A stretch of 64,000 nt of DNA, from the NCBI RefSeq assembly GCF_000177195.2, contig NC_015953.1:3410001-3474000 (forward strand). Direction: 5' to 3'. Below, one piece after another: positions 1 through 64,000 of this stretch; position 1 is the first letter of the stretch, and every line of letters starts with the position of its first letter. Source of the DNA: Streptomyces sp. SirexAA-E. GTDB taxonomy: Bacteria; Actinomycetota; Actinomycetes; Streptomycetales; Streptomycetaceae. Below the pieces are notes generated by a model, which had not been told where the DNA came from, made no database searches, and saw nothing but the letters and a program-made list of their open reading frames with translations. Both the position numbers and the translations under genes were made by a program.

Positions 1-356
1 CCCGGCGTGACATCGATGATGCGCGCTTTGTTGTGGACCGAGTCGGTGATGACACCGGCCTGGCTGCCCGTGAACGACTGGGCCTCGTGGCCCAGGTTCT
101 TGATCGCCATGGCCAGCAGGGCCATGGAGATCCGCTCTCCCGCGGTCAGCAGCATGTCGAACTCCCGACCGGCGGGCATCGGAGATACCTGCTCGGCGAG
201 ATCGATCAACTCGTCCGTCGTGTCGCCCATCGCGGACACCACGACAACCACCTGGTTGCCGTTCTTCTTGGCATCGACGATTCGCTTGGCGACGCGCTTG
301 ATGCCCTCGGCATCGGCTACGGAGGAGCCTCCGTACTTCTGCACGACAAGGCCCAC
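1..356 (-). CDS. ask: Aspartate kinase, N-terminal part (runs off the window)
   Basis: Phosphorylates aspartate in the first step of lysine, threonine and methionine synthesis. Only the first 118 residues are present. They begin [14 protein letters not shown], the amino-acid kinase nucleotide-binding signature, and continue with [19 protein letters not shown] and [14 protein letters not shown], typical of aspartokinase catalytic domains. I placed the start at GTG 356-354 because GAGGAGC lies just upstream and the family begins a few residues before KYGG. The regulatory ACT domains would lie outside the window. It lies downstream of the DUF5063 gene on the same strand, separated by about 310 bp. 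Identity is firm; the rest of the gene is unseen. Confidence 0.95.
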
Positions 357-665
357 GTGCGCTCCTCGCTCAATAATGGTGCTGTCGGCTCAGTTTAACG
401 AGCAGTCCGGAATCGACCCGTCTTTACCAGATGGTGAGATGTCCCGCTCACCACGTGGTCCGGCGTGTCGGCCCGAACTGCTCGTAGGGAGCTGCTGCCC
501 ACCGCGCCCACCGGGCACGCCTTTTGTGGCCCAGGACACACGGGCCACACGGGCCACACGGGCCGCACCCACACCCGCACCCGCACCCACACCCACACCC
601 GGCAGCGTCGGCCGAGCGTCATCGGCCGCGCGGCGCGCGATTCGCTCCGAGCCGGGCGAGAAGCC
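357..665. other. Gap between aspartate kinase and DUF5063 genes, with short tandem repeats
   Basis: No convincing gene is present. The stretch contains the aspartate kinase ribosome binding site (GAGGAGC, about 362-367) and a block of simple tandem repeats at 538-600, listed separately. Reading frames through the repeats on either strand encode only low-complexity peptides. Confidence 0.6.
538..600. repeat. Simple tandem repeats: ACACGGGCC x3 followed by (G/A)CACCC x6
   Basis: Three perfect 9-bp units ACACGGGCC occupy 538-564 and six 6-bp units GCACCC or ACACCC occupy 565-600. Together they form a strongly strand-asymmetric tract, C-rich on the plus strand. The tract is upstream of aspartate kinase. 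It is probably a slippage-prone microsatellite; a regulatory role is only speculation. Confidence 0.8.
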
Positions 666-1325
666 CTAGTTGACCGGCCGCAGCCCCAGGGGCCCGGCGA
701 TCTCCGCGGCCATCACGCGGCCCGCCTCCTCGGCCAGGTCGCCGTCGCCCGGGTCCTGGTCGGTGTCCAGCCCGTCCAGCTCCTCCAGCGGCTGGTTCAG
801 CCGGATGTGCGCGATCAGCGACTGGAGGGCGCGCAGGGCGGCGGACGCGGTGGAGCCCCAGTTGGAGAAGTACGAGAACTGCCACCACCACATGGCCTCC
901 GCCGTGCGGCCCGCCTCGTAGTGGCCCAGCCCGTGGCCGAGGTCCGTGACCAGGTCGGCCAGGTCGTCGGAGATGCGGTGCGGGACCGGAGGCTTACGGG
1001 GCTCGTACGGGTCGAAGACCTCGGAGTAGACGTCGATCGGCTCCAGCAGGGTGGCGAAGCGCTCCCGCAGCCCGTCGGCGTCCGGCTCGGCGCCGAGGTC
1101 CGGCTCGTAGCGCTCGTCCGGGAGGATGTCCTCGTACGCGCCGAGCCGGCCGCCGGCCAGCAGCAGCTGCGAGACCTGGAGAAGGAGGACCGGCACGGCC
1201 TCCTCGGGCTCATCGGCCTTGGACACCTCGGCGACCGCGACGATGAACGTTTTGATCTGGTCCGCGATCTGGACGGCGAAGTCGTCCGGGTCCTGCGTGA
1301 CGGAGTTCAGCGTGGCGTCGGACAT
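666..1325 (-). CDS. DUF5063 domain-containing protein
   Basis: A 219-residue soluble, acidic protein of the DUF5063 family, conserved in actinobacteria beside recR and aspartate kinase; function is unknown. The start ATG 1325-1323 is preceded by GGGAGG at good spacing. The protein is mostly helical, with no signal peptide or membrane segment, a Trp-rich stretch around residues 145-158 (EAMWWWQFSYFSNWG) and an acidic C-terminal part. It lies 84 bp downstream of recR on the same strand, so it could be read from the ybaB-recR transcript. The family assignment is from memory of the conserved sequence and gene order. Confidence 0.8.
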   Translation of the reverse strand: MSDATLNSVTQDPDDFAVQIADQIKTFIVAVAEVSKADEPEEAVPVLLLQVSQLLLAGGRLGAYEDILPDERYEPDLGAEPDADGLRERFATLLEPIDVYSEVFDPYEPRKPPVPHRISDDLADLVTDLGHGLGHYEAGRTAEAMWWWQFSYFSNWGSTASAALRALQSLIAHIRLNQPLEELDGLDTDQDPGDGDLAEEAGRVMAAEIAGPLGLRPVN

Positions 1326-1409
1326 CGAGGGGACCTCCCGGTGGGCGCGGTCGCGAACGGTGGGTAGAACGTAGCGTCGCCCCGCGTAAGGACGACGTCA
1401 GATGCCGGA

Positions 1410-2009
1410 TCACACATCGAGCAGCCGCCTCCCCTCGAACGCGCGGCCGAGGGTGACCTCGTCGGCGTACTCCAGGTCGCCGCCCACCGGCAGGCCGCTG
1501 GCCAGCCGGGTCACCCGCAGGCCCATGGGCTTCACCATGCGGGCGAGGTAGGTCGCGGTGGCCTCGCCCTCCAGGTTGGGGTCCGTGGCCAGGATCAGCT
1601 CCGTGATCGTGCCGTCCGCGAGCCGGGCCAGCAGCTCCCGGATGCGCAGGTCGTCGGGGCCGACGCCCTCGATCGGGCTGATCGCGCCGCCGAGCACGTG
1701 GTAGCGGCCCCGGAATTCCCGGGTCCGCTCGATCGCGACGACGTCCTTGGGCTCCTCGACCACGCAGATGACCGTCCGGTCACGGCGCGCGTCCCGGCAG
1801 ATGGCGCACTGCTCCTGCTGCGCCACGTTGCCGCAGACCTCGCAGAAGCGGACCTTGTCCTTGACCTCGAGGAGGGCGTGGGCCAGTCGGCGTACGTCGG
1901 TGGGCTCCGCCTGCAGGACGTGGAAGGCGATCCGCTGCGCGCTCTTGGGACCGACGCCGGGCAGCCTGCCCAGTTCGTCGATCAGCTCCTGCACCACGCC
2001 TTCGTACAA
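1410..2009 (-). CDS. recR: Recombination mediator protein RecR
   Basis: RecR works with RecF and RecO to load RecA at gapped DNA. The 199 residues show the whole family layout: helix-hairpin-helix [15 protein letters not shown] (residues 15-29), a four-Cys zinc finger CEVCG...CAIC near 57-72, a Toprim domain starting [15 protein letters not shown], and a C-terminal segment with the [11 protein letters not shown] motif. The start is TTG at 2009-2007, with an AGGAAAGG-like site upstream; no ATG or GTG fits the conserved MYEGVVQ beginning. It follows ybaB on the same strand, the widespread ybaB-recR pair. Confidence 0.97.
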
Positions 2010-2113
2010 CGGAACGCCTTTCCTTTTCCTGCTCGTACCGTAGCCGGTACAGGCGGATGGCTACAGGGCCCCGGCCTGCCGGGACCGGGACCGACCGGGG
2101 GCCGGTCCGGGGG

Positions 2114-2449
2114 TCAGAAGGGGAGGCCCGGCATACCGCCCAGCCCCTGGGCCAGCGGGCCCAGCTTCTGCTGCTGGAGCTGCTGGGCGTTCTCGTTCGC
2201 CGCCTGCACGGCCGCGACCACGAGGTCGGCGAGCGTCTCGGTGTCCTCCGGGTCCACGGCCTTCGGGTCGATCACCAGACCGCGGAGATCCCCGGAGCCG
2301 GTCACCGTGGCCTTCACCAGGCCACCGCCCGCCTGTCCCTCGACCTCGGTCCTGGCCAGCTCCTCCTGGGCCACGGCAAGGTCCTGCTGCATCTTCTGGG
2401 CCTGCTGGAGCAGCTGCTGCATGTTGGGCTGACCACCACCGGGAATCAC
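2114..2449 (-). CDS. ybaB: YbaB/EbfC family nucleoid-associated protein
   Basis: A small DNA-binding protein (111 residues) of the YbaB/EbfC family, thought to act as a dimer in nucleoid organisation and to be linked to recombination through its pairing with recR. I chose GTG 2449-2447 because AGGAGTGACC directly precedes it and the product then begins [20 protein letters not shown] as in other streptomycetes. A longer in-frame ATG at 2524 adds a poorly coding extension. A glutamine-rich N-terminal helix is followed by the conserved [18 protein letters not shown] core, and the C-terminus is Gly/Pro rich. It precedes recR. Confidence 0.93.
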
Positions 2450-2821
2450 GGTCACTCCTGGCATTTCGACGACGGATTGTTTCGGTACGCCGAGCCTACG
2501 TGTTCGCCGGACGGTGCGCCCCACCCGCCGGGGAGCAACTCTTTCGAGTGAGTTTCAAAAAGCGGCTGTCGTGCTCCTATACCTGACCAGAGGCCGTGCC
2601 CACCCGGGAATCCCGCGATTTCGACCCCGTGGCCCACCATTCGGCGGTAGGAAGGGCAGGCGTATCGCTACGCATACGCACCTCGCAGGTAACGCAGAGT
2701 TACACGGGTGGGGCCCAGGTCATATGCCGTGATCCGCCCCTTCCGTGTCCGTCCAGCCCGTGCCGATCCGCGTCACCACGCGCCGATACGCGCCGAACTC
2801 AGAGTGCAGAGGAGTGCCCCG
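2450..2821. other. Divergent intergenic region, ybaB versus SLATT gene
   Basis: About 370 bp with no supportable gene. It holds the ribosome binding site of ybaB at its left edge and GAGGAG for the SLATT gene at its right edge, and must contain two divergent promoters. I looked for an SRP (4.5S) RNA, which sits near ybaB-recR in some actinobacteria, and saw no GGAAG...AGCAGC tetraloop signature on either strand. Confidence 0.5.
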
Positions 2822-3610
2822 GTGAGTCAGCCGGAGATGCAGCCCGAAGGGCCGCCCCGCAAGGAGTCCGGCGCGGGATCCGGCGCAGATACCGGAAGCG
2901 AGCGGTCCGGTGCGCGCTACGGTGCGGGGCCGCGCGACCTGACCGCCCGCGCCTTCCCCCTCGGCGACTGGGGTGAACCCGCCGAGCGGCTCGACGAGTT
3001 GTACCGCTGGGTCGAGGCGGGCGCCCTGCGGACCGCCGACTGGTATCTGCACGACCGGGTCCGCAAGCGGCGTCTGGCCCGCCTGCTGCGCCTCGGTACG
3101 GCGGTCGGTGTGGTCGCGGGCGCCGCCCTCCCGCTGCTGGACCTGACCGGGGAACTGCACGGGTCGGCCGGCTGGGGCTATCTGTCGCTGCTGCTGGGCG
3201 CCGCGTGCATGGCGTGCGACCGGTACTTCGGATTCACCTCCGGCTGGATAAGGAACCTCGCGACGGCCCAGGCCGTGCAGCGGCGCCTCCAGGTGCTGCA
3301 GTTCGACTGGTCCTCGGAGTGCGTGCGGGAGGTGCTCGGCCCGACCGAGGGCACGGCCAGCGAGGCCGCGGAGCGGTGCCTGGGGGTGCTGCGGAGGTTC
3401 TCCGAGGACATCACCGAGCTGGTCCGCATGGAGACGGCGGACTGGATGGTGGAGTTCCGGGCCGGGCCGGCGCCCATGGGCGTGCAGTCGCTGGTCTCGG
3501 GGGCGGTCGGCGGCCGCCCGGAACAGGGCACGCATCCCGGCCGCCTCACCATGCCCGCGGCCGTCCGTCCGAACATGCCGCGCCAGCGGCCGCCGGAGCC
3601 GCCCCGGTAG
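2822..3610 (+). CDS. SLATT-type two-transmembrane-helix protein
   Basis: A 262-residue protein resembling the SLATT family (SMODS and SLOG associating two-TM effector), membrane proteins often found as putative pore effectors in bacterial conflict systems. Start GTG 2822 follows GAGGAG; the reading frame is open further upstream but codes poorly. After a disordered 45-residue N-terminus come a helical region (LDELYRWVEAGALRTADWYL), a basic stretch, two hydrophobic segments at about 93-108 and 115-133 separated by a short loop, and a long helical cytoplasmic part with paired YFGFTSGWIRN and ETADWMVEF segments. No nucleotidyltransferase, SLOG or other partner gene is adjacent. The family assignment is by pattern and is tentative. 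Confidence 0.6.
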   Translation: MSQPEMQPEGPPRKESGAGSGADTGSERSGARYGAGPRDLTARAFPLGDWGEPAERLDELYRWVEAGALRTADWYLHDRVRKRRLARLLRLGTAVGVVAGAALPLLDLTGELHGSAGWGYLSLLLGAACMACDRYFGFTSGWIRNLATAQAVQRRLQVLQFDWSSECVREVLGPTEGTASEAAERCLGVLRRFSEDITELVRMETADWMVEFRAGPAPMGVQSLVSGAVGGRPEQGTHPGRLTMPAAVRPNMPRQRPPEPPR

Positions 3611-3661
3611 GTCCCTGGACACCGGGGCCGTCCCGGATCCCCGGGACGGCCCCGGAACCGG

Positions 3662-4312
3662 TCAGCCGAAGATGATCATCGAGCCCTGCGCGAGGCTGCG
3701 GGTGGCCGCGGCGTGCAGCCCCAGCCAGACGTGGCGCTCGCGGGCGAAGGGGCTGTCGTCGGGCAGCAGCGGCCCGGCCGGCTCTTCGAGCGTGGTCGGG
3801 CCGATCGGCGGGAGGGGGGCGGCCGGCGGGTTGGCCGGGTCGATGCCGATGGACGGGGCGACGGACTCCAGTTCCCGCAGCAGTCCGTGCGAGGAGCCCA
3901 GCGGACCGCCGCCCGCCAGCAGTTCGTCGTCGCAGAGCGGCGCGGGGAAGTCCACCGGGACGTACGCCCCGGCGTGGTCGTAGTGCCAGACCAGGTGGGA
4001 CTGGAGCGCGGCCTGCTCGAACATCTCCAGCAGCTGCTCGTAGTCCCCGCCGAGTTCGTCGACGGGGGTGACGGCGAGCCCGCTCAACTGGAGCAGATGG
4101 GCGCGGCGCAGGAAGTGCAGGGCGTCGTAGTCGAAGCCGGCGACCGGGGCGACGTCTCCGGTGAGTCCGGGCATGTAGGCGTAGACGGGGACGGGGGGCA
4201 GCCCCGCCTCGCCCAACGCCTTGTCGTAGACGGCGATCTCTTCGGCGAAGGGGTTGTCGGGGCTGTGGCACAGCACATCGACGAGGGGGACCAGCCACAG
4301 GTCACAGGCCAC
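3662..4312 (-). CDS. Conserved hypothetical protein
   Basis: 216 residues, function not recognised. It begins ACDLWLVPLVDVLCHSPDNPF and contains a Pro-rich acidic C-terminal half (about residues 130-185), with no signal peptide or membrane helix. Start is GTG 4312-4310. Codon use is typical of the chromosome, so it is a real gene. It stands alone on the minus strand, convergent with the SLATT gene; the 51-bp gap between them holds a GC-rich inverted repeat (CCGGGGCCGTCCCGG type) that may terminate both. Confidence 0.7.
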   Translation of the reverse strand: MACDLWLVPLVDVLCHSPDNPFAEEIAVYDKALGEAGLPPVPVYAYMPGLTGDVAPVAGFDYDALHFLRRAHLLQLSGLAVTPVDELGGDYEQLLEMFEQAALQSHLVWHYDHAGAYVPVDFPAPLCDDELLAGGGPLGSSHGLLRELESVAPSIGIDPANPPAAPLPPIGPTTLEEPAGPLLPDDSPFARERHVWLGLHAAATRSLAQGSMIIFG

Positions 4313-4412
4313 GAAGTCTCGCTCTCCAACGGGTTCGTGCGATGGTCGGGACAGCGTAATGCGGCCCGGACCCGGCGCACAGGGTGCGGGGGCCCCGAGG
4401 CGCCGCGGGGCC

Positions 4413-5132
4413 TCAGCCCTCGTGGTGGCCCGGGTGCGGGGGGTCGTCGGCGGCCAGCCGGTCCGCCCAGCTCAGTCCGTGGGCGTGGTAGGCGTCCAGC
4501 ACCGTCCGTACCGCGTCGCCGTCGGCCGCGGCGATCGCCTCCACCAGCTCCGGGTGGCCGTTCCACAGCCAGTCGCGCACATCCGCGTCGCCGCGCAGGT
4601 ACGGGACGGCGAAGACCCATGCCTGCACCCGCAGCCGGTGCAGGAAGTCGGTGAGGTACGGGTTGCCGACGACCGCGCCCAGCTCCCGCCAGAACCGCAG
4701 GTCGTAGCCGATGAGGATGTCGAGGTCGCCCCCACGCGCCGCGCGCGCGGCCTCCTCGGCCCGGCGGCGTACCGAGACCAGGGCGGCCTGGTGGGTGACG
4801 AGCAGCCCGTGCACCGCGCCGGTCCCGTCGAAGATGCCCCGGAACACCGCGTCGATGACCAGGGCGCGGGCGTCCACCATCGACCGGTAGTCGGCGACGG
4901 TGAACTCCCGGACCCGGAAGCCGCGGTGCTGGTCGGATTCGAGCAGCCCCTGCGCGGAGAGGTCGAACAGCGCCTCGCGGACGGGGGTCGCGGAGACCCC
5001 GTACTGCTCGGCGATCTGCTTGACGGTGAACTCCACGCGTGGCTGGAGACGCCCCGCGAGCACCTCGTCACGCAGCGCGTCGGCGATCTGCTGCCGCAGC
5101 GTACTGCGGTTCACAGCTCCCCTCGCAGGCAT
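4413..5132 (-). CDS. GntR family transcriptional regulator (FadR/FCD type)
   Basis: 239 residues: an N-terminal winged helix (about 10-70, with LRQQIADALRDEVLAGRL and YGVSATPVREALFDL, the GntR signature) and a C-terminal all-helical FCD ligand domain (about 85-210). FCD regulators usually respond to carboxylic acids and repress neighbouring catabolic genes. Start ATG 5132-5130 has GGAGAGGGG upstream. It sits 98 bp downstream of the class III aminotransferase on the same strand, so it may be its regulator, but no operator could be confirmed. The C-terminus is histidine-rich (HPGHHEG). Confidence 0.9.
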   Translation of the reverse strand: MPARGAVNRSTLRQQIADALRDEVLAGRLQPRVEFTVKQIAEQYGVSATPVREALFDLSAQGLLESDQHRGFRVREFTVADYRSMVDARALVIDAVFRGIFDGTGAVHGLLVTHQAALVSVRRRAEEAARAARGGDLDILIGYDLRFWRELGAVVGNPYLTDFLHRLRVQAWVFAVPYLRGDADVRDWLWNGHPELVEAIAAADGDAVRTVLDAYHAHGLSWADRLAADDPPHPGHHEG

Positions 5133-5230
5133 GACGTGCCCCTCTCCCGTTCTCGGCTTGGGTCACCTTAAGCCAGGTGGTCTGCCCGGATCCGGGCACG
5201 GGGAGGGGCGCCGTCACCTCCCGCGACGCG

Positions 5231-6622
5231 TCACACCCCCTCCACGGTGTGCTCGTCGGCGACGAAGAGGGCCGCGTCCAGGACGGCGAGGCCCTCCTTC
5301 GCCTCCGCCTCGGTGAGGGTGCAGGCGGGGACCACGTGGGTGCGGTTCATGTTGATGAAGGGCCACAGCCCGTTCTTCCGGCAGGCCGCCCCGAAGGCGG
5401 CCATCGGTGCGTTGGCCTCGCCCGTCGCGTTGTACGGGACGAGGGGTTCGCGGGTCTCCCGGTCGCGCACCAGCTCCAGCGCCCAGAACGCTCCCAGGCC
5501 CCGGACCTCGCCGACGGACGGGTGGCGTCCGGCGAGCTCGCGCAGGCCGGGGCCGAGGACGTGCTTTCCCAGGTGCGCGGCGTTCTCGACGGTCTTCTCG
5601 TCCTCCATGACGCCGAGCGTGGCGACGGCCGCCGCACAGGCCAGTGGATGACCTGAGTAGGTGAGCCCGCCGGGGTAGGGGCGGGTCTCGAAGGTGGCGG
5701 CGATCTCGGCGTTGATCGCGACCCCGCCGAGCGGCACGTAGCCGGAGTTGACGCCCTTCGCGAACGTCATCAGGTCCGGTACGACGCCGTCGTGGTCGGC
5801 CGCGAACCACGCGCCGGTGCGCCCGAAGCCGGCCATCACCTCGTCGAGCACGAAGACGATCCCGTACCGGTCGCAGATCTCGCGGACCCCCGCGAGGTAG
5901 CCGGGCGGCGGGGGCATGATGCCCGCCGTGCCCGGGATGGTCTCCAGGACGACGGCGGCCACCGTCGACGGGCCCTCGAACGCGAGGGTGTCCTCCAGGT
6001 GCTGGAGCGCGCGGGCGCACTCCTCGGCCTCGGTCGTGGCGTAGAAGGGCGAGCGGTAGAGGAACGGCGCCCAGAAGCGGACGACCCCGGCCGAGCCGGT
6101 GTCGGACGCCCAGCGGCGCGGGTCGCCGGTCAGGTTGATCGCGGTGGAGGTGGCGCCGTGGTAGGAGCGGTAGGCGGAGAGCACCTTCGTACGCCCGGTG
6201 TGGACGCGGGCCATCCGGACGGCGTTCTCGACCGCCTCGGCGCCACCGTTGGTGAAGAAGATCTTGTCCAGGTCGCCGGGGGTGCGCGCGGCGATCATCC
6301 TGGCGGCCTCGGAGCGCGCCTCGATGGCGAACGCGGGCGCGAACGTGGCGAGCTTCCCGGCCTGTTCCTGGATCGCCGCGACCACGACGGGGTGCTGGTA
6401 GCCGATGTTGGTGAAGACGAGGCCGCTGGTGAAGTCCAGGTAGCGGTTGCCGTCGTAGTCCCAGAAGTACGCCCCCTCGGCGCCGGCGACGGCGAGCGGG
6501 TCGATCAGGCCCTGGGCGGACCAGGAGTGGAAGACGTGCGCGCGGTCGGCGGCCTTGACGGCCGCCCCGGCCTCGGGGTCGACGTACGGGACACGGGGCG
6601 CGCGAGGGGGCTGAGGGGTCAT
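5231..6622 (-). CDS. Class III (omega) aminotransferase, aspartate aminotransferase superfamily
   Basis: A PLP-dependent enzyme (463 residues) that moves an amino group from an omega-amine or amino acid to a keto acid. Family marks: FFTNGGAEAVENAVRMAR, SYHGAT, the VFVLDEVMAGFGRTG stretch whose Asp contacts the PLP ring nitrogen, and the Schiff-base Lys in TFAKGVNSGYVPLGG (about residue 289). ATG 6622 fits family length but has no clear ribosome site; an upstream GTG at 6658 is too close to GGAGG. It precedes the GntR regulator. The substrate cannot be told from sequence; beta-alanine, GABA or putrescine-type amines are all possible. Confidence 0.88.
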   Translation of the reverse strand: MTPQPPRAPRVPYVDPEAGAAVKAADRAHVFHSWSAQGLIDPLAVAGAEGAYFWDYDGNRYLDFTSGLVFTNIGYQHPVVVAAIQEQAGKLATFAPAFAIEARSEAARMIAARTPGDLDKIFFTNGGAEAVENAVRMARVHTGRTKVLSAYRSYHGATSTAINLTGDPRRWASDTGSAGVVRFWAPFLYRSPFYATTEAEECARALQHLEDTLAFEGPSTVAAVVLETIPGTAGIMPPPPGYLAGVREICDRYGIVFVLDEVMAGFGRTGAWFAADHDGVVPDLMTFAKGVNSGYVPLGGVAINAEIAATFETRPYPGGLTYSGHPLACAAAVATLGVMEDEKTVENAAHLGKHVLGPGLRELAGRHPSVGEVRGLGAFWALELVRDRETREPLVPYNATGEANAPMAAFGAACRKNGLWPFINMNRTHVVPACTLTEAEAKEGLAVLDAALFVADEHTVEGV

Positions 6623-6884
6623 GTGGCGAGCGTAGGCGGGTGGGCGGCGCGGCTCCACGGCCTCCGCCCACGGCGTGGGGGCCGCTCGGCACGTGCCGGG
6701 CGTTTTCCGGCAGCGGTACGGCCCGGTACGGTGCGCCGCGGCACCACGGGGGGCGTCCGGCGGGGCGTCCGGTCCCCGTCCGCGACGGGCCCGGCCGCGC
6801 CCAGGGGCTGGGCCGGGGCGCCGGGAGCGCCGCTATTCTCGGTGTACGGCCGTGCTCCACGGCCGCACGGGGAGGAAGCGCACC

Positions 6885-8690
6885 ATGGAGAAGCTGGGCT
6901 CCGGCGATCCGCAACGCATAGGCCGGTACCGGCTTTTGGGGCGTCTCGGCGCGGGAGGGATGGGCCAGGTGTTCCTGGCCCGGTCCGACCGGGGCCGCAC
7001 GGTCGCCATCAAGCTCGTCCGGCCCGACCTCGCCGAACAGCAGCAGTTCCGCGACCGCTTCCGGGCGGAGGTGCGGGCGGCCCGCCGGGTGGGTGGCGCG
7101 TGGACCGCACCGGTGCTGGACGCGGACACCGACGCGGCGGTGCCGTGGGTGGCCACCGGTTACATCGCGGGCCCGTCGCTGCACCGGATCGTCTCGGGCC
7201 GTCCGGGCGCCCCGGCGACCGCCTCCGAGGCGTACGGTCCGCTTCCCGGACACTCCGTCAGGGTGCTGGGCGCCGGGCTCGCGTGCGCCCTCCAGGACAT
7301 CCACCGCGCCGGGATCGTCCACCGGGACCTCAAGCCCTCCAACGTGCTGGTCACGATCGACGGCCCCCGGGTCATCGACTTCGGCATCGCCCGGGCGCTG
7401 GACACCGTCACCGAGGACGGCCTCACCCGCACGGGTGCGCTGATCGGCTCCCCGGGGTTCATGTCGCCCGAACAGGTGCGCGGTGAGCGGGTGACGGCCG
7501 CGTGCGACGTGTTCTGCCTCGGTTCGGTCCTGGCGTACGCGGCCACCGGGCGGATGCCGTTCGGGGGCGCGGACAGCGGGGTGCACGCGCTGATGTTCCG
7601 GATCGCGCAGGAGGACCCGGACCTCACCGGCATACCCGTGGACCTCGTCGAACTGATCCAGGACTGCCTGACGAAGGACCCGGGGGCGCGGCCGTCCACG
7701 GACGACGTCCTGGAGCGGCTGGGCGAGACGGAGACGGCGGAAACCTGGCTCCCGGGAGCGCTGACGGCCCAGCTCGGCCGGCAGGCGGTCGGCCTCCTCG
7801 ACGTCGAGGACCCGCAGGACCCGCACGAGCCCCCGCAGGGCCCGCCGGAGGCGCCGCCGCAGCCCTCCCCGGCGCACAGCGGTCCGCCCGCTCCCGAGCC
7901 GCCGCACCCCGCCGCCCCTCCCGGCCCCGTGGCGACCGCCGTCCCCCCGGTGGCGGCACAGAGCCCCGGGGCACCGCCCGGTGCCGGGCAGCCGCAGCCC
8001 GCCCGGGCCGTCCCGTCCGCGCCGCCCCCGCCCTCGTACGGCTACCCCCAGCCGCCGCCACCGGCGTACGCCCACGGCTACGGGCCGACACCCCCGTACG
8101 GCCCGTCCGCACCGCCGTTCCCCACCCCCGCGCCCGTCCCGGCGCCGGAACGCCGACACACGGGGGCGGCCGTCACGCTGGTGCTGGTGGCGGTGCTGGT
8201 CGCGATCGGGGCAGGGTGGACCGTCTTCACCTTCATGAACGGCGCCGACGACCACACGACCGCCTCGCCGACCCCGACCCCGACCGGCGGGGCGTCCACG
8301 GATCCCTCCGCCGACGGGCAGTCCGGCGACGGGGCCCTGCCCGCCGGTTACCTGGGTACCTGGGCCGGTGTCATCGACAGCGGGGCCGGGTCGTCCACAC
8401 GTCGGCTCGTGATCCGGCAGGGCGGGGTCGGCGACACGGTCCTGTCGCTCACCGCCGAGGGCCCGCTCGCCACGGGCGGCTCCTACCACTGCGTCTTCCA
8501 GGCCGAGTTGCGGACCACGCCGACGTCCGGCTCACCGGTCGACATCGGGCCCTCCCGGGTCACGTCCGGCGCTCCGGCCTCGTCGTGCACCCCCGGCAAG
8601 CCGACCGTCCTGACACTGCTGCCCGACGGCAGCCTGCGGCGTGAGATCCCGGACACCGGCGAGAGCCTGACGTACACACGGACGGGCTGA
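6885..8690 (+). CDS. Membrane Ser/Thr protein kinase with one extracytoplasmic WxG-type domain
   Basis: A 601-residue Hanks-type kinase. The cytoplasmic kinase domain (about 7-265) has the glycine loop RLGAGGMGQVFLA, VAIK Lys (about 42), HRDLKPSN catalytic loop (about 146), DFG (about 165) and SPEQ. A Pro/Ala-rich linker (300-420) leads to one transmembrane helix (about 427-449) and an extracellular domain beginning AGYLGTWAGVIDSG (about 485-600). ATG 6885 follows GGGGAGGAAG. It is a clear paralogue of the kinase at 14639-16975, which has two copies of this outer domain instead of one. The ligand and targets are unknown; there are no PASTA repeats, so it is not PknB. Confidence 0.93.
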   Translation: MEKLGSGDPQRIGRYRLLGRLGAGGMGQVFLARSDRGRTVAIKLVRPDLAEQQQFRDRFRAEVRAARRVGGAWTAPVLDADTDAAVPWVATGYIAGPSLHRIVSGRPGAPATASEAYGPLPGHSVRVLGAGLACALQDIHRAGIVHRDLKPSNVLVTIDGPRVIDFGIARALDTVTEDGLTRTGALIGSPGFMSPEQVRGERVTAACDVFCLGSVLAYAATGRMPFGGADSGVHALMFRIAQEDPDLTGIPVDLVELIQDCLTKDPGARPSTDDVLERLGETETAETWLPGALTAQLGRQAVGLLDVEDPQDPHEPPQGPPEAPPQPSPAHSGPPAPEPPHPAAPPGPVATAVPPVAAQSPGAPPGAGQPQPARAVPSAPPPPSYGYPQPPPPAYAHGYGPTPPYGPSAPPFPTPAPVPAPERRHTGAAVTLVLVAVLVAIGAGWTVFTFMNGADDHTTASPTPTPTGGASTDPSADGQSGDGALPAGYLGTWAGVIDSGAGSSTRRLVIRQGGVGDTVLSLTAEGPLATGGSYHCVFQAELRTTPTSGSPVDIGPSRVTSGAPASSCTPGKPTVLTLLPDGSLRREIPDTGESLTYTRTG

Positions 8691-8734
8691 CCTCCGCCCC
8701 GCGCCGCGGGGTGTTCCGGAGCCTCTTGACGGCC

Positions 8735-10237
8735 TCAGGCCACGAGGTCCGCCGCCCGGAACGCCATCCACAGGTCGTAGCGCGCGCTCGGCGTCTGGAG
8801 CAGGGATCGGTGCAGCACCGATTCCAGCCGGACGAGCCGCTTGCGCGTCCCCGGTACGGAGATCCCCAGTTCGGCCGCCGTCGGGCCGAGCTGGGCCTCG
8901 CACCGCAGCCAGGTGCGCAGCGTCTCCTCGGCGGTGCGGCCGGCCGGGGCGAGCTGCCGCAGTTGCTGGGCCGCCCAGTTCTGGATGCCGGGGCCGCACA
9001 GCACCTCGTCGAGGTCCGGCACCGCCCCGTGGTCCCGGCGGGGATCGGCGCGGTGCGAGGCCGGCGCCGCCCTGACGCAGAGGGCCAGGTCGAGGGCGGC
9101 CTGGTCGCCGAGGCGGGTCAGGTCCAGGCCCAGCAGCTCACCGATCAGCTTGAGGCGGGCCGCCAGGGTGTTGCGGTGGATCTTCAGGTGCTGGGTGGCG
9201 TACGAGGAGAACGCCAGCCAGGAGGCCAGCGTCGCCGCGAGTTCCTGGCTGCCCGGGTCCTGGGAGCGGCGCGGCAGGTGGGTGAGCAGCGGGGCGAGCA
9301 GCGCGTCCGCCCAGCGTGCCCCGGCGGCTCCGACGACGAGGGCCGGTTCGGGCGCGGAGCCGAACCGGGCGTGCCGGTCCGGGAGTCCACGGGCCACGGC
9401 GAGCGCGTGGAAGGCCTGGCGGTAGGCGGCCGCGGTGTCGGTGAGCGGTACGTCCTCGCTGACGCCGACGACGCAGTCGGCCACCAGGTCGGCCACGGTC
9501 CGGTCGAGCGGCGTGCCCTCCCGGGTCCCGTCCGGTCCGGGTCCCGCCTCCGGCTCCGCCGGCGTGATCAGGATCAGGTGGCGCGCGTACACCGGGCACC
9601 GCACGATCCACGTCCGGCCGCCGGAGGCGTCCGCACAGATCCGGGCCACCTCGTCCCGCTGCCCGCCCGAGCACTCGACGACGCAGACCCGGACCGGGTC
9701 GGGAAGCTTCGGCCGCAGCGCGCCCGCCACCTGGTGGGCGATGGAGAGCTGGCCGGTCATCAGCAGGTGGAGCACCGCCTCACGTCCCCGGAACTCGGCC
9801 AGGTCGACGCGCCGCCGCTTGCGTTCCACGGTCTCCGCCGCCCAGGCCAGGCCCAGCGGCATCGTCGCGTCGGCGAGCAGGGTGGCGAGCCCGGCGGGCA
9901 CCGGGCGGGGGGCGACGACGGCGAGAAGGGTGTCGCGGCCCTCGGACGCACTGTCGAGGGGGAGCAGCAGCGCCGTGCGCCCGCCGGTCTCCAGCGAGTA
10001 GGCGCGGGCACCGCGCACCGTCAGTTCCCGCGCGGCCCGGGACGCGAGTCCCGCGGCGTCCTGCCCCGGCCACCGGGCCGTTCCGGTCACCGCCTGGAGC
10101 ACCGTGCCGTCGCCGTCGAGGAGCCCGGCCCAGCCGTCGGCGCGCCGGGCGAGCCAGCGCAGCAGGTCCGGCGATCCCCCGGTGCGTGCCAGCCGGTACA
10201 TCCGCAGTACGTCGTCGGCCCGTTCCCGCGCGCGCAC
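8735..10237 (-). CDS. PucR/CdaR-like regulator with two C-terminal helix-turn-helix segments
   Basis: A 500-residue regulator. The long middle (about 60-330) resembles the GAF/GGDEF-like sensory part of PucR-type proteins. It is followed by a PucR C-terminal HTH (HLKIHRNTLAARLKLIGELL, about 385-405). Unusually, a second similar helical unit follows near the C-terminus (TAAELGISVPGTRKRLVRLE, about 455-475). I chose GTG 10237-10235, preceded by GGGGGA; an ATG at 10429 gives a poorly coding, Arg-rich extension. It is divergent from the dnaN paralogue across 337 bp. The effector and targets are unknown. Confidence 0.8.
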   Translation of the reverse strand: MRARERADDVLRMYRLARTGGSPDLLRWLARRADGWAGLLDGDGTVLQAVTGTARWPGQDAAGLASRAARELTVRGARAYSLETGGRTALLLPLDSASEGRDTLLAVVAPRPVPAGLATLLADATMPLGLAWAAETVERKRRRVDLAEFRGREAVLHLLMTGQLSIAHQVAGALRPKLPDPVRVCVVECSGGQRDEVARICADASGGRTWIVRCPVYARHLILITPAEPEAGPGPDGTREGTPLDRTVADLVADCVVGVSEDVPLTDTAAAYRQAFHALAVARGLPDRHARFGSAPEPALVVGAAGARWADALLAPLLTHLPRRSQDPGSQELAATLASWLAFSSYATQHLKIHRNTLAARLKLIGELLGLDLTRLGDQAALDLALCVRAAPASHRADPRRDHGAVPDLDEVLCGPGIQNWAAQQLRQLAPAGRTAEETLRTWLRCEAQLGPTAAELGISVPGTRKRLVRLESVLHRSLLQTPSARYDLWMAFRAADLVA

Positions 10238-10574
10238 TCGTCCCCCGCTCTGCCTACCGAACCGGAGTGCAGGGTACCGGTCCGACTGTGCGGTCTGATA
10301 CCCCCTGAACACCTCACCGTGCGAAGTGAATCTCCCGGCCGACCGCCCGCTCCCCCTAGAGTCCCGAGGGTGTTCCGGGACGTTCCGGAGGCGTCGGGGG
10401 ACGCCGGGGAACGCCCGCACGGGGGACACCGCAGGGCGTCGGCTGACGCCGGACGGCTCGGCGGCAGCGGCCCACGGGGGTGGTCGCTGTCGTCGGCCAC
10501 CGCCGATTGTCAGTGGTGCCGCTTAGCGTCGGTTCTCGACCGCGTCGTATCGCCGGACGAGAGAGGCCCCTGCC
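10238..10574. other. Divergent control region between PucR-like gene and dnaN paralogue
   Basis: 337 bp without a supportable gene. It carries the GGGGGA ribosome site of the regulator on the left and GAGAGG of the dnaN paralogue on the right. I see no strong palindrome or recognisable operator; promoters are expected but not identified. Confidence 0.4.
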
Positions 10575-11696
10575 GTGGAATTCCTGAGTGAGCGTGGCGC
10601 GTTGGCGGAGTCCGTGGCGTGGGCCGCCCGGGTGCTGCCGGCCCGGTCCCCGGTGCCCGTGCTGGGCGGTCTGCTCCTGGACGCGTCGGACGGGCGGCTC
10701 CGCGTCTCGGGACTGGACTTCGAGGCCTCCGCGGCCGTCGAGGCGGAGGCGGCCACGGTGCGGCCCGGCAGGGTGCTGGTCATGGGGCGCCGGCTGCTCG
10801 ACATCTGCAAGGTGCTGCCGGACGGGCCGGTCCGGTGCGCGGTGGAGGGGTCCCGGTTCACGGTGACGGCCTCCGACGCCCGCTTCGGTCTCTCGGTCCT
10901 GCCGCTCGACGACTACCCGGCGCTGCCGCCCCTCCCGGAGCTCCGCGGGGCGGTGGACGCCGGGGAGTTCGCGGCGGCGGTCGCCGACGTGGCGGTGGCC
11001 GCGGGCCGGGACGACACCCTGCCGGCGCTCACCGGCATCCGGCTCCGGCTCGACGGCTCCACGATGACGCTGGCGGCCAGCGACCGGTACCGCTACGCGG
11101 TGCGCACGCTGCCCTGGAAGGCGGCCGACCCCGAGGTGGCCGCGGACGTCCTGGTGTCGGCCCGCCGCCTGACCGAGATCGCCCGGACTCTGGCCCGGTC
11201 CGGCCCGGTCGGCGTAGCGCTGGACACCGGATCGGTCGGCTTCGAGCACGCCGGGGCCCGGACGACGGTGCGTCTGCTGGACGGCGGACTGCCGTCCCAC
11301 GACACGCTGTTCGCGCTGGCGGACCCGGCGGTCGCGGTGACGGACCGGGCCGCGCTGGTGGAGGCCGTCAGACGCGTCTCCGTCGTCGCGGACGGCGGCA
11401 GCCCGCTCCAGCTGACCTTCACCGGCGGCCCGGACGCCTCGGTGCTGCTCCAGGCGGGGTACGAGGACGACGTGGCCTCTCAGCGGCTGCCGGCCACTCT
11501 GGAGGGGGCCGACGGGATGACGGTGGCCTTCAACCCCGCCTACCTCATGGACGCGCTGTCCTCCTTCGAGGAACCGACGATCCGGCTGAGCCTGATGGGG
11601 GCGGGCCGGCGCGCGATGGTCACGGCCGGCGAGGACACGCCGGACACGGCCGCGCACCGGCACCTGCTGATGTCCGTGAAGCAGTCCGTGCTCTGA
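10575..11696 (+). CDS. Beta sliding clamp (DnaN) paralogue
   Basis: 373 residues with the three-fold beta-clamp architecture: domain I (FLSERGALAESVAWAARVLPARSPVPVLGGLLL), domain II (GEFAAAVADVAVAAGRDDTLPALTGI and LAASDRYRYAVRTLPW, the clamp LxATDxyRLa motif) and domain III ending HRHLLMSVKQSVL, close to the usual LMPMRL pocket end. Start GTG 10575 follows GAGAGG. The replicative dnaN of Streptomyces sits at oriC beside dnaA. This copy has no replication genes nearby, so it is most likely an accessory clamp. The C-terminal strand that normally lines the partner-binding pocket differs from the standard, so its polymerase partners may differ. Confidence 0.85.
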   Translation: MEFLSERGALAESVAWAARVLPARSPVPVLGGLLLDASDGRLRVSGLDFEASAAVEAEAATVRPGRVLVMGRRLLDICKVLPDGPVRCAVEGSRFTVTASDARFGLSVLPLDDYPALPPLPELRGAVDAGEFAAAVADVAVAAGRDDTLPALTGIRLRLDGSTMTLAASDRYRYAVRTLPWKAADPEVAADVLVSARRLTEIARTLARSGPVGVALDTGSVGFEHAGARTTVRLLDGGLPSHDTLFALADPAVAVTDRAALVEAVRRVSVVADGGSPLQLTFTGGPDASVLLQAGYEDDVASQRLPATLEGADGMTVAFNPAYLMDALSSFEEPTIRLSLMGAGRRAMVTAGEDTPDTAAHRHLLMSVKQSVL

Positions 11697-11727
11697 ACCC
11701 ACCGTGGCGCGTCGCCCGGAACGGCCC

Positions 11728-12219
11728 TCAACCGGGCAGCGCGGCCGCCTCGCCGACGGCGGCCAGCAGCCAGATGGGGAACTCCGGGTCGGCCTGCCCG
11801 ACGGTCAGCCCCAGCCACTTCCCGCCGTCCGGTTCCCCGGAGGGCGGACGCCAGACCTGCATGCTCCCGGCCAGATTGCTGAGCTGTCCCAGCGGTTCGG
11901 CCACGGGACCGTCCTCCTGCGCCAGATACGGCCAGAGGTCGACGGTCTCCGGCTCGCCCCAGCGCTCGGTCAGCGCGGTGGCCACCGCGCTGAACTCCGC
12001 CTCGGTCTCCTCCTCCGACTCCTCCGCCCTCTCGGTGGACCGGTCGTCCCAGAAGTCCTTCCCGGCCCGCAGGATGAGCAGGTGGTGCCCGGGCCCGCTG
12101 CTGCGTACGCCGTTGTCCTCGCTCTCCTCACCGGCCGGGAAGGGCCGGGCGAGGATGTCGTCGATGAGGGCGAGCGAGGCGTCCGGGCCGGTCGGTGGTG
12201 TGCCGCTGTCCGTGGTCAT
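11728..12219 (-). CDS. Hypothetical acidic protein
   Basis: 163 residues, not recognised. ATG 12219-12217 is preceded by GGCAGGATC, which favours it over an in-frame start at 12237. The protein has an acidic, Glu-rich centre (ERAEESEEETEAEFSAV) and Trp-containing segments (WGEPETVDLWPYL and FPIWLLAAVGEAAALPG), but no signal peptide or clear membrane helix. It converges on the dnaN paralogue with 31 bp between stops. Confidence 0.6.
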   Translation of the reverse strand: MTTDSGTPPTGPDASLALIDDILARPFPAGEESEDNGVRSSGPGHHLLILRAGKDFWDDRSTERAEESEEETEAEFSAVATALTERWGEPETVDLWPYLAQEDGPVAEPLGQLSNLAGSMQVWRPPSGEPDGGKWLGLTVGQADPEFPIWLLAAVGEAAALPG

Positions 12220-12261
12220 GGTGGGTGATCCTGCCAATCGCCCGGCCCGGAGACCGAATCG

Positions 12262-12295
12262 GGGGGCGTGCCCGGCCGTCGCCGGGTGCGCCCCC
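12262..12295. terminator. Imperfect GC hairpin downstream of chitinase 1
   Basis: GGGGGCGTGCCCGGC pairs with GCCGGGTGCGCCCCC with two mismatches around a CGTCG loop. It lies 25 bp beyond the stop of the chitinase gene and upstream of the hypothetical gene, so it probably ends the chitinase transcript. Confidence 0.55.
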
Positions 12296-12319
12296 TTCTT
12301 CCTCGGGGTGGGGCCGAGC

Positions 12320-13207
12320 TCAGCAGCTCAGGTTCGAGCCGGGCGTGGTACCGAGGATCTGGACGAACGACTGGTAGGTGTTGACGCGGCTCTGGACCTG
12401 GCCGGGGTTGCCGCCGTTGCACTCGATGCTGCCGTTGATGGACCGGATGGTCTCACCGAATCCGGAGCCGTTGACGATGGCGTTGTGGGGCGTCATGGTG
12501 CCGGGGCCGGACTGGGTGTTCCAGTACCAGAGGCCGGTCTTCCAGGCCACGGAGGCGTTCTGCTCCACCTGCCAGGGGTTGCCCAGCAGGTCGATGCCGA
12601 GGGCGTCACCGGCCGCCTTGTAGTTGAAGTTCCAGCTGAGCTGGATGGGGCCGCGGCCGTAGTAGGCGGCCTGGCCGGCCGGGCAGCCGTAGGACTGGCT
12701 GGTGTCGCAGTAGTGCGGGTAGTTGGCGGTGTTCTGCTCCACGATGTGGACCAGGCCGCCGGTCTCATGGCTGACGTTGGCGAGGAACGCCGCCGCCTCC
12801 TGCTTCTTCACGGTGTCGCTGCCGGTGTTGGCGAAGGCGGGGTAGGCGCTCAGCGCGGCGGTGAGCCCGCTGTAGGTGTAGAAGGAGTTCCGGCTCGGGA
12901 ACATCTGGTTGAACTGCGCCTCGCTGACGACGAAGCCCGAGGGGTTCGGGTCGGTGCCGCCGCCGCCCGAACCGCAGGCGCCCTGGTCGGCCCAGACGTC
13001 CGAGGTGCCCGGACGCTCGTTCTGCGTCCACCACTTCGCCGACCAGTTGTGCCCGTTGTACGAGGCGGAGCCGCCGCCCGTGTACACGGACGAGGCGTTC
13101 CAGGCCGGGGCGCAGGTGGCCGCCGAGGCCGTGGCGGCGGGGAGGAAGACGAGCGTCGCGACGACCGCGGCCAGCGCGGTGAGCAGGCCCATGACGCGTC
13201 TGATCAC
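12320..13207 (-). CDS. Secreted GH19 chitinase with N-terminal chitin-binding module (chitinase 1)
   Basis: Cleaves beta-1,4-GlcNAc bonds in chitin outside the cell. 295 residues: signal peptide (about 1-30, ending ATASA), a CBM5/12 module (CAPAWNASSVYTGG...YNGHNWSAKWWTQNE), a short Gly linker, and a GH19 catalytic domain with SHETGG (catalytic acid Glu) and, nine residues later, the catalytic base Glu in HIVEQN. It also has CPAGQAAYYGRGPIQLSWNFNY and paired Cys residues. GTG 13207-13205 follows AAGGAG with 8-nt spacing. Transcription probably comes from the promoter at 13267-13295, embedded in chitinase/DasR repeats. It is a tandem paralogue of the next gene and exactly the same length. Confidence 0.95.
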   Translation of the reverse strand: MIRRVMGLLTALAAVVATLVFLPAATASAATCAPAWNASSVYTGGGSASYNGHNWSAKWWTQNERPGTSDVWADQGACGSGGGGTDPNPSGFVVSEAQFNQMFPSRNSFYTYSGLTAALSAYPAFANTGSDTVKKQEAAAFLANVSHETGGLVHIVEQNTANYPHYCDTSQSYGCPAGQAAYYGRGPIQLSWNFNYKAAGDALGIDLLGNPWQVEQNASVAWKTGLWYWNTQSGPGTMTPHNAIVNGSGFGETIRSINGSIECNGGNPGQVQSRVNTYQSFVQILGTTPGSNLSC

Positions 13208-13266
13208 GTGATCAACTCCTTCGGCGCGGCGCAGCCGGGGGCGCGCCGCCATGGGGGGTGTCCCAC

Positions 13267-13306
13267 ACTCAAGCCAGATGGTCTGAACCTGTCAAGGTCT
13301 AGACCA
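13267..13306 (-). promoter_or_regulatory. Chitinase 1 promoter overlapped by DasR/chitinase direct repeats
   Basis: On the plus strand TGGTCTGAACCT (13279-13290) and AGGTCTAGACCA (13295-13306) are separated by GTCA. On the gene strand these are TGGTCTAGACCT and AGGTTCAGACCA flanking and overlapping a TTGACA -35 box (13295-13290), with TTGAGT as -10 (13272-13267) after 17 bp. The 12-bp direct repeats are the known Streptomyces chitinase-promoter repeats and match the DasR site core TGGTCTAGACCA, so repression relieved by GlcNAc derivatives is expected. Confidence 0.85.
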
Positions 13307-13497
13307 AAGCTCGCCGTCGGGCCGGCCGGCCGCGCGGGCGCCCCCACGCGGACCCTGCACGCCCGGCAGGGCCCTCTCAACTGGCCTTACCGGGCGTGCC
13401 GTTGACCTATCGCGCCGTGACGCCCGTACGGTAAAACCTTCCGGCCTGTCCAGCATGTGGGACGCCGCCATGCCGCCGCCTCCCCCGGAGGCACGCG

Positions 13498-14385
13498 TCA
13501 GCAGGTGAGCCCGGACCCCGGGGCCGTACCGACGATCCCGGTGATCCGCTCGTACCTGGCGACCCGCGACGCCACCGACTCCGGGTTGCCGCCGTCGCAC
13601 TCCAGCGCGCCGTTGAGCGAGCGGATGGTCTCGCCGAAGCCCGCACCGCCCACCATCGCGTCGTGCGAGGTCATCGCGCCGGGGCCGTTCTGGGTGTTCC
13701 AGTACCAGAGGGCGGTCTGCCAGGCCACCGACGGGTCCCGCTCCACCAGCCACGGATCGTTCAGCAGGTCCAGGCCGAGGGCGTCACCGGCGGCCTTGTA
13801 GTTGAAGTTCCAGCTGAACATGATCGGGCCGCGGCCGTAGTACGCCTCGCGCCCCGCCGGACAGCCGTAGGGCTGGGTGTCGTCGCACTTGCGCCCGTAG
13901 TTGGCTTCGTTGATCTCCTTGACGTACCGCAGTCCGACCGACTCGAAGTCCGCGTGCGTCAGGAAGGCGGCGGCCTCCCGCGCCCGGGTCTGCGGCGTCC
14001 CGGTGTTGGCGAACCGCGGATAGGCGTGCAGCGCGTCGATGAGCCCCTGGTAGGTGTAGAAGGGGTCGCGCTCCGGGAAGATCGCGTCGAACTGCGCCTC
14101 GCTGACGGCGAAGTCCGACACCCCTCCCGTACAGGCACCCCGGTCCGCCCAGACGGTGGTGGCGCCCGGGTTCTCGTTCCGCGTCCACCACGTGGCGCTC
14201 CAGTTGCGCCCGTGGTGGGAGACGGTGCCGCCGGCCGGATACGCGGTGGTCGCGCTCCAGAGCGGGGCGCAGGGTGATGCCTCGCCGGAGGGCGCGGCGG
14301 CCGCGGCCCCAGCCGCTCCGGGAAGGAAGGCGGCCGTGGCGACGACGGCACTCAGGACGGTCAGGAACCTCTTGATGCGTTTCAG
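13498..14385 (-). CDS. Secreted GH19 chitinase with chitin-binding module (chitinase 2), apparent CTG start
   Basis: Paralogue of chitinase 1, also 295 residues: basic N-terminus and signal peptide (LKRIKRFLTVLSAVVATAAF...), CBM5/12 module (CAPLWSATTAYPAGG, WSATWWTRNENPG) and GH19 domain. The reading frame has no ATG, GTG or TTG before the signal peptide. The only start-like codon between the in-frame TGA and the signal peptide is CTG at 14385-14383, 9 nt after AAGGAG. A GTG at 14395 is in another frame. Annotation from the first usual start (GTG 14121) would delete the signal peptide and binding module. In the active site HET is replaced by FES, but both catalytic Glu positions (nine residues apart) remain. 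Confidence 0.88.
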   Translation of the reverse strand: MKRIKRFLTVLSAVVATAAFLPGAAGAAAAAPSGEASPCAPLWSATTAYPAGGTVSHHGRNWSATWWTRNENPGATTVWADRGACTGGVSDFAVSEAQFDAIFPERDPFYTYQGLIDALHAYPRFANTGTPQTRAREAAAFLTHADFESVGLRYVKEINEANYGRKCDDTQPYGCPAGREAYYGRGPIMFSWNFNYKAAGDALGLDLLNDPWLVERDPSVAWQTALWYWNTQNGPGAMTSHDAMVGGAGFGETIRSLNGALECDGGNPESVASRVARYERITGIVGTAPGSGLTC

Positions 14386-14448
14386 CGCTGCTCACTCCTT
14401 CGGCGCGGCGCGCCGAGCACCTCAGCGGGCCGACTTGACGTGCCGGCC

Positions 14449-14489
14449 ACTCAATCCCTGCTGGTCTGGACCTGTCAAGGTCTAGACCA
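14449..14489 (-). promoter_or_regulatory. Chitinase 2 promoter overlapped by DasR/chitinase direct repeats
   Basis: TGGTCTGGACCT (14462-14473), GTCA, AGGTCTAGACCA (14478-14489) on the plus strand. On the gene strand TTGACA (14478-14473) is the -35 and TTGAGT (14454-14449) the -10, with 18-bp spacing. The layout is nearly identical to the chitinase 1 promoter, including the TTGACA between the repeats, so the two genes are very likely co-regulated by DasR. Confidence 0.85.
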
Positions 14490-14638
14490 GCAGGGAGCCC
14501 TCGCGCAGGCAGCCCTCATCCCCCGTACGAGCAGCCGCCATCTCCCGCACGGGCCGGCCCCGCGGCTCGCGTAACGGAACGGCACCAGCGGCCGCACTCC
14601 GCCCACCTGCGGCGCAGCCTCTGTGCGAGGATCCGCTC

Positions 14639-16975
14639 GTGGACCAGCTGACACATGACGACCCGTCACACATCGGCCCGTACCGCCTCCTTGCCCGGCT
14701 GGGCGCGGGCGGGATGGGTGAGGTGTATCTGGCGCGTTCCGGCGGTGGCCGGACCGTCGCCGTCAAGCTCGTACGCTCCGAGCTCGCCACGGAGCCCGAG
14801 TTCCGCAGGCGCTTCGCCCAGGAGATCGCGGCGGCCCGCCGGGTCGGCGGGAAGTGGACCGCGGCCGTGCTGGACGCGGACACCGACGCCGCCGCCCCCT
14901 GGGTCGCGACGGCGTACGTCCCCGGGCCCTCGCTGCACGCGGTGCTCGCGGGGCGGACGGAGCCGCTGCCGGAGCGCTCGGTGCGCATCCTCGGCCACCG
15001 GCTCGCCCAGGCGCTCACGGCGGTCCACGCCGCCGGGCTGATCCACCGCGACCTCAAACCGGCCAACGTCCTGGTGACCATCGACGGTCCCCGGGTCATC
15101 GACTTCGGGATCGCCCGGGCATTGGACGCGGTGACCGCCGACGGCAAGCTGACCCGTACCGGAGCGGTGATCGGGTCGCCCGGATACATGTCTCCCGAGC
15201 AGGTGCGCGGTGAGGTGCTCACCCCCGCCGGTGACGTCTTCTCGCTGGGCTCGGTGCTGGCGTTCGCCGGTACGCGGCGGCATCCGTTCGGCTCTGCGGA
15301 GAGCGGCATGCACGCGGTGATGTACCGGATCGCCCAGGAGGAGCCCGATCTGACGGGGCTCCCCGAGGCGCTGACCGAGCTGGTCGGGGCGTGCCTGGCG
15401 AAGAACCCGGCCGACCGCCCCACGCCCGAGGAGGTGGTGTCCCGCACCGAGGAGGTGGCGCGTGACACCGAACCGTGGCTGCCGGCCGGTCTGATCGCCG
15501 AACTCGGCCGCAAGGCCGCCGAACTGCTGGACTCCGACGGTCCCGGGCACCGCGCCCCGGCCCGGCCGGCCGGTCCGCCCCCGGGCTCCACGCCGCCGCC
15601 GCCCAGCGCGCCGCCCGCGGCGACCGGTGTGACGCCGCCCCCGCCGACCGCGGCGCCCACGACAGGGGTGACGCCCCCGCTCCCGGCAGCCCCGCCCACT
15701 CCCCCGCCGTCCTCGGCACCTCCGGCGTTCCCGGCTGCCCCGCCGACGCCCCCGCCCTCCACGGCCCCCGCGGCACTGTCACCGGCGGCGCACACACCGC
15801 CGCCGGCCGCCGCACCCGCCTCGGCACCGCTCCCCGGCCCGGACCGGACACCGCCCCCGGCGTCCGCCACCCCGGCGGCGGGGGGCCCGGTGGCATCCGG
15901 CGCCCCGGCGCCCGGTCCCGGGCACGGGTCCGCGGTGCCGCCCCCGCTCGGTGTCTTCGGCGCCCCCCTCACCACCCCCGCCGACATCGGCGGACCGCCG
16001 GCCCACCCGCGGCCGGGCCCGGTGTCCCCGCCCGCACCCCGCCGCCGGCGTACGGGCCTGATCGTGGCCGCCTCGGTCGCCGCCGTGGCGCTGCTCGCGG
16101 GCGGCATCACCTACGCGGCCTCGCAGTTCGGATCGGACGAGTCCGGCGGCAAGGACGGCAAGGCGGCCGGTTCGGCGAGTTCGCCGGCACAGGAGCGGAC
16201 ACCGTCCGCCGAGCCGTCCGGGTCCACCGGGGAGGCGTCCCCGTCCGCCGCGGCCGCCGACCCGACCGGCGCGGTGGAAGGCGTCATCGCGTCCGAGTAC
16301 CTGGGTGTCTGGGAGGGGGTCGACAAGGACAGCGACGGTGACACCACCGCCGTCCGACGCCTCACCATCACCCAGGGCAACGTCGGCGCCGACGTCGTCA
16401 CCACGTTCAACTCCTTCGACTCGTCGCTGTGCACCGGCTCCGGCGAACTGATCTCCTTCGACAACCTGATGGTGGTGGAGACGCGGATCACCTCCGGCAT
16501 CCCCGACGGACAGTGCTCGGGCGGCGGGCGGCGGACGATCCGCACCTCCGACGACTCCACCCTCACCTGGACCGACGACGAGGGCGGAAGCACCGTCCTC
16601 TCCAGGGCCTCCGAGAGCGAGACCCCCATTCCCGCGGAGTTCCTCGGCACCTGGGAGTCCGTGGCCACGGGCGGTTCGCCCTCCACCGACAGGTCCACCC
16701 TGGTGCTGAGCCAGGGCGCCTACGGCAAGGTCGTCGCCAGATACGTCCAGGACGGGCCGTCCTACCACTGCGAGGACGAGAGCGTCCTCGTCTACGCCAA
16801 CAGCAGGGAACTGCGCCTCGGCCCGCAGGTCAACATGGTCGCGGAACCCGAGGACGGCTGCGAGGACGGCAATTCCCGCCTGGTGCGGATGAAGGGCGCC
16901 GACGGGCTGACCCTCACCTGGGTGGGCACGAACGACGAGGACGACGCCCCGGCCACCTACCGGCGCAAGGGCTGA
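14639..16975 (+). CDS. Membrane Ser/Thr protein kinase with two extracytoplasmic WxG-type domains
   Basis: 778-residue paralogue of the kinase at 6885-8690. Kinase domain about 8-265: RLGAGGMGEVYLA, VAVK Lys (about 42), HRDLKPAN (about 136), DFGIARAL (about 156), SPEQVRGE. A very long Pro/Ala/Thr linker (about 305-468) precedes a single membrane helix (GLIVAASVAAVALLAGGITY, about 472-492). Outside are a Ser/Thr-rich stalk and two tandem domains starting EYLGVWEGVD (about 552) and EFLGTWESVATGG (about 666), each with a CxxG...C pattern. GTG 14639 has GAGG 9 nt upstream. It is divergent from chitinase 2, across the chitinase promoter. Confidence 0.92.
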   Translation: MDQLTHDDPSHIGPYRLLARLGAGGMGEVYLARSGGGRTVAVKLVRSELATEPEFRRRFAQEIAAARRVGGKWTAAVLDADTDAAAPWVATAYVPGPSLHAVLAGRTEPLPERSVRILGHRLAQALTAVHAAGLIHRDLKPANVLVTIDGPRVIDFGIARALDAVTADGKLTRTGAVIGSPGYMSPEQVRGEVLTPAGDVFSLGSVLAFAGTRRHPFGSAESGMHAVMYRIAQEEPDLTGLPEALTELVGACLAKNPADRPTPEEVVSRTEEVARDTEPWLPAGLIAELGRKAAELLDSDGPGHRAPARPAGPPPGSTPPPPSAPPAATGVTPPPPTAAPTTGVTPPLPAAPPTPPPSSAPPAFPAAPPTPPPSTAPAALSPAAHTPPPAAAPASAPLPGPDRTPPPASATPAAGGPVASGAPAPGPGHGSAVPPPLGVFGAPLTTPADIGGPPAHPRPGPVSPPAPRRRRTGLIVAASVAAVALLAGGITYAASQFGSDESGGKDGKAAGSASSPAQERTPSAEPSGSTGEASPSAAAADPTGAVEGVIASEYLGVWEGVDKDSDGDTTAVRRLTITQGNVGADVVTTFNSFDSSLCTGSGELISFDNLMVVETRITSGIPDGQCSGGGRRTIRTSDDSTLTWTDDEGGSTVLSRASESETPIPAEFLGTWESVATGGSPSTDRSTLVLSQGAYGKVVARYVQDGPSYHCEDESVLVYANSRELRLGPQVNMVAEPEDGCEDGNSRLVRMKGADGLTLTWVGTNDEDDAPATYRRKG

Positions 16976-16995
16976 GCCCGGCCCCGGCACACGGC

Positions 16996-17039
16996 GAAGG
17001 GCCCCCGGCGAGCGCGCACGCGCACACCGGGGGCCCTTC
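16996..17039. terminator. Bidirectional terminator between kinase and purA
   Basis: A 13-bp perfect stem GAAGGGCCCCCGG / CCGGGGGCCCTTC around an 18-nt loop lies between the converging stops of the kinase (16975) and purA (17051). It probably serves both transcripts. Confidence 0.85.
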
Positions 17040-17050
17040 GGCCACGGCTC

Positions 17051-18334
<1,284 letters not shown>

Positions 18335-18458
18335 AGGCGTACACCCCTTCCGGGCGGGGCATGTCCAAGGTCAGGGGGCGTACGTAAAGGTCGTACCTGC
18401 CGCACGACGATGTACGGCACAGCCTGAGCCGTCGAACCGGGTGCCCCGGAATAGACGA

Positions 18459-18486
18459 AGCCCCTGGCGCAATAGCGCAAGGGGCT
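18459..18486. terminator. Stem-loop in the purA/lipid-kinase intergenic region
   Basis: AGCCCCTGGCGC and GCGCAAGGGGCT pair with a single G/A mismatch around an AATA loop. It lies between divergent genes, 35 bp before the GTG of the lipid-kinase-like gene. It would therefore be in or just before that gene's leader and could act as an attenuator or insulator rather than a simple terminator. Confidence 0.5.
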
Positions 18487-18520
18487 CTTGCACCAAGATG
18501 CTACCCGAGGAAGGACCGAG

Positions 18521-19378
18521 GTGTCGGCTGCAGAGCCCCCCGGCGACGGCGACCACCAGCTACTCGTACTCATCGACCCCCTGGCGCGCCGCAGCGACGG
18601 CGAGTCGGTCCGCATCGCGAAGGACGTGCTGAGCGCGGGCGCGGACGTGAAGATCTGCCTCCCGGACGGCCCGGAGGAGTTCGCCCGGGCCCTGTCCCGA
18701 AGGGGTTCCCGCAGGCCGGTGGTGATCGGTGACGACCGTGCCCTGCTGCGGGCGGTGACCCAGCTCCACCGGGAGCGGGAGCTGGCCGGCGGGGCGCTCT
18801 GCCTGGTGCCGGTCGGTACCGCGCCCTCGCTGGAGCTCGCGCACACGCTGGGCGTGCCCCGGGGCGCTGTGGCGGCGGCCCGGGCGGCGCTGGAGGGCAC
18901 CGCGCGCCGGCTCGATCTGCTGGTCGACGACAGTGACGGCGTCGTCCTGGGCGACCTGCGCATCCCGGCCCCGGAGCCGGGCGACGGCTCGAACCACCCG
19001 GGCGTCACGGCGGTCCGGGACACCTGGCGGACCCTGATAACGGCCCTGGTGCGCCCCTCCCCGCCCCTGCCGTCCTCCGTCCTGCCGCCCCGCGCGCACC
19101 GGCTGCGGGTCGAGGCGGACGGGGTCCTGCTGAACGATCTGGACCGGCCCGTCGAGGGCCTCTCGGTGACCCCGCGGGGCGACGGCCGCCCGGCGGACGT
19201 GGTGATCCGCACCAGCTGCGGCGAGACGGTCACAGCCGTGGCCGAGGCGGTCACGGTCTCGGGCCCGGACTTCCGCTACCGCGCCGACATACAGTCCGCG
19301 GGCCCGGTCCGCACCCGCACCTGGACGGTGCGCGCGGGGGCCTGGGGGCTGGTGCTGCCGGTGGCGCCCGGGGGATGA
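18521..19378 (+). CDS. Diacylglycerol kinase-like (DAGKc fold) protein
   Basis: 285 residues with weak similarity to the lipid kinase catalytic fold: LLVLIDPLARRSDGESV at the N-terminus and GALCLVPVGTAPSLELAHTLGVP, which corresponds to the PxGTgNxxA segment. The GGDGT nucleotide loop is not preserved (VVIGDDRALLRAV instead), so lipid kinase activity is doubtful. GTG 18521 follows AGGAAGGA. There is no signal peptide or membrane helix. It is conserved beside purA in streptomycetes as far as I recall. Confidence 0.6.
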   Translation: MSAAEPPGDGDHQLLVLIDPLARRSDGESVRIAKDVLSAGADVKICLPDGPEEFARALSRRGSRRPVVIGDDRALLRAVTQLHRERELAGGALCLVPVGTAPSLELAHTLGVPRGAVAAARAALEGTARRLDLLVDDSDGVVLGDLRIPAPEPGDGSNHPGVTAVRDTWRTLITALVRPSPPLPSSVLPPRAHRLRVEADGVLLNDLDRPVEGLSVTPRGDGRPADVVIRTSCGETVTAVAEAVTVSGPDFRYRADIQSAGPVRTRTWTVRAGAWGLVLPVAPGG

Positions 19379-19487
19379 TCGGCGCCTGACGGGGGACGGA
19401 CGGGGCCGCTGTGCGGGAGGCGGGAGACGGCCGAACCGACGGGGACCGCACCGGCGGGGGCCTCGGTCCGGCCCCTCAGGACGTCAT

Positions 19488-19537
19488 GCCCCGGAACGGA
19501 GACCGGACCCGCCGCCCCGGAACGGAGACCGGACCCG
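19488..19537. repeat. Two 24-bp direct repeats 3' of the P450 gene
   Basis: Identical 24-bp copies at 19488-19511 and 19514-19537 (core GGAACGGAGACCGGACCCG), 26 bp apart start to start, immediately downstream of the P450 stop (19544). They may be a recent local duplication; no terminator stem was evident within them. Confidence 0.75.
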
Positions 19538-19543
19538 TCCCCC

Positions 19544-20749
19544 TCAGACCTCGACCAGCAGCTCCCGCAGCCCCCGGATCACGAATCCCGGCTTCCACTC
19601 CGGCTCGGCGGTCGGCCGCATCCCCGGTGCGCGGCGCAGCAGGGCACCGAACGAGGCCGCCATCTCCAGTCGGGCCAGCGGCGCGCCCAGGCAGTAGTGG
19701 ATCCCCGCCCCGAACGAGATGTGCGGGTTGTCCTGCCGGGAGAGGTCCAGGGTCTCCGGGTCCGAGAAGCGCTCCGGGTCCCGGTTGGCCGAGCCGAAGA
19801 GCAGGGCGACCTGTGAACCGCGCGGGATGACGGTGCCGGCCACCTCGACGTCGTCCAGGACCCAGCGCGCGAACATGGGCACCGGGGTGTCGTAGCGCAG
19901 CAGTTCCTCCACGGCGGTGGGCAGCAGTCCGTGGTCGGCGCGCAGCAGCGCCAGCTGCTCCGGGTGCCGGAAGAGCACCCGCCAGCCGTTGGCGGTCGCG
20001 TTGACCGTCGCCTCGTGGCCTGCGTTCAGCAGCAGCACGCAGGTCGAGACGATCTCCTGCTCGGTGAGCCGGTCGTCCTCGTCGTGGGCGGCGATGAGCG
20101 CGGTGATCAGGTCCGGGCCCGGGTTCGCGCGCCGGGCCGCGATCAGCCCGCGCAGATACGCGGAGAACTCGACCGACGCCCGGACCGCGGCCCGTGCCGT
20201 CTCCTCGGGCGGGTTCAGCTCGAACATCCCGCAGATCGCCGCCGACCAGGGCCGCAGCAGTGCGCGGTCGGTCTCCGGGACGCCGAGCATCTCGGCGATG
20301 ACGGCCACCGGCAGCGGTTCGGCGACGGCGGTGAGCAGGTCGCCGCCGCCCTCCGCCACGAACGCGTCGACGAGTCCGGCGGCCAGCCGCTCCACGGTCG
20401 GGGCGAGCTCCTCGACCCGGCGGGGGGTGAACGCCTTGGCCACCAGCCGCCGGATCCGGGTGTGGTCGGGAGCCTCCAGGTCGAGGATCCCGTTCCCGTT
20501 GAGCGTGTGGAACGGTTCGTGGGCGGCGGGCGGCGCGGCGAGGCCGAACTCGTCGTGGGTGAAGCGGTGCAGGTACGTCCGGCCGAGCCGCCGGTCGCGC
20601 AGCAGCCCGGACACCTCCGCGTGGTGCGGGATCAGCCACTGCCGGGTCGGCTCGAAGTAGTGCGCCCGGCCGGTGGCGCGCAGGGCGGCGTACGCGGGGT
20701 ACGGATCGGCGACGAACGCCGGCGACCAGGGGTCGAAGGACACGTGCAT
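19544..20749 (-). CDS. Cytochrome P450 (CYP107-like)
   Basis: A soluble haem monooxygenase of 401 residues. Visible marks: I-helix LLNAGHEATVNATANG (about 243-258, with the oxygen-activating acid/Thr replaced by the common HEAT form), ExxR in AVEELLRYDTPVPMFAR, and the haem-binding loop ISFGAGIHYCLGAPLARLE with the Cys thiolate near 351. The start ATG 20749 precedes HVSFDPWSPAFVADPYPAY. No ferredoxin or biosynthetic cluster genes are next to it, so it is an orphan P450 relying on a general redox partner. It sits 48 bp downstream of the response regulator on the same strand. Substrate unknown. Confidence 0.93.
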   Translation of the reverse strand: MHVSFDPWSPAFVADPYPAYAALRATGRAHYFEPTRQWLIPHHAEVSGLLRDRRLGRTYLHRFTHDEFGLAAPPAAHEPFHTLNGNGILDLEAPDHTRIRRLVAKAFTPRRVEELAPTVERLAAGLVDAFVAEGGGDLLTAVAEPLPVAVIAEMLGVPETDRALLRPWSAAICGMFELNPPEETARAAVRASVEFSAYLRGLIAARRANPGPDLITALIAAHDEDDRLTEQEIVSTCVLLLNAGHEATVNATANGWRVLFRHPEQLALLRADHGLLPTAVEELLRYDTPVPMFARWVLDDVEVAGTVIPRGSQVALLFGSANRDPERFSDPETLDLSRQDNPHISFGAGIHYCLGAPLARLEMAASFGALLRRAPGMRPTAEPEWKPGFVIRGLRELLVEV

Positions 20750-20797
20750 GGGCCGACGCTACCCGGGTGCGGCCGGGGTCACCCGGGTGCGGCCGGG

Positions 20798-21466
20798 CTA
20801 CCCGGGGGTGACCAGCCGTGCCTCGTACGCGAACACGGCCGCCTGGGTCCGGTCCCGCAGCCCCAGTTTCACCAGGATCCGGCTCACATGTGTCTTGATC
20901 GTCGACTCGGCGACGATCAGGTGCGAGGCGATCTCCTGGTTGGACAGGCCTTGGGCGATCAGCACCAGCACCTCCGTCTCCCGCTCGGTGAGGTCACCGA
21001 TCCGGGCCATGGCGGGCGGCCTGGGCGCCGTGGCGATCTTGGAGAACTCGGTGATCAGGCGCCGGGTGACGGTCGGCGCGAGCAGCGCCTCCCCGGACGC
21101 CACCACCCGTACGCCGTCGGCGAGCTGGCGGGCGGAGGCGTCCTTCAGCAGGAAGCCGGAGGCCCCGGCGCGCAGTGCCTGGTACACGTACTCGTCGAGG
21201 TCGAAGGTGGTCAGGACGAGCACCTTGGCGTCCGCGTCGGCGGCGACGATCTCCCGGGTGGCCTCGATGCCGTTGAGCTCGGGCATCCGGATGTCCATCA
21301 GGACCACGTCGGGCCGCAGCGCGGCGACCTGTGACACGGCCTGCCGGCCGTCGACGGCCTCGCCGACGACCTCGATGCCGGGCATGGCGTTGAGCAGCAC
21401 GGAGAAACCCTCGCGGACCATCATCTGGTCGTCGACGATCAGCACCCGGATCGTGGACTCGCTCAC
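20798..21466 (-). CDS. NarL/LuxR-family response regulator
   Basis: 222 residues: receiver domain with DD at 12-13, phospho-acceptor Asp 58 in VVLMDIRMPE, switch Thr and Lys (LTTFD, GFLLKDAS), and a LuxR HTH (LTERETEVLVLIAQGLSNQEIASHL... TIKTHVSRIL, about 150-210). GTG 21466 overlaps the stop of the histidine kinase by 4 bp, so the two are translationally coupled and certainly partners. Confidence 0.96.
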   Translation of the reverse strand: MSESTIRVLIVDDQMMVREGFSVLLNAMPGIEVVGEAVDGRQAVSQVAALRPDVVLMDIRMPELNGIEATREIVAADADAKVLVLTTFDLDEYVYQALRAGASGFLLKDASARQLADGVRVVASGEALLAPTVTRRLITEFSKIATAPRPPAMARIGDLTERETEVLVLIAQGLSNQEIASHLIVAESTIKTHVSRILVKLGLRDRTQAAVFAYEARLVTPG

Positions 21467-22782
21467 GCCGCCACCTCCTCCTCTGTGTGCTCGCGCTCCG
21501 CGGGCACGGGCAGGAACACCGCGACCTCGTAGCCGCCGTCCTCGGTCGGTCCGGCCGTCATCTCGCCGTTCAGCATCGCCACCCGCTCCCGCATCCCCGT
21601 GACGCCGTGCCCGGCCCCCGGCGAGGGCTTGACCAGCCCCTTGGCGGGTCCGTTCACGACACGAAGGCCGAGGCCGCCGAGTACGTACCCGATCTCCACC
21701 TTCGCGGACGCGCCGGGGGCGTGCCGGAGCGTGTTGCTCAGCGCCTCCTGCACGATGCGGTACGCCGACAGCTCGACGCCCTGCGGCAGGGTGCGGACCG
21801 CGCCGGTGACGGTCTTCTCCGTCTCCAGCCCGGTCTCCCTGACGTTGTCCAGCAGCCGGTCGAGCTCCGCCAGGGTGGGCTGCGGGGCGTCCGGGGCCTC
21901 CTGGTCGTCCGCCCGTACGACGCCGAGGACCCGGCGGAGCTCGGTGAGCGCGGCGACCGCGTTCTCGCGGATGGTGGCGAAGGCCTGCTCCAGCTCGGGC
22001 GGCGGGTTCTCCACCCGGTAGGGGGCGGCCTCGGCCTGGATCGCGACGACGGACATGTGGTGGGCGACCACGTCGTGCAGTTCGCGCGCGATGGTGGTGC
22101 GCTCCTCCAGGAGAGTGCGCCGGTCGCGTTCGACGGCGGTGACGGTGCGCTGCACGGTCACCTCCTGCTTCGCGTCCCGGCGGGTCTGCACCACCGTCAC
22201 GACGAGCAGGGCGAACGCGGAGACGAAGGCCATGGCGAAGGTGGTGGAGGTGGAGGAGTGGCCGCCGATGTTCTCCAGGAAGGAGCCGACGACCAGGGTG
22301 ACGAACCACATCCAGGCGGCGGCAGGCGGACGGGTCCGCGCCGCGGCGACGATCAGCACACCCAGGTGGCAGGCGAAGGCGGTCGCCCCCCAGGGCCAGC
22401 CCCCACTGCCCACCACGGCCACCACCGGGGTCGAGGCGATCGACACCCAGAAGGCGAGCACGGGACGGACCAGCGTCATCAGCAGCGTGGCGGCCGGCAG
22501 GAACGCGGTGATGACGGTCGCGATCCCGAACGGGGAGTAGCTGTTGGCCGCGAAGACGCCTTCCGTCAGCGAGATCAGAGCGACCAGGCCCACCACCGCG
22601 TGCGGGAACCAGACCACACCCTTCCGGACGGTCTGCGGCAGTCGCCGGATCACCGGTCCGTCGGTGCCCAGGGGGCCCAGGGGGCGGTAGTCGAGCACGT
22701 TCTGGAACAGCTCCTGCCGGAGGCTCGCTATCGCCCCTGCGGCCACCCGGCGTTCCGGGCTTCTGGTCTTGGTCTCGGTCAC
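21463..22782 (-). CDS. Membrane sensor histidine kinase (NarL-type, HisKA_3)
   Basis: 439 residues. The N-terminal half has about five to six membrane helices (roughly 60-190, LFQNVLDYRPLGPLG before, WFPHAVVGLVALISL onward). The kinase core has the HisKA_3 phosphorylation site in IARELHDVVAHHMSVV (His about 236) and an HATPase with AYRIVQEALSNTLRHAPGA and the GLGLRVVNG/GAGHGVTGMRERV boxes. It is coupled to the response regulator. The stimulus is unknown; the compact membrane sensor suggests an envelope signal. Confidence 0.95.
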   Translation of the reverse strand: MTETKTRSPERRVAAGAIASLRQELFQNVLDYRPLGPLGTDGPVIRRLPQTVRKGVVWFPHAVVGLVALISLTEGVFAANSYSPFGIATVITAFLPAATLLMTLVRPVLAFWVSIASTPVVAVVGSGGWPWGATAFACHLGVLIVAAARTRPPAAAWMWFVTLVVGSFLENIGGHSSTSTTFAMAFVSAFALLVVTVVQTRRDAKQEVTVQRTVTAVERDRRTLLEERTTIARELHDVVAHHMSVVAIQAEAAPYRVENPPPELEQAFATIRENAVAALTELRRVLGVVRADDQEAPDAPQPTLAELDRLLDNVRETGLETEKTVTGAVRTLPQGVELSAYRIVQEALSNTLRHAPGASAKVEIGYVLGGLGLRVVNGPAKGLVKPSPGAGHGVTGMRERVAMLNGEMTAGPTEDGGYEVAVFLPVPAEREHTEEEVAA

Positions 22783-22893
22783 GTTTCCACGGTAGGCGGC
22801 GGCCGGGCCGAGGTCGTCAGCAGTGGTGCGGATCCTGTGGCGTCCGTCGCAAGTACTACCGGGCGGACACGGCGGCGGGCCCGGGTATCCGGT

Positions 22894-23769
22894 CTACCAG
22901 GCCAGCTGGGCGATCTCCTCGGCCGCCACCGCACAGGCGTCCGCCGACGGGTCGATGAGCGCGAAGTGGCCGACCTCGTCCAGCACCGTCAGTCCCACCA
23001 GCTCACCCGCCTTCGCCGCGGCGTCCACGAACGCCTCGGTCACCGCCTGCGGCACGGTGAGGTCCCAGCTGCCCTGTACGACGGCGGTCGCGATTCCGGT
23101 GGGAAGCAGCAGGGCGGGGTCGACGTGCACCCGCCGCTCCTCGAAGTACTCCTCGCCGCCGAGGAGTTGGTGGAGGGCCCCGGAGCACACGTCCTGCTCG
23201 GCCGCGCTCTCGAAGTCGCCGATCGGGGCGAGCGCGACGACTCCGCGCAGCGGTGGCGGCGCGGGCAGCCGCCACGGGGATCCCTGCGGCAGCACGTGCC
23301 GGGCGGCGGCCCACAGCGCGAGCTGCCCGCCGGCCGAGTGCCCGGTGACCACGGTCCTGCGCGCATCGGCCTGCGGCAGCTCCCGGGCGGTCAGCCCCGG
23401 CAGGGCGTCCATCGCGGCCGCCACGTCGTCGAACGTCTCGGGCCAGCGCCCCGCGGCGGGTCCCTCCGCGCCCCGGCGCGGGAGGCCACCGCCGCGCCGG
23501 TACTCCACACTGGCCACCGCGAAACCGCGTCGCGCCAGGAAGTCCGCGAACGGCGACACATGGCGCCGGTCGTACGGGGCACGCCAGGCGCCGCCGTGCA
23601 GCACCACGACGAGCGGGGCGCCGTCGCGGCCGTCGCGCGGGGCGAAGAAGTCGATGACCTGGTCGGGGTGGTCGCCGTAGGCCGCGGACCGGTCCGGGGC
23701 GACCTCGGGGTGCCCGAAGGCCGACTCGGTCTCGGCGGCGTCCCGATCACGCGCGGCAGAATCCGACAT
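22894..23769 (-). CDS. Alpha/beta hydrolase, probable kynurenine formamidase
   Basis: 291 residues with the alpha/beta hydrolase fold: oxyanion motif VVLHGGAWR (HGGxW, the mark of the eukaryote-like kynurenine formamidase group), nucleophile Ser in VVTGHSAGGQLALWAA, an acid in QGSWDLTVP and His in DEVGHFALIDP. It lies next to kynureninase and tryptophan 2,3-dioxygenase, which lack any other formamidase nearby, so hydrolysis of N-formylkynurenine to kynurenine is the best guess. A strong hairpin (23834-23884) separates it from kynU, so it may be transcribed separately. A general esterase remains possible. Confidence 0.75.
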   Translation of the reverse strand: MSDSAARDRDAAETESAFGHPEVAPDRSAAYGDHPDQVIDFFAPRDGRDGAPLVVVLHGGAWRAPYDRRHVSPFADFLARRGFAVASVEYRRGGGLPRRGAEGPAAGRWPETFDDVAAAMDALPGLTARELPQADARRTVVTGHSAGGQLALWAAARHVLPQGSPWRLPAPPPLRGVVALAPIGDFESAAEQDVCSGALHQLLGGEEYFEERRVHVDPALLLPTGIATAVVQGSWDLTVPQAVTEAFVDAAAKAGELVGLTVLDEVGHFALIDPSADACAVAAEEIAQLAW

Positions 23770-23833
23770 GCTGCTCCACCCGTCCTCCGCATGAGCCCAA
23801 CTGGGCCGAACTGCGGGGACGGTATCAGGACGA

Positions 23834-23884
23834 GGACGGGCCCGGTCGCACCCCCGTCCGGGGAACGTGCGACCGGGCCCGTCC
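23834..23884. terminator. Strong 18-bp hairpin between kynU and the hydrolase
   Basis: GGACGGGCCCGGTCGCAC (23834-23851) pairs perfectly with GTGCGACCGGGCCCGTCC (23867-23884) around a 15-nt loop, 15 bp past the kynU stop. It should end the kynA-kynU transcript, at least partly. Confidence 0.85.
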
Positions 23885-23898
23885 CGTGCGTACGGCCG

Positions 23899-25086
23899 TT
23901 ACGCCTCCAGCACCTCGGCGAGGACCCGCGCCGCCCGCTCCGCGTCCGCGAAGCCGACGTACAGCGGGGTGAAGCCGAAGCGCAGGATGTCCGGTCGGCG
24001 CAGGTCGCCGACGACTCCGCGGGCGATGAGCGCGCCCATCACCTCGGCGGCGCCCTCGCACCGGAGCGAGACCTGGCTGCCGCGCTCGGCGTGGGCGGCC
24101 GGGGTGACGGAGGTGACCCGGCCCTCGGGGACGTACGCCTCGACGCACTCCAGGAAGAAGTCCGTCAGCGCCAGCGACTTGGCGCGCACGGCCTCCATGG
24201 TGACGCCGTCCCACACGTCGAGCGACGCCTCCAGCGCCAGCATGGAGAGGATGTCCGGGGTGCCGACCCGGCCGCGCACCGACCCCTCGGCGGGGGTGTA
24301 GCCCAGGTCCATCGCGAACGGGTCGGCGTGCGAGGTCCAGCCGGGCAGCGGTGAGTCGAAGGCTGCCTGGTGGCGCTCGGCGACGTACAGGAAGGCCGGT
24401 GAACCGGGGCCGCCGTTGAGGTACTTGTAGGTGCAGCCCACCGCGAGGTCCACCCCGTGGGCGTCGAGCCCGACGGGCAGGGCGCCCGCGCTGTGGCACA
24501 GGTCCCACACGGCGAGGGCCCCCGCCGCGTGGGCGGCGGCGGTGAGACCGGGCAGGTCCTGGAGCCTGCCCGTGCGGTAGTCGACGTGGTTGAGCAGGAC
24601 GAGCGCGGTACGCGGACCGAGCGCCGCCGGTACGTCCGACGGGTCGGCCACGACCAGGCGGTGGCCCGTCATCCGGGCCGCCGACTCGGCGATGTACCCG
24701 TCGCTGGGGAACGTCGTCGCGTCGAGCACGATCTCGTCCCGGTCGCCGGGGGCGAGACGGCTCGCGGCGACGACCGCCTTGAAGACGTTCACGCTGGTCG
24801 AGTCGCCGACCACGATCCGTCCGGGAGCGGCCCCGACCAGCGGCGCGATCCGGTCGCCGATCCGCTCGGGCGCGGTCCACCAGCCGCTCTCGTCCCAGGA
24901 GCGGATGCGCAGTTCGCCCCACTGGCGGGCGAGGACGTCCCGCATGCGGTCGGGAACGTGGCGGGGCAGCGCGCCCAGCGAATTGCCGTCCAGGTAGACG
25001 GTGTCGTCGAGGGTGAACAGCTCCCGGCACGGGGCCAGTGCGTCGGCGGAGTCGAGCGCCTGTGCGCGCTCCTTCAGGTCAGACAT
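23899..25086 (-). CDS. kynU: Kynureninase
   Basis: PLP enzyme that splits kynurenine to anthranilate and alanine. 395 residues: YLDGNSLGALPRHVPDRM near the N-terminus, GDSTSVNVFKAVVAA (phosphate-binding loop), LLNHVDYRTGRLQDL, and the Schiff-base Lys in VGCTYKYLNGGPGSPAF (about 221). ATG 25086 overlaps the 3' end of kynA by 8 bp, so kynA and kynU are translated together. With the dioxygenase and formamidase it gives tryptophan to anthranilate conversion, which can feed catabolism or antibiotic precursors. Confidence 0.95.
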   Translation of the reverse strand: MSDLKERAQALDSADALAPCRELFTLDDTVYLDGNSLGALPRHVPDRMRDVLARQWGELRIRSWDESGWWTAPERIGDRIAPLVGAAPGRIVVGDSTSVNVFKAVVAASRLAPGDRDEIVLDATTFPSDGYIAESAARMTGHRLVVADPSDVPAALGPRTALVLLNHVDYRTGRLQDLPGLTAAAHAAGALAVWDLCHSAGALPVGLDAHGVDLAVGCTYKYLNGGPGSPAFLYVAERHQAAFDSPLPGWTSHADPFAMDLGYTPAEGSVRGRVGTPDILSMLALEASLDVWDGVTMEAVRAKSLALTDFFLECVEAYVPEGRVTSVTPAAHAERGSQVSLRCEGAAEVMGALIARGVVGDLRRPDILRFGFTPLYVGFADAERAARVLAEVLEA

Positions 25087-25927
25087 GACTACGCGCCGTC
25101 CACAGCTCGGGGAACACGCTCTTGGTGGCCCGCTTCTCCAGCCAGGCGACCCCGGCCGACCCGCCGGTGCCGGTCTTGGAGCCCATCGCGCGGCGGGTGG
25201 CGGTGAGGTGGTCGTTGCGCCAGCGCCAGACCAGTTCGCCGACGTCGGTCAGCACCTCGCCGAGCCGTACGAGCTCGTCGTTCTGGTCCGGGTTGGCGTA
25301 GATCTCCGCCCACACGGCCTCGACCGCGGGGGACGGCTCGTACTTCTTCGACAGGTCCCGCTCCAGCACCGACTGCGGCACGGCGTACCCGCGCCGGGCG
25401 AGCAGGGCCAGCGTCTCGTCGTACAGACCGGGCTCGTGCAGCGCCTTCTCCAGCTCGGCGTGGACCCGGGGCGCGCCCCGGTGCGGCACGAGCATGGACG
25501 CGGACTTGTCGCCGAGCAGGAACTCCATCCGCCGGTACATCGCCGACTGGAATCCGGAGCCCTCGCCGAGCGAGCCTCGGTAGGAGTTGAACTGGGCGGG
25601 GGTGAGGCCGGCCAGCGGCTTCCAGGAGGCGTTCAGCGCCTCCAGCTCCCGCAGCGAGCGCTTGAGCGCGTCGCGGGCGACGGGGACACGGTCCTCACGC
25701 AACGCGTGGGCGGCGGTCTCCCACTCGTGGACGATGACCGTGAACCACAACTCCATGACCTGGGTGGTGACCAGGAAGACCATCTCGCCGGGATCATCCG
25801 AACGCAGATGCTGGAGGTGGGTCAGGACGTCCGCCTGGACGTAGTCCTCGTACGGGGTCGTTCCCGCGAAGTCGAGGTGCGGGGTGTCCGCACCGGTGGC
25901 TTCGGGGTCGGGGTGAAACGTCGACAT
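25079..25927 (-). CDS. kynA: Tryptophan 2,3-dioxygenase
   Basis: Haem dioxygenase opening the indole ring to N-formylkynurenine. 282 residues: TPYEDYVQADVLTHLQ, VTTQVMELWFTVIVHE, GLTPAQFNSYRGSLGEGSGFQS (substrate pocket), and LVWRWRNDHLTATRRAMG with the axial haem His, followed by SKTGTGGSAG, the TDO signature. I chose ATG 25927-25925 because GAGGAG lies just upstream; an ATG at 26008 adds an unsupported 27 residues. It is the first gene of a kynA-kynU pair. Confidence 0.96.
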   Translation of the reverse strand: MSTFHPDPEATGADTPHLDFAGTTPYEDYVQADVLTHLQHLRSDDPGEMVFLVTTQVMELWFTVIVHEWETAAHALREDRVPVARDALKRSLRELEALNASWKPLAGLTPAQFNSYRGSLGEGSGFQSAMYRRMEFLLGDKSASMLVPHRGAPRVHAELEKALHEPGLYDETLALLARRGYAVPQSVLERDLSKKYEPSPAVEAVWAEIYANPDQNDELVRLGEVLTDVGELVWRWRNDHLTATRRAMGSKTGTGGSAGVAWLEKRATKSVFPELWTARSHV

Positions 25928-26033
25928 CGCTGTCTCCTCGACACAAGCTTCCGGGTAGCGGTCCGCCCCTTCCTGTGAGGTGGTGGAGCTCCGGTCCCCT
26001 GTCCGCATCCTAGACCCGGGCGGCCCGGTACGC

Positions 26034-26068
26034 CCCGGGCCCCGCAGACGGTGCCTGCGGGGCCCGGG
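26034..26068. terminator. Terminator downstream of DUF3151 gene
   Basis: A perfect 14-bp stem CCCGGGCCCCGCAG / CTGCGGGGCCCGGG with a 7-nt loop sits 17 bp past the DUF3151 stop and upstream of kynA. It probably isolates the kynurenine genes from the MFS-DUF3151 transcript. Confidence 0.85.
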
Positions 26069-26084
26069 TCAGGGAACTGCGGGG

Positions 26085-26498
26085 TCAGCCGAGGGTGTCG
26101 GCGGCCGTCTGCGAGGAGTCGCGCAGGAACGTCGAGCAGCGCTCGTACTCCGCCTGCTCGCCGATGGCCTGCGCGGCACGCGCGAGGGCGTGCAGGGCGC
26201 GCAGGAAGCCGCGGTTCGGCTCGTGCTCGAAGGGGACGGGGCCGTGGCCCTTCCAGCCCGCCCGGCGCAGGGCGTCGAGGCCACGGTGGTAGCCGGTGCG
26301 GGCGTACGCGTACGACTCGACGACCCGGCCACCCTCGAACGCCTCGTCGGCGAGCTGCGCCCACGCCAGGGAGGACGTGGGGTACTTCGCGGCGACATCG
26401 GCGGGCGCCGTGCCGGCGGCGAGCAGCTCACGCGGCTCCGGGTCGTCGGGCAGGTGGGTCGGGGCGGGGCCCCCGAGCAGGTTCTCGTGGATGGACAT
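26085..26498 (-). CDS. DUF3151 domain-containing protein
   Basis: 137-residue protein of the actinobacterial DUF3151 family, function unknown. It is all-helical with tetratricopeptide-like character: PTSSLAWAQLADEAFEGGRVVESYAYARTGYHRGLDALRRAGW, then RGFLRALHALARAAQAIGE. ATG 26498 lies only 3 bp beyond the MFS stop, so it is co-transcribed with that transporter gene. Confidence 0.85.
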   Translation of the reverse strand: MSIHENLLGGPAPTHLPDDPEPRELLAAGTAPADVAAKYPTSSLAWAQLADEAFEGGRVVESYAYARTGYHRGLDALRRAGWKGHGPVPFEHEPNRGFLRALHALARAAQAIGEQAEYERCSTFLRDSSQTAADTLG

Positions 26499-26501
26499 GG
26501 C

Positions 26502-27989
26502 TCAAGTGTGCCTGGATCCGCGTTCCGGCTCCAAGGGCGGGGCCGAGACCCCGCAGTGCATCGCGCAGGCGGGCTGCGGCTTCGGCGCCAGGGGCGCCCG
26601 TACCGCCCACCAGGCGATGGCCGATCCCGCGACGAGCAGCCCCGCGCACATGGGCATCGCACGCCGGAACGTCGCCGCGAACTCCCCGGCGTCCCGGTAC
26701 GCCTCCGGCCCCATCCCGGCCAGCAGCGGCAGTGCCGCCACCGCGAGCAGCCCCGCGGCCCGGGCGGCCGCGTTGTTGACGCCGCTGGCGAGCCCGGCCC
26801 GCCCGGTGTCCACGGCCGCCAGCACGCTCGCGGTGAGCGGTGCCACCAGGACGACCATCCCGGCACCCAGCACCAGGACGGCGGGCAGCACGTCCTTCCC
26901 GTACGAGGCGCCCTCGCCGACCCGCAGCATCAGCAGCATCCCGGCGGCGGCCACCAGCGGCCCCACGGTCAACGGGATCCGGGGGCCGATACGCCGCCCG
27001 AGGTCCCCGGCCCGGGCGGAGAAGAGCAGCATGAGCACGGTCGTGGGCAGCAGGGCCGTGCCCGCGCCCAGCGCCGAGTATCCGGCCACGACCTGGAGCT
27101 GGATCGCGGAGAGGAAGAAGAAGCCGCCGAGCGCCGCGTACACACAGAACGTGACGACGTTGACGGCGGTGAACTGGCGGGACGCGAAGATCGACGGCGG
27201 CACCATCGGGTCGGCCAGCCGCCGCTCCAGCCGGACGAACACGGCACCGAGCAGCACCCCGGCGAGCGCCGCCCCCACGACGACGGCCGACGCGCCCCGC
27301 GCCGGGACCTCGATCAGCGCGTAGGTGACCAGGGCGAGCGCGAGAGCGGCGGACACCGCCCCGCGTACGTCGAAGCTCCCGTGGGCCGCCGGGTCCCGGG
27401 ACTCCGGTACGTGACGCAGGGCGACGGGAACGCAGATCGCGGCGAGCGGCAGATTGAGCAGGAACACCCACCGCCAGCCGGGCCCGTCCACGAGCCAGCC
27501 CCCGACGAACGGCCCGATCGCCGACCCGACCCCGCCGAGCCCCGACCAGAGCCCGACGGCACGCGCCCGGTCGTCCGGGTGGAAACTCGCCTGGATGAGG
27601 GCCAGCGAACCGGGGGTGAGCAGGGCGCCTCCGATGCCCTGGAGCGCACGGGACGCGACGAGGACGCCCGCGTTCGGGGCCAGCCCGCAGAGCAGCGACG
27701 CCACGGCGAACCAGACGATCCCGACGACGAACACCCGCCGTCGGCCGAACCGGTCCCCGAGCGCCCCGCCGAGCAGGATCAGCCCGGCGAGCGTGAGCAT
27801 GTAGGCGTTGACGGTCCACTGGAGCGCGGCGAGATCCGTACCGAGGTCCCGCCCGATCCGGGGCAGGGCCACGTTGACGACCGTCGAGTCGAGCATGGCC
27901 ATGCTCGACCCCAGCACGGTCGCCAGAATCACCCACCGCCCGGTCGCCGAAGCGACCCGGATCCCGTCACCCTCCGCGACATCTCCCAT
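26502..27989 (-). CDS. MFS drug:proton antiporter, DHA2 (14-TM, EmrB/QacA) family
   Basis: 495-residue multidrug exporter type. It begins with helix 1 WVILATVLGSSMAMLDSTVVNVALP and motif D1 (LDSTVVNVALPRIGRDLG). The cytoplasmic loop motif A is GDRFGRRRVFVVG, and motif C is ALQGIGGALLTPGSLALI. Roughly 14 hydrophobic segments follow. I give ATG 27989; an in-frame GTG at 28010 is also possible. It heads an operon with DUF3151. Substrate unknown; no TetR repressor is adjacent. Confidence 0.9.
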   Translation of the reverse strand: MGDVAEGDGIRVASATGRWVILATVLGSSMAMLDSTVVNVALPRIGRDLGTDLAALQWTVNAYMLTLAGLILLGGALGDRFGRRRVFVVGIVWFAVASLLCGLAPNAGVLVASRALQGIGGALLTPGSLALIQASFHPDDRARAVGLWSGLGGVGSAIGPFVGGWLVDGPGWRWVFLLNLPLAAICVPVALRHVPESRDPAAHGSFDVRGAVSAALALALVTYALIEVPARGASAVVVGAALAGVLLGAVFVRLERRLADPMVPPSIFASRQFTAVNVVTFCVYAALGGFFFLSAIQLQVVAGYSALGAGTALLPTTVLMLLFSARAGDLGRRIGPRIPLTVGPLVAAAGMLLMLRVGEGASYGKDVLPAVLVLGAGMVVLVAPLTASVLAAVDTGRAGLASGVNNAAARAAGLLAVAALPLLAGMGPEAYRDAGEFAATFRRAMPMCAGLLVAGSAIAWWAVRAPLAPKPQPACAMHCGVSAPPLEPERGSRHT

Positions 27990-28029
27990 ACGAGCAGCAT
28001 CACCGCTCACCCCGCCCCCGGCCACTCCC

Positions 28030-28265
28030 GGACCACGCACCCCGCCGCGCCCACTCCCCCGGCGCTCGATGCGGCGCCCCGGGGCGGAGCCCGGAAACCG
28101 GCCCGTCCGGCCCCCGGCACTTCCCGGGCAGCGCACCCGCCACCGCCCCAGCCCCTCCGGCGATCGAGGAGCGGGGCCGGGGCGGAGCCCCGCAACCCAG
28201 CCCGTCCGGCGCTTGAGGACACCAGGGGCCCGGGGGCTGAGCCCCCGGCTTCGGGAACAGGCGGG
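28030..28265. repeat. GC-rich intergenic palindromic repeats (streptomycete type)
   Basis: Several degenerate copies of two elements alternate. One is CGGGGCGGAGCCCCG (variants at about 28077-28093 and 28173-28190, and GGGGGCTGAGCCCCC at about 28231-28245). The other is CCCGTCCGGCGCTTGAGGAC (about 28199-28219, with relatives ending CGCTCGATG and CGATCGAGGAG). Such blocks recur between genes in Streptomyces. Here they fill the gap between the MFS start and the MalY-type stop and contain stem-loops that could terminate the lyase transcript. Confidence 0.65.
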
Positions 28266-28305
28266 GAGGGGACGAGCCCGCGCGGCGCCCGCCCACCGGC
28301 TCCCT

Positions 28306-29499
28306 CTACCGCACCGCCCCCAGCCCCCGCACCAACGCCTCCACGCCCGCCTCCACCTTGCTCCGCGGGCACCCCGCGTTCAGCCGCAGGAACCCCGGTG
28401 CCCCGTACACCCCACCCGGCATGATCGCGACCTTCTCCCGCTCGATCAGCACCCGCTGCAACGCCTCGTCGTCGACACCGCCCGCACAGCCCACCCCCAG
28501 CGGCCGAAGATCGATCCACGCCAGATAGCCCGCCTGCGGCGGCTCCCACGCCAGCTCGGGAAACGCCCCGTTCAGCCGCTCCGCGATCAGCTCCAGGTTC
28601 CCGGCGACGTACGCCCGGGCCGCGTCCAGCCACGCCGCCCCCTCCCGGTACGCCGCGATGTGCGCGGTCAGCGACAGCACCGCCGGCGAGGCGAGCCCTT
28701 CGGCCGTCTCCATGCGGCGCAGGAACTCCGCCCGCTCCGCCGGGTCGCCGATGAACCCGTACGACCCCGTCAGCGCCGGGAAGTTGAACGACTTCGACCC
28801 GGAGGTGATCACCGCCCAGCGCCCGTCGCCCCCGGCCCCGTCGCCCCCGATCCGTGTCCACGGCACGTGCCGGTACCCGTCGTGCACGAAGTCCGCGTGG
28901 ATCTCGTCGCTGATGACCGCGACCCCGTGGTGCCGGGCGAGCGCGGCCGTCTCCCGCAGCTCGTCCTCCGTCCACACCCGACCCGTCGGATTGTGCGGCG
29001 AGCACAGCACGAGCACCTTCGCGTCCGGCCGCGCCAGCTCCCGTTCCAGCGCCTCGCGGTCCCCCACCGGCACGCCACGCAGCTCCCGCCCCAGCCCGGT
29101 GACCGCCTTGCGGAAACCGTCGTACGTGGGGGTGTGGACGACGACGCCCTCGCCCTCGGCCGTCCACATCTGGAGCAGTTGCGAGAGCTGGCTCAGCACG
29201 GACGGCCCGTAGACCAGCCGGCCGGTGTCGGCATCGGCGCCGTACCGGGTCGCGTACCAGTGCGCGATCGCCGACCGGAAGTCGTCCTGCTGCCAGGTGG
29301 TGTAGCCGAGGACCCCGTGGTCGAGCCGGGCCCGCAGCGCGGCCAGCACCTCCGGCGCGGTCTCGAAGTCCATGTCGGAGATGGTGAAGGGCAGCAGCCC
29401 GTCCACCCCGAACCGGTCGGCGACCCCGTCCCACTGGACGCACCAGGTGCCCCGGCGGTCGATGACGGTGTCGAAGTCGTAGCGCGCACGCGTACTCAC
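28306..29499 (-). CDS. MalY/PatB family PLP aminotransferase-like C-S lyase
   Basis: 397 residues, fold-type I PLP enzyme of the MalY/PatB group, typically cystathionine beta-lyase. Marks: LPFTISDMDFETAPEVLAAL near the N-terminus, GYTTW, SPHNPTGRVWTEDEL, ISDEIHADFVHDGY, the Schiff-base Lys in TSGSKSFNFPAL (about 237), and the C-terminal Arg in FLRLNAGCPRS. It starts at 29499. It is separated from fba by an imperfect hairpin at 29521-29574. Probable role is methionine-pathway cystathionine cleavage or a regulatory moonlighting role as for MalY; the sequence alone does not decide. Confidence 0.88.
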   Translation of the reverse strand: MSTRARYDFDTVIDRRGTWCVQWDGVADRFGVDGLLPFTISDMDFETAPEVLAALRARLDHGVLGYTTWQQDDFRSAIAHWYATRYGADADTGRLVYGPSVLSQLSQLLQMWTAEGEGVVVHTPTYDGFRKAVTGLGRELRGVPVGDREALERELARPDAKVLVLCSPHNPTGRVWTEDELRETAALARHHGVAVISDEIHADFVHDGYRHVPWTRIGGDGAGGDGRWAVITSGSKSFNFPALTGSYGFIGDPAERAEFLRRMETAEGLASPAVLSLTAHIAAYREGAAWLDAARAYVAGNLELIAERLNGAFPELAWEPPQAGYLAWIDLRPLGVGCAGGVDDEALQRVLIEREKVAIMPGGVYGAPGFLRLNAGCPRSKVEAGVEALVRGLGAVR

Positions 29500-29520
29500 A
29501 GCAGTTCCTCCGGGTCGTCC

Positions 29521-29574
29521 GGACGTGCCACGGGCCCGGCTCCCCGTGAAGGGAGGACCGGGCCCGGGACGTCC
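29521..29574. terminator. Imperfect hairpin downstream of fba
   Basis: GGACGT...CGGGCCCGG (29521-29539) pairs with CCGGGCCCG...ACGTCC (29558-29574), 13 bp beyond the fba stop. It probably terminates fba before the MalY-type gene. Confidence 0.65.
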
Positions 29575-29586
29575 GTGCGTACGTAC

Positions 29587-30609
29587 TTACTTCAGCTTGG
29601 TGCCCGTGGAGCGCAGGTTGGCACAGGCCTCCGTGACGCGCGCGGCCATGCCCGCCTCGGCGGACTTGCCCCAGCTGCGCGGGTCGTAGACCTTCTTGTT
29701 GCCGACCTCGCCGTCGACCTTCAGCACGCCGTCGTAGTTGCGGAACATGTGGTCCACGATCGGGCGGGTGAAGGCGTACTGGGTGTCGGTGTCGAGGTTC
29801 ATCTTCACGACGCCGTTCTCCAGCGCGGTGGCGATCTCCTCGGCCGTGGAGCCGGAGCCGCCGTGGAAGACGAAGTCGAACGGCGACGTCTTGCCGTACT
29901 TGGCGCCGACGCCCTCCTGGAGGTCCTTGAGGAGCTCCGGGCGCAGGACGACGTTGCCCGGCTTGTAGACGCCGTGGACGTTGCCGAAGGACGCGGCCAG
30001 CAGGTAGCGGCCCTTCTCGCCCAGGCCGAGCGCCTCGGCGGTGCGGAGCGCGTCGTCGACGGTCGTGTACAGCTCGTCGTTGATCTCGTGGGTGACGCCG
30101 TCCTCCTCGCCACCGGTCGGGGTGATCTCCACCTCAAGGATGATCTTGGCGGCGGCGGCCTTGGCGAGCAGCTCCTGACCGATGGCCAGGTTGTCGGCGA
30201 GGGTCTCGGCCGACCCGTCCCACATGTGGGACTGGAACAGCGGGTTCTGGCCCTTGGCGACGCGCTCGGCGGAGACCTCGATCAGCGGGCGGACGTAGCC
30301 GTCCAGCTTGTCCTTGGGGCAGTGGTCGGTGTGCAGGGCGACCGTGATGTCGTACTTGGCGGCGACGACGTGCGCGAACTCGGCCAGGGCGACCGCGCCC
30401 GTGACCATGTCCTTGTTGTACTGGCCGCCCAGGAACTCGGCACCACCGGTGGAGATCTGGACGATGCCGTCGCTCTCCGCCTCCGCGAAGCCGCGCAGCG
30501 CAGCGTGCAGGGTCTGGGTCGACGTCACGTTGATGGCCGGGTAGGCGAACTTGCCTGCCTTCGCCCGGTCGAGCATCTCGGCGTAGACCTCGGGGGTTGC
30601 GATGGGCAT
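29587..30609 (-). CDS. fba: Class II fructose-bisphosphate aldolase
   Basis: Zinc-dependent aldolase of glycolysis and gluconeogenesis, 340 residues. It has the class II marks YPAINVTSTQTLHAALRGFAE, VALHTDHCPKDKLD (Zn-ligand His and catalytic Asp), EVEITPTGGEEDG (Zn ligand Glu and activating loop), ASFGNVHGVYKPGNV (Zn ligand His), and VFHGGSGST / KMNLDTDTQYAF at the phosphate sites. ATG 30609 is preceded by CAAGGAG. It lies 190 bp downstream of pyrE; the palindrome at 30747-30786 ends the upstream transcript, so fba likely has its own promoter after it. Confidence 0.97.
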   Translation of the reverse strand: MPIATPEVYAEMLDRAKAGKFAYPAINVTSTQTLHAALRGFAEAESDGIVQISTGGAEFLGGQYNKDMVTGAVALAEFAHVVAAKYDITVALHTDHCPKDKLDGYVRPLIEVSAERVAKGQNPLFQSHMWDGSAETLADNLAIGQELLAKAAAAKIILEVEITPTGGEEDGVTHEINDELYTTVDDALRTAEALGLGEKGRYLLAASFGNVHGVYKPGNVVLRPELLKDLQEGVGAKYGKTSPFDFVFHGGSGSTAEEIATALENGVVKMNLDTDTQYAFTRPIVDHMFRNYDGVLKVDGEVGNKKVYDPRSWGKSAEAGMAARVTEACANLRSTGTKLK

Positions 30610-30746
30610 CTGTCCGCTCCTTGGGATGTGCGGGTGTGCGTGCTGGTCCCTGACCTGGGGGGCGACGTCATCGTCGGCCCCCATCTTTCCAGACTCCCGC
30701 TCCGGCTCCACCCCGCCCGGGCCCACAGATGCGGGGCGAACGGGAC

Positions 30747-30786
30747 CGAGGGGTGGACCGTTTCACGTGAAACGGTCCACCCCTCG
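30747..30786. terminator. Perfect 40-bp palindrome containing a parS-type sequence
   Basis: The sequence reads CGAGGGGTGGACCGTTTCAC followed by its exact reverse complement, with no loop bases, 14 bp downstream of the pyrE stop. As RNA it would form a long hairpin and act as the pyrE terminator. Its centre is GTTTCACGTGAAAC, the 14-bp ParB site of streptomycetes (listed separately). Confidence 0.8.
30760..30773. promoter_or_regulatory. parS site (ParB binding)
   Basis: GTTTCACGTGAAAC matches the Streptomyces parS consensus exactly. ParB binds such sites, mostly clustered around oriC, to organise chromosome segregation during sporulation. Here it is the core of a 40-bp perfect palindrome between pyrE and fba. 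I noticed no second exact copy in the window. Confidence 0.85.
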
Positions 30787-30799
30787 GGAAACGTGCAGG

Positions 30800-31339
30800 T
30801 CAGGCCAGGCCGAGGTCGGCGACCGAGTACACGTGGAGGTACGGCAGCCCGGCCTCGGCGATGGCCGGTGCGGCGCCCCGCTCCACGATCACGGCGACGG
30901 CGACGACCTCACCGCCGGCCTCACGCACCGCCTCGACCGCGGTCAGCGGCGATCCGCCGGTGGTGGAGGTGTCCTCGACGACGAGGCAGCGGCGCCCCCT
31001 GACGTCGGTGCCCTCGATGCGGCGCTGCATCCCGTGGGCCTTCTGCGCCTTGCGGACGACGAAGGCGTCCAGGCGCCGGCCTCGCGCCGCGGAGGCGTGC
31101 AGCATCGACGTGGCGACGGGGTCGGCGCCCAGGGTCAGGCCGCCGACACAGTCGTAGTCCAGCTCGGCGGTGGCGTCGAGCATCACCTGGCCGACCATCG
31201 GTGCGGCCTCGCCGTCCAGCGTGATCCGGCGCAGGTCGATGTACCAATCGGCTTCCAGCCCCGAGGAGAGGGTCACCTTGCCGTGCACCACGGCCTTGTC
31301 CTTGATCTGCTGGAGCAGCTCAGCACGTACGTCAGTCAT
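30800..31339 (-). CDS. pyrE: Orotate phosphoribosyltransferase
   Basis: Makes OMP from orotate and PRPP in pyrimidine synthesis. 179 residues: DVRAELLQQIKDKAVVHGKVTLSSGLEADWYIDLRR (orotate/PRPP site), GGLTLGADPVATSM, the KxxKAHG loop (RKAQKAHGMQRRIEG) and the PRPP motif CLVVEDTSTTGGSPLTAVEAV. I chose ATG 31339-31337, which matches the family N-terminus; there is no strong ribosome site. It follows the aldose-epimerase-like gene at 67 bp on the same strand. Confidence 0.97.
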   Translation of the reverse strand: MTDVRAELLQQIKDKAVVHGKVTLSSGLEADWYIDLRRITLDGEAAPMVGQVMLDATAELDYDCVGGLTLGADPVATSMLHASAARGRRLDAFVVRKAQKAHGMQRRIEGTDVRGRRCLVVEDTSTTGGSPLTAVEAVREAGGEVVAVAVIVERGAAPAIAEAGLPYLHVYSVADLGLA

Positions 31340-31406
31340 GCCCACGAGGGTAAGCGCTGGCACCACCGCACCCGCCCCCGGCAGCCCCGGCCCGCACCAG
31401 GTGCGG

Positions 31407-32201
31407 TCAGAGCCGGGTCCAGCTCCACGTCGAGGCGATCTCCAGGGGATCGATCGGGGTGACGAGCCGGGGGGTGGTGTTCAGCCCGTTCGGCGGGCCC
31501 GACTGGGGCTCCACGCAGACCGCTTCGGCCTGCTCGTCGTAGATCACGACCCACTCGTCGCGACTCTTGACGGTGAGCTCCAGCTGCTCGGGCCAGGTGA
31601 GCTTCACCTCGACGCCGTCCGGCATCCCGAAGCAGTCGTCCCAGGGGCCGGGCCGGGGGTCGATCCGGTGACCGGTCGGAAGGTGGTCGTCGCCCCGCTC
31701 CTCCTGCCAGGCGGCCTCGAAGTCGATGCGCACGTCCTGACCACCGGTGTTGCGGAGGAACCAGGGGTGCCATCCGGCCTGGGCCGGGAAGGAGTTCCCG
31801 TACGTCTCGACGCCGAGGCGGAGCGTCAGCGCGTCCTCGGTCAGCTCGAAGGACTGGGTCACCCGCCCCTTGTACGGCCACGGGTCGGCCAGGTCGTAGA
31901 AGAAGGCCGCTTCCGCGTCGTCCTGTCGGGCGAGCTGCCAGGCGGTGTCGCGCCCGGTGCCGTGGATGGCGTGCGGCGGGGAGTTCAACGGCATCTGGTG
32001 GAGGTCGCCGCCGTTGCGGAACAGCCCGTTCTCGGTACGGCCGCACCAAGGCACCATCGGGAAGCAGCCGTACCGCTCGCCCTGGCGCAGCAGTTCGGTA
32101 CCGCCGATCCGGAAGCTGCTGATCCGGCAGCCGTGGACGGGGTCGACGGTCAACTCGGCGTCGCCGGCGGTCAGCCGGACATTCTTCGTAGCTCTGCTCA
32201 C
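31407..32201 (-). CDS. Aldose 1-epimerase family (galactose mutarotase-like) protein
   Basis: 264 residues with the mutarotase beta-sandwich pattern: DPVHGCRISSFRIGGTELL, FPMVPWCGRTENGLF, PPHAIHGTGRDTAW (His-Gly motif near the catalytic His), SFPAQAGWHPWFLR (second catalytic His), and CVEPQSGPPNGLN with the catalytic Glu of VEPQ. GTG 32201 is the likely start with a weak ribosome site. It is upstream of pyrE on the same strand. The true substrate is unknown; many such genes are sugar-phosphate or non-galactose mutarotases. Confidence 0.85.
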   Translation of the reverse strand: MSRATKNVRLTAGDAELTVDPVHGCRISSFRIGGTELLRQGERYGCFPMVPWCGRTENGLFRNGGDLHQMPLNSPPHAIHGTGRDTAWQLARQDDAEAAFFYDLADPWPYKGRVTQSFELTEDALTLRLGVETYGNSFPAQAGWHPWFLRNTGGQDVRIDFEAAWQEERGDDHLPTGHRIDPRPGPWDDCFGMPDGVEVKLTWPEQLELTVKSRDEWVVIYDEQAEAVCVEPQSGPPNGLNTTPRLVTPIDPLEIASTWSWTRL

Positions 32202-32231
32202 GCCTATGACACTACTGGCGCGGCGCCGCCT

Positions 32232-33254
32232 TCACCGCCGTCGCCGCAGGGCCCGGCCGACGACCACGGCGGAGGCGATCGCCAGCGCGGCGGCCGGAGC
32301 GATCCAGCGCAGGGTGATCCCCGCGACGCCCGATTCGGGCGAGGGCACGGGAGCGTACCGACCGCGCGGCGGGGCGTGGTCGACCTCCTCGGTGCTGCGG
32401 CCGATCATCGTGCGGCGGGCGTGCGCGGCCTCGGCCGGCGGCTCGTCGGGCACGCCGAGCTCCAGATCCGGGGAGGCATCGAGGGACGACGGCGGTACGG
32501 GTGCATCGAACACGGAATCCATGTCGGACGCCATGTCGGACGCCATGTCGGACGCCATGTCGGATTCCGCGTCGAGCTCCGCATCCGACTCAGCGCCGAG
32601 GGCCGGTTCACCGGTCGGAGCGGAGTCGGCGGGCTCCGAAGCGGCGGGCTCCGAAGCGGCAGATTCCGGAGCAGCGGATTCCGATACGGCAGGTTCCGAT
32701 ACGGCCGACGCGTCACCCGGGGATTCCGCTCCGGAGACACCGGAAGCACCGGAAGCACCGGAAGCACCGGAGACACCCGAAGCATCGGCCGCGCCCGCGG
32801 CCCCTTCCGCGTCCCGCGACGCCAGGGACTCCGTGACCAACTGCTGGACGAAACGGTCCAGCAGTCGCTGGGCCGCGGCGAGTGCCGCCGCGTCCTCCAG
32901 GTCCAGGATGCGGCCGTCACCACTGGCCGCCCCGGCGAAGCCGATGGTCGTGCCGCCGTCCGTCGGTGCGAGGCTCACGATCAGGGCCAGCTTCGCGGAG
33001 CCCGCGCCCCGGGCCTCCACGCCCTCCCCCGCCACGGAGAACGTCTCGCCCCCGTCGGCGGGCCGCAGGGTCAACGCCCCCCGGTAGGTGATCGTGTGAC
33101 CGCCGGCCCGCACCTTCAGCCGACCCGCCAAGGGGCCCGCCGCGGCGTCGGCGTCCTGCTGGAAGCCGGGGACGCACCGAGCGACGGCGACGGGATCGGC
33201 CAGCGTCCGCCGAAGGGACGCGACCGGAACCGGGACGAACACCTCATGCTCCAT
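32232..33254 (-). CDS. SRPBCC (CoxG-like) protein with low-complexity acidic region and C-terminal membrane anchor
   Basis: 340 residues. The first 145 resemble the CoxG/SRPBCC START-like fold (EHEVFVPVPVASLRRTLADPVAVARCVPGF, with GAGSAKLALIVSLAPTDGGTTIGFAG). Next is a Ser/Ala/Glu/Asp/Gly-rich disordered region with GAS repeats, S-E-PA repeats and four MASD units (coded by 12-bp tandem repeats around 32515-32570). One hydrophobic segment (WIAPAAALAIASAVVVGRAL) precedes a basic RRRR end, so it is probably a tail-anchored protein facing the cytoplasm. It lies 30 bp upstream of the epimerase gene. Function unknown. Confidence 0.75.
   Translation of the reverse strand: MEHEVFVPVPVASLRRTLADPVAVARCVPGFQQDADAAAGPLAGRLKVRAGGHTITYRGALTLRPADGGETFSVAGEGVEARGAGSAKLALIVSLAPTDGGTTIGFAGAASGDGRILDLEDAAALAAAQRLLDRFVQQLVTESLASRDAEGAAGAADASGVSGASGASGASGVSGAESPGDASAVSEPAVSESAAPESAASEPAASEPADSAPTGEPALGAESDAELDAESDMASDMASDMASDMDSVFDAPVPPSSLDASPDLELGVPDEPPAEAAHARRTMIGRSTEEVDHAPPRGRYAPVPSPESGVAGITLRWIAPAAALAIASAVVVGRALRRRR
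32515..32570. repeat. 12-bp tandem repeat GCCATGTCGGAC inside the SRPBCC gene
   Basis: Four consecutive near-identical 12-bp units with ATGTCGGA(C/T) cores code for Met-Ala-Ser-Asp repeats on the minus strand. Being a multiple of three, unit gain or loss keeps the frame, so length may vary between strains. Confidence 0.8.
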
Positions 33255-33335
33255 ACCGACCGAGCCTACTCAGCCTCGGCCGTCCCGTCAGCGCTTCCCC
33301 GGCCCCGTACACACCCGTGTACTCCCCGTGTCCGC

Positions 33336-34934
33336 TCACGGCTCCTCCCAGTACCGGGGGTGCACCAGCGTCGACGGCGGTGACTCGGGCGGCCGGACCC
33401 GCTCCGCGGAGCGGCCGGCCGCCAGCAGTTCCCGCTCCCCCAGCGACCTCAGGCCAGGAGCGCCCGCCCCCAGGCTCAGCGGGACCGACGGATCCCGGCC
33501 GGCCAGCACGAACCCCCAGTCGTGCGGCGCCTTGGACGTGTCCCTGGAGCGGTCCGGTCCCGCGGCGAAGCCGACGAGCCGCCCCTCGACGCGGTACGGG
33601 CGGGTGGAGAGTCCGCCCGCGCGCATCGACGCCTCCACCGTCCAGAAGGTGGCGGGCCTGCTGTCCAGCGGCCCCGCGTGCACCACCAGTCGGCCGCCCG
33701 GCTCCAGGGCGCCCGCGACCAGACCGTAGAACTCCGCCGAGTAGAGCTTGGTGCTGGCCGTGATCCCGGGGTCCGGCAGGTCCGAGATGACCACGTCGTA
33801 GCGGCCGTGCCGGGAACGGAGCCAGGTGAAGGCGTCTCCCGTGACCGCCGTCAGCCGCGGATCGTCGTACGCGTGGGCGTTGAGCCCGGACAGTGCCGGG
33901 TCCGTGCGGGCCAACCGGGTGACGGCCGGATCGAGCTCCACGACCACGACGGACTCGACGCCGGGGTGGCGCAGGACCTCCCGGGCGGCCAGTCCGTCAC
34001 CCCCGCCGAGGATCAGCACCCGTGCGTGCCGCCCCGCCATCGCCGGGTGCACCAGTGCCTCGTGGTAGCGGTACTCGTCGCGGGAGCTGACCCGCAGCCG
34101 GCCGTCCAGGTAGAGGTCCAGGGAGCCCCGGCCCGCCCCGGTGAGGACGACCTCCTGCACCCCGGTCTGCTCGGCGACCCGCACGTCGCCGCCGTACACC
34201 GCGCGCCGCGCCGCCCGCTCGAAGTCGTCGACCAGGACCGTCGCCGTGGCCAGCAGGGCGATCACCGTGACGTTGACCGTGATCAGCAGCCAGCGGGACC
34301 GCGCGTCCAGGTCACGCCGGAACACCCACAGCACCAGTGCCCCGCCCGCCGCCGCGTTGATCGCGCCGGTGAACAGCGCGCCGGTGAGCTGGCCCATCAG
34401 CGGCAGCAGCAGGAACGGGAAGGCGAGCCCGCCCACCAGCGCCCCCACGTAGTCGGCGGCGAAGAGATCGGCGACCGCCCCGCCCGCGTCCTGCCGGTCG
34501 ACCCGCTGGATCAGCGTCATCAGCAGCGGGATCTCCGCCCCGATGAGGACGCCGATCGCGAGCGAGAACCCCACCAGCGCGTACCGCGACTCCCCGAGCC
34601 ACGCGAAGGACGCGTACAGCACGAGCGCCGAGGTCCCGCCGATCAGTGCGAGGGCGGCCTCCAGCAGACCGAATCCGACCGCGGCCCGGCTGCGTAAACG
34701 TTTCGCGAGGAGCGACCCGATGCCCATCGCGAACACCATCACGGAGAGCACGACAGAGGCCTGGGTGACCGAGTCGCCGATCAAGTAGGAGGCCAGCGCC
34801 ACCAGTTCGAGCTCGTACACCAGGCCGCACGCGGCACAGACGAACACCACGGCCAGCACCAGGAAACGGCCGGTCCGCGGCCGTACGGAAATCCGCGCCG
34901 CGCCCCCTCGCAGCGACGTCTGCTGGTCGATCAT
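33336..34934 (-). CDS. Membrane-fused spermidine synthase-like aminopropyltransferase
   Basis: 532 residues. The N-terminal half has about seven membrane helices ([30 protein letters not shown] onward to about 235). The C-terminal half is a spermidine-synthase/SAM-methyltransferase fold: [33 protein letters not shown] (nucleotide loop), [13 protein letters not shown], and [19 protein letters not shown] (catalytic D). Many actinobacteria have this fused form beside the DUF2617 gene, as here. Whether it makes polyamines is unproven. ATG 34934 is the start. Confidence 0.88.
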
Positions 34935-35036
34935 GAAGGGAACGCTACGTCACTGCGCCGTTGCTGCTTGTCACCCACACGGGTGCAAGTGCGGCCCGGA
35001 CGGCGTGTTCCGGCCGCCGGCGGCCCCCGCCCCGGC

Positions 35037-35558
35037 TCACAGGGCGGGCGCCGCCATCCGTACGCCGACCCGCGTCCGGGTCACGACCAACTGCCCTTCC
35101 TGCGGGTACGCGTGCCACGTCCGCCAGCGCACCTGCCCCTCCGTCCGCTGTGCCAGCATCGCGGTGAACGCGTGCGGGCTGCCGGGAAACGTCCCCGCGA
35201 GGCCGTGCGGATGGTCGGCGACCAGGGCGAGCAGTTCCTGGGCGCGCCCGGCGAACGAGCCCTCGGAGAGCGTCTCGACGCGCGCCGCGAACTCGTACTC
35301 CCAGTCACCGAGCCGCTTGGCGACACCGAGGGGCAGCGGGGTGCTGCTGCCAGGGATGCAGGCCACGGTCTCGGAGCAGGACCCCCGCTCCTCTTCCAGC
35401 AGCACCTGATGGGAGGCTCCGAGCAGCCTCATCTGCAGTGTCGCGTCCCCCAGTCGGAGGTCGAGCACGGCGAGGGCGGGCAGCGGCTCACGGCCCAGCG
35501 CCCAGGCCAGGTCGGCGGCACGGGTGTCGGAATAGGCGGTCTGGAGGGTCGTGAGCAT
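35037..35558 (-). CDS. DUF2617 family protein
   Basis: 173 residues matching DUF2617, a family of unknown function that travels with membrane-fused spermidine synthases. Begins LTTLQTAYSDTRAADLAWALG; ALAVLDLRLGDATLQMRLLGASHQVLLE and WEYEFAARVETLSEGSFAGRA are family-like. ATG 35558-35556 is chosen over 35618, whose extension is Cys-rich and poorly coding. It lies 102 bp upstream of the aminopropyltransferase on the same strand, so probably one transcript. Confidence 0.82.
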   Translation of the reverse strand: MLTTLQTAYSDTRAADLAWALGREPLPALAVLDLRLGDATLQMRLLGASHQVLLEEERGSCSETVACIPGSSTPLPLGVAKRLGDWEYEFAARVETLSEGSFAGRAQELLALVADHPHGLAGTFPGSPHAFTAMLAQRTEGQVRWRTWHAYPQEGQLVVTRTRVGVRMAAPAL

Positions 35559-35827
35559 TGGATCGGCTCCGCACACACATGTGGAACATGGACAGGGGGT
35601 GCCCCCGGCGTCGCGCACGTGGGGGATGGGGGACGCCCGAACCGGTCCAACTGGGTTCCGGGGGCTGAATGTTCTTTACAACGAGGAAATCATGAAGTAA
35701 GCGACACTCGCAGCTTTTTTGCCCAACTCACCGTTGTTTCCATCCCCTCGGGGGCAGGACGGTTCAGGTGTTCCCGAAGAAGCCGCCACGGGACCGCACA
35801 TGTACCGAGACCGATGCCAACGTGGCA

Positions 35828-35857
35828 GTGCCCGGCGGGAGTTGATCCGCCGGGCAC
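35828..35857. terminator. Hairpin GTGCCCGGCGG(G)A / TCCGCCGGGCAC
   Basis: A 12-bp stem with one bulged G around a GTTGA loop. It is the second of two hairpins downstream of the glycine-rich membrane protein gene. Confidence 0.6.
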
Positions 35858-35880
35858 CGTCATGGACGTACGGAGGTCTT

Positions 35881-35908
35881 CCGGGTGCCGGACGCGGCCG
35901 GCACCCGG
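35881..35908. terminator. Hairpin CCGGGTGCCGG / CCGGCACCCGG
   Basis: A perfect 11-bp stem with a 6-nt loop directly after the stop codon of the glycine-rich gene (stop begins at 35912 on the minus strand). Likely its terminator. Confidence 0.75.
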
Positions 35909-35911
35909 CCC

Positions 35912-36196
35912 TCAGTCGCCGCCCCCGCCGCCGCAGCCACCGCCGCCCCCGCAGGAGTGGCCGCCGCCACCGCACGAATGCCCTCCGTGGTGCGATCCGC
36001 CGTCACCGGCCCACCAGCTGCCGCCGTCGGATCCTCCGGAGCCCCCCGAGCCCCCGGCGTCGCCGCCCCAGCTCCCGCGGCGGCCCCGTCCCCCGTATCC
36101 GGCCGACGGCTTCTTCCGGCCACGCGTTCCCGAGGCGAGCGCGGTGATCCCCAGCACCACGATCACGACGAACACGACGAAGAAGACCATCCCCAT
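35912..36196 (-). CDS. Small membrane protein with Gly/Ser/His/Cys-rich tail
   Basis: 94 residues: a single N-terminal membrane helix (GMVFFVVFVVIVVLGITALA) followed by a basic stretch (RGRKKPSAGYGGRGRRG) and a low-complexity tail with two HSCGGGG units, HHGGH and a run of glycines. The Cys-His spacing hints at metal binding, but this is only suggestive. ATG 36196-36194 follows GGGTGAGG. It is divergent from the aminotransferase at 36324. Function not recognised; I believe similar short proteins occur in other streptomycetes. Confidence 0.65.
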   Translation of the reverse strand: MGMVFFVVFVVIVVLGITALASGTRGRKKPSAGYGGRGRRGSWGGDAGGSGGSGGSDGGSWWAGDGGSHHGGHSCGGGGHSCGGGGGCGGGGGD

Positions 36197-36323
36197 CGAC
36201 CTCACCCTCTCCCTCTCCCCCGAAGCGAGGTCTCCCGCTTCCTGTGTGCCCGGGGGATTCCCGCGCCCCGCCCGGGCCAAAGCGGACTTGAGCAACTCCA
36301 GAGCTACGCCCAGGATGGCGCCC

Positions 36324-37508
<1,185 letters not shown>

Positions 37509-37564
37509 GCCACCAAGCGGTGAGACACCGGGCGTTGCGACACCGGGCGTTGAGCCCCCGGACG

Positions 37565-37626
37565 GACGCGAGCCCGGCCGGGGCCGTGGTCCCCGAGGAC
37601 CACCGCCGCCCGGCCGGGCTCGCGTC
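37565..37626. terminator. Long hairpin between aminotransferase and YbjN gene
   Basis: GACGCGAGCCCGGCCGGG (37565-37582) pairs with CCCGGCCGGGCTCGCGTC (37609-37626). It lies between converging genes (stops 37508 and 37638), so it is a bidirectional terminator. Just before it are two copies of ACACCGGGCGTTG. Confidence 0.85.
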
Positions 37627-37637
37627 GCGGTGCGGGA

Positions 37638-38198
37638 TCAGGCGTCCGGGGTCTGCTCCGCCGCCGCGCCGCCGCCCTCGGCGTCCTTCCCGGAGGGCTC
37701 CAGGCCCAGGCGCTCCACGAGCCACTTGTCGAACTCGATCGAGGCACGGACCCAGCTGACCGTCGAGGAGACGAAGTGCTCCAGGCTGACGCCGGTGCCG
37801 ATGAGCATCTGCGCCTCACCGATCAGCCGGACCGAGGCGGCCGCGCCCTCCTCGCCCTCGTGCGAGTGCGTGTAGACCTTGGGCCACAGGGTGCGGCGGT
37901 TCCAGTCGTCGATCGCGTCGAGCAGCACGGCGCGCTGGTCGACCGCGTGGGGGCGGTCGTAGAACGTACGGACCGAGAAGACCTGCTGCTCCGCCTCGCC
38001 GCGGAACATGAAGTACGTGCGGAACTCCTCCCAGGGCGCGGCGAGGTCACCCTCGTCGTCGACGACGTACTTCAGCTCCATCTGCTCGAGAAGCTGCTTG
38101 ACAAGGTCCTGGTCGGGGACGACGGGGCCCTCGGGTCCTGTCGGCTGCGGCTCGGGCTGGCCCCCGAAGCTGGGAATCGAGGACGGGTCGATAGACAT
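37638..38198 (-). CDS. YbjN domain-containing protein
   Basis: 186 residues of the YbjN family, which adopts a type III secretion chaperone-like fold; function is poorly known. Core: LVKQLLEQMELKYVVDDEGDL, EFRTYFMFRGEAEQQVFSVR, LLDAIDDWNRRTLWPKVYTH, RLIGEAQMLIGTGVSLEHF. The N-terminal 30 and C-terminal 20 residues are disordered. ATG 38198 follows AGGAGTACCC. Monocistronic, ending at the hairpin at 37565-37626. Confidence 0.85.
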   Translation of the reverse strand: MSIDPSSIPSFGGQPEPQPTGPEGPVVPDQDLVKQLLEQMELKYVVDDEGDLAAPWEEFRTYFMFRGEAEQQVFSVRTFYDRPHAVDQRAVLLDAIDDWNRRTLWPKVYTHSHEGEEGAAASVRLIGEAQMLIGTGVSLEHFVSSTVSWVRASIEFDKWLVERLGLEPSGKDAEGGGAAAEQTPDA

Positions 38199-38269
38199 CG
38201 CTGGGTACTCCTGTGGATCGCTCGTGGTTTCCTGCTCCCGACCCTAGCCGCGATCGGTCTCGGGTAGTC

Positions 38270-39535
38270 CTACGCCCTCAGGGGAATCGTCCCCGTGCCG
38301 GTGTCGCGGGCCCTCGCCCAGGCCACGGCCACCAGGACCGCGCAGAGGGTCCCCAGCAGACCGGTCCCGGCGATGGTGGCCGCCGAGGACCCGGAGAGCT
38401 CCGTGGCCAGTCCGCCCGAGGCGACACCGATGCCCTGCATGGCGATCAGCCCCGACCTGGCCAGCCCGAGCGCCTGCCCGCGCTGGTCCACGGGCGTGAG
38501 GAGGACGAAGGTGGCACCGGCGGTGATCTGGTACGCCGAGCACACGCCCGACAGCACCAGCAGCAGCACCGCGCCCCCGACGCCGGGGCCCGCCCAGTAC
38601 AGGATCAGCGGCACGTTCGCGCCGATCGCCAGGGGACCGAGGAGCCGGCGCCGCCAGTCGTCCCCGACCGCGGTCCGGCCCAGCAGGGCCGCGCCCACCA
38701 CCATGCCCGCCGGGTGCGCGGCCAGCAGCAGCCCGACCGCCGCTCCGCCGCCGCCCGCCTCCTGGGCGAAGGGCGCCGCCAGCCCCTCCGGCAGCACGAT
38801 GAACCCGGCCAGCCACCCGAGCGCGACCAGCGACCGGAGCCGCGGGTCCGCCCAGATCAGCGCGACCGCGCTGCCGACCTGGAGGTGCACCCGCTTCTGT
38901 TCGGCGGCCCCGCCCTCGACGGGCCGTGCCTTCACACCGAACCGGATGAGGGTCGCGGAGAGCAGGAACGTCACCGCGTTCAGGCCCAGGGAGGCGTGGC
39001 TGCCCAGCCACACGACCAGCACACCGCCGCCGGCGAAACCGATCAGCTGCCCGGCCTGATGGGTGATCAGCATGACGCGCTGGCCGCGCTCGTACCTGCG
39101 CGGGCCGAGCACGGTGGGCAGCAGGGCGCCCTGAGCGGCACCGAAGGGCGCCTCGGCCAGCTGGGCCAGCACCAGCAGTCCGGCGAGCAGGGGCAGCGGT
39201 GTCCCGGGCAGGGCCATCAGGCCGACGACGACGGCGCGCGCCAGGTCGCACCGGACCATGACCGTGCGCCGTGGGAAGCGGTCCGCGAGGCCGGACAGGA
39301 GTACCCCGGACAGCAGGGCGGGCAGGGTCGTCAGTGCGTAGGTCGCCGCGGTCCAGCCCGCCGACTCGGTGCGTTCGAAGACCAGCAGCGACAGTGCCAC
39401 ACGGGCCAGCTGGTCTCCGAAGACCGACTGGGCATAAGCCGTCCACAGGGTACGGAATTCGCTGAGGCGAATGAGATTGTCACGTTTGCGATCTTTCGAG
39501 TCGAGACTTATCTCATCAGGTTTCCGTTCCGTCAT
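38270..39535 (-). CDS. MFS transporter
   Basis: 421 residues with 12 predicted membrane helices. Motif A in the 2-3 loop is GLADRFPRRTVMV; the last loops show LTPVDQRGQALGLARSGL. The N-terminus is unusually charged (TERKPDEISLDSKDRKRDN) before helix 1 (LWTAYAQSVFGDQLARVALSLL). This resembles MFS proteins of the enterobactin exporter-like or macrolide efflux group; substrate unknown. It stands 72 bp upstream of the YbjN gene on the same strand. Start ATG 39535. Confidence 0.87.
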   Translation of the reverse strand: MTERKPDEISLDSKDRKRDNLIRLSEFRTLWTAYAQSVFGDQLARVALSLLVFERTESAGWTAATYALTTLPALLSGVLLSGLADRFPRRTVMVRCDLARAVVVGLMALPGTPLPLLAGLLVLAQLAEAPFGAAQGALLPTVLGPRRYERGQRVMLITHQAGQLIGFAGGGVLVVWLGSHASLGLNAVTFLLSATLIRFGVKARPVEGGAAEQKRVHLQVGSAVALIWADPRLRSLVALGWLAGFIVLPEGLAAPFAQEAGGGGAAVGLLLAAHPAGMVVGAALLGRTAVGDDWRRRLLGPLAIGANVPLILYWAGPGVGGAVLLLVLSGVCSAYQITAGATFVLLTPVDQRGQALGLARSGLIAMQGIGVASGGLATELSGSSAATIAGTGLLGTLCAVLVAVAWARARDTGTGTIPLRA

Positions 39536-39888
39536 GCGCGCACCTTACCGGCTGGTGAATTCCGCCTATACCCCCGCACCACACAGGAAAGGGGAGTCCA
39601 AAGTGTCCGGATATTCAGTGGATACCACTCATCCCCCCGGGAGTCGACGCCCTCGTACGCGAGCACACGGATATGTATCGCTCCGGTACAAATAACGCCC
39701 TTACCCTCGGTACCGCCTCTCGCATCCAGCCATCGAATGGAAATTTTCGGCTCGATTTCGCGGGCGCGCTCCCACCCGGCCGCCCATGCGATGGATGTCG
39801 GGTGCACGGAACAATGCGTGCGGACACACACGTGTCCCCGGCCGGTGCCTGTGCGGGCACCGGCCGGGGACACGGAACGGACGCGCGG
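39536..39888. other. Gap between MFS gene and clpB
   Basis: 353 bp with lower GC than the surroundings (about 39590-39760). An ORF of 113 codons on the minus strand has atypical codon use and I do not call it. The region contains the MFS promoter and, at 39832-39873, the clpB terminator. Confidence 0.5.
39832..39873. terminator. clpB terminator
   Basis: A perfect 18-bp stem GTGTCCCCGGCCGGTGCC / GGCACCGGCCGGGGACAC with a 6-nt TGTGCG loop, 16 bp beyond the clpB stop. Confidence 0.9.
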
Positions 39889-42489
<2,601 letters not shown>

Positions 42490-42557
42490 GGGCGCTGTCT
42501 CCTCCTCGTACGGGAACGGGTGGGTCGGGGAACCATGACTCCATCAACGAGTACAAA

Positions 42558-42578
42558 GTTGAGTCTATTCCACTCAAG
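42558..42578. promoter_or_regulatory. HAIR element (HspR operator) upstream of clpB
   Basis: GTTGAGT-N7-ACTCAAG, one base off the consensus CTTGAGT-N7-ACTCAAG, about 70 bp upstream of the clpB start and about 55 bp upstream of the divergent flavin/F420 oxidoreductase gene. HspR binding here should repress clpB at normal temperature. Confidence 0.9.
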
Positions 42579-42632
42579 CCTGAAACTCCGCCTCCGTCGG
42601 CCTTCCGGCACCCTTCTCTCTAGGCTGGACCC

Positions 42633-43034
42633 ATGCCTGACGTACGCAACCCCGGCCCGGACTACCTCGCCTTCTGGCGGGAGCGCCATGTCTGCACACT
42701 GACCACGCTCCGCCCGGACGGGACGCCGCACGTGGTGCCCGTCGGCGTGACGTACGACCCGGACACCCTGACCGCACGGGTCATCACGAGCGGGAGGAGC
42801 CGGAAGGTCGCCCACGTCCTGGCGGCCGGCCCGGAGGGGGCACGGGTCGCGGTCTGCCAGATGCAGGGGCGCCGCTGGGCGACGCTGGAAGGGCGCGCGG
42901 TGATCCGTACGGAGTCCGGCCAGGTCGAGGACGCGGTACGCCGCTACACGGAGCGGTACGAGCGCACGCCGGCGCACAACCCCGAGCGGGTGGTCATCGA
43001 GATCGCCGTGGACCGGGCGCTCGGCAGGGGCTGA
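42633..43034 (+). CDS. PPOX-class (F420-dependent oxidoreductase type) protein
   Basis: 133 residues of the pyridoxamine-phosphate-oxidase-like split barrel: YLAFWRERHVCTLTTLRPDGTPHVVPVGVTYDP, RVITSGRSRKVAHVLAAGP, RRWATLEGRAVIR. This small form resembles mycobacterial Rv1155-like F420-binding reductases. A TAGGCT -10-like box at 42620-42625 lies 7 nt before the ATG, so it is probably a leaderless transcript. It is divergent from clpB, and the HAIR element lies between the two. Cofactor (FMN or F420) is not decided by sequence. Confidence 0.82.
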   Translation: MPDVRNPGPDYLAFWRERHVCTLTTLRPDGTPHVVPVGVTYDPDTLTARVITSGRSRKVAHVLAAGPEGARVAVCQMQGRRWATLEGRAVIRTESGQVEDAVRRYTERYERTPAHNPERVVIEIAVDRALGRG

Positions 43035-43054
43035 ACCGCCCCCGGGCAGCACAA

Positions 43055-43087
43055 CGGCGCCATCGTGTTCAGGTCACGATGGCGCCG
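43055..43087. terminator. Terminator after the PPOX gene
   Basis: Perfect 13-bp stem CGGCGCCATCGTG / CACGATGGCGCCG with a 7-nt TTCAGGT loop, between converging genes (stops 43034 and 43135). Confidence 0.9.
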
Positions 43088-43134
43088 CTGTGTGGGGGAA
43101 GCGCCTGAACGACATGGAACGACGGGGGAATCGT

Positions 43135-43455
43135 TCAGGCGCTGCGGGGGGTGGCGGAAATGGCTTCTTGTTCGAACAGCTCGTGATCGCGCTGGTCGAG
43201 ATTGACGAAGATCATGCCGTACCTCACGGCACAGCGGACCGGCTGCGGAGCACCTCGGGGACGGCGGAGACAGCGGTAGGCGCGAATGTCGTCCTCCGCC
43301 TCCATCACGACGACGACCGGCTCTCCGAACAGGGTGACCATCAACGAATCGCCCTGGCGGGTCAGCGCCGTGAGCAGATCGATGAAATGCCACCCTGAGC
43401 GGTAGGCCGTGGCCATCTCCCGTCGAAAGGTGCGGTCGTCCGGTGGGGTGGTCAT
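43135..43455 (-). CDS. Small hypothetical protein coupled to the DITWG-repeat gene
   Basis: 106 residues, not recognised with confidence. ATG 43455 overlaps the stop of the DITWG-repeat gene in an ATGA arrangement, so the two are co-translated. The middle (VTLFGEPVVVVMEAEDDIRAY, then CLRRPRGAP...CAVRYGMIFVNLD) faintly recalls a Rieske domain, where LxGxPVVVxR strands precede CxHRGA...CxxH. Here both ligand His positions are Arg (CLR, CAVR), so no [2Fe-2S] cluster would be expected. It may be a degenerate or repurposed fold, or the likeness may be chance. No signal peptide. Confidence 0.55.
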   Translation of the reverse strand: MTTPPDDRTFRREMATAYRSGWHFIDLLTALTRQGDSLMVTLFGEPVVVVMEAEDDIRAYRCLRRPRGAPQPVRCAVRYGMIFVNLDQRDHELFEQEAISATPRSA

Positions 43456-43757
43456 GCGCCCGCGCCGGCCGGAGCCGTGCCCCACGTGATGTCACCGGAG
43501 GTCGCGCCCCACGTGATGTCGCGCGGAGCCGCACCCCACGTGATGTCACCGGAGGTCGCGCCCCAGGTGATGTCGCGCGGAGCCGCGCCCCAGGTGATGT
43601 CGCCCTGAGCCGCGCCCCAGGTGATGTCACCGTTCACGGTCGCCGCCTGCTCGGCCGGCGCGGCCCCCCAGGTGATGTCGTGAACACCCAACGCGCCGTA
43701 GGCCAGGGCCCCCACGAAAGCAGTGGCAAGCACCGAGCGAAGCATTCGCTTAGACAT
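43452..43757 (-). CDS. Secreted-looking protein of seven DITWG repeats
   Basis: 101 residues. A signal-like N-terminus (SKRMLRSVLATAFVGALAYGALG) is followed by seven copies of DITWG. After two spaced copies, units are nine residues each: DITWGA(A/T)xx with variable ends QG, PR, SG, PR, SG. The last continues TAPAGAGA. It contains no Cys and one Trp per unit. ATG 43757 has AGTGAGGA 10 nt upstream; an ATG at 43787 is less likely (ribosome site too close). The gene is coupled to the small ORF downstream and divergent from the first LuxR-type regulator. Function unknown; a multi-copy peptide precursor or a surface/amyloid-like repeat protein are possibilities. Confidence 0.7.
   Translation of the reverse strand: MSKRMLRSVLATAFVGALAYGALGVHDITWGAAPAEQAATVNGDITWGAAQGDITWGAAPRDITWGATSGDITWGAAPRDITWGATSGDITWGTAPAGAGA
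43477..43690. repeat. 27-bp coding repeats of the DITWG gene
   Basis: Plus-strand units such as GCGCCCCA(G/C)GTGATGTC recur every 27 bp in the main array, with two outlying copies near 43650-43690. The two alternating 3' halves (ACCGGAGGTC and GCGCGGAGCC) show that a 54-bp pair was duplicated. Units keep the reading frame. This is a coding repeat, not a CRISPR: no variable spacers. Confidence 0.85.
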
Positions 43758-43847
43758 TTCGGCTTCGTCCTCACTTGATGGATTCATCTCCCCCGCACTC
43801 AAGACGATGTCTCACGCGGACACGCAAGCACCACTGGATCGATGCAT

Positions 43848-43873
43848 CATGTTCTTGCACGTTCAGGAACATG
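43848..43873. promoter_or_regulatory. Palindrome CATGTTC-N12-GAACATG upstream of first LuxR-type gene
   Basis: CATGTTC (43848-43854) and GAACATG (43867-43873) form an inverted repeat in the 128-bp divergent region between the DITWG gene and the regulator, with another GTTC half-site between. It ends 12 bp before the regulator start, so binding there could repress translation-proximal transcription. Candidate autoregulatory operator; not a known named site. Confidence 0.5.
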
Positions 43874-43885
43874 GGGGGTGGAGAT

Positions 43886-44866
43886 ATGGATACAAGCGGT
43901 TCAAAAGCGTCACATCCGCACGGGATCACGCAACTATGCGATGCGGGACAGCGCCTCTACGCGAGCGCGCTGCGGTCCGGCCGCATACCGCGTGCGGAGG
44001 TGGAACCGGCTCCGTGCCTGATGGACTTCGCCCTGCTCCACCCCGACCCGGACGACGCCGACTGGCTACGCCCCGTGCCGCCCTCGGCGGCCCTCGCCCA
44101 GTGGCTGCACCCCATCGAGAGGGAGATCCAGGAGCGCAGGCGCCACTCCCTGGAGCTGGCCGAGTCCTTCGAACCCTTCATGGACATCAGCGCCCAGGAC
44201 CCGCCGACGACGCACGCCATCACCGTGCTCGAAGGCAGCACCCGCATCAACGCGGCCATCGACGTGGCCACGGCGGAGTGCCGCATGGAAGTGCTCACCG
44301 TGCAGCCCGGCGGGGTCCGGAGCGAGGACATCCTCAGCAAGGGGCTGGAACGGGGCAGGGCCGTGGTGGACCGGGGCGTCGGTATCCGCACCCTCTACCA
44401 GCACACGGTCCGCCACCATCAGGGGACGTTCGTGTACGCGGAGCGGCTCGCCGAGGGCGTGGAGATCCGCACGCTCGAAGAGCTCGTGGAACGCATGCTC
44501 ATCTTCGACCGCACGGTCGCCTTCATTCCCGCTCAGGACGACCTGACGGTCGCGCTGGAACTGAGGCACCCGGGTCTCGTCTCCTATTTGATAAACGTCT
44601 TCGAGCAGCTCTGGCAACGCGCCACTCCCCTGCTGGAGGATATTCCGTACACCCCGACGACGGCCGGTATCAGCGGCGTCCAGCGCTCCATCGCCCAACT
44701 CCTCGTCGAGGGCCATGTCGACGACTCCATAGCGCGCAGGCTCGGCATGAACGTCCGCACCTGCCGGGCGCATATCGCGAAGCTGAACGCCGCACTCGGC
44801 AGCAGCAGCCGGGCCCAGCTCGGATACCTCATTTCACGGTCAGGAATCCTGGACCAGGATTCCTGA
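43886..44866 (+). CDS. LuxR-type transcriptional regulator, first of two paralogues
   Basis: 326 residues. The C-terminal HTH (VQRSIAQLLVEGHVDDSIARRLGMNVRTCRAHIAKLNAAL, about 270-310) is LuxR-like. There is no receiver domain. The long N-terminal part has an LMDFALLHPDPDDADWLRPVPPSAAL segment, then a TrmB/PLD-like sensory region (AECRMEVLTVQPGG, RAVVDRGVGIRTLYQHTV, VEIRTLEELVERMLIFDRTVAFIP). ATG 43886 follows GGTGGAG. It is a paralogue of the next gene (same block order, LIFDRTxAFIPA shared). Its divergent neighbour is the DITWG peptide gene, the best candidate target or ligand source. Confidence 0.8.
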   Translation: MDTSGSKASHPHGITQLCDAGQRLYASALRSGRIPRAEVEPAPCLMDFALLHPDPDDADWLRPVPPSAALAQWLHPIEREIQERRRHSLELAESFEPFMDISAQDPPTTHAITVLEGSTRINAAIDVATAECRMEVLTVQPGGVRSEDILSKGLERGRAVVDRGVGIRTLYQHTVRHHQGTFVYAERLAEGVEIRTLEELVERMLIFDRTVAFIPAQDDLTVALELRHPGLVSYLINVFEQLWQRATPLLEDIPYTPTTAGISGVQRSIAQLLVEGHVDDSIARRLGMNVRTCRAHIAKLNAALGSSSRAQLGYLISRSGILDQDS

Positions 44867-44873
44867 CCGTGAA
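44833..44873. terminator. 41-bp palindrome overlapping the stop of the first LuxR-type gene
   Basis: A 20-bp perfect inverted repeat (TTCACGGTCAGGAATCCTGG and its complement) around a single A. The last 11 codons of the gene and the TGA (44864-44866) lie inside it. Likely terminator; the coding sequence has been shaped to include it. Confidence 0.8.
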
Positions 44874-45001
44874 TACCCCCGTGTCCTGCCAGGTGCCGCC
44901 GCCCGAAACCGGGAGCGGCAGCCCGGTCGTGGACGTACGGGGGTGCCCCGCGCGACCACGACACACCCACACTCCACCCGGCTACTAGGCTTGCGCCACC
45001 G

Positions 45002-45013
45002 GCAACTTGTTGC
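45002..45013. promoter_or_regulatory. GCAACTTGTTGC palindrome upstream of second LuxR-type gene
   Basis: Perfect 12-bp palindrome 26 bp before the start codon of the second regulator. It differs from the CATGTTC palindrome of the first gene, so the two regulators probably answer to different sites. Candidate only. Confidence 0.4.
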
Positions 45014-45038
45014 AGCGTACAAAGCGGGGGGCTCCCAG

Positions 45039-46046
45039 ATGGGGACAGAACCAGCACAACCGCCGCACCGCCACGGACCGAGGGAGCTGTGCGCTCCCGG
45101 ACTCGAGCTGTACGAACGGGCGTTGCGCCAGGGGAAGATCGCCCGTGGCGACCTCGTCACGGCACCGTGCCTCATCGACATGGCGCTGGTGCAGGCCGAT
45201 CCCTGGGACGAGGACCGGATGCTCCCCGTCCCGCCGTCCGCGGCCCTGGCCCGTCTGCTGCAGCCGCTCACCCGCGAGATAGACGAGCGCATCGAGCTGA
45301 CGCTCACGCTGGCCCGGTCACTGGCGCCGATGGCCGGCATAGCCGACGGCGACCCCCATCTGGCCATCACCATGCTGGAAGGGCCGGAGGCGATACGCGA
45401 GGCCATCCGGGAGGCCACCGCCCAGGCCACGACGGAGGTCCTCACGGCGCAGCCGGGGAGCGACCGCCCCCACGCCACCCTGCGCACCGCCCTGGACAAC
45501 GCCCGGATCGCCATCGCGCAGGGCGCCAGGCTCCGACACATCTATCAGCACCCGGCGCGCTACAGCACCCAGGTCAGGGACTACCTGCACCTTGTCCCCG
45601 CGGAGTCCCTCCAGGTGCGGACCACCGAACTCACGGTGGAACGGCTGCTCATCTTCGACCGCACGGCTGCGTTCATCCCCGCCACCACCGACCGCAGTTC
45701 GGCGCTCCACATCCGCCACCCGGCGCTCGTGGCCTACCTCGCCCAGGTCTACGAGGTCCTCTGGGCCCAGGCCACCCCGTACACCGATCAGCTCCCCATC
45801 ACCCCCGGCGCCCCGGTCACCGCCGTCCAGCAGAGCGTCGCCCGGCTCCTGGCGGAGGGCCACGTCGACGACGTGGTGGCCCGCAAGCTGGGCATCAGCG
45901 TCCGCACCTGCCGCTCGCACATCTCCAAGCTCATGCAGACGCTCGGCGCCCACAGCCGCACCCACCTGGGCGTGCTCCTCGTGCGGTCGGGCATCGCGGA
46001 CACGGAGGCCGGGCCGCCCACGCCAAGGCCCGCCCCAGAAGCGTGA
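45039..46046 (+). CDS. LuxR-type transcriptional regulator, second paralogue
   Basis: 335 residues, same architecture as the preceding gene: LIDMALVQADPWDEDRMLPVPPSAALARLL, TTEVLTAQPGSDRP, RIAIAQGARLRHIYQHPARY, ERLLIFDRTAAFIPAT, and a LuxR-like HTH VQQSVARLLAEGHVDDVVARKLGISVRTCRSHISKLMQTLG (about 265-305). No receiver. ATG 45039 follows GCGGGGGG. It lies 172 bp after the first regulator with a terminator palindrome between, so it is separately transcribed. The tail is Pro-rich (GPPTPRPAPEA). It converges on hspR with 40 bp between stops. Confidence 0.8.
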   Translation: MGTEPAQPPHRHGPRELCAPGLELYERALRQGKIARGDLVTAPCLIDMALVQADPWDEDRMLPVPPSAALARLLQPLTREIDERIELTLTLARSLAPMAGIADGDPHLAITMLEGPEAIREAIREATAQATTEVLTAQPGSDRPHATLRTALDNARIAIAQGARLRHIYQHPARYSTQVRDYLHLVPAESLQVRTTELTVERLLIFDRTAAFIPATTDRSSALHIRHPALVAYLAQVYEVLWAQATPYTDQLPITPGAPVTAVQQSVARLLAEGHVDDVVARKLGISVRTCRSHISKLMQTLGAHSRTHLGVLLVRSGIADTEAGPPTPRPAPEA

Positions 46047-46086
46047 ACTCCGGGAGCGGGCCCGAACAGCCGGCACCGCGCGTGCC

Positions 46087-46533
46087 TCAGTCCTTCGGCC
46101 TCTTGGGCCGCCAGACCACCAGCGCGCCGGTCTGCTGCACGTCCTGGTACGGCACCAGGTCGCGGCGGTAGGAGGCGTGCACCTGGGCCTCACGCTGCTG
46201 CATGGCCACGGCCGCGCCGTCCACCGCCGCGGAGAGCTCGGCGACGCGCTGCTGGAGCGCGGCGACCTGGTTCTCCAGCTCGATGATGCGCTTGATGCCC
46301 GCCAGGTTGATGCCCTCGTCCTGCGACAACTGCTGGACGGTGCGCAGCAGTTCGATGTCACGGGCCGAGTAGCGCCGACCGCGCCCGGCCGTGCGGTCGG
46401 GCGAGACCAGGCCGAGGCGGTCGTACTGGCGCAGCGTCTGCGGGTGCAGGCCCGAGAGCTGGGCCGCGATCGAGATCACGTACACCGGTGATTCGTCGGT
46501 CAGCTGGTACGGATTACGTCGACGGCCGTCCAT
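46087..46533 (-). CDS. hspR: Heat-shock repressor HspR (MerR family)
   Basis: 148 residues: MerR-type winged HTH (VISIAAQLSGLHPQTLRQYDRLGLVSPDRTAGRGRRYSARDIELL, about 19-65), a coiled coil (KRIIELENQVAALQQRVAELSAAV) and the hydrophobic C-terminal GALVVWRPKR tail characteristic of HspR. It binds HAIR sites and uses DnaK as co-repressor. It is the last gene of the dnaK operon, 1 bp after dnaJ, and controls both that operon and clpB in this window. Confidence 0.97.
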   Translation of the reverse strand: MDGRRRNPYQLTDESPVYVISIAAQLSGLHPQTLRQYDRLGLVSPDRTAGRGRRYSARDIELLRTVQQLSQDEGINLAGIKRIIELENQVAALQQRVAELSAAVDGAAVAMQQREAQVHASYRRDLVPYQDVQQTGALVVWRPKRPKD

Positions 46534-46534
46534 C

Positions 46535-47731
46535 TCAAGCTCCCTTCGCCGCCTGGAACAGCTCCGCCCGCGGGTCCTCCCCCGCGGTCGCCTTGCGGTA
46601 GGCCTCCAGCGCGTCCTGCGCGTCCGCCCCGAGGTCCTTGGGGACGGCCACCTCCACGGTGACCAGGAGGTCGCCCCGGGTGCCGTCCTTGCGCACGGCC
46701 CCCTTGCCGCGGGCCCGCATCGTACGCCCGTTCGGCGTGCCCGCGGGCAGCTTCAGGGTGACCGGAGGGCCGCCCAGCGTCGGGACCTTCACCTCGCCGC
46801 CGAGAGCCGCCTCCACGAAGGTGACGGGCACGGTGACCGTGAGGTTGTCGCCCTTGCGGCCGAAGACCGGGTGGGCGTCGACGTGGACGACGACGTAGAG
46901 GTCGCCGGCCGGGCCGCCGCGCTCGCCCGGGCTGCCCTTGCCGCGCAGCCGGATCCGCTGGCCGTCCAGCACGCCGGCCGGGATCCTGACCTGCATGGTG
47001 CGGGAGGACTTGGCCCGCCCGCTGCCCTTGCAGACGTCGCAGGGGTCCTGGGCGATGAGGCCCCGGCCCTTGCAGTCCACGCAGGGATCGGTGAGCGAGA
47101 ACCCGCCGCCGGTGCCCCGGGAGACCTGCCCGGTGCCGACACAGGTCGGGCAGACGCGCGGGGTGCCGTTCTTGTCGCCGGTGCCCGAACATGCCTTGCA
47201 GGGCGCCTGGCTGGACATCCGCAGCGGGACCGTGGCCCCGTCGACGGCCTCGGTGAAGCTGAGCGTCACCTCGGACTCGATGTCCTGGCCGCGGCGGGGC
47301 TGGACACGGGTGCCCGTGCCGCCGCGGTTGAACAGGCCGCCGAAGACGTCGCCCAGACCGCCGCCGCCGAACCCGCCGGCGCCGCCCTGGCCGCCGCCGC
47401 CCGGGGCCCCGCCTCCGAAGAGGTCCCCCAGGTCGAAGTTGAAGTTGCCGCCCGCGCCGCCGGCGCCGCCGGGACCGGGCCGGAAGCCTCCGCTGCCGAA
47501 GAGGGCGCGCGCCTCGTCGTACTCCTTGCGCTTCTTGGGGTCACCGAGGATGTCGTTGGCCTCGGAGATCTCCTTGAAGCGCTCCTCCGCCTTGGCGTCA
47601 CCCTTGTTGGCGTCCGGATGGTACTCGCGGGCGAGCTTCCGGTAGGCCTTCTTGACCTCGGCGTCGGTGGCGTCCTTGGGGACGCCGAGGACCTTGTAGT
47701 AGTCCTTCTCGACGAAGTCCTTCGTGCTCAT
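46535..47731 (-). CDS. dnaJ: Chaperone DnaJ
   Basis: 398 residues: J domain with HPD (REYHPDANKG, about 36-40), a Gly/Phe-rich region with GGxGG stretches, four zinc-finger CxxCxGxG motifs (CKACSGTG, CPTCVGTG, CVDCKGRG, CDVCKGSG) and the C-terminal substrate domains. Co-chaperone of DnaK, encoded between grpE and hspR. It is the HspR-linked DnaJ1 type of streptomycetes. Confidence 0.98.
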   Translation of the reverse strand: MSTKDFVEKDYYKVLGVPKDATDAEVKKAYRKLAREYHPDANKGDAKAEERFKEISEANDILGDPKKRKEYDEARALFGSGGFRPGPGGAGGAGGNFNFDLGDLFGGGAPGGGGQGGAGGFGGGGLGDVFGGLFNRGGTGTRVQPRRGQDIESEVTLSFTEAVDGATVPLRMSSQAPCKACSGTGDKNGTPRVCPTCVGTGQVSRGTGGGFSLTDPCVDCKGRGLIAQDPCDVCKGSGRAKSSRTMQVRIPAGVLDGQRIRLRGKGSPGERGGPAGDLYVVVHVDAHPVFGRKGDNLTVTVPVTFVEAALGGEVKVPTLGGPPVTLKLPAGTPNGRTMRARGKGAVRKDGTRGDLLVTVEVAVPKDLGADAQDALEAYRKATAGEDPRAELFQAAKGA

Positions 47732-47824
47732 CGACGTCCCTCCTTCCGGACGATCGGCCGTGCGGCCGGCCCTGTGGCCGGCCGCACGCCCCGTCGGTGT
47801 TCACCGTGGTGGTCGGACCTGATG

Positions 47825-48475
47825 TCAGACCTCCTCGGTGCCACCGCTCTCCTCGTCGTCCGCCTTCTCTTCCTTGGCCGCCGCGGGCGCGGCGCCCGGC
47901 TGCGGCTCGGCCACGGCCACCCGCGCGGGGCGGATGGTGCGTTCCCCGATGCGGTACCCAGGCTGCAGGATCGCCACGCAGGTCGTCTCGGTGACGTCCG
48001 GCGCGTAGCTGTGCATCAGGGCCTCGTGGATCGTCGGGTCGAAGGGCTCGCCCTCCTTGCCGAACTGCTGGAGGCCCAGCTTCGCGACCACCGTCTCCAG
48101 GGACTCGGCCACCGACTTGAACCCGCCGACGAGCTCGCCGTGCTCCCGTGCCCGGCCGACGTCGTCGAGCACGGGCAGGAGCTCGCTCAGGAGACCCGCG
48201 ACCGCGACCTCCTTGACCGTCACCCGGTCGCGCTCCACGCGACGGCGGTAGTTCTGGTACTCGGCCTGGAGCCGCTGGAGGTCGCCCGTGCGCTCACCGA
48301 GCGCCGTGCGGACCTGGTCCAGCTGGGCCGTCAGGGCCGCTGTCTGCTGTGCGTCCCCGGCCGGGGCCGCCGCCTCCTCCTCGGAGGAGGGGGTGGCGGC
48401 CTTCGGCTCGGCGTCGTCGTCGGAGCCGGAGGGGACGTCGGGCTTCTCGTCGAAGTCCGGAGTCTCCTCGGTCAC
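47825..48475 (-). CDS. grpE: Nucleotide exchange factor GrpE
   Basis: 216 residues: an acidic disordered N-terminus (about 1-55), a long coiled coil ([37 protein letters not shown]) and the beta-wing head ([47 protein letters not shown]). It drives ADP release from DnaK. Its ATG overlaps the dnaK stop by 4 bp (translational coupling). The acidic C-terminal tail is usual for actinobacteria. Confidence 0.97.
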
Positions 48476-50325
48476 GCCGCACCGCCCTTCGTGTCCTTCT
48501 CGTCGTCCACGATCTCGGCGTCGACGACGTCGTCGTCGGCCTTGGTCTGGCCCTCGCCCGCGGCGTCCGCGCCGGGCGCGGCACCTTCGGCCTGGGAGTT
48601 GGCGTACATCGCCTGACCCAGCTTCTGGGAGACGGCCGCGACCTTCTCGGTGGCCGTACGGATCTCGGCGGTGTCCTCGCCCTTGAGCTTCTCCTTCAGC
48701 TCGGTGAGCGCGGTCTCCACCTCCGTCTTCACGTCACCGGGGACCTTGTCCTCGTTGTCCTTGAGGAACTTCTCCGTCTGGTAGACGAGCTGCTCGCCCT
48801 GGTTGCGCGACTCGGCGGCCTCGCGGCGCGCGTGGTCCTCCTCGGCGTACTTCTCGGCTTCCTCACGCATCCGGTTGACCTCGTCCTTCGGCAGCGAGGA
48901 GCCACCGGTGACGGTCATCTTCTGCTCCTTGCCGGTGCCGAGGTCCTTGGCCGCGACGTGCATGATGCCGTTGGCGTCGATGTCGAAGGCGACCTCGATC
49001 TGCGGCACACCGCGCGGGGCCGGCGGCAGGCCGGTCAGCTCGAACATCCCGAGCTTCTTGTTGTACGCCGCGATCTCGCGCTCGCCCTGGTAGACCTGGA
49101 TCTGCACGGACGGCTGGTTGTCCTCGGCCGTCGTGAAGATCTCGGAGCGCTTCGTGGGGATCGTGGTGTTGCGCTCGATGAGCTTCGTCATGATGCCGCC
49201 CTTGGTCTCGATACCGAGGGACAGCGGGGTGACGTCGAGCAGCAGGACGTCCTTGACCTCGCCCTTGAGGACACCGGCCTGGAGCGAGGCGCCGATGGCG
49301 ACGACCTCGTCCGGGTTGACGCCCTTGTTGGCCTCCTGGCCCGCGGTCAGCTCCTTGACGAGCTCCGCGACGGCCGGCATACGGGTGGAGCCACCGACGA
49401 GAACGACGTGGTCGATCTCGGAGAGCTGGATGCCGGCGTCCTTGACGACGTTGTGGAACGGGGTCTTGCACCGCTCCAGCAGGTCGGCGGTCAGCTGCTG
49501 GAACTGCGAGCGCGTGAGCTTCTCGTCCAGGTGCAGCGGGCCCTCGGCCGACGCCGTGATGTAGGGCAGGTTGATCGTGGTCTCGGTCGAGGACGAGAGC
49601 TCGATCTTCGCCTTCTCCGCGGCCTCGCGGAGACGCTGGAGAGCCATCTTGTCCTTGGACAGGTCCACGCCGTGCCCGTTGGCGAACTGCTTCACCAGGT
49701 AGTCGACGACGCGCTGGTCCCAGTCGTCACCACCGAGGTGGTTGTCACCGTTGGTGGCCTTCACCTCGACGACGCCGTCACCGATCTCCAGGAGCGACAC
49801 GTCGAAGGTGCCGCCACCGAGGTCGAAGACGAGGATCGTCTGGTCGTCCTTGTCGAGCCCGTACGCCAGGGCGGCGGCCGTCGGCTCGTTGACGATGCGC
49901 AGGACGTTCAGGCCCGCGATCTCGCCGGCCTCCTTCGTCGCCTGACGCTCGGAGTCGTTGAAGTACGCCGGGACGGTGATCACCGCGTCGGTGACCTTCT
50001 CGCCCAGGTACGCCTCCGCGTCCCGCTTCAGCTTCTGCAGGATGAAGGCGCTCATCTGCTGCGGGTTGAAGTTCTTGCCGTCGAGCTCGATCTTCCAGTC
50101 AGTGCCCATGTGGCGCTTGACCGAACGGATCGTCCTGTCGACGTTGGTGACCGCCTGGCGCTTGGCGACCTCGCCGACGAGCACCTCGCCGTTCTTCGCG
50201 AAGGCGACGACGGACGGCGTGGTCCTGGCGCCTTCGGCGTTGGTGATGACGGTGGGCTCGCCGCCTTCGAGAACGCTCACGACGGAGTTAGTCGTGCCCA
50301 GGTCGATGCCGACCGCACGTGCCAT
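48472..50325 (-). CDS. dnaK: Chaperone DnaK (Hsp70)
   Basis: 617 residues: ATPase domain beginning [21 protein letters not shown], with [17 protein letters not shown] and [12 protein letters not shown]; linker [16 protein letters not shown]; substrate-binding domain and a helical lid; acidic Gly/Ala-rich tail. ATG 50325 follows GGAGGAATC. First gene of dnaK-grpE-dnaJ-hspR, preceded by one perfect and one degenerate HAIR operator. It is also the co-repressor of HspR. Confidence 0.99.
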
Positions 50326-50346
50326 TTCGATTCCTCCAACTGACTA

Positions 50347-50367
50347 CTTGAGTGGATCTGACTCAAG
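50347..50367. promoter_or_regulatory. Perfect HAIR element upstream of dnaK
   Basis: CTTGAGT-GGATCTG-ACTCAAG, an exact match to the HspR consensus CTTGAGT-N7-ACTCAAG, 22 bp upstream of the dnaK start codon. Confidence 0.97.
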
Positions 50368-50398
50368 GATGCATCACACCGGGCACAGAGTCAAAGGA

Positions 50399-50419
50399 CC
50401 TGAGCCGGTTGGGCTCAAC
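50399..50419. promoter_or_regulatory. Degenerate second HAIR element
   Basis: CCTGAGC-CGGTTGG-GCTCAAC keeps the TGAG-N-spacing-CTCA core and 7-bp spacer. It lies 52 bp centre-to-centre from the perfect HAIR (about five helical turns), consistent with cooperative HspR binding at dnaK. Confidence 0.65.
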
Positions 50420-50642
50420 TTAAATGCTCGCACCGGCCTCCACCAGTCGTTTCGCCACGGAAGAGCGGGTGCGCGAGCCGACTCCGGGGCCCGCTTCCCC
50501 TCTACGGAGAGCCCTCTCCGCGACACCGGGAGGCACCTCGTACCCACACACCCCCCACCCACCATCGCACCGTGGGATTGTTCTGTCACAAAATGCGGCG
50601 AGACGGTCATAAACGGCACGTCCACGAACCCGGGCAGGTGCG

Positions 50643-51344
50643 ATGCGGAGCGCGAGGCGGACTGCGGTGACCATGAAGAGAGCGGTACGCGGAACATGGC
50701 GCCCGGCCGCGCCCGGAGCGGCACGGGCCCCGCTCCGGGAGGCCCTGTCCGCCGCCGCCGACGCGCTGGCCGACCGGGCGGCGGCCGTGACGGCCAAGCG
50801 TGCCCTGGACCTGGGACTCGGCTCGGCCCTGCTCCTCCTGGCCGCCCCCGCGCTCGCGCTCGCCGCGCTGGTCCTGGCCGTCCGCCGGGGCGGTGACGGG
50901 GAAGGGGTGGTGCGCCGCGAACCGCGCGTCGGCCTGGGCGGCCGCCCCTTCGAGCTGCGGTCGCTGCGCACCCGGCGGTTCCGGCTCGACCTGCTGTCCC
51001 GGCTGCCGCACGTCGTACGGGGCGAGCTCTCCCTGGTCGGCCCGCCGCCCCCGCACCCCGACGACCCCGCGCTGCGCGACCCGCTGACCGACCCCTGGTG
51101 GCAGGAACTGCGCCCCGGCCTGACCGGCCTGGCGCAGGTGCGCGCCCGCTCCCGGATGCCCTGGGACGAACCCGCGCTCCTCGACGCGCACTACGCAGAG
51201 CATCATGGGACTGGTCTCGACCTCGCGATCCTCGCGCGGACCGCGCACATCCAGCTGCGCACGTCCCTGCGCGGGGCCCGCCGGGGCAAGGCTTCCCTGA
51301 GCGACACAGATCACCGCCTGCCCGGCTGCAGCAGGGTGGACTAA
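50643..51344 (+). CDS. Bacterial sugar transferase (undecaprenyl-phosphate sugar phosphotransferase type)
   Basis: 233 residues with the PF02397 features: one hydrophobic segment after a basic region (RALDLGLGSALLLLAAPALALAALVLAV, about 50-78), then EGVVRREPRVGLGGRPFELRSLRT, LPHVVRGELSLVGPPP (the conserved LPQ/xxVGPRP-type motif), and LRPGLTGLAQVRAR. Such enzymes start exopolysaccharide or glycan synthesis by loading a sugar phosphate on the lipid carrier. It is alone, with no other glycan genes beside it. ATG 50643 has AGGTG upstream; ATG 50673 is also possible. Confidence 0.82.
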   Translation: MRSARRTAVTMKRAVRGTWRPAAPGAARAPLREALSAAADALADRAAAVTAKRALDLGLGSALLLLAAPALALAALVLAVRRGGDGEGVVRREPRVGLGGRPFELRSLRTRRFRLDLLSRLPHVVRGELSLVGPPPPHPDDPALRDPLTDPWWQELRPGLTGLAQVRARSRMPWDEPALLDAHYAEHHGTGLDLAILARTAHIQLRTSLRGARRGKASLSDTDHRLPGCSRVD

Positions 51345-51373
51345 ATGGATAGTGTCAGCACAGACTGATTAAG

Positions 51374-51387
51374 TTACTGCTTAGTAA
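51374..51387. promoter_or_regulatory. TTACT-GCTT-AGTAA palindrome upstream of the Fe-S oxidoreductase
   Basis: A 5-bp inverted repeat with a 4-bp spacer in an AT-rich patch (ATTAAGTTACTGCTTAGTAA), 64 bp before the start codon. The form fits a TetR-type operator near a promoter. No regulator gene is adjacent, so the cognate factor is unknown. Confidence 0.5.
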
Positions 51388-51392
51388 TCACG

Positions 51393-51420
51393 TGTACGTG
51401 CTGGACTTGTACGTGCTGGA
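51393..51420. repeat. Direct repeat TGTACGTGCTGGA x2
   Basis: Identical 13-bp copies at 51393-51405 and 51408-51420, in the leader between the palindrome and the ribosome site (GAGGAG) of the Fe-S oxidoreductase gene. Purpose unknown; possibly part of the transcription start region. Confidence 0.7.
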
Positions 51421-51450
51421 TCCCACCCTCGCAGGCCCGAGGAGCCCCCA

Positions 51451-53718
51451 ATGCAACTCGCCGCGATCATCGTGTCGCTGGTGCTGACCGTCGTCGGCGT
51501 TGCGCTCATCGCCCGAGCCGTCGCGCAGATCTACCGGTTCGTCCGCATCGGTCAGCCGGTACCGGCGGGCAGTCGCACCGACAACCCGAAGCAGCGAACG
51601 ATCACCCTGGTCAAGGAGTTCCTCGGCCACACCCGGATGAACCGGTGGGGCATCGTCGGCTTCGCGCACTGGTTCGTCGCCATCGGCTTTTTGACCCTGC
51701 CGCCGACGCTGCTCCAGGCGTACGGCCAGCTCTTCCAGGCCGACTGGGTGCTGCCGATCGTCGGCGACTGGCTGCCGTTCGAGCTGTACATCGAGTTCAT
51801 CGGCATCATGACCGTGCTCGGCATCGTCACGCTCATGGCCATCCGGCTGCTGAACCTGCCCTCGCGGGCCGGCCGCAAGTCCCGCTTCGCCGGCTCCAAG
51901 GCCTGGCAGGCGTACTTCGTCGAGTACATCATCCTGGTCATCGGCCTGGCGATCCTCACCCTGCGCGGGCTCGAGGGCGCGATCCACCACGTCGAGGGCT
52001 ACGAGGCCGCGTACTTCGTGTCGTATCCCCTGGTGCTCGCCTTCAAGGGCCTGGCCCTCGGCACGCTCCAGAACCTCATCTACTTCGTCGCGATGATCAA
52101 GATCGGCACCTCGCTGATCTGGATGATCACCGTGTCGCTCAACACCAACATGGGTGTCGCCTGGCACCGCTTCCTCGGCTTCCCGAACATCTGGTTCAAG
52201 CGGAACGCCGACGGCGGGGTCGCGCTCGGCGCGCTCCAGCCCATGACCACGGGCGGCAAGGAGATCGACTGGGAGGACCCGGCCGAGGACGCCGTCTTCG
52301 GTGTCTCCCAGGTCGAGCAGTTCTCCTGGAAGGGCATCCTCGACTTCTCCACCTGCACCGAGTGCGGCCGCTGCCAGTCGCAGTGCCCCGCCTGGAACAC
52401 CGGCAAGCCGCTCTCCCCCAAGCTCCTGATCATGTCCCTGCGCGACCACGCGCACGCCAAGGCGCCGTACCTGCTGGCCGGCGGCGGCAAGGACATGGAG
52501 GGCGAGGAGAAGGCGACCGAGGAGCAGCTCAAGGACGTCCCGGCGTCGGCCCTCGCGGAGGCCGAGCGCCCCCTCATCGGCACCGCCGAGGAGAACGGCG
52601 TCATCGACCCGGACGTGCTCTGGTCCTGCACCACCTGCGGTGCGTGCGTGGAGCAGTGCCCGGTCGACATCGAGCACGTCGACCACATCGTCGACATGCG
52701 CCGCTACCAGGTGATGATCGAGTCCTCGTTCCCGTCCGAGGCGGGCACGATGCTCAAGAACCTGGAGAAGAAGGGCAACCCCTGGGGGCTGGCCAAGAAG
52801 CAGCGCGTCGAGTGGACCAAGGAGGTCGACTTCGAGGTCCCGATCGTCGGCAAGACCGTCGAGGACCTCAGCGATGTCGACTACCTGTACTGGGTCGGCT
52901 GCGCCGGCGCCCTGGAGGACCGGGCCAAGAAGACCACCAAGGCCTTCGCGGAGCTGCTGCACATCGCGGGCGTCAAGTTCGCGATCATGGGCGGCGACGA
53001 GAAGTGCACCGGTGACTCGGCCCGCCGCCTCGGCAACGAGCCGCTGTTCCAGCAGCTCGGCCAGGAGAACGTCGCCATGCTGAACATGGCGTTCGGCGAG
53101 GACGACGACGAGCCCGGGACGAAGAAGCCGAAGTCGTCGAAGAAGATCGTCGCGACCTGCCCGCACTGCTTCAACACGATCGCGAACGAGTACCCGCAGC
53201 TCGGCGGCGAGTACGAGGTCATCCACCACACGCAGCTGCTCCAGCACCTGGTGGACGAGGGCAAGCTGATCCCGGTGACGCCGGTCGAGGGCCTGATCAC
53301 CTACCACGACCCGTGCTACCTGGGCCGTCACAACAAGATCTACACGCCTCCGCGCGAGATCATCGCCAAGGTCCCGGGTCTGCGCAACGAGGAGATGCAC
53401 CGTCACAAGGAGCGCGGCTTCTGCTGCGGCGCCGGTGGTGCCCGGATGTGGATGGAGGAGCGGATCGGCAAGCGCGTCAACAACGAACGCGTCGACGAAG
53501 CCCTCTCGCTCAACCCGGACATCGTCTCCACCGCGTGCCCGTTCTGCCTCGTCATGCTGACCGACTCGGTCAACGGCAAGAAGAACGACGGCCAGGCGAA
53601 GGAGTCGATCCAGGTCGTCGACGTCTCGCAGCTCCTCCTGGAGTCGGTGAAGACACCCGCCGACCCGGCGGGCGAGTCGGAGACGGCCGACCAGCCGGAG
53701 CCCGAGCCCGTGAAGTAG
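51451..53718 (+). CDS. Membrane Fe-S oxidoreductase of the EtfD / heterodisulfide-reductase-like type
   Basis: 755 residues resembling mycobacterial EtfD (Rv0338c), which passes electrons from electron-transfer flavoprotein to menaquinone during fatty-acid oxidation. The N-terminus has about five membrane helices (to about 245). Then come two [4Fe-4S] motifs, CTECGRCQSQCP (about 301) and CTTCGACVEQCP (about 393), followed by two CCG domains with CPHCFNTIANEYP, YHDPCYLGR, GFCCGAGGARMW and CPFCLVMLTD. ATG 51451 follows GAGGAGCCCCC. Monocistronic, ending at the hairpin at 53739-53781. The physiological link to Etf is inferred from the family. Confidence 0.88.
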   Translation: MQLAAIIVSLVLTVVGVALIARAVAQIYRFVRIGQPVPAGSRTDNPKQRTITLVKEFLGHTRMNRWGIVGFAHWFVAIGFLTLPPTLLQAYGQLFQADWVLPIVGDWLPFELYIEFIGIMTVLGIVTLMAIRLLNLPSRAGRKSRFAGSKAWQAYFVEYIILVIGLAILTLRGLEGAIHHVEGYEAAYFVSYPLVLAFKGLALGTLQNLIYFVAMIKIGTSLIWMITVSLNTNMGVAWHRFLGFPNIWFKRNADGGVALGALQPMTTGGKEIDWEDPAEDAVFGVSQVEQFSWKGILDFSTCTECGRCQSQCPAWNTGKPLSPKLLIMSLRDHAHAKAPYLLAGGGKDMEGEEKATEEQLKDVPASALAEAERPLIGTAEENGVIDPDVLWSCTTCGACVEQCPVDIEHVDHIVDMRRYQVMIESSFPSEAGTMLKNLEKKGNPWGLAKKQRVEWTKEVDFEVPIVGKTVEDLSDVDYLYWVGCAGALEDRAKKTTKAFAELLHIAGVKFAIMGGDEKCTGDSARRLGNEPLFQQLGQENVAMLNMAFGEDDDEPGTKKPKSSKKIVATCPHCFNTIANEYPQLGGEYEVIHHTQLLQHLVDEGKLIPVTPVEGLITYHDPCYLGRHNKIYTPPREIIAKVPGLRNEEMHRHKERGFCCGAGGARMWMEERIGKRVNNERVDEALSLNPDIVSTACPFCLVMLTDSVNGKKNDGQAKESIQVVDVSQLLLESVKTPADPAGESETADQPEPEPVK

Positions 53719-53738
53719 GGCGCGCCGGCACCTCGACC

Positions 53739-53781
53739 GGAAGCGGCCGGACCTGCCTCGGGGGCAGGACCGGCCGCTTCC
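53739..53781. terminator. Terminator after the Fe-S oxidoreductase
   Basis: GGAAGCGGCCGG (53739-53750) pairs with CCGGCCGCTTCC (53770-53781), with a smaller inner stem CCTGCC/GGGCAGG, 20 bp past the stop. Confidence 0.85.
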
Positions 53782-53927
53782 GCACGCCCGGGGGGGGGTT
53801 CTCCCCCGGAGCGGGGTGGAGAAAGCCCTCCAGGGTCCCCCTAGGGGATGTCACAGGTAGGCCGCAATGGCACCCCTGTTCCCCCGGCCCCCGCACCCCG
53901 GCCGCCCGGACCAGGTACGTTCGACGG

Positions 53928-54851
53928 GTGGCTGGATTCAGGATCGGACGCGGCCGGGACAACCGCACACCGCAACAACACCCGCAGCAGCAACAGCCGT
54001 ACGGGCAGGCACCGTCGTCGCCGCCGTACGGCGGACAGGCGTGGCCCCCGGCAGGGGGCGGCGGCGCACCGTACGGCGGCCCCCAGGGCGCACCGTACGG
54101 CGCCGGGCCCGCGGGCGGGGGGCACGGGGGCGCCGGGCACGGGGGCGGACACGGGGAGCCCGAGTACTTCGGCGACCCGTACCACCAGCCTCCGCAGCAC
54201 GACCCGTACGCCAACGCCCCCGGGCACACCCAGGCGTTCCGCGTCGACGAGGACCCGTACGGCGAGGGCAGCACGTACCACGCGGGCAGCGCCCCCGCCC
54301 AGCCCGCCGGGCCGCGGCTGGGCTGGAAGCAGCTGCTGAGCGGCATCGTGCTGCGCCCGGGGCCGACGTTCTGGCAGATGCGCGACTACCCCGTGTGGGG
54401 TCCCGCGCTCATCGTGACGTTCGTCTACGGGCTGCTCGCGCTGTTCGGCTTCGACCAGGCCCGGGACGAGGCGATCCACGCGGAGGTCTCCACCGCGGCC
54501 CCGTACGTCGTCTTCACGGGCGTCGGCTTCGTCATCGGCGGCCTGGTCCTCGGCGCGGTCACGCACACCCTGGCCCGCCAGCTCGGCGGAACCGGCTCCT
54601 GGCAGCCGACCGTGGGCCTGTCCATGCTGATCATGTCGATCACGGACGCGCCCCGGCTGGTGTTCGCCCTGTTCCTGGGCGGCGAGAACTCCCTGGTGCA
54701 GATCCTCGGCTGGGTCACCTGGCTCGCCGCCGGCGCGCTGTTCACGTCGATGGTGAGCAAGTCGCACGACCTGCCGTGGCCGAAGGCGCTGGGTGCCTCC
54801 GCGATCCAGCTGATCGCGCTGCTGTCGATCATCAAGCTCGGCACGATCTGA
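53928..54851 (+). CDS. YIP1 family membrane protein with low-complexity N-terminus
   Basis: 307 residues. The first 130 are Gly/Pro/Gln/Tyr/His-rich (PQQHPQQQQPYGQ, repeated GGxGG and PYGG). The C-terminal 175 hold five membrane helices typical of YIP1-like proteins (SGIVLRPGPTFWQMRDYPVW before helix 1; ALIVTFVYGLLALFGF; ...; ALGASAIQLIALLSIIKLG). GTG 53928 gives VAGFRIGRG; there is no clear ribosome site, and a TACGTT box lies 8 bp upstream, so it may be leaderless. Function unknown. Confidence 0.8.
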   Translation: MAGFRIGRGRDNRTPQQHPQQQQPYGQAPSSPPYGGQAWPPAGGGGAPYGGPQGAPYGAGPAGGGHGGAGHGGGHGEPEYFGDPYHQPPQHDPYANAPGHTQAFRVDEDPYGEGSTYHAGSAPAQPAGPRLGWKQLLSGIVLRPGPTFWQMRDYPVWGPALIVTFVYGLLALFGFDQARDEAIHAEVSTAAPYVVFTGVGFVIGGLVLGAVTHTLARQLGGTGSWQPTVGLSMLIMSITDAPRLVFALFLGGENSLVQILGWVTWLAAGALFTSMVSKSHDLPWPKALGASAIQLIALLSIIKLGTI

Positions 54852-54875
54852 CCTCGTCGCCACCACCCGCACGTG

Positions 54876-54924
54876 GAAAGGGCCCCGGTGCCACCGCTCA
54901 TGGCGGCGGCACCGGGGCCCTTTC
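54876..54924. terminator. Bidirectional terminator between YIP1 and phosphoribosyltransferase genes
   Basis: Perfect 17-bp stem GAAAGGGCCCCGGTGCC / GGCACCGGGGCCCTTTC between converging stops (54851 and 54964). Confidence 0.92.
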
Positions 54925-54963
54925 GTCCTCGCCTCGGGGCCCGGGGCCTACGAGCACCCGGGC

Positions 54964-55464
54964 CTACGAGTCGAGGACCTGGCCCTCACGGCGCACGACG
55001 GGCTTCTCCACGCTCCACGGGAAGTTGATCCACCGGTCGGTGGCCTTCCACACGTACTCGCACTTCACGAGCGACTGCGGCTTCTCGTAGATGACCGCGC
55101 TGCGCACCTCGGCCACGTGGTCGATGCAGAAGTCCCGGACCAGCTTCAGCGTCTTGCCGGTGTCGGCGACGTCGTCCGCGATCAGGACCTTCTTCCGCGT
55201 GAAGTCGATGGCGTTGGGGACCGGCGCCAGCATCACGGGCATGTCCATGGTGGTCCCGACACCCGTGTAGAACTCCACGTTCACCAGGTGGATGTTCTTG
55301 CAGTCCAGCGCGTACGCCAGACCGCCGGCGACGAACACTCCGCCGCGGGCGATGCTCAGCACGACGTCGGGCACGTACCCGTCGTCGGCGACGGCCTGCG
55401 CCAGCTCACGTACGGCGTGGCCGAAGGCCTCGTACGTCAGATTCTCCCGTTCCTCACCAGCCAT
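54964..55464 (-). CDS. Phosphoribosyltransferase (purine PRTase-like)
   Basis: 166 residues with the type I PRTase fold: VLSIARGGVFVAGGLAYALDCKNIHLVNVEFYTG (PPi loop) and the PRPP motif KVLIADDVADTGKTLKLV. It resembles xanthine/hypoxanthine PRTases and is routinely found next to dcd in actinobacteria. It starts 6 bp after the dcd stop, so they form one operon for nucleotide metabolism. The base specificity cannot be told. Confidence 0.9.
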   Translation of the reverse strand: MAGEERENLTYEAFGHAVRELAQAVADDGYVPDVVLSIARGGVFVAGGLAYALDCKNIHLVNVEFYTGVGTTMDMPVMLAPVPNAIDFTRKKVLIADDVADTGKTLKLVRDFCIDHVAEVRSAVIYEKPQSLVKCEYVWKATDRWINFPWSVEKPVVRREGQVLDS

Positions 55465-55470
55465 ACCGCA

Positions 55471-56046
55471 TCACACCTGTGTCCGATGGAAGTTCATGTA
55501 CGAACGCGAGGCGGTCGGCCCCCGCTGGCCCTGGTAGCGCGACCCGTACCGCTCGGAGCCGTACGGGAACTCCGAGGACGAGGTCAGCCGGAACATGCAC
55601 AGCTGCCCGATCTTCATCCCCGGCCAGAGCTTGATGGGCAGGGTCGCCAGATTCGACAGCTCCAGCGTCACGTGCCCGGAGAAACCGGGGTCGATGAACC
55701 CGGCCGTCGAATGCGTCACCAGCCCGAGCCGCCCCAGCGAACTCTTGCCCTCCAGCCGCGAGGCAAGGTCGTCGGGCAGCGAGATGACCTCGTACGTCGA
55801 GGCCAGGACGAATTCCCCGGGGTGCAGGATGAACGCCTCGTCGCCGTCCGGCTCGACGAGACGGGTCAGATCGACCTGCTCGACCGCGGGGTCGATGTGC
55901 GGATAACGGTGGTTCTCGAACACCCGGAAGTAGCGGTCGAGCCGCACATCGATGCTCGAGGGCTGCACCATCGAAGCGTCGAACGGGTCAATGCGAACCC
56001 GCCCGGCGTCGATCTCGGCCCGGAGGTCCTTATCTGAGAGAAGCAC
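55471..56046 (-). CDS. dcd: dCTP deaminase
   Basis: Deaminates dCTP to dUTP for thymidylate synthesis. 191 residues: [84 protein letters not shown] (trimeric dUTPase-like motif with catalytic Glu) and [29 protein letters not shown] 56046 has no good ribosome site but a TATCCT -10-like box just upstream, so probably leaderless. Operon with the PRTase gene. Confidence 0.97.
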
Positions 56047-56126
56047 GCACCGAGGATACGCAGAACGCGCGAGCCCGCCCCAACCGGACCACCCCGCGCG
56101 CCTGCCCCGCCACCTGCTGCCGCCTG

Positions 56127-56300
56127 CTACCGCCGCTCGTACACCACGGGCACGGCCTGCCTCAGCCGGGCACAACGCGGGCACCTCAGCAACCGCCCGG
56201 GCCCGATCCGACCGGACCCGAGATGCTGCATCGGGAACGACGAGGTAGCGAAAACGTGCCCTTCGGCACAGCGGACGACGGTGCGCTCCATCGACTCCAT
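56127..56300 (-). CDS. Small zinc-ribbon protein
   Basis: 57 residues, [17 protein letters not shown]... with RCAEGH and RCPRCARLR giving one Cys-x3-His and one CxxC pair, a likely treble-clef or ribbon zinc site. ATG 56300 follows AAGGGG; ATG 56291 is in frame. Conserved beside dcd in streptomycetes as far as I recall. Function unknown; could bind nucleic acid. Confidence 0.65.
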
Positions 56301-56522
56301 CAAGCCCCTTCCCCAACCAGCCATGGACGAGACCGCCACATTAGGGGATGAAGAGGACGCCACTCCACGCGGCACTCCGCCCACCCACGCTACGCCCCCA
56401 ACTCCCGCCCCCGACAACCGCATCCACCCCCCGAACAAGACGAAGACCCCACGGCGATCACGCCGGGGGCCTGCGATGGGGTAGAGTGTGCGGCGATGCA
56501 CTGCCGCTCGACGGCACGCTTC

Positions 56523-56593
56523 GCGGGTGTAGTTTAATGGTAGAACATGAGCTTCCCAAGCTCAGAGCGCGAGTTCGATTCTCGTCACCCGCT
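56523..56593 (+). tRNA. tRNA-Gly (anticodon CCC)
   Basis: 71 nt folding as a cloverleaf: acceptor GCGGGTG / CACCCGC, D-arm TAGTTTAATGGTAGAAC, anticodon stem TGAGC / GCTCA with loop TTCCCAA (anticodon CCC, reads GGG), and T-arm with TTCGATT loop. No CCA is encoded. A hairpin (56600-56630) follows. Its 3' end is the probable integration site of the element to the right. Confidence 0.95.
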
Positions 56594-56599
56594 CTTCTG

Positions 56600-56630
56600 C
56601 GAACCCCTAGGTCAACGGCCTGGGGGTTCG
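56600..56630. terminator. tRNA-Gly terminator
   Basis: CGAACCCCTAGG and CCTGGGGGTTCG pair with one mismatch around GTCAACG, 7 bp after the tRNA. Confidence 0.8.
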
Positions 56631-56815
56631 TCGTTGTCTAGACCTCTCATGACCTGCCGTGCCCTCCACGTGCCCTATCTCCCGGAAATAGCCAGCTCGG
56701 AGCGCACGCGGCGCACCCCCCTGCACCACCTCGGGCGGCACCCGGGTCCGACGGCGAGAGGCAAGGTCCGTGCTCCGGGTCACTTGCCCGCCTCCCGGCG
56801 CGCTGCCGCGCCGAA

Positions 56816-57325
56816 CTATCCGTCGCCACTCCCACCGCCGAGCCTGCCGCTCGCGCGTTGCATGAAGCTCTCGAACGCGGCCTCCGCATCATTAAGGCAC
56901 ATTAATGACGCAAAGTTGCGGGCCGCAGCATTGGATACTGCCTCGTCGTTGCCTCGGCCCCAGGCGTACATGTGGGGTCCGACCGCTTGGACAGCCTGTT
57001 TGGCGGCTTCAAGTACAGGGAGCGACGGGGCATCTCCACCATCCAGAAGCGAGATCCGACGATGCCGCAGCTCAAGATCGCGACACAGGGAATCTGAGCG
57101 ATGCACCATGTCCCGGTACTCATGGAAACTCCCCACGATCCAGAGCGAGGTCGCTACTCGCAGGATCTGCCCTTGGAGTTCTTCCCACACGGTGCAGAAG
57201 TCCTCGTAAGCCTGGTACCGCTCCGAGAGTAGCGCTGAGGTGCTGGCTGTGATCCTCAGTTGCTGGATGTCTCGCGCCTGCACCACAGGCCCATGCACTG
57301 TCGAGTGATCGAGCCTGTTGGCCAT
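56816..57325 (-). CDS. Hypothetical protein with N-terminal VVQA amyloid-signalling-like motif (island gene A)
   Basis: 169 residues. Residues 4-20 (RLDHSTVHGPVVQARDI) resemble the RHIM-like bacterial amyloid signalling motif. The rest is helical, mostly without strong hydrophobic segments (EDFCTVWEELQGQILRVATSLWIVGSFHEYRD). I prefer ATG 57325; an upstream GTG at 57376 would add 17 residues with poor codon use. Codon 141 is TTA (56905-56903), so expression should need the bldA tRNA. Codon use is less GC-biased than in the core, and the gene lies right of the tRNA, both signs of transfer. Function unknown; probably a partner in a motif-based assembly with its neighbours. Confidence 0.6.
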   Translation of the reverse strand: MANRLDHSTVHGPVVQARDIQQLRITASTSALLSERYQAYEDFCTVWEELQGQILRVATSLWIVGSFHEYRDMVHRSDSLCRDLELRHRRISLLDGGDAPSLPVLEAAKQAVQAVGPHMYAWGRGNDEAVSNAAARNFASLMCLNDAEAAFESFMQRASGRLGGGSGDG

Positions 57326-57403
57326 TTCAACCGTCTTGTGCTGAACAGCCGCTTGCTCTCTACGAGATGAGTCCACGCTCGGATGTTAAGGGCGAATACA
57401 GAA

Positions 57404-57859
57404 TCACACCTGAGTACTGCCCCAACCTCCTTCGGGAGGCGTCCCGAAGCTGAGCGAACCCACACTGCCGACCTGGACCACGGGGCCATGCTGCACGCCC
57501 CCACTGATCGTATTGTGCACATCCGCAAACTGTTGACCGCCTCGCCTTGGTGCAAGTTCATCGAGAACTGACTGCAGTTCAGACGCAGCAAGCGGATTGG
57601 CCATCAGGGTACGTCGCAGCCGTGTGCGCCATCCCGCCTCGACGTCCAAGACCATCTGCTCGTCACCGGCCTCCAACGCCGCCGTGAGCTCTCCGCGCGA
57701 GGTCTCCAGCTCGCCTTCAATCGCGACCCCTTCGCCACCGTCACGGCGCGCAAAGAACAAGGCGATCCGATCACGGGCCTGTGCCCACGAGTCAGTCGCC
57801 ATCTGCTGAACGAATGCCGTTGCACCCGCAGCAGCGAGTGCCATCAACTCGGCTTCCAC
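57404..57859 (-). CDS. Bell-like helical protein with C-terminal amyloid-signalling-like motif (island gene B)
   Basis: 151 residues. GTG 57859 follows AAGGGGGA. An N-terminal hydrophobic helix (ELMALAAAGATAFVQQMATDSW) and a helical body (ARDRIALFFARRDG, SRGELTAALEAGDEQMVLD, WRTRLRRTLMANPLAASELQS) precede a C-terminal VHNTISGGVQHGPVVQVGSV (about 122-141). This order (helical, pore-forming-like domain, then motif at the C-terminus) is that of bacterial Bell-type effectors triggered by amyloid templating. Neighbours A, C and D carry the matching motif at their N-termini. Effector role is inferred. Confidence 0.65.
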   Translation of the reverse strand: MEAELMALAAAGATAFVQQMATDSWAQARDRIALFFARRDGGEGVAIEGELETSRGELTAALEAGDEQMVLDVEAGWRTRLRRTLMANPLAASELQSVLDELAPRRGGQQFADVHNTISGGVQHGPVVQVGSVGSLSFGTPPEGGWGSTQV

Positions 57860-58073
57860 GCATCCCCCTTGCTTACAGTCGAGCCAGCCACCGTACCCGT
57901 GGCACTCAACGATTGCAGACCGACGACTACCGTAGGTCGCTCGCTCCCCCCACCACACGACAGGTCCTGATGACCGTGGCACGTCCCCGCAAAGATGCGC
58001 CTCCCGCACCAGACGCACTGCACCCCTGTGCGCGAGAGCCGGCATCCCCCAGGCGACCGCCTCAGACGACGAG

Positions 58074-58460
58074 TCAATGCTCGTAGGTGGACAGCAAACC
58101 GATTCCCGCGAGGCAGGCCGGAACAACGGCTGACCAGACGCCGTCTTCGGTCCTGGCCCACAGAGCTCCTGACAGAATCGCGACGAGGAGGACAACCCAG
58201 CACAGACGCCTGAACCTCTTCCGCGAACGGGCGAGCTGAGCAGCTACAACCTCACGCCGGCGCCTCTGCGCATCCTGGGCCGCCCATTGGTCCTGCGTGC
58301 GCCCCCGGAGGCGTGCCAGGAACGCAGCATGGTCGGCATCGTGCGCCCCGGCAGGTGACGCAACATTCACGTTGAGGTCTCCACGTACAGTGCCCGCCTG
58401 TACGACAGGCCCATCAACGTCCCCACGCAACTCGTTGTGCACATCGGGTTGTTCACTCAT
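58074..58460 (-). CDS. Two-TM protein with N-terminal VVQAG motif (island gene C)
   Basis: 128 residues. After SEQPD comes VHNELRGDVDGPVVQAGTVR (about 7-26), the clearest copy of the motif, then a helical basic segment (RRRREVVAAQLARSRKRFRR) and two membrane helices at the C-terminus (about 85-103 and 108-125, ending LLSTYEH). ATG 58460 has a weak ribosome site. With motif outward at the N-terminus and a small hairpin membrane domain, it could be a membrane effector or anchor recruited by gene B. Function inferred only. Confidence 0.65.
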   Translation of the reverse strand: MSEQPDVHNELRGDVDGPVVQAGTVRGDLNVNVASPAGAHDADHAAFLARLRGRTQDQWAAQDAQRRRREVVAAQLARSRKRFRRLCWVVLLVAILSGALWARTEDGVWSAVVPACLAGIGLLSTYEH

Positions 58461-58653
58461 CCACTGAAGATACGCGAGCGCCTCAAAAGATCACCATTGG
58501 ACTGCGCCTGCCTTTGTCTGATCAGACCCACCGGACGACTCTGTGATTCGCCGGGCCGACTCACCTCACCGCACAGCGCACGCCCTACAGGCATCCCCAA
58601 CACGCACCCACCACCGCGGGGAGACCTTCCCAAGCCGAGACACGACGACTGAC

Positions 58654-59331
58654 TCATGAGTCAACGAGTACGTACGGCTTGCTGCCTGCGTCCCGGGCGA
58701 AAAGCCAAGCGAACACGAGGAGCGGGGCGTAAACCACCGCAAGGAAGATGCTGCCCACGGCCACCATCACATGATCCGATCGACTGTATTGGTGCTGCGA
58801 CCAGCTCAGCACCCAGAGGCCGAGAGCAGCAAGGAGTCCGACCAAGAACAACGCCGGCCACATGTGGCCGCTCTGCATCGAGAGCGCCAAGGACAGCACC
58901 ACCGTCGACGGACCACGCCACTCCATCGTCTGTCCAAGATCCCACCCCAGGTGCTTCGGCCTTGGCAGTGCCAGCAATCCCACCATCAGCAAGATCTGCG
59001 CCACACCTCCGACCAGCCCGGCGTGCTCGGCGATCCAGCTCACAGGGGATTCTGTCCAACTTGACGGAATCGCCAGTGCATCGCAGACGACGGCCATCCC
59101 CTCCAGCGGTGTCCCCCAGCGACGGGCTCCGACGATGGTCGTGAGCGCCGCGAGAGAGGCCAGCGTCCGATAGAGCGTCGCCACGACATTCAGCGAACGG
59201 ACCTCCTTGATCACGTTGTTTACCGTGCTCGACGGATTCGACATGAACACATCTCTGACCGAGTGCGCCTGCACGGCGGACCCCTCGACGTGGCCATTCA
59301 GATCATTGACAACGGATCGATACTCGCCCAT
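58654..59331 (-). CDS. Multi-TM protein with degenerate N-terminal motif (island gene D)
   Basis: 225 residues. VVNDLNGHVEGSAVQAHSV (about 7-25) aligns with the motif of gene C but changes PVV to SAV and AG to AH. It is followed by four to five membrane helices (NVVATLYRTLASLAALTTIV; GLVGGVAQILLMVGLLAL; STVVLSLALSMQ; WPALFLVGLLAALGLWVL; VAVGSIFLAVVYAPLLVFAW). ATG 59331. No known transporter or enzyme family recognised. It points the same way as genes A-C and is divergent from gene E across 449 bp. Confidence 0.6.
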   Translation of the reverse strand: MGEYRSVVNDLNGHVEGSAVQAHSVRDVFMSNPSSTVNNVIKEVRSLNVVATLYRTLASLAALTTIVGARRWGTPLEGMAVVCDALAIPSSWTESPVSWIAEHAGLVGGVAQILLMVGLLALPRPKHLGWDLGQTMEWRGPSTVVLSLALSMQSGHMWPALFLVGLLAALGLWVLSWSQHQYSRSDHVMVAVGSIFLAVVYAPLLVFAWLFARDAGSKPYVLVDS

Positions 59332-59780
59332 GCGCTGGAACCTACGGCAGCGGTGAGAGCACCGCTACCAGGCGTCACAAGCCTGACCGCATCGGCGAGC
59401 ACACCGGGCCTTGGCCGCGAACGACGGTGTACCGCCCGTAGTGCTCAACTTCAGGAGGCCGCCCGCCCCCGTGCCCCGACCGTGCCCTCAGGGCGGTGAA
59501 CAGCGGTCAGAACAGGTCTTCGGAGGCAGGCTCAACAAAGGCCGCACAGGAGGGTCGCCGACACCCGCTCCGCGGTGACTTGAGTCACGCCGCCCGCCCG
59601 TATGTGCTGACTGAACGTGCCAGCACGTCCACGGCCCGCCTTTCAAGATGATGAGGATTCGTAGCGTGTCGGCCGACGCTGGGGTGCTTCTGAGCCAGAC
59701 GCGGTCATTCACCAGCGAAGCTGATGCCACGTGGCACAGGGTGGGGCCCTCACAAAAAGCGTCCGCGGGGGAGGTGGCAG
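59332..59780. other. Divergent intergenic region of the island
   Basis: 449 bp between gene D (minus) and gene E (plus). ORFs here have unconvincing codon use and I call none. It contains an inverted repeat GTGCTG...CAGCAC near 59609-59632 and GGGGGAGG, the ribosome site of gene E (59768-59775). Promoters of both arms of the island are expected here. Confidence 0.5.
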
Positions 59781-61670
59781 ATGCCGCTGCTGTCATGGAG
59801 GACGGTGGCACCCACCGGAAGCCCGCACTGCACAGGTCCGCAGGAGCCGGCCGCTGTCCCCGGGGTCCCAGTGGACGGCGGGACCGGGAAGCCAATCGCC
59901 TACGTACCGGGGCAGGGTCCCGCCCGGACCACGTACGCGCGGCGAGATCCGGTGCCGAGCGCGAACTCCGTGATCCGAGGAATCGCTGGCTCCGTGCATG
60001 AGCGGGTCAACCGGATCGGACAAGCACGGGACTGGCTCGGGCGATGGCAAGACAAGATGCAGGGGCGGCCCCAACGGCCTATTCGGGAGCTGGACGAATG
60101 CTCCGGCGAACCCCTCGCGCAGTGGGCCCTGACGAACGTGCTGTACGCGCGCAAGCGGCCAGCACCGTCCTTCGGATTCGGGCTGGCGCCAGTGCTCACA
60201 CACAGCGTTGCAGCACGACGGCAGCGTCGGCTCCGAGGCGCACTATTGTTGGCAACGCTGGTCTACCTGGGGGGCACCCATCCACGAGGACTGGCAGCGA
60301 TTGTCGCCACCGTGTTGCTGTGGCAGTTCTTCATCGGGCGGTCGGGCCAGGCGATTATGCGCTGGGGCTTCAACGCACTCGTGCCGGCTGTCCTTCTCGT
60401 TGCGGCGCTGTTCGCCCTCTGGACTTTCGCCAAACCACATCTCCCGCTGCTGCGCGAGGCCGCCCTGGAAGGGTTACTGGTCGCCCCGCGTCTGCTGATC
60501 GCCGTCACTGCGCTTCACCTTCTTGACCGCTGGGCGTGTCACGCCTATGTGCAGTCGCTGCGCCTTGGCCGCGGACGCATCGCCACGCGGCCCTTCCTCG
60601 CACCGTTCGCCGCCAAGAGAATCACGGCGTGCGAGGTCACTGAGCGGTGGCAAAGCATCGCGTACCGCAGGGAAAGCAGGGTGGATCGCTTCGTCGGAGC
60701 CGGCCTCGACTCGTGGCCGAAAGGAGCTACCCGTATCCAGCTCACGTCAGCCCGCACCAGTGAGGACGAAGAAGACGGCCCGCCCCTGGCTACAGCCGAC
60801 TTGTCCGACCTTGACGCGAGTCAGAAATTCGAGGCGGACGAGCTCCTCGACAAGGTGCGCGACGAACTGGAGGAGCTTCGAGGAGCTCTCGTCGAAACCC
60901 ATGCCCTGCCCAATTGTGATGTGGCCGAGTTCCTCGGCATCCCCGAGGGCCGATGGAAGAGCTTGGGCCAGAACGGTGGAGGCGGCGGTGATAAGTCGGA
61001 GTGGCCGGAGGCCACTGAGATGTGCACCGAAGCTCGGGATGCGCCCACCGGTCACTTCTCCCGGAGATACCTCGCCGCGCAAGTCGTCGCCTGGGACGGC
61101 CAAATCGTCGTCACCGTCTTCGCGCACGCAGCCCTGGAAGGCAACACACTGCACTTCGTCACCCGCCCGCACGTCCTGGCACCGCTGCTTTCCTCAGCAG
61201 ACGTAACGCCCGCCAAGGGCTGGGATCTCGCCAGGAAACTGGCAGAAACACCGCTTCATGCATGCGGAGATACCGTGGCGCTCGCGTCCCGGGTGTACAC
61301 GACTATCGGACGCGGACTCGGGCTGCTGACGGCTGTGACTATGGCCGCCGCCGCTGTCCGCGAGAAAGACGACGGCCGGCCGGTGAGCCTGAGAGAGCAC
61401 TGCGGTCGGGAGACAACTGAGGACATGCACCAGACCGAGGACGTGCAGCGCTACGTGTCGATCCTGCAATCGCGGATGTTCAGCACGGTGAGCGCTTTTC
61501 TTGCCGACCACGGCCTGGCGACCGGCGAGTTCAAACGTCAGGCCATCGCCATCACACAGAACTTCATCAGCGGCGACAACAACCAGGTCAACACCGGCAA
61601 TATGGGCGGCGGCATGCAACAAGGCCCTATGCCTGGCGGTCCGGCAAACAGAACCGAGAAGGCAGGTTGA
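59781..61670 (+). CDS. Large membrane protein with C-terminal NQVNTG motif (island gene E)
   Basis: 629 residues, family not recognised. ATG 59781 follows GGGGGAGG. Layout: a disordered N-terminus (1-90); four hydrophobic segments (about 150-255, GALLLATLVYLGG, LAAIVATVLLWQFFIG, ALVPAVLLVAALFALW, APRLLIAVTALHLLDRW); a cytoplasmic helical and mixed domain (260-590) with a Gly-rich loop NGGGGGDKSEWPEATEM; and at about 596-614 GDNNQVNTGNMGGGMQQG. The same motif is at the N-terminus of gene F just downstream. Codon 232 is TTA (60474-60476), implying bldA dependence. The stop overlaps the leader of gene F, so the pair is one operon. Confidence 0.6.
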   Translation: MPLLSWRTVAPTGSPHCTGPQEPAAVPGVPVDGGTGKPIAYVPGQGPARTTYARRDPVPSANSVIRGIAGSVHERVNRIGQARDWLGRWQDKMQGRPQRPIRELDECSGEPLAQWALTNVLYARKRPAPSFGFGLAPVLTHSVAARRQRRLRGALLLATLVYLGGTHPRGLAAIVATVLLWQFFIGRSGQAIMRWGFNALVPAVLLVAALFALWTFAKPHLPLLREAALEGLLVAPRLLIAVTALHLLDRWACHAYVQSLRLGRGRIATRPFLAPFAAKRITACEVTERWQSIAYRRESRVDRFVGAGLDSWPKGATRIQLTSARTSEDEEDGPPLATADLSDLDASQKFEADELLDKVRDELEELRGALVETHALPNCDVAEFLGIPEGRWKSLGQNGGGGGDKSEWPEATEMCTEARDAPTGHFSRRYLAAQVVAWDGQIVVTVFAHAALEGNTLHFVTRPHVLAPLLSSADVTPAKGWDLARKLAETPLHACGDTVALASRVYTTIGRGLGLLTAVTMAAAAVREKDDGRPVSLREHCGRETTEDMHQTEDVQRYVSILQSRMFSTVSAFLADHGLATGEFKRQAIAITQNFISGDNNQVNTGNMGGGMQQGPMPGGPANRTEKAG

Positions 61671-61745
61671 TCATGAGATTCGGTCGAGCAAACGCTGGTG
61701 GTGGCACCAACGTCACCGGCAGCGGCAACCAGGTCAACACCGGCA
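61580..61745. repeat. 20-bp direct repeat encoding the shared NQVNTG motif
   Basis: CAACCAGGTCAACACCGGCA occurs at 61580-61599 (end of gene E) and 61726-61745 (start of gene F), 146 bp apart. Both copies are in frame for NQVNTG, so the motif was probably spread by local duplication or is kept identical by function. Confidence 0.85.
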
Positions 61746-62053
61746 GAGTCGGTGGTGACATGCGCCAAGTCCACGTCTCGGGGACCGCAGCAGACGACCC
61801 CAGGCTGCTGGCTGCACAGACCAGACTTGCCGAGCTGGTAGCTGCCCTCGACACATACGCAGACGAAGTGCACAGCATCGACAGTTGCCGCCAAGCCGTG
61901 GCCAGAATTGACGAGGAGCTACGGGAGCCGACGCCGGACGGGCGTCGCCTCACCGAGACCCTGGAGATGCTGAGCCTCGCGCTCGGGTCCGCCACGTCCC
62001 TGACCGCGCTCGCTGGTTCACTTCGAAGTGCGATCGAGGCACTTCTCGGCTGA
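61673..62053 (+). CDS. Small protein with N-terminal NQVNTG motif (island gene F)
   Basis: 126 residues. After a short Gly-rich start come TGSGNQVNTGRVGGDMRQ (about 16-33), a disordered linker, and a helical C-terminus (LLAAQTRLAELVAALDTYADEVHS...LTETLEMLSLALGSATSLTALAGSLRSAIEALLG) recalling small streptomycete proteins annotated as DUF5955. ATG 61673 follows AAGGCAGG and lies 3 bp after the stop of gene E. The motif is 10 of 14 identical to that at the C-terminus of gene E, so F is its likely interaction partner. Confidence 0.62.
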   Translation: MRFGRANAGGGTNVTGSGNQVNTGRVGGDMRQVHVSGTAADDPRLLAAQTRLAELVAALDTYADEVHSIDSCRQAVARIDEELREPTPDGRRLTETLEMLSLALGSATSLTALAGSLRSAIEALLG

Positions 62054-62073
62054 AGACCAAGCGTCACCCCGCT

Positions 62074-62105
62074 ACGTGGGCAGGGCCAGCAGGCCCTGCC
62101 CACGT
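62074..62105. terminator. Bidirectional terminator between gene F and the integrase
   Basis: Perfect 14-bp stem ACGTGGGCAGGGCC / GGCCCTGCCCACGT with an AGCA loop, between converging genes. Confidence 0.9.
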
Positions 62106-62109
62106 CCAA

Positions 62110-63267
62110 CTAATTCTTTCGTGGAACCGAGCGGCAGCGCGCTTCCGTCATTTTCCGACGGCCCTCCTTCACCAAGGCGTCGATGCCCGACGCGACCTCC
62201 CGCTGCCGCTCACCATCGGAGTGCTGCTAAATCAGCGCAGCCTTCTCCGAGGACTGGCCGGCGCGGACCATAGTGTCCTTGAGCGTGGCGCCCGACTGGG
62301 TGGACAGGGTGTGGCCGGTGTGCCGGAGGTCGTAGAAGCGGAAACCTTCCGGCAGGCCGACCTTGGTCCGAGCCCTGCGCCACTTGCGGCCGAAGGTGGA
62401 CCGTCGGAAGGGGGCGCCCCTCTCACCGACGAACAGGAGCCCGTCGGGTTCCTTCTCGGCGTACCAGTCGAGGTGACGCTTCACCTCGATGTACAGGAAG
62501 GCGGGCAGGAAAACAGTTCGCCTTCCCGCGGCCGACTTGGTGTCGCCCTCAACGCGACGCCCGGTGGTCAGCTCGGGTGCAGCGTCCCGAACCTTGACCG
62601 AGAGGGGGTCGAGCGTGACGTCGGGCCGCCGCAGCGCCGCCTGCTCCTCCGGCCGCATAGGCCCGTACGCGCCGAAGTAGACCATCAGCCGCCACCTCGG
62701 CCCCACGACGTCGGCAAGCGCGTCAACCTGTTCGACGGTGGCCGTCGGGCGCTCCTTGGCCTTCTCGCTGCCCGCGCCCCTGATCCGGCAGGGGTTGCGG
62801 CGGATCAGCTCGTCGTCGGCCGCCGTCTCCATGATGGCCTTGAGAAGGCGGTAGGACTTGGCGACGGTCGTCGCACCGGTAGCCTCCAGCCGCTCGACCC
62901 GCCAGGTGCGCACGCCCGGCGGCGTGATGCCATCCAGATTCACCGAGGCGAATGCGGGCAGCAGGTGCAGACGCAGGAGCCTTCGGTACAGCTCCTCCGT
63001 GGTGGCGGAGAGCCCGCGTTCCTCGACCCACTTCATGGCGTACGTCTCGAAGTTGATCGAGCCGGCGTCGGGATCAACCCAGTGCTTGCGCTCGATGTCG
63101 GCCTGGGTGAGCGTGAGCCAGGTCTGGGCCTCGGTACGCGTCTCGAAGGTCTCCGGAGCGGTGCGACGGCTGCCGTCCGGAGCCCAGTAGCGCGTCTGCC
63201 ACCGCCCCGACGGGAGCTGACGAACGGTGCCGAACTCGCGCCGCCGCTGCGGCTTACGGACGGCCAT
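62110..63267 (-). pseudogene. int: Tyrosine recombinase (integrase) interrupted by an amber codon at the catalytic tyrosine
   Basis: Site-specific integrase of an integrative element. The open frame from ATG 63267 gives 346 residues: N-terminal arm-binding and SAM-like core-binding domains, catalytic Arg I in YGPMRPEEQAALRR, Lys/Glu region, box II FYDLRHTGHTL, and AGQSSEKAALI. It then stops at TAG (62229-62227), where related integrases have AALIYQH with the nucleophilic Tyr. Reading on after TAG gives QHSDGERQREVASGIDALV and a natural stop at 62112-62110, so a single codon change (TAC/TAT to TAG) has removed only the nucleophile position. Unless the stop is read through, it is inactive. Start is coupled to the excisionase stop. 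Confidence 0.88.
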
Positions 63268-63485
63268 CAGGCTGCCTTCCCGAAGCGGGAACGCGCGTCA
63301 CCGAGAGTCGGAACGGTGCGCTCCTCGATGTACGCGGCGATGGCGCTCTCGGGGATTCGTACGGGCTTGCCGAGCTTGACGTAGCGGATGCGGCGCTCCT
63401 GGATGAGTCGCCGGATGAAGCGCACGCCGGTGCCGAGGCGTTCGGCAGCCTGTTCCACGGTGAGGAGGGTGTCGGTAGTGGTCAC
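63267..63485 (-). CDS. xis: Excisionase / MerR-like HTH DNA-binding protein
   Basis: 72 residues: TLLTVEQAAERLGTGVRFIRRLIQERRIRYVKLGKPVRIPESAIAAYIEE, a typical HTH_17 winged-helix excisionase. It directs integrase towards excision and is always next to int in actinomycete integrative elements. GTG 63485 lies right after GGGGGAG (short spacing); longer in-frame starts up to 63542 are possible. Its stop overlaps the integrase ATG by 1 bp. Confidence 0.85.
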   Translation of the reverse strand: MTTTDTLLTVEQAAERLGTGVRFIRRLIQERRIRYVKLGKPVRIPESAIAAYIEERTVPTLGDARSRFGKAA

Positions 63486-63673
63486 CTCCCCCTGCGGTCG
63501 CGGGTGCGTAACGGGGGCGTGCGGTATCGCCGAAGGGCGCAAGTGAGTGCTCCGGTTCTGGCCGGCGGATGGGGCGGCAACCCCGGGCCTGGCCTCAGGT
63601 CGTTCAGGGATGGGATGGGCAGGACGGCCACAGCGGGGGTTTGCGTTCCCGCTGCGCCAGGTGATGTGGGCCG

Positions 63674-64000
63674 CTATGAGTCCGAGGCGGGCCCATACTC
63701 TTCGTTGCTCTTCATCAGTTCGGTAGCGATGGCGTTGGAGACCATCACGTCAGCCTCTTCGCGGATGTCCGGGTGGTCTGCGAGATAGGCGTCGAGCTGG
63801 TCGCGAGCCTTCCGCGCCTCGTGGTTGGCACGGTTGGAGGCTCTGTAGGCGGCGACGACGTTGTCGATCAGCTCCATGGCACGGCCCATGGTGGCCAGGC
63901 TGGGCGGCCCGACGAAGTTGCTGAGCGGGATGCCGAAGATCTCGGCGAAGCCGATGGCCTCATCGAGGTTGATCCGGCGCTTGCGGTTCTCGATGCGCCA
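63674..64000 (-). CDS. XRE-type regulator, C-terminal part (runs off the window)
   Basis: The last 108 residues of an HTH regulator. The window edge begins in WRIENRKRRINLDEAIGFAEIFGIPLSNFVGPP, the end of a Cro/C1-type domain, followed by a coiled helical tail (GRAMELIDNVVAAYRASNRANHEARKARDQLDAYL) ending NEEYGPASDS. Such regulators commonly lie beyond xis in actinomycete integrative elements and control replication or excision. The N-terminus is outside the window. Confidence 0.75.
   Translation of the reverse strand, partial: WRIENRKRRINLDEAIGFAEIFGIPLSNFVGPPSLATMGRAMELIDNVVAAYRASNRANHEARKARDQLDAYLADHPDIREEADVMVSNAIATELMKSNEEYGPASDS

Follow-up and report, generated by a model that had tools for sequence, protein, structure and literature searches.

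A candidate DxxW pentapeptide signal and its predicted LuxR-type receptor in Streptomyces, with putative relatives in other actinobacteria, plasmids, and phages

The window, which is the whole analysed stretch of 64,000 nucleotides, contains a minus-strand peptide precursor gene (43452..43757, including the stop). Its translation has 101 aa with seven DITWG copies, and homologues occur in 203/203 loci. Residues 1-26 of the precursor, MSKRMLRSVLATAFVGALAYGALGVH (43680..43757, minus strand), have a basic start and a hydrophobic core on direct reading, and are signal-like by composition only. The DITWG copies (43479..43679, minus strand) lie at residues 27, 44, 53, 62, 71, 80, and 89, the last six with a 9-residue spacing, and ACC/ACG third-base variation is present between them. 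The translation and the composition of the N-terminus agree with the signal-bearing, 101-residue repeat protein of the preliminary description. The nonapeptide named there as the repeat unit is replaced here by DxxW(x) as the conserved unit.

The gene downstream of the precursor gene (43135..43455, minus strand) encodes 106 aa from its ATG and is a weak Rieske-domain relative by profile and fold searches. It matches the NCBIfam model GbcA with E=6e-5, far under the cut-off of the model, and dioxygenases are its best PDB matches (E=7e-4). Its predicted structure, made from a four-row alignment, is only fair (pLDDT 76.6), and the best Foldseek match has E=0.014, with none below 0.001. An Arg occupies what we take to be the place of a ligand His. 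The stop of the peptide gene shares 4 bases with the ATG of the downstream gene, which read TCAT on the plus strand. The overlapping small ORF, previously left unrecognised, is thus this downstream gene, and its translational coupling to the peptide gene is probable from the overlap. The two genes adjoin in all 203 loci, which is true by definition of the set, and the downstream gene was matched in 149 of the 197 genomes of the order, within one of six genera.

The flanks comprise a gene with ClpB domains (39889-42489), a pyridoxamine-oxidase-like gene (42633-43034), and a MerR-family gene (46087-46533), which we take to be hspR. Among the genes of the window that separate clpB from the MerR gene, none was seen to encode a protease or permease. 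The locus had been regarded as inserted among heat-shock genes; it is instead syntenic across the 203 loci examined. The short core with its Trp and the weak Rieske-oxygenase relative would suit a ribosomally made peptide, antimicrobial or modified, that is sensed by its own regulator. This is very improbable, as the clpB-MerR interval of the window has no evident gene for modification, export, or immunity, and the Rieske relative carries the Arg at the presumed ligand position. The relative is also unmatched in the other five genera of the order, whereas words of this kind occur in another family.

Divergent from the precursor gene, as already described, is a gene for a LuxR-type regulator, LuxR1 (43886..44866, plus strand, 326 aa), for which the ATG at 43886 is the better start. 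LuxR1 is the proposed receptor and regulator. Its predicted model is alpha/beta (pLDDT 86.8), with a PLD/TrmB-like sensor at about residues 106-250 and a C-terminal LuxR-type DNA-binding domain at about 257-325. Residues 109-249 of the model align with NucT 6ehi, a PLD fold (Z=16.9, rmsd 2.2, 134 aligned), and the sugar-binding domain of TrmB, 2f5t, gives Z=14.6, rmsd 2.7, and 130 aligned. Foldseek finds TrmBL2 5bpd (E=1e-13) and TrmB 3qph (E=1.8e-7); the TrmBL2 alignments begin at LuxR1 residue 12-13, but with a large rmsd (15.7-23.3). The C-terminal part, about 257-325, resembles LuxR-type DNA-binding domains, with Z=11.7-12.1 for VqmA chains. The TrmB/PLD-like sensory half suspected earlier is accordingly matched by the predicted model. 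The paralogue LuxR2, on the plus strand, is likewise better read as 45039..46046. The Pfam GerE match is over the cut-off for LuxR2 (E=2.9e-8) and under it for LuxR1 (E=0.0026).

A near-palindromic putative operator, ATGTTCTTGCACGTTCAGGAAC (43849..43870), is located between the divergent genes and forms a conserved block in the alignment of 203 intergenic regions. With up to three mismatches, its pattern has a single site in the 7.41-Mb genome, matched there on both strands. The reversed pattern, used as a control, has 0 sites in the same genome, and no further sites of that one pattern were found at this threshold.

All 203 examined Streptomyces loci in which both LuxR1 and the downstream gene occur also have the peptide gene, and the pair of peptide gene and LuxR1 is syntenic. 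Eighty of the loci come from named genomes, picked for their resemblance to a single LuxR1, and several of these duplicate unnamed loci, so the number of independent species is below 203. Repeats carry no weight in the branch-based tests. L153, L154, and L155 were dropped, as LuxR1 and the downstream gene were not both found. L152, with a cut LuxR1, is off the 202-row tree, and one further row is off the 201-row control. The peptide ORF is still picked in 203/203 loci when no credit is given for words.

All 203 precursors contain at least one word [D/E/N]xxWx, in 1-12 copies. By composition, they also have basic and hydrophobic N-termini, in which an obvious cleavage site is often absent. The words number 520, compared to 59.8 from shuffled residues, and the same parts contain 526 Trp in total. 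Within the 146 multi-copy genes, the identity of the word over 746 copy pairs is 0.996, 0.996, 0.983, and 1.0 at P1-P4, and one tetrad is used throughout in 137 of these genes; across genes there are 40 main tetrads. The residues flanking the words agree at 13-46% (per-gene means). Synonymous and non-synonymous differences between copies are 60/3 at P1, 236/3 at P2, and 334/13 at P3. The word is therefore uniform inside genes despite synonymous changes, while its flanks vary and the word itself differs between species. This pattern supports the word as the selected unit. The alternative given in the preliminary description, a repeat protein that is secreted or surface-bound and whose gene the adjacent LuxR pair only regulates, is in line with the repeats and the signal-like N-terminus. 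It is hardly probable, given that 57 of the 203 genes are single-copy and 93 precursors end in the word, unlike a structural repeat, and that the word matches a LuxR1 sensor residue and neither the LuxR2-type paralogues nor the downstream gene. A search of the main loci for a second gene ending in DxxW gave 31 frames in 29 loci with a loose pattern, none plausible by eye.

Position P2 of the word pairs with LuxR1 residue 136 as S-M in 104/104, T-V in 46/46, P-L in 17/17, and I-V/I in 22/22 cases, with a further 10 L-V/I/A and 3 V-V pairs. Of 22 changes at residue 136, 18 share their branch with a P2 change, against an expectation of 1.9 (p=3.5e-16), and the other 4 have no P2 change. The branches of S/T switches at P2 are the branches of M/V switches at 136 in all 16 cases. 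Eight of 26 P2 changes occur without a change at 136. Two of these are S>L and S>V, and the other six exchange one of L/I/V/T for another, all of which V at 136 tolerates. Most peptide-co-varying residues on the LuxR1 tree lie at residues 135-156 (44288..44353, plus strand), which consist of a strand (135-140), a loop, and the start of a helix. Coupling to P3 (residues 143, 145, and 153) and to P5 is weaker than that of 136 to P2, and the columns involved differ on the other tree.

The best p was 8.7e-5 when 92 LuxR1 columns served as pseudo-peptide, and 6e-5 for 500 random branch sets. The downstream gene has no match, with a best p of 0.036 over three word positions (34-39 columns, two trees), and residue 136 retains p=3.5e-12 on the tree of that gene. 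In LuxR2-type paralogues, P2=S is found with V 117, L 47, A 4, M 3, and others at the aligned position; LuxR2 is not the matched receptor by this P2 table. That the association merely follows from linkage or common descent is extremely improbable. In favour of this reading, neighbouring genes may be transferred jointly, the sample contains related loci more than once, and some further LuxR1 columns score on the tree of the downstream gene (167, p=7e-5). One column nevertheless stands well above the others with 18 co-changes, the nulls reach 6e-5 at best, the downstream gene is negative, and S-M recurs in a different family. Recognition of the word by LuxR1 is strongly supported by these sequence data, which put residue 136 at the side chain of P2 or close to it. 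The joint change of word and sensor residue suggests a peptide signal and receptor pair. The earlier proposal that nearby regulators are receptors is thus supported for LuxR1 but not for LuxR2. A multi-copy precursor sensed by an adjacent regulator gains support from the uniform word, the P2-136 co-switching, and S-M in a second family.

In that other actinobacterial family, S is paired with M in 10/10 cases and T with M in 0/17. The receptor column pairing with P2 has the highest mutual information among 336 columns, while by parsimony just 3 of 5 P2 changes share a branch with a change of the receptor residue. In this family, 10 of 27 precursors have a small-x-A site immediately ahead of the word. 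Simple scans gave no peptide in 3/30 of its loci and in 20/30 Streptomyces paralogue loci. Outside the LuxR1 set and the other family, S-M is found in 3/4, T-V in 5/7, P-L in 2/2, and L-V/I in 2/2 cases; these counts leave out the other-family loci L302-L305, which have T with A, L, L, and L. The rule is looser outside LuxR1, where T occurs with V, I, L, or A, and one S with L. Loose peptide matches rejected by eye include L259, L263, L268, L343, and L348. LuxR1 relatives with the same arrangement are also located on plasmids (9 of 117 matching plasmid records examined). Judged by words and gene arrangement, the DxxW kind is not confined to Streptomyces.

The most probable reading, held with good confidence, is that [D/E/N]-x-x-W-x (here DITWG) is an exported, cut, and re-imported pentapeptide pheromone, sensed by the operator-binding LuxR1 as a non-RRNPP receptor. 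The precursor would be exported via its signal sequence and then cut. The pentapeptide would re-enter the same or neighbouring cells, probably through an oligopeptide permease, and may bind LuxR1 at its PLD/TrmB-like sensor half. Acting at the putative operator between the divergent genes, LuxR1 would control both the peptide operon and its own expression. Export, cutting, import, the sign of regulation, and the physiological output are inferred. The precursor or its word may instead act on LuxR1 inside the producer, as ligand, antagonist, or membrane tether, before or without export and with no cell-cell signal. Co-variation indicates recognition rather than its place, and LuxR1, having a DNA-binding domain, works in the cytoplasm. 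In the same genome, a 49-aa candidate next to a LuxR paralogue (read from a chosen ATG) ends in DTGWG and has no evident signal sequence. Such an intracellular role is unlikely in view of the basic and hydrophobic N-termini of the 203 precursors, the small-x-A sites of the other family, and the multi-copy words, which fit cleavage into free peptide.

To our knowledge, peptide signalling via cytoplasmic receptors is known essentially from the RRNPP systems of Firmicutes. RRNPP/RRNPPA systems such as Rap-Phr and Rgg have tetratricopeptide receptors, and Phr peptides are C-terminal pentapeptides. The exported pheromone proposed here resembles them in its small, exported-looking precursor (by composition) adjoining a cytoplasmic receptor in 203/203 loci, and in a short, species-specific word that is often C-terminal. 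It differs in its phylum, in the Trp at word position 4, and in its predicted receptor, in which a PLD/TrmB-like sensor is joined to a LuxR-type DNA-binding domain; the LuxR1 model is positively of this other fold and not tetratricopeptide. The LuxR-type DNA-binding domain is shared with LuxI/LuxR AHL quorum sensing, but LuxR1 has a sensor half of the PLD/TrmB fold, and the proposed ligand is a gene-encoded peptide. No autoinducer-binding domain was listed for LuxR1 or LuxR2 in a Pfam scan with E up to 1. The sensor fold is nearest to archaeal TrmB/TrmBL2. TrmB senses sugars and has an N-terminal DNA-binding domain; LuxR1 has a LuxR-type domain at its C-terminus.

According to passages of PMC9640686, the S. 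coelicolor BldK oligopeptide permease imports an unidentified 655-Da signal. This is similar in that a Streptomyces takes up a small peptide signal via an oligopeptide permease, and dissimilar in that these passages name no gene for the signal. DTHWP, one of 94 words (2/203 loci), has a monoisotopic mass of 654.28. It was rejected as the 655-Da signal, as nothing ties DTHWP to S. coelicolor. In a search of 150 genomes, those nearest to S. coelicolor by small-laccase identity were G136 (98%) and G118 (97%). With the G136 LuxR1 as query against named genomes, S. coelicolor was absent from the best 80 of 498 relatives, and its word was thus not recovered. No description of a DxxW system was found in CC-licensed PubMed Central, a collection without bioRxiv and most subscription journals.

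Taken together, the data suggest a peptide signal and receptor not described before, with apparent relatives in other actinobacteria, plasmids, and phages. It is somewhat favoured that Actinobacteria have their own, independently evolved intracellular pheromone system. This would comprise exported DxxWx peptides, LuxR-type PLD/TrmB readers, and a P2-136 code, and would be common in Streptomyces and present in one or more genera of another family, in paralogues, on plasmids, and in integrase-near actinophage copies, maybe as an arbitrium-like lysogeny signal. If true, Streptomyces and its relatives have a receptor family unrelated to RRNPP with a readable specificity code. It would represent a cell-cell language of the main antibiotic-producing bacteria, testable with five-residue synthetic peptides, and would supply candidate signals for the extracellular peptides long suspected in Streptomyces development.

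Arbitrium is the AimR-AimP system of Bacillus phages. A receptor likewise accompanies an exported-looking peptide in phage Chymera and in three viral contigs, one of which has an identical receptor, and in Chymera an integrase is close to the pair. In contrast, the host group is that of actinophages and the receptor is a LuxR1 relative, not AimR-type; a role in lysogeny may be proposed from the gene position near the integrase. If the actinobacterial system is real, it would suggest that actinophages gained peptide communication separately from Bacillus phages. The viral fragment L352, from the alignment A1 scan (38% over residues 142-194), was set aside as being without a plausible peptide. 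No PHROGs family matched the phage proteins gp29 or gp30. Phage gp29 is the LuxR1 relative, with 30.7% identity over 59% and a GerE match under the cut-off. The actinophage peptide has two DPGWG words, one right after a small-x-A site and the other C-terminal.

Translation of the precursor gene in the window (43757-43452, minus strand) gives a 101-residue protein whose N-terminus is basic and hydrophobic and which carries the word DITWG seven times; a word is here the repeated DxxW(x) pentapeptide, with positions P1 to P5. The precursor's stop codon overlaps the start codon of a small downstream gene (43455-43135, minus, by translation). Divergent from the precursor gene is LuxR1 (43886-44866, plus), the proposed receptor, which is followed by its paralogue LuxR2 (45039-46046, plus). 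A ClpB-domain gene and a pyridoxamine-oxidase-like gene are the upstream neighbours. The MerR-family gene beyond LuxR2 is presumably hspR, in line with the preliminary description, which had remarked on heat-shock genes. LuxR1 as modelled by AlphaFold (85-row alignment, mean pLDDT 86.8, pTM 0.56) is predicted to resemble TrmBL2/TrmB and phospholipase-D-fold chains at residues ~106-250, and LuxR-type DNA-binding domains at residues ~257-325. Translation, gene layout and model agree, so the preliminary description of a signal-bearing repeat protein divergent from a regulator with a TrmB/PLD-like sensor half stands.

LuxR1 matches at E<=1e-20, paralogues included, occur in 145 of the 150 Streptomyces genomes sampled, and downstream-gene matches, a few of them weak, in 125/150. 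The locus set comprises these 125 regions, 80 named loci (the best 80 of 498 relatives of the LuxR1 of a near relative of S. coelicolor) and the window, 206 in total. LuxR1 and the downstream gene occur together in 203, always oriented apart, and between them lies a small gene whose product has the same type of N-terminus and one or more [D/E/N]xxW words (203/203). The same precursor ORF is chosen in all 203 when words get no credit. These precursor parts contain 526 Trp and 520 words, against 59.8 words with shuffled residues. ClpB is upstream in 196/203 loci; the MerR gene is visible in only 59/203 because many fetched stretches stop short of it. The additional LuxR genes vary in number and strand and are absent from the stretch in 33 loci; LuxR1 is thus the constant partner of the precursor. 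The downstream gene is weakly related to Rieske-domain proteins and has matches in 1/6 genera of the order. Rieske ligands are C-x-H ... C-x-x-H; the gene (43135-43455, minus) has C-L-R ... C-A-x-R, invariant in four aligned sequences.

The precursors carry 1-12 words, a single copy in 57 genes and multiple copies in 146; the highest number is the twelve EPSWG words of locus L151. Forty tetrads serve as main word across genes, such as DITW, DSTW, DSKW, DLVW, EPSW, DPGW and DTHW, and 137 of the 146 multi-copy genes have one tetrad in every copy. Within-gene copy identity at P1-P5 is 0.996, 0.996, 0.983, 1.0 and 0.67 (per-gene values 0.997, 0.989, 0.954, 1.0 and 0.81), and per-gene mean flank identity is 0.13-0.21 before and 0.14-0.46 after the word. 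Codon differences between copies are synonymous versus non-synonymous in 236 versus 3 pairs at P2, 334 versus 13 at P3 and 211 versus 245 at P5. Since differences at P2 and P3 are far oftener synonymous, recent homogenisation of the DNA does not by itself explain the uniform word, and by these sequence comparisons the word is a unit under selection. The word forms the precursor C-terminus in 93/203 Streptomyces loci. In another actinobacterial family it directly follows a small-x-A site in 10/27 precursors; when the pattern is relaxed to small-x-A/G within three residues, 24/27 fit, although Ala-rich sequence may often match by chance. Together, precursor and word ends suggest that the mature product would be a pentapeptide DxxWx. 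The DTHWP word (L134, L139) has a monoisotopic mass of 654.28, near the 655-Da BldK-imported signal, a likeness of mass alone.

With changes placed by parsimony on a 202-locus LuxR1 tree, 18 of the 22 changes at sensor residue 136 fall on P2-change branches (1.9 expected, p=3.5e-16). S at P2 occurs with M at 136 in 104/104 loci, T with V in 46/46 and P with L in 17/17; the remainder are I with V (20) or I (2), L with V (8), I (1) or A (1), and V with V (3). All 16 S/T switch branches are also M/V switch branches. Eight of 26 P2 changes leave 136 unchanged: six are exchanges within the group L, I, V and T, whose words have V at 136 in common, and the others are S>L and S>V. The couplings of P3 (to residues 145, 153 and 143) and of P5 (to 149 and 118) are weaker. 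All of these residues lie within one sensor stretch, 118-157, but none is a top column on a second tree, that of the downstream gene. On that tree residue 136 retains 33/47 co-changes against 10.5 expected (p=3.5e-12; next column 7e-5). The downstream gene compared with the word has no similar signal, with a best p of 0.036 over three positions and two trees (39 and 34 columns). As nulls, 92 LuxR1 columns used in turn as pseudo-peptide reach no better than 8.7e-5, and 500 random branch sets no better than 6e-5. The earlier proposal that the nearby LuxR regulators would be receptors is supported for LuxR1 but not for the LuxR2-type paralogues, which show no match at the same loci (with P2=S the aligned residue is V in 117, L in 47, A in 4, M in 3, and others).

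Class-wide, LuxR1 relatives at E<=1e-15 occur in 80/296 genomes and 22/114 genera, Streptomyces included, and in 112/118 genomes of one genus of the other family. Thirty loci of that family, the best matches to the query, include 27 with a small signal-bearing precursor; the words are DTSWG, DSSWG, DTTWG, DSTWG, DSGWG, DTSWP and DTTWP. There, P2=S has M at the 136-equivalent in 10/10 and P2=T never does (L13, I3, T1; for the S-M pairing Fisher p=1.2e-7, relatedness ignored). By mutual information this column is the top one of 336, and by parsimony on a small tree 3/5 P2 changes share a branch with a receptor-residue change. A CGG tail follows the word in 10/27 precursors, as in DSSWGCGGYCR (L314, L318-L320, L323, L326, L327, L330, L333, L335).

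A simple scan finds DxxW candidates in 10/30 Streptomyces paralogue loci, for example four DNGWS in L260, DPGWD in L275 and DSSWGG in L272 and L276. In L260 and L270, the LuxR paralogue next to the DNGWS words has A at the 136-equivalent, a pairing absent from the LuxR1 set. In the window's own genome (C1:2443852-2444868; L158/L247) a LuxR paralogue is divergent from an ORF ending in DTGWG, 49 aa from a chosen ATG, with no evident signal sequence. Nine plasmid loci hold five candidate precursors: S. globosus (three DTGWG), Kitasatospora (DTSWGG), S. clavuligerus pCLA1 (two DLPW), a further locus with DTSWGG and another with DSAWG downstream of its LuxR, where the pairing is doubtful. Among paralogue, plasmid and phage loci, some closely related, S pairs with M in 3/4, P with L in 2/2, L with V/I in 2/2, N with A twice, and T with V in 5/7, the other two having I, one with a mixed R/T word pair. 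As T pairs with L, I, A or T in the other family, the T rule does not hold generally.

The support for LuxR1 recognising the DxxWx word is close to the most that sequence data by themselves can give. Putative export, re-import and cell-cell signalling would most economically link an exported-looking multi-copy precursor to a DNA-binding receptor. The system would work similarly to RRNPP and arbitrium (AimR-AimP) signalling, but is a member of neither because its receptor has another fold. A literature search covering part of the literature found no published description of it.

Conservation is strong across the divergent intergenic regions of the 203 loci, ATGTTCCTGCAnGTTCAGGA included; the window copy of this block is near-palindromic and the sole such place in the genome at <=3 mismatches of the pattern used. 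It is natural to infer that LuxR1 would autoregulate through this putative operator. Judged by size and gene order, SCO3664-SCO3666 of S. coelicolor is presumably the same locus. PMC3282765 places SCO3665 (327 aa) and SCO3666 (394 aa) in the LuxR family. Section 7 of PMC6585502 reports that insertions in SCO3664, called a regulator, raise actinorhodin >50-fold; complementation is given there for 12/16 regulator mutants, SCO3664 not necessarily among them.

A phage version occurs in Streptomyces phage Chymera (KU958700.1, 1855-3130; L339), where gp29 is related to LuxR1 (30.7% identity over 59%). Divergent gp30 has 59 residues, with DPGWG directly after AQA and again at the C-terminus. Two genes past gp30 comes the integrase, gp32 (Pfam Phage_integrase, E=7.5e-24); the small protein gp28 is of the HTH_31/HTH_3 type. 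Control of lysogeny by the pair is a guess from gene position, and the pair is possibly an independent actinophage counterpart of arbitrium. The same pair is found on three IMG/VR contigs (L349-L351; receptor 100, 88 and 68% identical), with both words kept and the linker altered. The phage receptor has L at the sensor residue, like other P2=P words.
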